Shown: in pieces, positions 1 through 21,264 of the stretch
Position numbering within the stretch: the first letter of the stretch is position 1
Layout of the letters: the number at the start of each line of letters is the position of its first letter
Source: a virus
IMG/VR virus record: IMGVR_UViG_3300006875_000207
Coordinates: 1 to 21,264 of that record
Reading direction: 5' to 3' (one strand)
Length of the DNA stretch: 21,264 nucleotides
The notes under the pieces: generated by a model
Databases searched by the model: none
What the model saw: the letters and a program-made list of their open reading frames with translations, nothing else
Told to the model about the DNA's origin: nothing
Translations under genes and position numbers: made by a program

Positions 1-2483
1 CACCCGCCGCGGATCTGCTGTTCCGGGAGCCCCGTCGCAAAGTCGGTGAACACGCCGCCGCCGATGCGATTGCCAGCCGTGAGGTCCAGGAACTTGGCGA
101 CCCGCTGTTCTGGCTTAAGTCCGGCGTATCCAGGGGCTTTTGCGAGCCGTTTCGCCAAAGCGGCCGTATCGCCCCGAGAAGCCCGGTACGCGGCCCACAT
201 GTCCAGCGGGTTGAATGCGTCGAACGTGGCGGCGTTGATTGCACCTGAGTACAGATTGCGGGTGTGGAATGCCGGGCTGGCCAAGGCACCGACTTTCCAG
301 AAACTCAGGAACTGGTTGTAGGCGTTGGCAGCGGACTGTTCGACATCGCCAAGCTGCGTGGATTTGACCACCGTCGCCAGTTCAGCGACGAGACGCTCTG
401 GGACCGACACGTTTGTGATGTCGGTGTTGAACAGCGTCTTCCACATCTTCTTAAAGTTATTCGCGTCAAAGTTCAGCCGCTTCGCCGCGTCGGTGAGCTG
501 GACCATGCCGTCCTGCAGGCCGTCAGGGCCAATGCCAGATGCGGCCTCCCGGAGCCTGGGAATGATGCGGTCGGCGTTGGCGAGGACACGGCTCTGGCCA
601 CGCTCATAGCGCTCCAGATTCGTCCACCCCGGCGTGTCGAAGATGCCTGTTCCCGTCTGTGCGAACTGCTGATCTGAGCCGCGCAGCAGATTGACGAGGT
701 CGTCACGGTTCTTCTGCATCTCCTCAATCACCGGCTTCATCATCGCCTTGCGCTCGGCGCTGGTGGCGTTCTTAAAGTCAGCGGATGCGACGAGTTCACG
801 CAGGCGCTCGCGGAACGGAACCTGCACTCCAATGGATGTGAAGGCGTCGTCCAGAAGTTTCCTGGCCGGTTTCTGCTTGGCGTTGATCAGGGACTGCTGC
901 AGGCCAGCGGCATCAAACGGCAGACCATTGGGTGTTCCGGGCGCAGCCTCCAGGGCTCGGCCGCCGGTCAGGATGCGGAACGTACGCTGCCCGCCCGGTA
1001 TGTCGGTGTACGCCTTGCGACCACGGCCAAAGTTGTCGGAGGTGCCAAGCAGGGCCTGTCCGCGAGCCCACGGCTGTTCGACACGCTCCACAGCGTTGGG
1101 CCGAACGGGGTCCAGGATTTTCTCCCACCACTTCAATTGCCGCGGGAAGAACTCTGTCCCTGACGCACCACGCCAGCTCTGGTCAGGCAGGCCCTTGGAG
1201 ATGGCATCTAGGCGAGCCTTCTCGGTGGCGTTCAGGTATTCTTCACGGACGGTGCGGAACTCTGGCACGTTCTCCAGCACCCAGTCCGCCACTTGGTCGC
1301 CACTGCTTTTTGGCATCGGCCCGTACACGCCAGGCGCGGTTGGGATGGGCGACGACTCTGCGTAGTCCACCAGCGCACGCTGCACATCGGTGCTATCAAA
1401 AGTTCGCAGCGTCTCCGGGATGCTGGTCGGAACTCCTTGTACGCCCTTGGCCCGCTGGGCGGCAGCAACCGACTCTGCGTCCACGCCCATGGCCTCACGC
1501 AGCATCTTGCCGCGCAGCAGTCCCCGGGCCTCGTCGGCACGGGAGGCATTGCGCTTTGCGATGCGGGAGTCCCACTGAAGGTCAGGGTTCAGGGTGCCGC
1601 CGGACGGTGCGTGAAGGCCAGCGATCAGAGGATTGACGAGCCAACTGGTGTACGGATTTCGTTTGGAACCTTCGGCAAGTGTGTCCAGCGTACTGGCTAC
1701 TGTGTCGCCAAACTGCTTGCCAAACACATCGGTGTTGAATCCGATGTTCGTACCAGGGATCCGCACATCGACCAGGCTAGCGGCATTGCCGGTCAGGTCG
1801 GTGGGGTCAATCCCGAACCGCTTGGCCTGCGTCTGCCACCGCGCCAGGGCTTCCGCCTTCAGCGTCGGATCAGTGATCTCAGCCAGGGCCTGTTCGGGCG
1901 TGATGTCGCGCATGTACTTGCGAACACCGCCGCCAGCCTTCCTGGTCGCCCCAAGAGTGGAGCCCTCCCACGCAGCCTCCGCGGCATTGCGCAGCAGGCC
2001 AGACGCCTTCATCGCCTTGCCGGTCTGAGTCGCCGCGCCACGCCCCAGGATGGCCAGCGGATTGGCCCAGGTGAGCGGGTCCAAAAGCATCTCGGCAGCA
2101 AGCGAGCCCGTGAAGTTGCCCCACGTATCCTTGTCGCCAATCATGCCGTACTGCCGCAGCAGCTCACGGCCAGTGACACGGTCGTCGGATGTTCCGAGGA
2201 ACGACAGCGGCTTGCCTGCCAGCAGGCCGCGGACGAAGGCGCCAGGCGTGTCGAAGAGCCAGCCCGCCGCAGCCAGGCCGGAAGAGCCCGCCTTGGCCAG
2301 GGAGTCCAGCATCCCGCTCTTCTGGTCGTCCGGCATCAGATCGGCAATCGTCGCCCGCTGCCGACCAAGCGGAGCGATGCCAATTACATCGCCGTCGTCG
2401 TCCGGAGGCAGAAGCCCTAGCTCCGCCTGTTGCTGGAGAACTCCGTATGGATCATACAGGTCAAAGAGCGGGGAGCGGGCCAT
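1..2483 (-). CDS. Very large phage protein, C-terminus beyond the window (putative internal virion or ejected protein)
   Basis: An open frame of 827 codons starts at the ATG at 2483 and reaches the left edge without a stop, so the C-terminus is missing. I read the whole frame and found no in-frame stop. The start overlaps the stop of the preceding gene in a TAATG junction, which implies coupled translation. Near the N-terminus (residues 107-140) lies a conserved-looking stretch with LLRQYG, DTWGNF and LLDPLTW. Near residues 728-747 is FWKVGALASPAFHTRNL, a pattern I associate with very large multidomain phage proteins carried in or on the virion. Much of the rest is helical and rich in Ala, Arg and Leu. 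Its size and its position after the tail genes fit an internal or ejected protein, but that role is inferred. No catalytic motif was recognised in the visible part, and an enzymatic domain may lie beyond the edge. Confidence 0.9.
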   Translation of the reverse strand, partial: MARSPLFDLYDPYGVLQQQAELGLLPPDDDGDVIGIAPLGRQRATIADLMPDDQKSGMLDSLAKAGSSGLAAAGWLFDTPGAFVRGLLAGKPLSFLGTSDDRVTGRELLRQYGMIGDKDTWGNFTGSLAAEMLLDPLTWANPLAILGRGAATQTGKAMKASGLLRNAAEAAWEGSTLGATRKAGGGVRKYMRDITPEQALAEITDPTLKAEALARWQTQAKRFGIDPTDLTGNAASLVDVRIPGTNIGFNTDVFGKQFGDTVASTLDTLAEGSKRNPYTSWLVNPLIAGLHAPSGGTLNPDLQWDSRIAKRNASRADEARGLLRGKMLREAMGVDAESVAAAQRAKGVQGVPTSIPETLRTFDSTDVQRALVDYAESSPIPTAPGVYGPMPKSSGDQVADWVLENVPEFRTVREEYLNATEKARLDAISKGLPDQSWRGASGTEFFPRQLKWWEKILDPVRPNAVERVEQPWARGQALLGTSDNFGRGRKAYTDIPGGQRTFRILTGGRALEAAPGTPNGLPFDAAGLQQSLINAKQKPARKLLDDAFTSIGVQVPFRERLRELVASADFKNATSAERKAMMKPVIEEMQKNRDDLVNLLRGSDQQFAQTGTGIFDTPGWTNLERYERGQSRVLANADRIIPRLREAASGIGPDGLQDGMVQLTDAAKRLNFDANNFKKMWKTLFNTDITNVSVPERLVAELATVVKSTQLGDVEQSAANAYNQFLSFWKVGALASPAFHTRNLYSGAINAATFDAFNPLDMWAAYRASRGDTAALAKRLAKAPGYAGLKPEQRVAKFLDLTAGNRIGGGVFTDFATGLPEQQIRGG

Positions 2484-4111
2484 TAACTGTCCATCGGAAT
2501 ATATCTAGGTCTGCCGGTCGGCGCAGGTGTTGGCGCAGCCCGCCCTGCTGGGTTAGATGTTTGATTCCACGGCCATCGCTCCCTATTGGCCGAGGCATGC
2601 GCGGCGGCCTCGGCCTCCGCCGGATCCATTCCGTACGGAGGCTGTTGCAGACGAGCCGCAAGACGCTTCTCGCTGTCGTAGCTGAACCCGCCCCAATCAG
2701 TGTCCATGGAGTCTCGCAGCCGATCAATCTCTGCCAGGCCATCTGGGCTGTCCCATCTCCCTTCCGAAATGTCGCTCACCCCGGCAGCGGCTGGGTCTTT
2801 CTCACGCCGCGCGGCATCGGCCTGCTGCTGCAGGATCGCAAGCTCTTCTGGAGTTCTTTGCTGTAGACCTCGGCCAGTCGCCATTCCGCGCGCCACCTGC
2901 AGTCCAAGATCAGTGAGCTGCTGGTTGTGCAATGCCTCTACGCCAAGGGGAGTCGGGCCGAAGTTGATTGGCCCGCCGCCACGGTTAGCGTTGAGGGCCG
3001 CGTTCTGCTGGTTCAGAATGGCCGCTTGCATGGGCCTGCTCAGGCCAGGGAGTGCAAGCGCACCTGCGTAATTGCCAGCCCGCATCATCACCTGCGCCCG
3101 CCACTGCAGTTCCTTGGCCTGGCGGTCGGCAAGTTTCTTGGCACGGCCTCGCTCACGCAGTTGGTCTGCAGTCAGTGCCATGTCTTCTTCGGTCGGATTG
3201 GTGATGCCAGCAGCGTCACGCAGGCGGCCCATCATGCGAGCATTTGACTGCTGCTGCCCTAGTTCCCGGTTCGCCTTCAGCTTTTCCGGGGTCAGCATGT
3301 ACACCATCTCTGGGCCGTTGGGGCCATCGACCATCGTCGGAACGTACCCGCGGGCCGCTAGGTCGGGCCTCTCTAGCGACGGGTTTCGGTCCCGGTTGTC
3401 AACCTCCTTGCCGACCATCCGGCCGTCTGTGGCGGCGTTGGCAGTCCCAGCACCCGGGGCCCGCGGCAAGTAGGTCACGCCACCGCTTGGGCTGTAGACC
3501 GGGGCGTAGCCGCTCTGGCCAACTCCCATCATGTCACGGTCACGCGGGCTCATGCGCGCCTCGGCAATCTCCGCCCAGGTGGCACCGGCGTCACGCATCG
3601 CTTGCTCTTGCTCGCCCGTGTACTTTGGCCGGGCGTTGTATTGATCACGCTCTGCCTCCGTGGAGAACGCTGGCCCACTTCCGACCGGGCTGCCAAGCGT
3701 CGGGTCTGGCTTTGGCGCAACCGGCGCCGTGGGCTTGCGGACTGTGTCGTACTGCCGTGTCCGCTGATTCCAAACCCGCATCGTCCCGGGCTGGTCGCCG
3801 GGGAGCGTGTCAGTAGACGACATGTCCAGCGGTGCAGGCCGCATGGAAGCCCGCAGGGCCATCTCCTCTTCGTCCGGCGGGCGGTTGCGTCCCTCTTCAA
3901 ACTGACGCTGCATGTCTCGGCTGTATGCATCACCCAGGCCGGTCTGCGCGTAGGCAACCCGGCGGGCCTCGTCGGGGTGCATGCCAGCGGCGATCAGCTC
4001 GCGGATCCGCTGGAGCGTCTTCGCCTCAACCTCACCGACAGTCGGTTCGACGTTCAGCGGCGACGACGGGGCGCCTTCCAGGTTGCTTTCGGATGCAGCG
4101 TAAACGGCCAT
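2483..4111 (-). CDS. Helical phage structural protein of unknown function (542 aa)
   Basis: The ATG at 4111 is chosen over an upstream in-frame ATG at 4198. It lies 7 bases after the previous stop and has a GAGG ribosome site; the upstream option would overlap that gene by 80 bases with no ribosome site. The protein has no signal peptide or clear membrane span. Residues 25-70 are a charged helix, 71-230 are Pro/Gly-rich and probably flexible, and 278-345 are a long charged helix that could form a coiled coil. A segment around residues 344-376 carries RAGNYAGALALPGLSRP and then Ala/Asn/Gln-rich sequence; I have seen similar segments in internal proteins of podovirus-like phages. It is followed by the giant protein gene through a TAATG junction. 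A role as an internal or ejection-associated protein is inferred; no enzyme motif is visible. Confidence 0.9.
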   Translation of the reverse strand: MAVYAASESNLEGAPSSPLNVEPTVGEVEAKTLQRIRELIAAGMHPDEARRVAYAQTGLGDAYSRDMQRQFEEGRNRPPDEEEMALRASMRPAPLDMSSTDTLPGDQPGTMRVWNQRTRQYDTVRKPTAPVAPKPDPTLGSPVGSGPAFSTEAERDQYNARPKYTGEQEQAMRDAGATWAEIAEARMSPRDRDMMGVGQSGYAPVYSPSGGVTYLPRAPGAGTANAATDGRMVGKEVDNRDRNPSLERPDLAARGYVPTMVDGPNGPEMVYMLTPEKLKANRELGQQQSNARMMGRLRDAAGITNPTEEDMALTADQLRERGRAKKLADRQAKELQWRAQVMMRAGNYAGALALPGLSRPMQAAILNQQNAALNANRGGGPINFGPTPLGVEALHNQQLTDLGLQVARGMATGRGLQQRTPEELAILQQQADAARREKDPAAAGVSDISEGRWDSPDGLAEIDRLRDSMDTDWGGFSYDSEKRLAARLQQPPYGMDPAEAEAAAHASANRERWPWNQTSNPAGRAAPTPAPTGRPRYIPMDS

Positions 4112-4118
4112 CAGATCC

Positions 4119-5678
4119 TCACGTAGTGCTGGGAGATGAGCGGCGGCGGAGCCTGGGAGGCGGGGCAAGCAACTGCGGACCCTGCTTGGGCTGACCAATC
4201 AGTTGTGCGCGGCCCGCTCCAGGGCGAACAGGATTGGAGTTGCGGCGGGAGGTGTCCTGCTTGTCGGCCAGGGCGAACAACTCATCGATCCTCCGCTTCA
4301 TGGCAGAGTACTCAGAGGCGGAGATGTTGCCTTGCGACGACCGGATGTTCAGCTCGGCCATCATCCGCCTGGCCTGGCTGCGGTAGTCGTCGCCCTGGTT
4401 CTGGGTAATCTGTTGGCGGGCGTCACGCTGGATGCTGCTGGTCTGCTGGTTCTGCTGTTCGACCGGCATGATGGCTGGCTGCGAGCCTGACCGGCGGCCT
4501 TCGGCGGCCAGTTCGTACAAGCGGTTCGCCTCATTGATCAGGGCGATGGACTCTGGCGTCTGTCTTCCAGCCTGCCGCTGGATGTCGTTGGCACGGGCAA
4601 TGAGTTGCCGGGCCTGGGCGGCATAGTCCGGCTGGCCCTGCTTTACGGTCGGCTTCGGAACATCGGGCGTGGCCTCCACCTTCGGGGCTGGGCGGCTCTC
4701 TTCAGCAAGGTCTGCCGTTCCAGAACCGTTGCCGTTGTCCAGAACGCCACGGCTCAATACATATCCACCGGCCGCGCCAGCACCGAGCGCACCCCACGGG
4801 ATCTTTGGCCCCCTGTCTTTGACGACAGGCGAGTCAGGGAGGCGGCCAGGCATCCCCGGGTACGGGCCATCAGCCATCTCGCCCGCTGTGCGCAGAGGCG
4901 GCGTTGGCGGAGGGGGAGGCGCAGCACCGCGTGGCGGCGCAGGCGGCTCTGGCGTGCGGGGAGGCAATACCTCAAACTCCGCGTCTATGACACGCTGCGG
5001 GGCTGTCGATGGATCAAAGCCGAGACGCGGTTGCGTCGGCGCCGGAAGGCCGCGGAGCGGTGCCGGGATCAGGTCAGTGGATCGCGGGACCAAACTGCCT
5101 GGACCGCCAATACCTCCAACAGGGACGCCTGGGCCGCGGACGCCAAACGGGATGAGCGAGCGAATGTCAGGCTCCCGCGCGCCAGGACCAAGAGGAAGTT
5201 CCAACTGCCTGGCTGGAGCATCGCCAACAAAGAAGTTCTCGGGCGGCTTTGCAGCAGGCTGCGGCGGTGGGGAGTGAGGGGCCTTGCGAGGACGACCGCG
5301 GCGCTCACCGTCTAGTCGGGCGATGGCATTATCGTACGCCGCCATGATCTCGTCGGGACTGGCCCGGTCGATAGTGGCGAAGAACTCCGGGGCATGCTCT
5401 TGGAGGAAGTCGCGGATTTGCTTGCTTGGAGCCAGGCCAATTGACGGGTCGCCAGCCACCCGTTGATCAACCGTCACCGGGCTCCGCGGCCCGCGGCGCG
5501 GAGCGGATGGCGACCGAGCGTCCTCCATCATCTGAAGCACTTGCGACGGCGTCAGCTTGGACAGGTCCGTGCCTTTCGCCTTCAGGGAACGAAGCATGGA
5601 GTCCGCAGCGTCGATGTCTGCACCGAGGCCAGACAGCTTGGCCATCAGTTTGTTGAACGCAGCGTCGGGCCTAGCCAT
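4119..5678 (-). CDS. Pro-rich phage protein with a hydrophobic segment and a duplicated helical module (519 aa)
   Basis: The start is the ATG at 5678, which overlaps the previous gene by 8 bases; an in-frame ATG at 5735 would add 19 residues of Arg-rich out-of-frame-looking sequence. Residues 1-125 are helical and charged. Residues 130-290 are very rich in Pro and Gly and are probably disordered. Residues 293-312 form a Gly/Ala-rich hydrophobic stretch (core GALGAGAAGGYVL) that could be a weak membrane segment or a packed glycine helix. Residues 351-393 and 431-474 look like two copies of one helical module, each opening with DY-x-x-QAR and ending with a leucine-rich LY/LF-x-LA helix. The tail ends in Pro, Arg and Ser. 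I do not recognise the family. Its place among the late virion genes suggests a structural or ejected protein; a hydrophobic segment could fit membrane contact during DNA entry, but this is a guess. Confidence 0.88.
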   Translation of the reverse strand: MARPDAAFNKLMAKLSGLGADIDAADSMLRSLKAKGTDLSKLTPSQVLQMMEDARSPSAPRRGPRSPVTVDQRVAGDPSIGLAPSKQIRDFLQEHAPEFFATIDRASPDEIMAAYDNAIARLDGERRGRPRKAPHSPPPQPAAKPPENFFVGDAPARQLELPLGPGAREPDIRSLIPFGVRGPGVPVGGIGGPGSLVPRSTDLIPAPLRGLPAPTQPRLGFDPSTAPQRVIDAEFEVLPPRTPEPPAPPRGAAPPPPPTPPLRTAGEMADGPYPGMPGRLPDSPVVKDRGPKIPWGALGAGAAGGYVLSRGVLDNGNGSGTADLAEESRPAPKVEATPDVPKPTVKQGQPDYAAQARQLIARANDIQRQAGRQTPESIALINEANRLYELAAEGRRSGSQPAIMPVEQQNQQTSSIQRDARQQITQNQGDDYRSQARRMMAELNIRSSQGNISASEYSAMKRRIDELFALADKQDTSRRNSNPVRPGAGRAQLIGQPKQGPQLLAPPPRLRRRSSPSTT

Positions 5679-5928
5679 TCTTCTTCGCCTTCTTCTTGGG
5701 CAGGTCGGCAAGCTCGCCGTCGCCGGGGAGGTCATCTTCCTTCACGGGGGGCGTGTTGGGCTTGCCGTGCATCTCCTCGTCCAGGTCGGCCAAGTCGTTC
5801 TTCTCGGCGCGTTTCTGGAGGCGGTCCAGCAATGCCTTCTCCTCGCCGTCCTTGGTGACGAGCAACTGCTTCACCAGTCGCTCCAGCGCGGCGCGGTTGA
5901 GATCACGCAGGTCGAAGTCCATCTTCAT
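5671..5928 (-). CDS. Small highly charged protein of unknown function (85 aa)
   Basis: The ATG at 5928 shares an ATGA overlap with the preceding stop; a second ATG at 5922 is possible and would remove two residues. A GAGG sequence sits about 11 bases upstream. Residues 1-45 form an amphipathic charged helix (DLNRAALERLVKQLL, then LLDRLQKRAEK), the middle is acidic and Pro-rich, and the last residues are a lysine cluster (KKKAKK). Two opposite charge blocks in a short protein fit a scaffold-like or adaptor protein, but no family was recognised. It lies between two candidate internal-protein genes and overlaps both. Confidence 0.85.
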   Translation of the reverse strand: MKMDFDLRDLNRAALERLVKQLLVTKDGEEKALLDRLQKRAEKNDLADLDEEMHGKPNTPPVKEDDLPGDGELADLPKKKAKKNG

Positions 5929-6314
5929 CCGATCAGTCCTCGCAAGAGTCCGGTACGCTGGAGCATTGCCATCGCATTGGCATAGGCGTTTTGACGCTGA
6001 AGCGCGCCGAGCGCCTGAGCAAACTGTTCCTGTCCCTGCTGCGCCTGCATGGCGTTCATTGCCGTGGAAGCGGCGTCCTGTGCTTGCTGTGAGTAGGCGT
6101 CCGCCACACCGTCAGCCACAGACGAAGCCGCGCGGATGCCTGCCTGGTGCCGCTGCCCAGCACCGCGGGACATGCCAGCCCGGTCCAGCTCCTTCATCGC
6201 AAACCGCGGATCGCCGCTCGCCTGCGCCGTGGCCATGCGAGCGTTGAACATGCTCGGCGTGAGCTGGTCGCCGTACTGCGGGAGCGACGGCTGGGCAATG
6301 CGGACAGAGTTCAT
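5925..6314 (-). CDS. Small Ala/Gln-rich helical phage protein (129 aa)
   Basis: The ATG at 6314 overlaps the previous stop as ATGA, and the stop overlaps the next start in the same way. The protein is Ala-, Gln- and Met-rich with almost no aromatic residues. It is predicted to be mostly helical from about residue 55 onwards and ends in a short hydrophobic tail (TGLLRGLIG). It is the third of three consecutive genes with this composition. Small Ala/Gln-rich helical proteins downstream of the tail genes are common among internal core or ejection proteins of short-tailed phages; that parallel is by composition and position only, not by a recognised motif. Confidence 0.85.
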   Translation of the reverse strand: MNSVRIAQPSLPQYGDQLTPSMFNARMATAQASGDPRFAMKELDRAGMSRGAGQRHQAGIRAASSVADGVADAYSQQAQDAASTAMNAMQAQQGQEQFAQALGALQRQNAYANAMAMLQRTGLLRGLIG

Positions 6315-6634
6315 CGGAACAACCCTCCAAGGAGGCTGCCAGCCAGGGATTGGCTGTACTGCGAGGCGGCTTGCTGCGCCTCGCCCATCTGCTGGAGGCC
6401 CGCCAAGGCCAACTGCCGCGCGGCGCTCTGGCGAGCAACGGCGTAGTTGCGGTTGGCCTCCGCAGCGTCACGCGCGTACTGCGTGGCATTCACTCCAGCC
6501 CGCGTCATATACACATCACGGGCGTTTTGCCCGAGGCCCTGCGGAACCTGCTGCCGCATTCCTGCCAGCGCAGACTCCTGCATCTCCGGAGTAATCGGCG
6601 GACGATTGGCAAGCCGCGTGTCGTAGCGGAGCAT
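6311..6634 (-). CDS. Small Ala/Gln-rich helical phage protein (107 aa)
   Basis: The ATG at 6634 overlaps the previous TGA in a TGATG junction. The first 30 residues are mixed (PPITPEMQESALAGMRQQV). From about residue 45 the sequence is a continuous Ala/Gln/Arg helix (YARDAAEANRNYAVARQSAA), and it ends with a short hydrophobic tail, SLLGGLFR. This tail resembles the GLLRGLIG tail of the next gene. No enzyme or metal-binding motif is present. Position and composition suggest an internal virion or ejection protein; this is inferred. Confidence 0.85.
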   Translation of the reverse strand: MLRYDTRLANRPPITPEMQESALAGMRQQVPQGLGQNARDVYMTRAGVNATQYARDAAEANRNYAVARQSAARQLALAGLQQMGEAQQAASQYSQSLAGSLLGGLFR

Positions 6635-7626
6635 CAGCGTCCCACCTCACGCTCCACAATGCCCATGATCGGACGCAGCATGTCGGCATAGCCACGCATG
6701 CCGGACAGGGCGTCCCCGTATCCGCGGGACAGCCCATCCAGTATTCCGCCGTATTCGCCACGGTTCCGCGGATCGTTCTGGGTGTCGTAGAACTGATCCA
6801 TCCCGTAGGCAGAGGCGCCCAGCCCCTGACCGGCCAGGGCGTACAGTCCACTCAGCGCCTGTGTCAGCATGTCCTGCGGGGCGTTGCGGTTTCCGTAGTA
6901 GGCGGTGTCCAACTGCCGCCGACCGGCATCCGCCTCGGAACCGATGCCCGCATCACCGGCCATGATGTCGCGCCGCAGACCGTCCAGGAATCCGGCGGGA
7001 AGCGATCCGCCCCCACCAGGAACTGCGCCATATGAACCGGATGCGATCTCGCCATCAGTGCCCGTGGCAGTGAAGCCCGAGCCAGGAACGCCACCGCCGC
7101 CCAGCGACCCCGCAGCCGCCAGGCCGACCAACGCCTGGTTGCGACCCATGCCGTACTGCGAGCGGGCGTTCTGGTTGGCCGCCTGCATGTCGGCCACGGC
7201 CTTCTGGTATGCGGCCTGGTTGCTGGCCCACGCCTGCATGGCGTTGTTTGTCGCACCACCATACGCACCGAGCGAGGCGGCTCCGATGTTAGAGGCGGCG
7301 TTCTGCCGGGCGGACTCTGCCAGAGCGTTGGCGCCGTAGAAGTTGCCGCGCTCGTTCGCTATCGCAGTGCCGACGTTCCCAAGCCCTTGGGCATAGTTCC
7401 CATAAGCGGCAGCCGTGGAGTTGGCGAATTGCCCAGGCTGCGAATACAGCCCACCCAGGAATTGCATGGCGTTCCCGTGCCGCTGGGCCCCAGCCTGCGT
7501 TTGGGCCGCGGCGACGTTCGCCTCTGCGTTGCGGTCGTTTTGATAGGTCTTGGCGGCCAGCGCCTGGGCGACTGGGTCACCAGTAAACTGATACCGCTGG
7601 TTGGTGTTGAGGCCGAGAAGTTGCAT
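6634..7626 (-). CDS. Ala/Asn/Gln/Gly-rich phage structural protein (330 aa)
   Basis: The ATG at 7626 follows a 28-base gap and has a purine-rich AGGGGGA ribosome site three bases away, so translation probably starts afresh here. Residues 25-165 are very rich in Ala, Asn and Gln with regular spacing, which suggests long helices. Residues 165-220 are Gly-rich and flexible. The C-terminal third contains Tyr-, Gly- and Asp-rich sequence and ends in a helix (LRPIMGIVEREV). There is no signal peptide and only a weak hydrophobic patch (ALVGLAAAGSLGG). With the two following genes it forms a set of similar composition. A role in the internal core or in DNA ejection is plausible but not shown by any motif I can name. 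Confidence 0.88.
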   Translation of the reverse strand: MQLLGLNTNQRYQFTGDPVAQALAAKTYQNDRNAEANVAAAQTQAGAQRHGNAMQFLGGLYSQPGQFANSTAAAYGNYAQGLGNVGTAIANERGNFYGANALAESARQNAASNIGAASLGAYGGATNNAMQAWASNQAAYQKAVADMQAANQNARSQYGMGRNQALVGLAAAGSLGGGGVPGSGFTATGTDGEIASGSYGAVPGGGGSLPAGFLDGLRRDIMAGDAGIGSEADAGRRQLDTAYYGNRNAPQDMLTQALSGLYALAGQGLGASAYGMDQFYDTQNDPRNRGEYGGILDGLSRGYGDALSGMRGYADMLRPIMGIVEREVGR

Positions 7627-7654
7627 GTGTCCCCCTACTATCTATTGGCCGTTC

Positions 7655-8410
7655 TCAGCGGATCCGGAGTCGCACCGGCCGTTTTTTCTCCACAACAGCA
7701 CAGTTTTCCTCGTCAAAACTGGCCCCCGCCAGGACGTTGGACCCCTGCGGCCAGCCAACGATCTGCAGTGACCGGATCCGCCGATCCAGCTCCTGGGTGA
7801 ACGCCAGGAGCCTGGTCACCACGCCCCACAGCGTGGCAATGCGGGGGTCCATGTCGGCGGAGTTCTTCTGGTAAAAGAGGAAGTACTGATACAGGTCGCC
7901 TTCGCCGCTCTGTCCTTGCGGGCCAGCGGGTCCACGGGCGCCGTCCTTGCCGGGGGCGGGCTCACCGTTGATGGTGTCGGCGTTGACGTTCCCGGCGTCC
8001 ACGTTCTCCACAGTCACGTTTTGGATGTACGTGTCGCCTTCAATGGTCACTGATGGACCGGCGTAGTACTGATTCAGATTCTGCGTGAGCGATGTACGGA
8101 GGTCGAACTGGGGCGATCCGTAGTAGGTGCTGTACCAGTCACCGGCCCTGTAGCCACCATTGCCTGGAGCCTCCACAAACCCGCCGTCCTGGAGGTTGGG
8201 GAACAGCTCTGGGTAATCGCCTGGATTCCATCCTGACTGCGACAGAACTCCGCCGCGCTGCGGGAATGAGGCGTTGCCGAATGCCACAGGCCCCCGATGC
8301 TCCAGGGGTTGGGCGCAGTTGAACAGGGCTTGCGACAATGCCTGCGCCAGCGCGGGCGGCATCTGCCCGTCAGTTGCCCGGTTGAATGCTGGAGCTGCGC
8401 GTGTCAGCAT
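7655..8410 (-). CDS. Virion protein with a short collagen-like stretch (251 aa)
   Basis: The start is the ATG at 8410, which overlaps the nozzle stop as TAATG; an upstream in-frame ATG would place over 180 residues inside the nozzle gene in another frame and is rejected. Residues 119-150 are a short beta-rich run with regular Val/Ile/Asn spacing (SVTIEGDTYIQNVTVENV). Residues 154-171 are six Gly-X-Y triplets of collagen type (GKDGARGPAGPQ and on). Residues 172-220 are helical with a possible coiled coil (VVTRLLAFTQELDRRIRSL). A beta stem, a collagen triplet run and a coiled coil are the hallmarks of trimeric phage fibres or spikes, so a trimeric tail or neck appendage is a fair inference. It lies directly after the tail nozzle. 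Confidence 0.88.
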   Translation of the reverse strand: MLTRAAPAFNRATDGQMPPALAQALSQALFNCAQPLEHRGPVAFGNASFPQRGGVLSQSGWNPGDYPELFPNLQDGGFVEAPGNGGYRAGDWYSTYYGSPQFDLRTSLTQNLNQYYAGPSVTIEGDTYIQNVTVENVDAGNVNADTINGEPAPGKDGARGPAGPQGQSGEGDLYQYFLFYQKNSADMDPRIATLWGVVTRLLAFTQELDRRIRSLQIVGWPQGSNVLAGASFDEENCAVVEKKRPVRLRIR

Positions 8411-11046
8411 TACTGCACCCCCGAAACGGCAAGGGCGTGGAGTTGCACGGTCCCTGTGGTCTGCGATCCAGACACGGCCACGGCCATGTGCTTGTCTCCA
8501 CCACCGCTCTGGTCCGTGACCCGTCCCGCATAGCTCGCCTTGGCGTAGCCATTGGCGGCACCCAAGGCGCTGCGGTCGGAAGCCATGTTGAGCGTGGCGA
8601 CGGTGGATCCTGTGGCGACGACGAACCCGTCTCCGCGGTTGGATGCCACGGCGTTGGCCCGTGCAGAGTCGGAGTTGTTGAAGTGCAGGCCAAGCTCCAG
8701 CGTCTCTGGAGTCGGCGTGTAGACCACGCTGACGGCCCGGTTGCCGTCCTCGTCCTTTAGCATCAGCGGGGCGGTGCGGTACTGGTACGGAATGGCCGTA
8801 GAAGACCCTGATGTGCTGGCATCCACACGGCCCGAGGACTTCAGCATGCCGCCTGCCTCGCCCCCATAGATCACCGACTGCCGCTGGCCGATGCTGGTGG
8901 AGGCGGCGTGGCCGAGCGATTGGGCAAACGTCTCCTCCCACCATGCCTGCGTGGACAGGGAGTAGCACAGCGCCCGTGACGGGTATGTGCCGTCCGTGGA
9001 GCGGCAGTAGAAGAAGCGAACGACGCGCTCCTGGGCGTTTACCTTCACGTAGCAGTACTTCCGCTTGGAGAAGTCGATTACGCCGTCCCGCCAGTAGTTG
9101 TCCACGGCTGCCGAGATCGCCTCCTCCTGCGAGCCGTCGAAGGCGTACAGGCCGTAGTCGTCAGCGATGAATGCCACGCCGCCGAACACATCCCAGCACC
9201 TGGAGTTCAATGCTCCGCGGTAGGAAGCCAGGGTGATGGAAGCATCGATGACCGGCTGGCTCACGTATTGGAGCTTGTAGATGTGCCGGGACTGTGCGAC
9301 CAGGAGTGAGGAGCCAAAGGGAATCAAAGCGACAATGGCGTCTGAATCGACAGCATTCTCCTGGAGGACGAGTTCGTTCGACTCCGGGACGCTCTCTGGC
9401 TCATCGATCTCGGAGTAGTACAGGCTGTTGGGCTTTGACCCGGTGGTGTCAACCGCATACCACGCCCGGTCCTGGAACATGCAGGCCACGCCCAGGTTGG
9501 TCGGCGGGGGATCGAAGCGGCGGGCATTGACCTGGCCGCTCGGCAGGACGACAGGCATCAGGCCGTACTTGCTCGTCACGTTCCCGGACGTTGTGTCTCG
9601 GTCCACATCCAAAAGCTCGCCGTCCGTGAGCGTGTCCACGTACGGAGTGCTTGGGATCTCGCCAGCCACCTTGTCGATGCGGGCCACACGGTACAGCACC
9701 ACCGACTGGTCAGCGGTCGTTCGCCACAACTCCACGGCATGGACGCGGGACTCCATGTCCGCATGGTTGAAGTTCCAGGTCAGCGACTGCAGTCCGGCGG
9801 AAGCGTCTACCTCCCGAAGCTCCGAGATTGAACTGGGGATTGGGCCGCCCTGCGATTCTGGCGTGTCATCCAGGTAGCGGATGGCGCACTGGTAGATTCC
9901 CTTCAGCGTCGGCCGCAGCACCGCCACGGCCCTGGCGCTGGTATCAGCCACCTTCACCGTTGGTTTCAGTCGGTAGCGTCCGCCCGAAAGCATGGTGACG
10001 GCCGTGATCTGCCCGGTGGCGTTGACAGAACAGGTAGCCGCCGCGCCTGTGCCGATGGGATCGGCGGGGTCAGGGAGGAACGTGAGGACCGGAGGAGTCA
10101 TGTACCCAGAGCCAGAGCTGGCAATGGACACCGACTGCACGGAGTACTCCAGGACTGGGGTGACGAGCGCTTGCGTAGTCGCCCCGCCGCCGGTCAGCGA
10201 GGCCGTGACGCCAGTGCTTGTGGCCCCCGTCCCGGCCGCCAGGATGTTGTGGCCGATGATCACGCCAGCCACATCATCAACGGTGACCTGGACGTTCGCG
10301 CCAGTGAGGCCCTGCGTGTTGTTGAACGTGATCGTCGGCTGCCCGGTGTAGCCAGCGCCGCTAGAGCTGAACTCCAGGTCAGCGAGACTGCCTTGGATGT
10401 TGCACGTAAACGCGGCCCCGCTTCCAAGGCCGCCAGAGAATGCGACCTGCGGGGCGGATGTATACCCCTCACCACGGCCAGTGACCTTCACTCCGGACAC
10501 TCGTCCGTTGGCGACGGTCGCCGCACCAGTCGCCTGCGTCGTCGCCCCGCCACCGGAGAACGTGACTGTGGGCACACCACCGTACCCGGCACCGCCGTCG
10601 ATGACCTGCACGGCAGCCACGTAGTTCTTCTGGCTGGCCGTGGAACCGACCGGGGCTACGAATACGGATGGCTTGGAGATCCCGAGCGGCTCCAGGTGCG
10701 GCGTGTCGCCATCCCACCGGAACCCGCGCCCGTAACCGTCCACACCGTACATGTCGTTCCAGCGGCCCTTAAAGAAGGACAGCGGCCGGGTGCCAGCGTA
10801 GGACAGGACGGTAGCCGTGGCGGCTGCACCGGAGCCTGTGGTTGCGGAGAAGGAAATGGCCGGGGCCGATGTGTAGCCGGTTCCGGCGTTGGTGAGGACC
10901 ACGGCCTGGAGTGCCGTGCCGTTCATTTGGGCAACCGCAGCCGCGCCCGTCCCACCGCCACCGGAGACGACCACGGTCGGAGCGGAGGAGTATCCGCTTC
11001 CGCCAGTGGCCACAGTGATCTTTACGACTCCGGACGCCAACTGCAT
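8410..11046 (-). CDS. Tail nozzle protein, main part, with glycine-tyrosine beta repeats (878 aa)
   Basis: The C-terminal two thirds resemble the tail nozzle or DNA-stabilisation proteins of podoviruses: residues 90-122 (FFKGRWNDMYGVDGYGRGF) and, further on, SLYYSEIDEPESVPESNEL, a LLVAQSRHIYKL strand and the DYGLYAFDGSQEE region are typical of this beta-propeller family. Such proteins close the portal channel below the adaptor. The N-terminal part holds about eight copies of a roughly 40-residue repeat with the core G-x-G-Y-t-s-a-P, at residues 16, 55, 152, 192, 230, 272 (degenerate), 312 and 354 (degenerate). Conserved nozzle sequence of about 57 residues interrupts the array between copies two and three. 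The ATG overlaps the stop of the preceding gene as TGATG. The usual nozzle N-terminus is not here but in that preceding gene, in another frame. Confidence 0.92.
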   Translation of the reverse strand: MQLASGVVKITVATGGSGYSSAPTVVVSGGGGTGAAAVAQMNGTALQAVVLTNAGTGYTSAPAISFSATTGSGAAATATVLSYAGTRPLSFFKGRWNDMYGVDGYGRGFRWDGDTPHLEPLGISKPSVFVAPVGSTASQKNYVAAVQVIDGGAGYGGVPTVTFSGGGATTQATGAATVANGRVSGVKVTGRGEGYTSAPQVAFSGGLGSGAAFTCNIQGSLADLEFSSSGAGYTGQPTITFNNTQGLTGANVQVTVDDVAGVIIGHNILAAGTGATSTGVTASLTGGGATTQALVTPVLEYSVQSVSIASSGSGYMTPPVLTFLPDPADPIGTGAAATCSVNATGQITAVTMLSGGRYRLKPTVKVADTSARAVAVLRPTLKGIYQCAIRYLDDTPESQGGPIPSSISELREVDASAGLQSLTWNFNHADMESRVHAVELWRTTADQSVVLYRVARIDKVAGEIPSTPYVDTLTDGELLDVDRDTTSGNVTSKYGLMPVVLPSGQVNARRFDPPPTNLGVACMFQDRAWYAVDTTGSKPNSLYYSEIDEPESVPESNELVLQENAVDSDAIVALIPFGSSLLVAQSRHIYKLQYVSQPVIDASITLASYRGALNSRCWDVFGGVAFIADDYGLYAFDGSQEEAISAAVDNYWRDGVIDFSKRKYCYVKVNAQERVVRFFYCRSTDGTYPSRALCYSLSTQAWWEETFAQSLGHAASTSIGQRQSVIYGGEAGGMLKSSGRVDASTSGSSTAIPYQYRTAPLMLKDEDGNRAVSVVYTPTPETLELGLHFNNSDSARANAVASNRGDGFVVATGSTVATLNMASDRSALGAANGYAKASYAGRVTDQSGGGDKHMAVAVSGSQTTGTVQLHALAVSGVQ
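9949..11010 (-). repeat. Tandem protein repeats in the tail nozzle gene (about eight copies of about 40 codons)
   Basis: The repeat core G-x-G-Y-t-s-a-P is followed by a beta strand and a Gly/Thr/Ala-rich turn (for example TVTFSGGGATTQATGAATV). Copies begin at nozzle residues 16, 55, 152, 192, 230, 272, 312 and 354; those at 272 and 354 are degenerate. Spacing is 38-42 residues except between copies two and three, where about 57 residues of conserved nozzle sequence intervene. Copies differ in DNA sequence, so the array is old or under divergent selection. Confidence 0.85.
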
Positions 11047-11315
11047 CAGGACGGCCCCTTGCCAACGTACACGTATCCGGACGAGTTCTGGTAGACGATG
11101 TGCGGCACCGTGCCGTGTTGGTAGTGGAAAACCTGCACCACCGGAGACGACGCACCTGTGTGCGTGGCGAACGTCACGCTCGTCACGCCAGAGCGTACAA
11201 CCACGGACCCGGGAACAAGAGACTGCAGGTTGACCTGCGTGGCCGCGGCACCAGGAGGAACCGCATACGGACCTACGTTCGTTACCAGGCCCTTCCAGGC
11301 ATTGATGACGATCAT
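11046..11315 (-). CDS. Tail nozzle N-terminal part, separate reading frame (89 aa)
   Basis: The ATG at 11315 overlaps the adaptor stop as ATGA. The sequence opens with WKGLVTNVGPYAVPPGAA followed by a QVNLQSLVPGSVVVRSGV stretch, the pattern that normally begins podovirus tail nozzle proteins. It continues with VVQVFHYQHGTVPHIVYQ, again nozzle-like. It stops at 11046, exactly where the next frame opens with TGATG. The two parts are therefore likely halves of one protein, separated by one frame. Either two chains are made by stop-start coupling, or a -1 ribosomal shift at the GGGG run (11055-11058) joins them, or one base is wrong in the assembly. As a free 89-residue protein it would be an unusual neck component. 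Confidence 0.85.
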   Translation of the reverse strand: MIVINAWKGLVTNVGPYAVPPGAAATQVNLQSLVPGSVVVRSGVTSVTFATHTGASSPVVQVFHYQHGTVPHIVYQNSSGYVYVGKGPS

Positions 11316-12451
11316 CCTTGGTCCGGCTTCAGTGGGGTGCGCCAGCCGCCGTCATGGTAAATCTGCCGACTGCGACCGGAGATCGGAGCGAGCTGGTCTT
11401 GCTCCATGGCCAGCCGCAGATCACGCTGATAAAGCTGGAACGCCTTGTCCTCTCCCTTGCCGCGGATGCGAGCAAGCCAGTAGTCGCAGCAGGAGTCCAC
11501 GGCCTGCTGCATGTGCGGCGCAACGTCCACGGGGTCCGTGATCACGTACTTGGTGGACGAGGCAATCGTCCCGCTGTCATCAGTGGTTAGCCCCGTCGCA
11601 CCGCCCACCGCCGTGATCTTGCCTTCGGACACCCATGGCGTGATCGATTCAATCGGGCCCGGGTGGTTGGTTGTGTCGCCAACTCGCAGCACTGATCCGA
11701 CCATGGCGGCGGAGAATGCAGTCCCGTTTCCAGTGACTGCCGTACCAGTCCTGGCGATGGTCCCCTGCCGCAGAGCCGCCTCATGGCCAGAGTAGCGAAT
11801 CGGCCTAGCGGAGCGGCGGTACGTGAAGTCCACAGTCTCTGCGGTCGTCGGATAGCCAAGCAGTTTGATGGCCCACCCAGAACCCAGAGGATCTTTAACG
11901 ATGGTCCAGTGGTACGGCTTGCCAGACGAGCGGGCGACACGCTCAATCTTCATCGCCTCGTCCGGACTGAGGTAGATGCCGCTCCACCAGTTGAACTCGT
12001 CGCTCGGCTCGTCCATGTTCCGGAAGTCGGACGGCAGAGGATACAGCGTTCGGATGAGCGTGTATGCCGACAGGGCTGGCTCGCTCACGCCCGTGAACTG
12101 ACTGCCCAGCGTTAGGCTGGTCGCAGATGTGAACGTGGACACCGGGTACGACCTGTCGCCGCAGCGGATCGTCCAGTGGCCGGCATTCGTCGCCGTCACG
12201 CCAGCGGTGGAGAAGGAGCCGCCCGTGAGCGTCACCACTCCGCCAGATATGGCCACCGTGCCAGTGGAGTACGTGGCGTTGGTCACCACCCGGCCGTGGA
12301 CATGGTAGTACGACCAGTCCCGGATGGTGGTCACCTCGCCATACGCCTTCTGGACTGCCGTGCGAATGTCTCGTTGCTCTGCGTCCTGCGGGCCGCCGTA
12401 GGACGAGACGATCAGCGACTCAACAAGATCGAAGTATGTGAGGTAGCTCAC
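11312..12451 (-). CDS. Tail adaptor (head-to-tail connector) protein (379 aa)
   Basis: Start is a GTG at 12451 that overlaps the previous stop as GTGA. Residues 1-50 contain YFDLVESLIVSSYGG and AVQKAYGEVTTIRDWSYY, a helical opening typical of adaptor proteins that dock under the portal of short-tailed phages. Residues 55-125 are a Thr/Ser/Gly-rich beta insertion. LYPLPSDFRNMDEP and the later GYPTTAETVDFTYRRSARPI are also adaptor-like. A second Thr/Gly-rich beta insertion lies near residues 230-300. The C-terminal helices (HMQQAVDSCCDYWLARIRGK and beyond) would pack against the portal. It sits just before the nozzle, the usual order. The assignment rests on recalled family pattern and gene order. 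Confidence 0.87.
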   Translation of the reverse strand: MSYLTYFDLVESLIVSSYGGPQDAEQRDIRTAVQKAYGEVTTIRDWSYYHVHGRVVTNATYSTGTVAISGGVVTLTGGSFSTAGVTATNAGHWTIRCGDRSYPVSTFTSATSLTLGSQFTGVSEPALSAYTLIRTLYPLPSDFRNMDEPSDEFNWWSGIYLSPDEAMKIERVARSSGKPYHWTIVKDPLGSGWAIKLLGYPTTAETVDFTYRRSARPIRYSGHEAALRQGTIARTGTAVTGNGTAFSAAMVGSVLRVGDTTNHPGPIESITPWVSEGKITAVGGATGLTTDDSGTIASSTKYVITDPVDVAPHMQQAVDSCCDYWLARIRGKGEDKAFQLYQRDLRLAMEQDQLAPISGRSRQIYHDGGWRTPLKPDQG

Positions 12452-12759
12452 GCAGGCTCCTGCGGAAGGAGTGCGACGGCCTCAGACCACGGGATGACTT
12501 CGACGTTCGGCAGAAGCACAGCCTTGTCGGCCGCTTCCCACATGGAGTGCATCCACCGCCCAGGCCCGATGGCCGTCAGGAGGTCGGCCGAAGTCATGTA
12601 CCGACCGTCCGCTAGGATTCGCGGGACGATGTGGCAATCAGGCTGACCGTACAAATCTTGTAATTGCATGAGCCGCGCGTAGATGGAGTCCCCAAACACC
12701 AGCGCGTACTGCCTGGCGTCCTCGTAGGAGATCGGAAGCGTCAGGTCTGCGAGCGTCAT
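12448..12759 (-). CDS. Small phage protein of unknown function (103 aa)
   Basis: The ATG at 12759 overlaps the previous stop as ATGA and the stop overlaps the adaptor start as GTGA, so it is locked into the neck gene cluster. It has an N-terminal helix (YEDARQYALVFGDSIYARLMQ), then a mixed alpha/beta middle, and a Trp-containing C-terminal part (GRWMHSMWEAADKAV). No signal peptide, membrane span or metal motif is visible. Its place between a candidate surface protein and the tail adaptor suggests a neck or completion protein, but I do not recognise the family. Confidence 0.84.
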   Translation of the reverse strand: MTLADLTLPISYEDARQYALVFGDSIYARLMQLQDLYGQPDCHIVPRILADGRYMTSADLLTAIGPGRWMHSMWEAADKAVLLPNVEVIPWSEAVALLPQEPA

Positions 12760-13622
12760 GTTCGACCAAGGGCAGCGCGGAATGTCGTCAGGGCGTCATG
12801 GTAGGCCGTGCGGCCGGCGGTGGTGAACGCCGCGCCGATGCTGTACGAGTCGATGCGAGAGTGGAAGTATCCGGTGATGCCTGTTCCGGTCTGATTGCCT
12901 GCGAAAATCAAAAACGCCGTTGTGTGTGTGGCTGAATACGCGGCGAACGTGTTCTGCCCGAGGCTCACGTTTCGGGCGAACGATTCGCCAATAAGGCCGT
13001 TGGTGCCGTCCAGTTGGCACAGGTACTGCGTCCGACCAGTGACCGGAGAGGCGTTGCCTGTTGGCTGGATGCCACCAGAAAAAATACTGACTCGCGGCCT
13101 ATTTGCAGTCGTCCCGTTGAAGTTCTGCTCCATGCCGAGACTGCCCGAAAGGTTCACTCGCGCACCGAGCAGGAAACGAAAGTTTTGTGTCGCATCTGGC
13201 ACAAACGACGCGAACAGGTGAACCTGATTTGACCCCAGGAAGGTCATCGGCAGGCCGGTCGAAAGGTATTTCGATGTGCCGTTTCCCAGGAGTCCGTTGT
13301 TCTCGGCATAGTCGCCTTGGGCGAACGTGCCGGTATTTTCGTCGGTCGCGTTCCCCAGCGGCGCCGCCGTGAACGATTGAGCGCGGTACAGCGGAGTCCT
13401 GACGGCGTTCAGCGCCGAGTCGGCGGTTCCGCAGAACAGATTGAGCCGATAGAAACGGTCGCGGATGCCGGCGTTGTCAATGGCTTTGCAGAAATCCGAC
13501 ACAGCCTTCAGCGTTGAGCCGCTGACGCTTCCGCCATTGGCGATTACTCGCGTCCGCCAGTCAGCGGCCTCCGGGTGGAAGCCGCCGGTGCGTGGCCGCA
13601 GCAGTCGGGGCGACATGGGCAT
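12756..13622 (-). CDS. Putative virion surface protein, beta-rich C-terminal domain (288 aa)
   Basis: The ATG at 13622 follows the previous stop by 4 bases and has an AAGGG site about 9 bases upstream; an ATG two codons later is possible. The N-terminal third has a conserved-looking pattern: W22-x-x-R-V-x-A-N-G-G, then VSDFCKAIDNAGIRDRFYRL followed by NLFCG. The rest is Gly/Thr/Asn-rich beta sequence (LGNGTSKYLSTGLP, then FASFVPDATQ and FLLGARVNLSG), in the style of concanavalin or LamG-like jellyroll domains. I recall this N-terminal pattern from planctomycete and phage proteins but cannot check it. A surface or receptor-binding role is an inference from the jellyroll-like composition; it could equally be a neck or head decoration protein. 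Confidence 0.87.
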   Translation of the reverse strand: MPMSPRLLRPRTGGFHPEAADWRTRVIANGGSVSGSTLKAVSDFCKAIDNAGIRDRFYRLNLFCGTADSALNAVRTPLYRAQSFTAAPLGNATDENTGTFAQGDYAENNGLLGNGTSKYLSTGLPMTFLGSNQVHLFASFVPDATQNFRFLLGARVNLSGSLGMEQNFNGTTANRPRVSIFSGGIQPTGNASPVTGRTQYLCQLDGTNGLIGESFARNVSLGQNTFAAYSATHTTAFLIFAGNQTGTGITGYFHSRIDSYSIGAAFTTAGRTAYHDALTTFRAALGRT

Positions 13623-13626
13623 GCGA

Positions 13627-13956
13627 CTAGCCCTTGGACATGACCGTCATGGCGCACGTAGTCGCACCCGCAACCACTGGCACCACGTAATTGACGGCGA
13701 AGCAAGCGTCAGGGACCGGATGGATGCCAATCGTCAGCGCAGTAGTGACCGCTGACCCCTCGGCGTAAATCTGGCGAGGCGTGACGGTGGGGGAGACGGT
13801 GCCGAACCAGTTGATCTGCGTCCCGCCTCCGGTGTTGGCGATCATCACGCATCCGCCGCCGAAACGGCCAAACGGAAACATTCCAGAGGTGGTGGCGGCA
13901 GAACTGTTGGCCGTCACCACGGCGCCAGGAGAAAAGTGCCGTGCAATCTCGTTCAT
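13627..13956 (-). CDS. Small beta-rich putative virion protein (109 aa)
   Basis: The ATG at 13956 overlaps the previous stop as ATGA. The sequence is rich in Gly, Thr, Ala and Val, with alternating hydrophobic strands (GGGCVMIANTGGGTQINWFG and CFAVNYVVPVVAGATTCAM) and few charges, which suggests a small all-beta fold. No signal peptide is evident; the hydrophobic runs look like strands, not membrane helices. Small beta proteins at this position are often head decoration, stabilisation or head-fibre proteins, so that is the best guess. I do not recognise a specific family. Confidence 0.85.
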   Translation of the reverse strand: MNEIARHFSPGAVVTANSSAATTSGMFPFGRFGGGCVMIANTGGGTQINWFGTVSPTVTPRQIYAEGSAVTTALTIGIHPVPDACFAVNYVVPVVAGATTCAMTVMSKG

Positions 13957-14486
13957 ACTCCGCGTCCTTTCACTTTGTACGCATGCTTTTCGATCACCTG
14001 GGCTCGCAGCTCCTGTGCGCTTGCCCGTGGGTTCTTTCGCTTCTCGCGGCGGACCTCGTCACGGATGATGGACTCTGACAGCAGCTTGCGTTGCGGTGGT
14101 GCCGGGCCGGGGTCGTAGTTGACGCTTCCGGTGACTGCCATGCGGCGCTGCTTCGCCACCTTCAGGACATCGTCGTTGCTGCTGACCCAGGCAGCGGGAT
14201 CACGCCAACCGCGGCCGTCAGCGATCCCGGCGCAGTAGTACTTGCCGGATGGGTTGATCCCGGCCGCCTTGGCCTCACGGAGCATGTAGCTGGCCTGCCG
14301 CCTGGGCAGGGTGTCGAACTGCTGGTTGTTCTGCCGCCCCTCCAGGAAGGCCCGCTCCGTACCCTTGGTTCCAGGAGGGCACTGCAGGGCCACCATTTCC
14401 GCCCACCGCTCGCCGTAGGGCAGGGCATTCTGATAGGTTTCGACGGCCTCTCGGCCCCGATCAATCACGGACTGGGGAATGGTCAT
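13953..14486 (-). CDS. Phage protein of unknown function next to the portal (177 aa)
   Basis: The ATG at 14486 lies 6 bases after the portal stop, with no clear ribosome site, so translation may depend on the portal. The protein is soluble and helical. Its middle carries QASYMLREAKAAGINPSGKYY, then GIADGRGWRDPAAWVSSNDDV and a KVAKQRRMAVTGSVNYDP segment; this pattern of a Gly-rich loop, Trp and Asp feels conserved, but I cannot name the family. The C-terminus is basic and helical (RDEVRREKRKNPRASAQELR). It sits where a scaffold gene often lies, but it lacks the acidic helical character of typical scaffolds. Function unassigned. Confidence 0.87.
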   Translation of the reverse strand: MTIPQSVIDRGREAVETYQNALPYGERWAEMVALQCPPGTKGTERAFLEGRQNNQQFDTLPRRQASYMLREAKAAGINPSGKYYCAGIADGRGWRDPAAWVSSNDDVLKVAKQRRMAVTGSVNYDPGPAPPQRKLLSESIIRDEVRREKRKNPRASAQELRAQVIEKHAYKVKGRGV

Positions 14487-14492
14487 ATAAGA

Positions 14493-16505
14493 CTATTGGG
14501 CCGGTGGGGGTGGTGGAGGTGCTGGCGGTTCGCCGGGTTGCGGACCTGGTGGAGGAGGCCCTGGCGGCGGCGGCGGGGGCGGCGGAACCAGGAACTCCGC
14601 CACATCCATCTGATTCACCTTGCCCCAGGTCTGCAGCATGGCGTTGAAGATTTCTGGCTTCCCGGCCTGGAGAAGCCCTTGCGCCACGGGGGAGATGATC
14701 TGCATAAACGTGTTCAGGTTCTCGGTCTTGGTGGCGACGTTCGGCTTCCGGGCGCTGCCTGCCTCAACACGGTAGGAATACTCGCGGACGATGTTGTCCG
14801 GGGCCTCGTTCTGTACGTGCATGCCCCACGCCTGGGCCGCCATCGGGCCAAGGAGCGGTTCAACGTCCTGCGGGTAGATGAGCCACCGTGCCATCAGGGC
14901 CTCCTTGCGGGCGACCTCCGACAGACGGTCCTCCAATGTGTTTGCGTAATCGTCTGGCCTGACCGAAATTTGCTCGCTCTTCACGGCGGCCTCTGCCGCA
15001 CTTCGGAAGGCTGACCTGGTCATGCCATAGATGAGTTCGGTCAAACCCACGCGGCGGTCGAACAGCTCCGTGACGGCCTGGATGATGTTGTACATGTCCT
15101 GGGTGACGCCAGGCATTTGAAACACGGAGATGACATCGTTGACCGAGCGACCAACGGCCTCCGAGATTTCTACGATGTTGAACCCGCCCTCGCTCTTCTC
15201 CAGGATCTTCGATTTGATGTCGGGATCCGCGGCCTTCGCTACGCCAATCAACGTCTGCGATGAAGTGGCGATCCGCGTGGCGAGGAAAGACATCGCCCAA
15301 TTGATAAAGCGAAGCTCCCCGATACCTGGTTTGATCAGACTGATCGGCCAGGAGTAGCCAGGCTGGCGGTGCCAATCCAAGAGCGTGAACGGCCATCCGT
15401 TCGGCTCCGCCCAGAAGGGGATCGGCCACTGGCAGGACATGAACAGCGACTGCGGAATGCCAGTCTGATCGACCTCTTCCTTCAACATCGCTGGTGGAGC
15501 GTTGAGCGGGAAGTCGATTCCCTCCGCAACGACGATGTAGCAGTTCGGACCAAGGGCGTCGAACTTGCCACGCAGATCCTTGTCTGCGTCCTTCAGCCGG
15601 TCACCGAACCCGGTCTTGGAGTAGACCTCCCAGTAGCAGATCAGGTCGTTCGTCTTGCCGGTCTTCTTCTTGTACTCATAGCCCCGGTCGTTCTGGTCGG
15701 CCCGAGACGAGTACGATTCGATGTGGCCCTTCAGGTCATCCCGTGACAGGCCAAACTTCGCCGCGACTTCATCGATTGGCTGGACTCGCTTGCGGGCCGC
15801 CCAGCGGATGTCATCGAACTCGTCGGCGTCAGGATCCCAGACGAGGTTGTCAACGGAATCGTAGAACGAACCGGCCATCTTCACCTGCGAGCCTGGCGGC
15901 TGGTACAGCTCATGCCACCACACCCCGGCACCCTTAATGAACGCCTCGTCCACCACCTTCCGCGTGTGGCGTTTGAGATCCAGTTCGTTGGGCGTGTAGT
16001 TCAGGTAGTCTTCCAGGAGCTTGGCGATGAGCTTGCGCCGCTCATACATGAACCCCTGCTGTTCAACAGCCTGCTGGTAGGCGACGAACATCGGATCCGG
16101 CATCATCACCGGCTGGCCGTCCATGCCGATGACCGGCTGCCCGTCCGGCCCCATCTGCGGAACTGGGGGCTGCGGATTGATACCCAGGAGCGCCGGGCCG
16201 ATCACCGGGTAGTCCTTGGGCGTGACCGTTCGCACCGGGTTGCGGTGGTGGATCACGGAGCCAAAGAGCGTTACGGCCTCAAAGACACGGTTGACGACCA
16301 TCCGGAAGGGCGGCGGGGTCAGGCCCTTGTTGTAGCCCCGCTCGCCCCGGGCATGCTCGTTTGCCCACATGGCGTTCGGATCTGACGAGTAGAAGCCCAT
16401 GGCCTCCTTGGCGTCGTCCGAGAACACCTTCTTGTGTTTCTCGCCCTGTTTGATGCACTCCAGCCACCGCTTGGCAATTGGGCGCAGGGGATTTTCGTCG
16501 GGCAT
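14493..16505 (-). CDS. Portal protein (670 aa)
   Basis: This forms the dodecameric ring at one capsid vertex through which DNA is packaged and ejected. The ATG at 16505 has a strong AGGAGA site 4 bases upstream. Length (670 residues) fits podovirus portals of the P22-like size range. Portal-like stretches include FRMVVNRVFEAVTLFGSVI (67-85), the NLVWDPDADEFDDIRWAARK region, PFTLLDWHRQPGYSWPISLI and GLTELIYGMTRSAFRSAAEA, which probably covers the crown and clip region helices. Residues 641-670 are almost all proline, including runs of eight, four and six, with a few Gly, Gln, Glu and Ala. Gene order after the large terminase supports the call. The proline tail may be exposed inside the head or bind another protein; that is inference. 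Confidence 0.95.
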   Translation of the reverse strand: MPDENPLRPIAKRWLECIKQGEKHKKVFSDDAKEAMGFYSSDPNAMWANEHARGERGYNKGLTPPPFRMVVNRVFEAVTLFGSVIHHRNPVRTVTPKDYPVIGPALLGINPQPPVPQMGPDGQPVIGMDGQPVMMPDPMFVAYQQAVEQQGFMYERRKLIAKLLEDYLNYTPNELDLKRHTRKVVDEAFIKGAGVWWHELYQPPGSQVKMAGSFYDSVDNLVWDPDADEFDDIRWAARKRVQPIDEVAAKFGLSRDDLKGHIESYSSRADQNDRGYEYKKKTGKTNDLICYWEVYSKTGFGDRLKDADKDLRGKFDALGPNCYIVVAEGIDFPLNAPPAMLKEEVDQTGIPQSLFMSCQWPIPFWAEPNGWPFTLLDWHRQPGYSWPISLIKPGIGELRFINWAMSFLATRIATSSQTLIGVAKAADPDIKSKILEKSEGGFNIVEISEAVGRSVNDVISVFQMPGVTQDMYNIIQAVTELFDRRVGLTELIYGMTRSAFRSAAEAAVKSEQISVRPDDYANTLEDRLSEVARKEALMARWLIYPQDVEPLLGPMAAQAWGMHVQNEAPDNIVREYSYRVEAGSARKPNVATKTENLNTFMQIISPVAQGLLQAGKPEIFNAMLQTWGKVNQMDVAEFLVPPPPPPPPGPPPPGPQPGEPPAPPPPPPAQ

Positions 16506-16509
16506 AGCG

Positions 16510-16515
16510 TCTCCT
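16510..16515 (-). promoter_or_regulatory. Ribosome binding site AGGAGA for the portal gene
   Basis: AGGAGA lies four bases before the ATG at 16505 in the 24-base gap between the coiled-coil gene and the portal gene. It is one of the best matches in the window and fits strong expression of a structural protein. Confidence 0.8.
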
Positions 16516-16529
16516 ATTGACTAATGCCC

Positions 16530-16850
16530 TTACTTGGCCTTTTTCGGCTCCAGGGCCTCCAGCTTCTTCTCCAGCAGGGAAACCCGCTCGGAAAGCAGGG
16601 CAATCTTGGGATCCTTGGCCCGATGCTCCCAGAACCCGTACCGCTTCCACTCCGGGAACTCCTGCACCCCCTCGTCGCTGACATGGTGGACAGAGGGCTT
16701 CACGGTGACCCCGGCCTCGCCGGACATGGCGAACAGGGTCAGGGTGCGGGCGGCTGCCTTGCAGACAATCGCCGGGACGGCAGTGGCTCCCTCATGGGGC
16801 ATAAACAGGACAATCTCACCGACATCGGCCTTGGGCATTTCGTAACTCAT
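16530..16850 (-). CDS. Small beta-domain and coiled-coil protein between terminase and portal (106 aa)
   Basis: The ATG at 16850 is used because it overlaps the large terminase stop as ATGA and has GGGAG about 10 bases upstream; an in-frame ATG at 16886 would add 12 residues inside the terminase gene. Residues 8-57 look like a small beta barrel (VGEIVLFMPHEG, then VPAIVCKAAARTLTLFAMSG), and residues 83-101 form a short leucine coiled coil (IALLSERVSLLEKKLEAL) followed by a lysine tail. No family was recognised. Small genes in this slot are common in short-tailed phages and are often of unknown function. A coiled coil suggests it forms an oligomer. Confidence 0.87.
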   Translation of the reverse strand: MSYEMPKADVGEIVLFMPHEGATAVPAIVCKAAARTLTLFAMSGEAGVTVKPSVHHVSDEGVQEFPEWKRYGFWEHRAKDPKIALLSERVSLLEKKLEALEPKKAK

Positions 16851-18538
16851 CGCTTCACACTCCCATTGGGGGCTAGGAACACACACGGATCTTCGGACTC
16901 ACGCTGTCGTCTCAGACGTTCGGCTCGCCACTTCACCCACCACGGCTCTGGGCCAACCTTAGTTGGCGGCCTGTGGTACTTGGGTTCGTATGCACAGAGG
17001 TATTCGGCGGTCTGGCATGCATGGACCTCGCCGCGGGTCTGCGGCTCGTCGGTCACGTACACCTGGCCATTGACGGTCGTCGTCTTCTTGCGATACCGCT
17101 TCAGCTCCCGGACGAGGTTGGGGCAGCCACCCTCCAGGATTTTGAACTTGGTGGTGCCGTCGCCACGGATGTGCATGTACTGCCGCACCATGGCCGTGCG
17201 GGCGGGGATGTCGTCGGAGCCCGGGAGGAACTGGTGGCCCGTGAGGGCGAAGCGGTAGTTCCGCTTCTTCAGCTCCTCGGAGTACATCTCATGCGGCAGA
17301 CGGCCGGACCCGAGGTCACGCAACGCACCGCCGTGCATGTCCATGATGGCGGCGTAGATGTACTGGTGCTGGGCCTTGGCGAAGAACTGCTCTCCCCAGA
17401 TCAGGGCGTTGCAGTTGCGGATGTACAGTTCGTCGTAGAAGAGAACGAACTTCTCATCGGGCGGGACGGCAGCGAACAGCGTGGCCATCACGGCATGGCC
17501 AGGGTCAATCGACACGTACCTCGTCCAGTCAGATGGGATCTGGCCGTCTGGCAATTCGTTGCGACCCATCATGTGGACTGACGCATTGAACGTCGGGTAC
17601 ATGAGCGTGGAGCCGGTGGTGAACTCCCCCTCGGCCCGCATCTTCAGTTCGTCTTGCCCCAGTGCCGCCCACCGCTCCAGGTTCTTCTTTTTCTCCTCCT
17701 GGTCGATGTGGTCGTTGTCCAGGAATCGGAGAACAAACTTTCTGATGATGGGGTTCTCAATCCCATCCTCGTCCGCCCTGTCGGCCCGCTCGCACAGACC
17801 AAGGAGCGCATCATTCTTGGACCACGGCATGGCCGACCACACAAAGCGGCCCTTGCGATCCGAAAGCCGGGCCTGCATTTCGCCAACCCACCGCTCGTTA
17901 TTGATGTCCTCATCGATGTGGACGAGGTCGGCTTGGAAACCCTGCGGAGGCTCGCCTTCAGAAGAGAAGCAGTAGATAGTCCAGCCGTTGGTCAGCTCGG
18001 CCTTGTTGAGGTATCCCGCGTTCTTCTGGGTCCATGCCATGTCTTTGATCATGCGCGGCGGAATCAGCGGCGGGGCTGGCTTGGACTCGCCCTTGCGCGC
18101 AGCGTCCTTTGCCGGGTTGAAGGCCCGCCACAGCCCAGTAGCCTCGTCCCGGATGATTCGGAAAGCCCCCGCCTTAAACAGCATCGGGTACACAACCATG
18201 CCGATGTGCTGCCAGTTCTTTCCGATGACCACCAAGTTTCCGTTTTCTCTTGGGTACTTCCCATGCGGATCCTGGCCGGTGGCTGCGCGGGCGTCTTCTA
18301 TAAACGTGCATGCGCTCTTGCCGCTTCTGTTTCCTCCGATGACCAGCCGTTCGCTAGCCGTGCAGGCGTGGAACGCTTCCTGTTTGGGCATCGGCACCCA
18401 AAGACGCAGGGCCTCCAGGCGGCGCTCCGCAAGCGCGGCCTGAACGTCCTTCATCTGCGTCAGGGCATGCTGCGTCAGCCCACCGATGGGCTCGTCGTCA
18501 GGCTTCTGGGGAGGCGGGATTTTGGGATGCTTTCGCAC
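16847..18538 (-). CDS. terL: Terminase large subunit (packaging ATPase and nuclease, 563 aa)
   Basis: This motor pumps DNA into the procapsid through the portal and cuts the concatemer. The ATPase domain shows Walker A GGNRSGKS (residues 68-75), Walker B LVHIDED (205-211) and a following strand with WSAMPWS (234-240) that may be the coupling motif. The C-terminal RNase H-like nuclease has candidate metal-binding aspartates D345 (VSIDPGH) and D400 (IMDMHGG), with a third acidic residue probably near E504. Length is normal. The start is a GTG at 18538, the first start after an in-frame TGA; it overlaps the cysteine miniprotein gene by 41 bases and has no clear ribosome site, so the exact start is less certain. 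An ATG at 18454 is the main alternative. Confidence 0.96.
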   Translation of the reverse strand: MRKHPKIPPPQKPDDEPIGGLTQHALTQMKDVQAALAERRLEALRLWVPMPKQEAFHACTASERLVIGGNRSGKSACTFIEDARAATGQDPHGKYPRENGNLVVIGKNWQHIGMVVYPMLFKAGAFRIIRDEATGLWRAFNPAKDAARKGESKPAPPLIPPRMIKDMAWTQKNAGYLNKAELTNGWTIYCFSSEGEPPQGFQADLVHIDEDINNERWVGEMQARLSDRKGRFVWSAMPWSKNDALLGLCERADRADEDGIENPIIRKFVLRFLDNDHIDQEEKKKNLERWAALGQDELKMRAEGEFTTGSTLMYPTFNASVHMMGRNELPDGQIPSDWTRYVSIDPGHAVMATLFAAVPPDEKFVLFYDELYIRNCNALIWGEQFFAKAQHQYIYAAIMDMHGGALRDLGSGRLPHEMYSEELKKRNYRFALTGHQFLPGSDDIPARTAMVRQYMHIRGDGTTKFKILEGGCPNLVRELKRYRKKTTTVNGQVYVTDEPQTRGEVHACQTAEYLCAYEPKYHRPPTKVGPEPWWVKWRAERLRRQRESEDPCVFLAPNGSVKR

Positions 18539-18713
18539 GTTCGTTCATCTGCTGAATCGTTGGAGACGACCACTCGCCGCACCAGCTTGCGCTTCTAGTG
18601 ACGGGGAAGGAGTCGTCCTCATCCGGCTGGACGGTCGGTGGATATCTCCGACACAGGCCGTTGCTCTGGTAAATGAATTCCCACCACCGGCAGGTTTGGC
18701 ACACTTGTTCCAT
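18498..18713 (-). CDS. Four-cysteine miniprotein nested between terminase genes (71 aa)
   Basis: The ATG at 18713 has a strong GAGGTGA site, identical in its GAGGTG core to the site of the glycosyltransferase gene at the head of this cluster. An upstream TTG is possible. Cysteines at 5, 8, 21 and 45 lie in a CQTCRWW, GLCRRYPP and SWCGEW arrangement. I recall this C-x-x-C, Trp, C-R-R, W-C-G-E-W pattern from a widespread small bacterial and phage protein, probably metal-binding (zinc or iron-sulfur), but its function is not known to me. The first 95 bases overlap the end of the preceding gene in another frame, and the last 41 overlap the large terminase. Despite these overlaps, the motif and the ribosome site argue for a real gene. 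Confidence 0.82.
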   Translation of the reverse strand: MEQVCQTCRWWEFIYQSNGLCRRYPPTVQPDEDDSFPVTRSASWCGEWSSPTIQQMNERAKASQNPASPEA

Positions 18714-19209
18714 CAATCACCTCAACCTTCTGAATGTTCATGGCGGCCTCCAAGACTTGGCGTCTCAGCTCGGCCTCCAGCTCTTCTTCGCTCATCAACT
18801 CCAGCGGCTTCTTGGCACCGCCCATGGCAGTGTTGCCGACCACCAGGCGGACCACGGAGTCCAGCATCTTGGTGCGAAACGCTCCGCCAACGGGGGCGTC
18901 GTAGAACTGCTTCATGTAGGCGTTGGCAAACCCACGCACCCCGCCGAAGTACTCCATGATGATTTCCAGGAGTTCGGAGGAGTGCGGGATGTTGGCCCCG
19001 CCCAGTCGGGACGCCTTAATGAAGGAGTCCACGGCGGACTTCTCAATCCGCGCCAGCCGCTTGTTGCGGACCTGCTTCCGCTCGCCCTTCATCTTGTCGT
19101 TGCGGCACTTGCGGCAACGGGCATGCAGGCCGTCCTTGGACTTGTGGAAGTTCTCCGCCGTGGCCGGGTACGAAGTTCCGCAGCCGATGCAAGTCTTGTA
19201 TTCAGACAC
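18619..19209 (-). CDS. Zinc-ribbon protein, putative terminase small subunit (196 aa)
   Basis: Residues 7-35 form a zinc ribbon (C7-x-x-C10, then C32-x-x-C35) with the FHKSKDGLHARCRKC spacing common in phage DNA-associated proteins. A basic helix follows (40-57). Residues 78-155 are helical: LLEIIMEYFGGVRGFANAYM, RTKMLDSVVRLVVG and LMSEEELEAELRRQVLEA. The gene lies one step upstream of the large terminase, the standard place of the small subunit, which recognises the packaging site; the DNA-binding features fit, but no specific small-terminase motif was recognised, so the role is inferred from position. The start is a GTG at 19209 overlapping the previous gene by 8 bases. The last 31 residues overlap the cysteine miniprotein gene and look low in conservation. 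Confidence 0.88.
   Translation of the reverse strand: MSEYKTCIGCGTSYPATAENFHKSKDGLHARCRKCRNDKMKGERKQVRNKRLARIEKSAVDSFIKASRLGGANIPHSSELLEIIMEYFGGVRGFANAYMKQFYDAPVGGAFRTKMLDSVVRLVVGNTAMGGAKKPLELMSEEELEAELRRQVLEAAMNIQKVEVIDGTSVPNLPVVGIHLPEQRPVSEISTDRPAG
18718..18723 (-). promoter_or_regulatory. Ribosome binding site GAGGTG for the cysteine miniprotein
   Basis: GAGGTG lies four bases before the ATG at 18713 and is buried in the coding sequence of the upstream zinc-ribbon gene. It is the main nucleotide-level evidence that the nested frame is translated, and it decides for the ATG over the TTG one codon upstream. Confidence 0.7.
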
Positions 19210-20602
19210 TACTGGACCACACCGTGCCTTGCGTCTGGAAGTCTTTGAACTGTTCCCGCACAGCCTGCGTCACGCCATGGAACAGGCCGTAGTCATGGCC
19301 AGCCACCACATGCATGGCCAGCGGCCGCCAGAGCGCAATGTCTGCCATCACAGAGTCGTAATCATGCTCGGCGTCGATGTAGACGATGTCGAACCGCTCG
19401 CCCATGCCAGCGAAATGCTCCGCCGCGTCCCGGGAGCTGCCACGGAAATAGCGGAGCTTTCCCGCAGACGACGCCTGCTTTGTGTTTGCCAGGAACGTCT
19501 TAAAGGCCGTGGCCGCATCGACGCCTTTGGTCCCGCTGTCGTTCTTGTTGCCCTCCCAGTGGTCGATGCACGTTACCGTCGCACCAGCCTCCACCATGAT
19601 CAGCGCGGACCTTCCGGCCCATGATCCGATCTCGGCCACCTTCGGCGCACGGCCATGTTTGGCGATGAAGTCCCTGACGATCTTGCGAATGGCATCTGCG
19701 TCCGTTGTGTGGAGATCCATGCCCAGGCCATTGAACGGCACGGCCTCCAGCCACTTTGGGGTTGGCAGGTCGATCAGCTTGGTGCCAGAGTCAACCTTGG
19801 CGTCCCAGCAGTCCTTCAGCTTGGAACTCACGCTTTTGGCGTCGATGATCTGCGGCTTGCTGACGCACTTCGGCTTCCAGTGCCCTGCCCAGGCGTCCCA
19901 GTTGCAGTAGACGGGACTGTACCCCAGTTTCTGGGTGCCAACGAGCGACAAGTCCCGCGTCTGCGTAACGTCCTCAGTGGACGCCTTCTCAGAGGCGTAC
20001 CTGTCCTTCCACTCATAGTAGAACCACGGCTTGTCGTTGTCGGCCTTCGGCTCCGTGAGATCGAAGCACCGCATGTCGTACATGATCAGGCCGGTAGGCA
20101 GGGCGGCGCATTCCTGAATCCCGGCCAGCTTCACCGCCGTGTGCCGGTCGTACATCTCCAGTTGGAAGTCTGGGTTCGGGTTCTCCGATGCCCAGTTATT
20201 CCAGCGGAAGACATACACACACTCCACGGGCGGAGGCCCGCAGTACGGGGCACCGATGCAGCATGGCCCCTTGTGGTAGTGATCAACCAGGAAGTCGAAG
20301 CTGCTTTTGAAGAACGGCTTGGCGTCCGGCTGGCCTGCGAGGATGTCAGGCTTCATGTCGCTATCGACCATCACCAGGACATCGATGCCATGCTCCCTGG
20401 CCATGAGAACGGCCCGGTTGCGGGTCATGGTGATCGGCGTGTCGGCCAAGTTCCAGACGCGGATGCCGGCTACCCGCTCGTCCTTTGATAACTCCAGCAC
20501 CGTGGGCAGCATCCACTCACGGATGTCAGGCACCTCAGAGGAGATGCCGCCGTTGCCGCCGTATGAGAACGTAACGATGCCGACCTGGAACTTTTGCTGC
20601 AT
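19202..20602 (-). CDS. Glycosyltransferase-methyltransferase fusion (466 aa)
   Basis: Residues 1-245 look like a GT-A fold glycosyltransferase: the strand VLVMVDSDM (76-83) gives the metal-binding D-x-D (80-82), TMTRNRAVLMARE (59-70) precedes it, STEDVTQTRDL (208-218) resembles the ED motif of family 2 type enzymes, and GHWKP (240-244) could supply the late metal-binding histidine. Residues 315-466 look like a class I SAM-dependent methyltransferase, near the Methyltransf_24 family: motif I VAEIGSWAGRSA (322-333), acidic D347 after strand two, FDIVYIDAEHDYDSV (404-418), GHDYG (435-439) and a VW close to the end. The likely job is to add a sugar and then methylate it, or to modify a glycan in two ways. 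The target could be a virion protein, a host surface glycan or a nucleotide; nothing here decides. The ATG at 20602 has a strong GAGGTG site. Confidence 0.93.
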   Translation of the reverse strand: MQQKFQVGIVTFSYGGNGGISSEVPDIREWMLPTVLELSKDERVAGIRVWNLADTPITMTRNRAVLMAREHGIDVLVMVDSDMKPDILAGQPDAKPFFKSSFDFLVDHYHKGPCCIGAPYCGPPPVECVYVFRWNNWASENPNPDFQLEMYDRHTAVKLAGIQECAALPTGLIMYDMRCFDLTEPKADNDKPWFYYEWKDRYASEKASTEDVTQTRDLSLVGTQKLGYSPVYCNWDAWAGHWKPKCVSKPQIIDAKSVSSKLKDCWDAKVDSGTKLIDLPTPKWLEAVPFNGLGMDLHTTDADAIRKIVRDFIAKHGRAPKVAEIGSWAGRSALIMVEAGATVTCIDHWEGNKNDSGTKGVDAATAFKTFLANTKQASSAGKLRYFRGSSRDAAEHFAGMGERFDIVYIDAEHDYDSVMADIALWRPLAMHVVAGHDYGLFHGVTQAVREQFKDFQTQGTVWSSSV

Positions 20603-20606
20603 GTGT

Positions 20607-20612
20607 CACCTC
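20607..20612 (-). promoter_or_regulatory. Ribosome binding site GAGGTG for the glycosyltransferase fusion
   Basis: GAGGTG lies four bases before the ATG at 20602. It fixes the start and suggests independent initiation after the non-coding gap. Confidence 0.75.
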
Positions 20613-20628
20613 GGGGGGTAGGTAGACA

Positions 20629-20657
20629 AGTGTACAGTTCTAACTTAGGAATCGCAA
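20629..20657 (-). promoter_or_regulatory. Candidate sigma70-type promoter for the packaging and morphogenesis genes
   Basis: In the 76-base gap, reading the minus strand, TTGCGA (20652-20657) and TACACT (20629-20634) are separated by 17 bases. Each hexamer matches four of six consensus bases. The gap is the largest non-coding stretch in the window and lies just before the glycosyltransferase fusion gene, which itself has a strong ribosome site. A phage-specific or alternative promoter cannot be excluded. The rest of the gap contains a weak 4-bp inverted repeat (GCGG and CCGC around 20658-20672) but no convincing terminator. Confidence 0.4.
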
Positions 20658-20678
20658 GCGGATATAGCCCGCGTTTGG

Positions 20679-21264
20679 TCACATCCTATAACCACCGTGC
20701 CGCTGGGCAGGGGGCCGTACTGGGTTCAGCCGCCTATGCTGCTCCAGCCACCCGGCCGTACTCAGATCGCGGCGTGGGGCAGCCGGTGGCTGACTGGGAG
20801 ACTGGGTCTGCTGGCCTGGTCGCTGCGGCAGCACTGGCTGAAGCTGCCGGGACGGGCCAGCGGACGGGTACGGTATGTTTGCATTGTTTGCTGGCCCACT
20901 AGCGGGGGGGACCAGCGTCAGAACGGGTGCCTGGCGGCTACCAGCCTGCCCTCCAGTGGTCGGCATGCGGATGTTTTGCATCTGTTGCCGCAAGCCCTCC
21001 CAGCCACCAGGCACCGCCGGTCCAACTAGGCTGCGGCCGCCGGACGGCGGTGATGCGCCGACGCCAGGCTGACCTGGACGCGGCGGCGGGGCGGCAGGCG
21101 GCTGTTGAGAGAACGGATTCTGGTAACCGTCCTGAACCATCTGCCCGGCCTGCGACCACATCTGGTTGGGGTTGAACTGCATCGGTTGGCCCCAGGATGC
21201 TGGCGGGGCGCCCTGGCCACCGTACACGCCACCCGTGGCCATGGAGCGACCGGCCTGGTCGTTG
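20679..21264 (-). CDS. Pro/Gln-rich phage protein, N-terminus beyond the window
   Basis: The frame is open from the right edge to a TGA at 20679. An ATG exists at 21242, but it has no ribosome site and the codons before it (NDQAGRS) continue smoothly, so the gene probably starts outside the window. The visible part is Pro-, Gln- and Gly-rich (NPNQMWSQAGQMVQDGYQNP; QPPAAPPPRPGQPGV), with one short helix-like stretch (GGWEGLRQQMQNIRM), and ends in an Arg- and Pro-rich tail with HGGYRM. It is probably disordered. Composition resembles other proteins of this phage, which supports a real coding frame. Function unknown. Confidence 0.75.
   Translation of the reverse strand, partial: NDQAGRSMATGGVYGGQGAPPASWGQPMQFNPNQMWSQAGQMVQDGYQNPFSQQPPAAPPPRPGQPGVGASPPSGGRSLVGPAVPGGWEGLRQQMQNIRMPTTGGQAGSRQAPVLTLVPPASGPANNANIPYPSAGPSRQLQPVLPQRPGQQTQSPSQPPAAPRRDLSTAGWLEQHRRLNPVRPPAQRHGGYRM

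Follow-up and report, generated by a model that had tools for sequence, protein, structure and literature searches.

Few cases of virion glycosylation have been described in phages. Mycobacteriophages glycosylate capsid and tail-tube proteins with transferases of their own, such as Che8 gp110 and Corndog gp38 (PMC12363180). In the chlorovirus PBCV-1, the O-methylated tip of the capsid glycan is made by the soluble protein A064R, a fusion of GT-A, glycosyltransferase, and methyltransferase domains; when the A064R methyltransferase domain is truncated, the virus produces the glycan in unmethylated form (PMC9614988). MeT1 is a sugar O-methyltransferase that methylates the 1-OH of mannosides (PMC9883506).

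Here, we describe a phage gene in which a predicted glycosyltransferase is joined to a predicted methyltransferase. It lies in a stretch of viral DNA of 21,264 nucleotides (IMG/VR record IMGVR_UViG_3300006875_000207), which was analyzed as a whole and is referred to as the window. A preliminary description of the window had proposed the fusion. Its open reading frame is borne out exactly and lies on the minus strand, which had been left unstated (Table 1). The residues named at that stage sit where claimed, namely D80-S81-D82, E210-D211, H241, motif I at 322-333, D347, and D410. Judged from sequence and predicted structure, the gene is a real, active-looking fusion, and the type of reaction assigned to each half is likely.

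Table 1. Positions of the fused gene, its predicted functional residues, and its neighbors in the window
Feature	Position	Strand	Basis
Fused glycosyltransferase-methyltransferase (predicted), whole gene, 466 aa	19202..20602	minus	ORF, ATG start; 171 IMG/VR relatives
N-terminal half, residues 1-286, predicted GT-A fold, core module	19745..20602	minus	AF2; Foldseek; 63/63 TerL-baited loci
D80-S81-D82, putative DxD metal/nucleotide-sugar motif	20357..20365	minus	Invariant in 80 diverse relatives; after strand 75-79 (model)
E210-D211, candidate catalytic base region	19970..19975	minus	Invariant in 80 relatives; N-terminus of helix 210-226 (model)
H241, candidate third metal ligand	19880..19882	minus	Invariant in 80 relatives
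C-terminal half, residues 287-466, predicted class I SAM O-methyltransferase (Methyltransf_24), optional	19202..19744	minus	Pfam, AF2, Foldseek, PDB profile
Methyltransferase motif I, residues 322-333, VAEIGSWAGRSA	19604..19639	minus	E324, G326, W328, A329, G330, S332 invariant in 36 relatives
D347, predicted acidic SAM-binding residue	19562..19564	minus	Nearly invariant in 36 relatives
D410 of the Y-I-D-A-E-H motif, candidate metal/catalytic region	19373..19375	minus	Invariant in 36 relatives
H436-D437 (GHD), candidate second metal-ligand site	19292..19297	minus	Invariant in 36 relatives
Zinc-ribbon/endonuclease VII-like gene, helical C-terminal part, 8-base overlap with transferase gene	18619..19209	minus	phrog_1035, E 1.7e-9
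Large terminase (TerL)	16847..18538	minus	Weak Terminase_6N; matches phage terminases
Portal protein, P22 type	14493..16505	minus	PF16510 above cut-off
Pro/Gln/Gly-rich low-complexity gene, upstream of transferase gene	20679..21242	minus	Composition survey
Promoter-like pair TTGCGA-17-TACACT	20629..20657	minus	Position and type conserved across relatives
Ribosome-binding-site-like GAGGTG	20607..20612	minus	Sequence; recurs in relatives

Domains of the fused protein

An AF2 input of 43 close relatives gave a poor model of the N-terminal half, which was improved by an 80-row diverse alignment (residues 1-285, pLDDT 77.9, pTM 0.77). The model has a GT-A arrangement, in which a strand leads into the DxD motif, the ED pair opens a helix, and H241 comes after the strand that follows. 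All five of these positions are invariant in the 80 relatives, which reach down to 54% identity. A Foldseek search of the PDB returned COLGALT1, with STIV A197 (2c0n) in second place, as well as KfiA, GalNAc-transferases (GalNAc-T2), and LH3, the top matches being modest (TM 0.4-0.55). Some nucleotidyltransferases of the same superfold are also present. The matches among viral models (BFVD) are phage proteins that carry GT-A glycosyltransferase annotations, and the best of these is named 'Methyltransferase FkbM'; a TAGT-type (TET-associated) transferase is found among the weaker ones. Structure prediction and fold search, the check suggested in the preliminary description, place this half among the GT-A glycosyltransferases and not outside them.

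At the sequence level, the N-terminal half has no match in Pfam, PHROGs, NCBIfam, or the PDB (phmmer and profile searches) and none to any characterized glycosyltransferase, and no known family model detects it. Matches to beta-glucosidase in the PDB sequence search were judged to be due to chance. A Pfam search with the N-terminal halves of the 80 members gave no hit worth counting, and PF00535 is absent from 19 carrier genomes of near 60 kb. The comparison with GT2 enzymes proposed earlier holds for the GT-A fold but not for the family, as no GT2 (Glycos_transf_2) sequence match was obtained. Because family models give no match, we assign this half to GT-A by fold only and not to GT2. According to the model, it likely represents a sequence-novel family of GT-A glycosyltransferases, with sugar transfer as its likely reaction.

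The C-terminal half contains the sole Pfam match of the protein, Methyltransf_24 (PF13578) at residues 324-429 (57 bits, cut-off 26.3, E 4.1e-15). Its AF2 model, with a pLDDT of about 94 over most of its length, matches TrmR, MeT1, and COMT in Foldseek. Searching with a profile of 36 C-terminal halves, we found MeT1 of Mycobacterium hassiacum (6g7d) as the only PDB sequence match (E 2.8e-5). Pfam, Foldseek, and the PDB profile search uphold the assignment to the class I methyltransferases, and the sequence and model suggest that this half likely acts as a SAM-dependent O-methyltransferase. The half also matches phrog_2675, labeled 'DNA methyltransferase', a label that we rejected as a function because the match covers only the generic methyltransferase part.

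The statement that both halves keep their key residues extends from the window to its relatives, 80 for the DxD, ED, and H241 positions and 36 for motif I and D410. Pairwise dN/dS, which is approximate with dS near 1, is 0.147 for the transferase half and 0.300 for the methyltransferase half; both are under purifying selection. The preliminary description had named two observations that would speak against it, a transferase half placed outside the glycosyltransferases and homologues in which both halves are always inactive. Neither was made, as the key residues are conserved and purifying selection acts on both halves.

The carrier lineage and the methyltransferase domain

IMG/VR holds 171 loci that match the whole protein and about 300 that match its N-terminal half, and the longest contigs with the transferase gene cluster at about 60 kb. 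A tblastn search of 50,697 phage records with the N-terminal half gave no match at E<=1, and the TerL and portal protein of the window share only about 25% identity with recorded phages. In a GTDB set with a single genome for each species, matches are limited to two MAG contigs (L182 and L183; loci are numbered with the prefix L). The carriers form an uncultured phage lineage, which we take, by impression from the source datasets, to be largely freshwater. L183, which belongs to a Pirellulaceae MAG, has the transferase-methyltransferase gene (7998-9412) split between two frames, reflecting either sequencing error or decay.

Loci were also collected with TerL as bait. Among those with at least 1,700 bases upstream, a set that spans down to about 73% TerL identity, the transferase half is present in 63 of 63 and the methyltransferase half in 17. 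With the transferase as bait, TerL is found downstream in all 238 loci, and the zinc-ribbon gene lies downstream on the same strand in 215 of them. Relative to the window, the transferase half has a median identity of 78.6%, TerL of 73.3%, and the portal protein of 77.6%, with 63.9% for the zinc-ribbon protein and 48.7% for the methyltransferase half. The transferase half is a core gene, conserved to the level of TerL and portal. The significance of the gene lies in this conservation of a likely sequence-novel GT-A family, to the degree of terminase and portal, across a widespread uncultured phage lineage.

The same fusion was searched for in other phages and found, in the 171 loci above, but it is variable, and the methyltransferase is missing from about half of the relatives. 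The 136 unique transferase halves comprise 62 fused to the Methyltransf_24 type, 72 solo forms, and 2 with a different methyltransferase, proportions that were drawn from best-80 lists and are not population frequencies. L113 was excluded from the solo forms, since it only looked solo, its gene being cut by the contig end. The frame of solo genes closes where the domains of the fused form join, directly followed by the next gene. Exactly one Methyltransf_24 match, in a frame of the size of the fusion, is found in 7 of the 19 near-60-kb genomes and none in the other 12. A methyltransferase of the same family supplied in trans was therefore rejected for the solo phages, as none is present elsewhere in the 12 unfused genomes.

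The transferase tree implies 15-16 changes of architecture, of which well supported branches force at least 7, and a single clade of fused forms is rejected (p-AU 5.2e-8). The nearest transferase-half relatives of the window are solo, except for the near-copy L005. The methyltransferase tree joins the window and the L006 group (98). Acquisition of the window's methyltransferase from this group was considered and not upheld; a transferase tree constrained to keep the two together is not rejected (p-AU 0.075).

L122 and L021 hardly differ up to residue ~279 and beyond it are related only as methyltransferases, a difference that, by comparison of the two sequences, is a recent abrupt domain swap. 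In L153, the replacement methyltransferase passes the cut-off of RMNT_CmcI, a family named for rhamnosyl O-methyltransferase. The divergent fused members L142 and L169 have longer, strongly diverged methyltransferase halves, which could represent a further acquisition. As the sequences indicate, the methyltransferase has joined, been lost, or been exchanged several times between lineages.

Genomic setting and proposed function

The genes of the late block are all on the minus strand, in the order transferase gene, zinc-ribbon gene, TerL, and portal; the transferase gene therefore precedes TerL and portal. Its placement just before the terminase genes in the preliminary description is correct in this sense, but the zinc-ribbon gene stands between. 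The product of this intervening gene may be a small terminase with a captured zinc ribbon.

The gap ahead of the transferase gene had been described as promoter-like. It is 76 nt long and holds the pair TTGCGA-17-TACACT, with 8 of 12 matches. A strict promoter scan alone found none in the window, and the case for a promoter comes from conservation across relatives. Of 119 unique regions upstream of the gene in relatives, 40% contain a sigma70-like pair that matches at 9 or more of 12 positions, compared to 1.7% of shuffles, and the -10 element ends 21-26 bases ahead of the start codon in nearly all cases. The other late genes of the window have lower upstream promoter scores, apart from an equal one at a 103-aa gene. 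From these sequence features, the transferase gene probably opens the packaging/late transcription unit.

The helical C-terminal part of the zinc-ribbon protein is conserved, and L182 (1562-2050) encodes a similar-looking protein without the zinc ribbon at the same place before TerL. The TerL genes of L078 (2301-4850) and L184 (10007-12568) contain intein-like insertions directly after GGNR, in the Walker A region; the insert starts with Cys, and in L184 the host sequence picks up again at SGKS. The Pro/Gln/Gly-rich gene precedes the transferase in most relatives (median P+Q+G 34%), with an HNH-type endonuclease gene between the two in some (L224, L226, and L232). Its product was considered as an acceptor, a role that composition alone does not support. 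A late structural ORF of the window (7655-8968) contains a short collagen-like GXY stretch (GKDGARGPAGPQGQSGEG), which may be of interest, since a collagen galactosyltransferase ranks first among the fold matches of the transferase.

We propose that a virion protein is glycosylated by the gene product, acting as a soluble late enzyme, and that its O-methyl capping is interchangeable. Argued by analogy, this proposal has in our view an even chance of being correct. The enzyme would be made as the first product of the packaging/late transcription unit. Its GT-A domain, using a divalent metal (DxD, H241) and a host-made nucleotide sugar, would transfer the sugar to a phage product made late, for which a virion protein is the likeliest candidate. 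No gene of the sugar-nucleotide epimerase family was found in the genomes, so the donor sugar would have to be supplied by the host. The C-terminal O-methyltransferase would then cap or tailor the sugar transferred by the same polypeptide. Since this domain is lost, gained, and exchanged between lineages, it would be an interchangeable tailoring module that alters the exposed glycan rather than being required for it.

The virion as target is argued from the late-operon position, the core status of the gene, the lack of a recognizable membrane part, and the precedents of A064R and the mycobacteriophages. A sugar as methylation target is favored by MeT1 as the sole PDB sequence match and by the RMNT_CmcI replacement in L153. 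More tentatively, and with somewhat less than even confidence, we suggest that this phage family has an obligatory packaging-unit glycosyltransferase, of a new enzyme family, that decorates its virions, and that their 'glycotype' is switched by plugging in, dropping, or swapping the methyltransferase domain. If true, this would be a modular glycan-variation system in tailed phages.

Three uses had been put forward for the enzyme at the outset. The virion glycan is favored among them, DNA or nucleotide modification is disfavored, and modification of the host surface is the main rival. In this last case, which we consider possible but unlikely, the enzyme would glycosylate and O-methylate host LPS, capsule, or a lipid-linked sugar and so block superinfection by related phages. 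The packaging-gene neighborhood would also suit a target outside the virion. Tyrosine integrase-like genes in 13 of the 19 near-60-kb genomes (e.g. L274:6701-7555) suggest temperate members, for which modification of the host surface would also be possible. Gain, loss, and exchange of the module would suit receptor arms races, and host glycans are the substrates of characterized sugar O-methyltransferases like MeT1 (PMC9883506). Against this, the gene is fixed ahead of TerL in 238 of 238 loci, has a promoter-like pair of its own, and is conserved like TerL and portal, and no polytopic membrane partner was noticed adjoining it. Surface-conversion genes, in contrast, are usually variable and lie outside the packaging block.

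The two halves might also have come together by chance and have no functional relation, in which case the methyltransferase would act on something else. About half of the relatives lack this domain and have no other Methyltransf_24 in the genome, which fits such an origin. However, the architecture has changed at least 7 times on well supported branches, and a different methyltransferase of the same superfamily was swapped in at the same junction. We argue that repeated change together with replacement at one junction reflects selection on a coupled function, and regard a chance joining as improbable.

Highly improbable, in our judgment, is a role in DNA or nucleotide modification, in which the sugar would be put on a modified base and then altered by the methyltransferase. 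The phrog_2675 label, the TAGT-type transferase among the weaker fold matches, and the adjoining packaging genes are in its favor, but the 19 near-60-kb genomes contain no thymidylate-synthase-type hydroxymethylase (PF00303), no TAGT match (PF20691), and no credible Tet/JBP (PF12851; one 13-bit match, in a 32-aa frame). Moreover, the methyltransferase is like sugar/catechol O-methyltransferases and unlike those base methyltransferases that carry a recognition domain. A catalytically dead or structural GT-A domain (e.g. an assembly or glycan-binding factor), with the methyltransferase riding along, would suit the extreme conservation, the strict packaging-gene linkage, and the second PDB fold match to the viral GT-A-like protein STIV A197 (2c0n), but is just as hard to credit, as a dead domain need not keep DxD, ED, and H241 unchanged across 80 relatives with identities as low as 54%.

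Comparison with known systems

The proposed glycosylation of virions with exchangeable O-methyl capping has counterparts at several levels. COLGALT1, GalNAc-T2, KfiA, and STIV A197 share the predicted fold and the DxD/ED/His arrangement with the N-terminal half, but are only 9-13% identical to it. Its best viral fold match, A0A6J5M7M7 ('Methyltransferase FkbM', BFVD) from an uncultured Caudovirales phage, differs in its length of 788 aa and shares 14% identity over the aligned part; the name suggests another phage combination of GT-A and methyltransferase. A literature search for a phage GT-FkbM fusion found none. MeT1, as the only and remote PDB sequence match of the C-terminal half, methylates a mannoside hydroxyl, but is a stand-alone enzyme and not part of a fusion.

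Che8 gp110 and Corndog gp38 are phage-encoded transferases, as proposed for this gene, but are not described as methyltransferase-fused (PMC12363180). No sequence-level homology to them was seen, the N-terminal half being without a match in the 50,697 phage records.

In A064R, as in the phage protein, a GT-A domain and a class I methyltransferase, the latter C-terminal, are parts of one virus-encoded polypeptide. The two differ in that A064R has two glycosyltransferase domains, compared to the one GT-A domain of the phage protein, and belongs to a virus that infects algae. Drawn from domain architecture and description, the comparison is one of how the proteins may work. Natural alleles of the phage gene without, with, and with a different methyltransferase, including the near-identical L021 and L122, make the role of phage O-methyl capping directly testable, and A064R with its methyltransferase truncated resembles the natural solo alleles.
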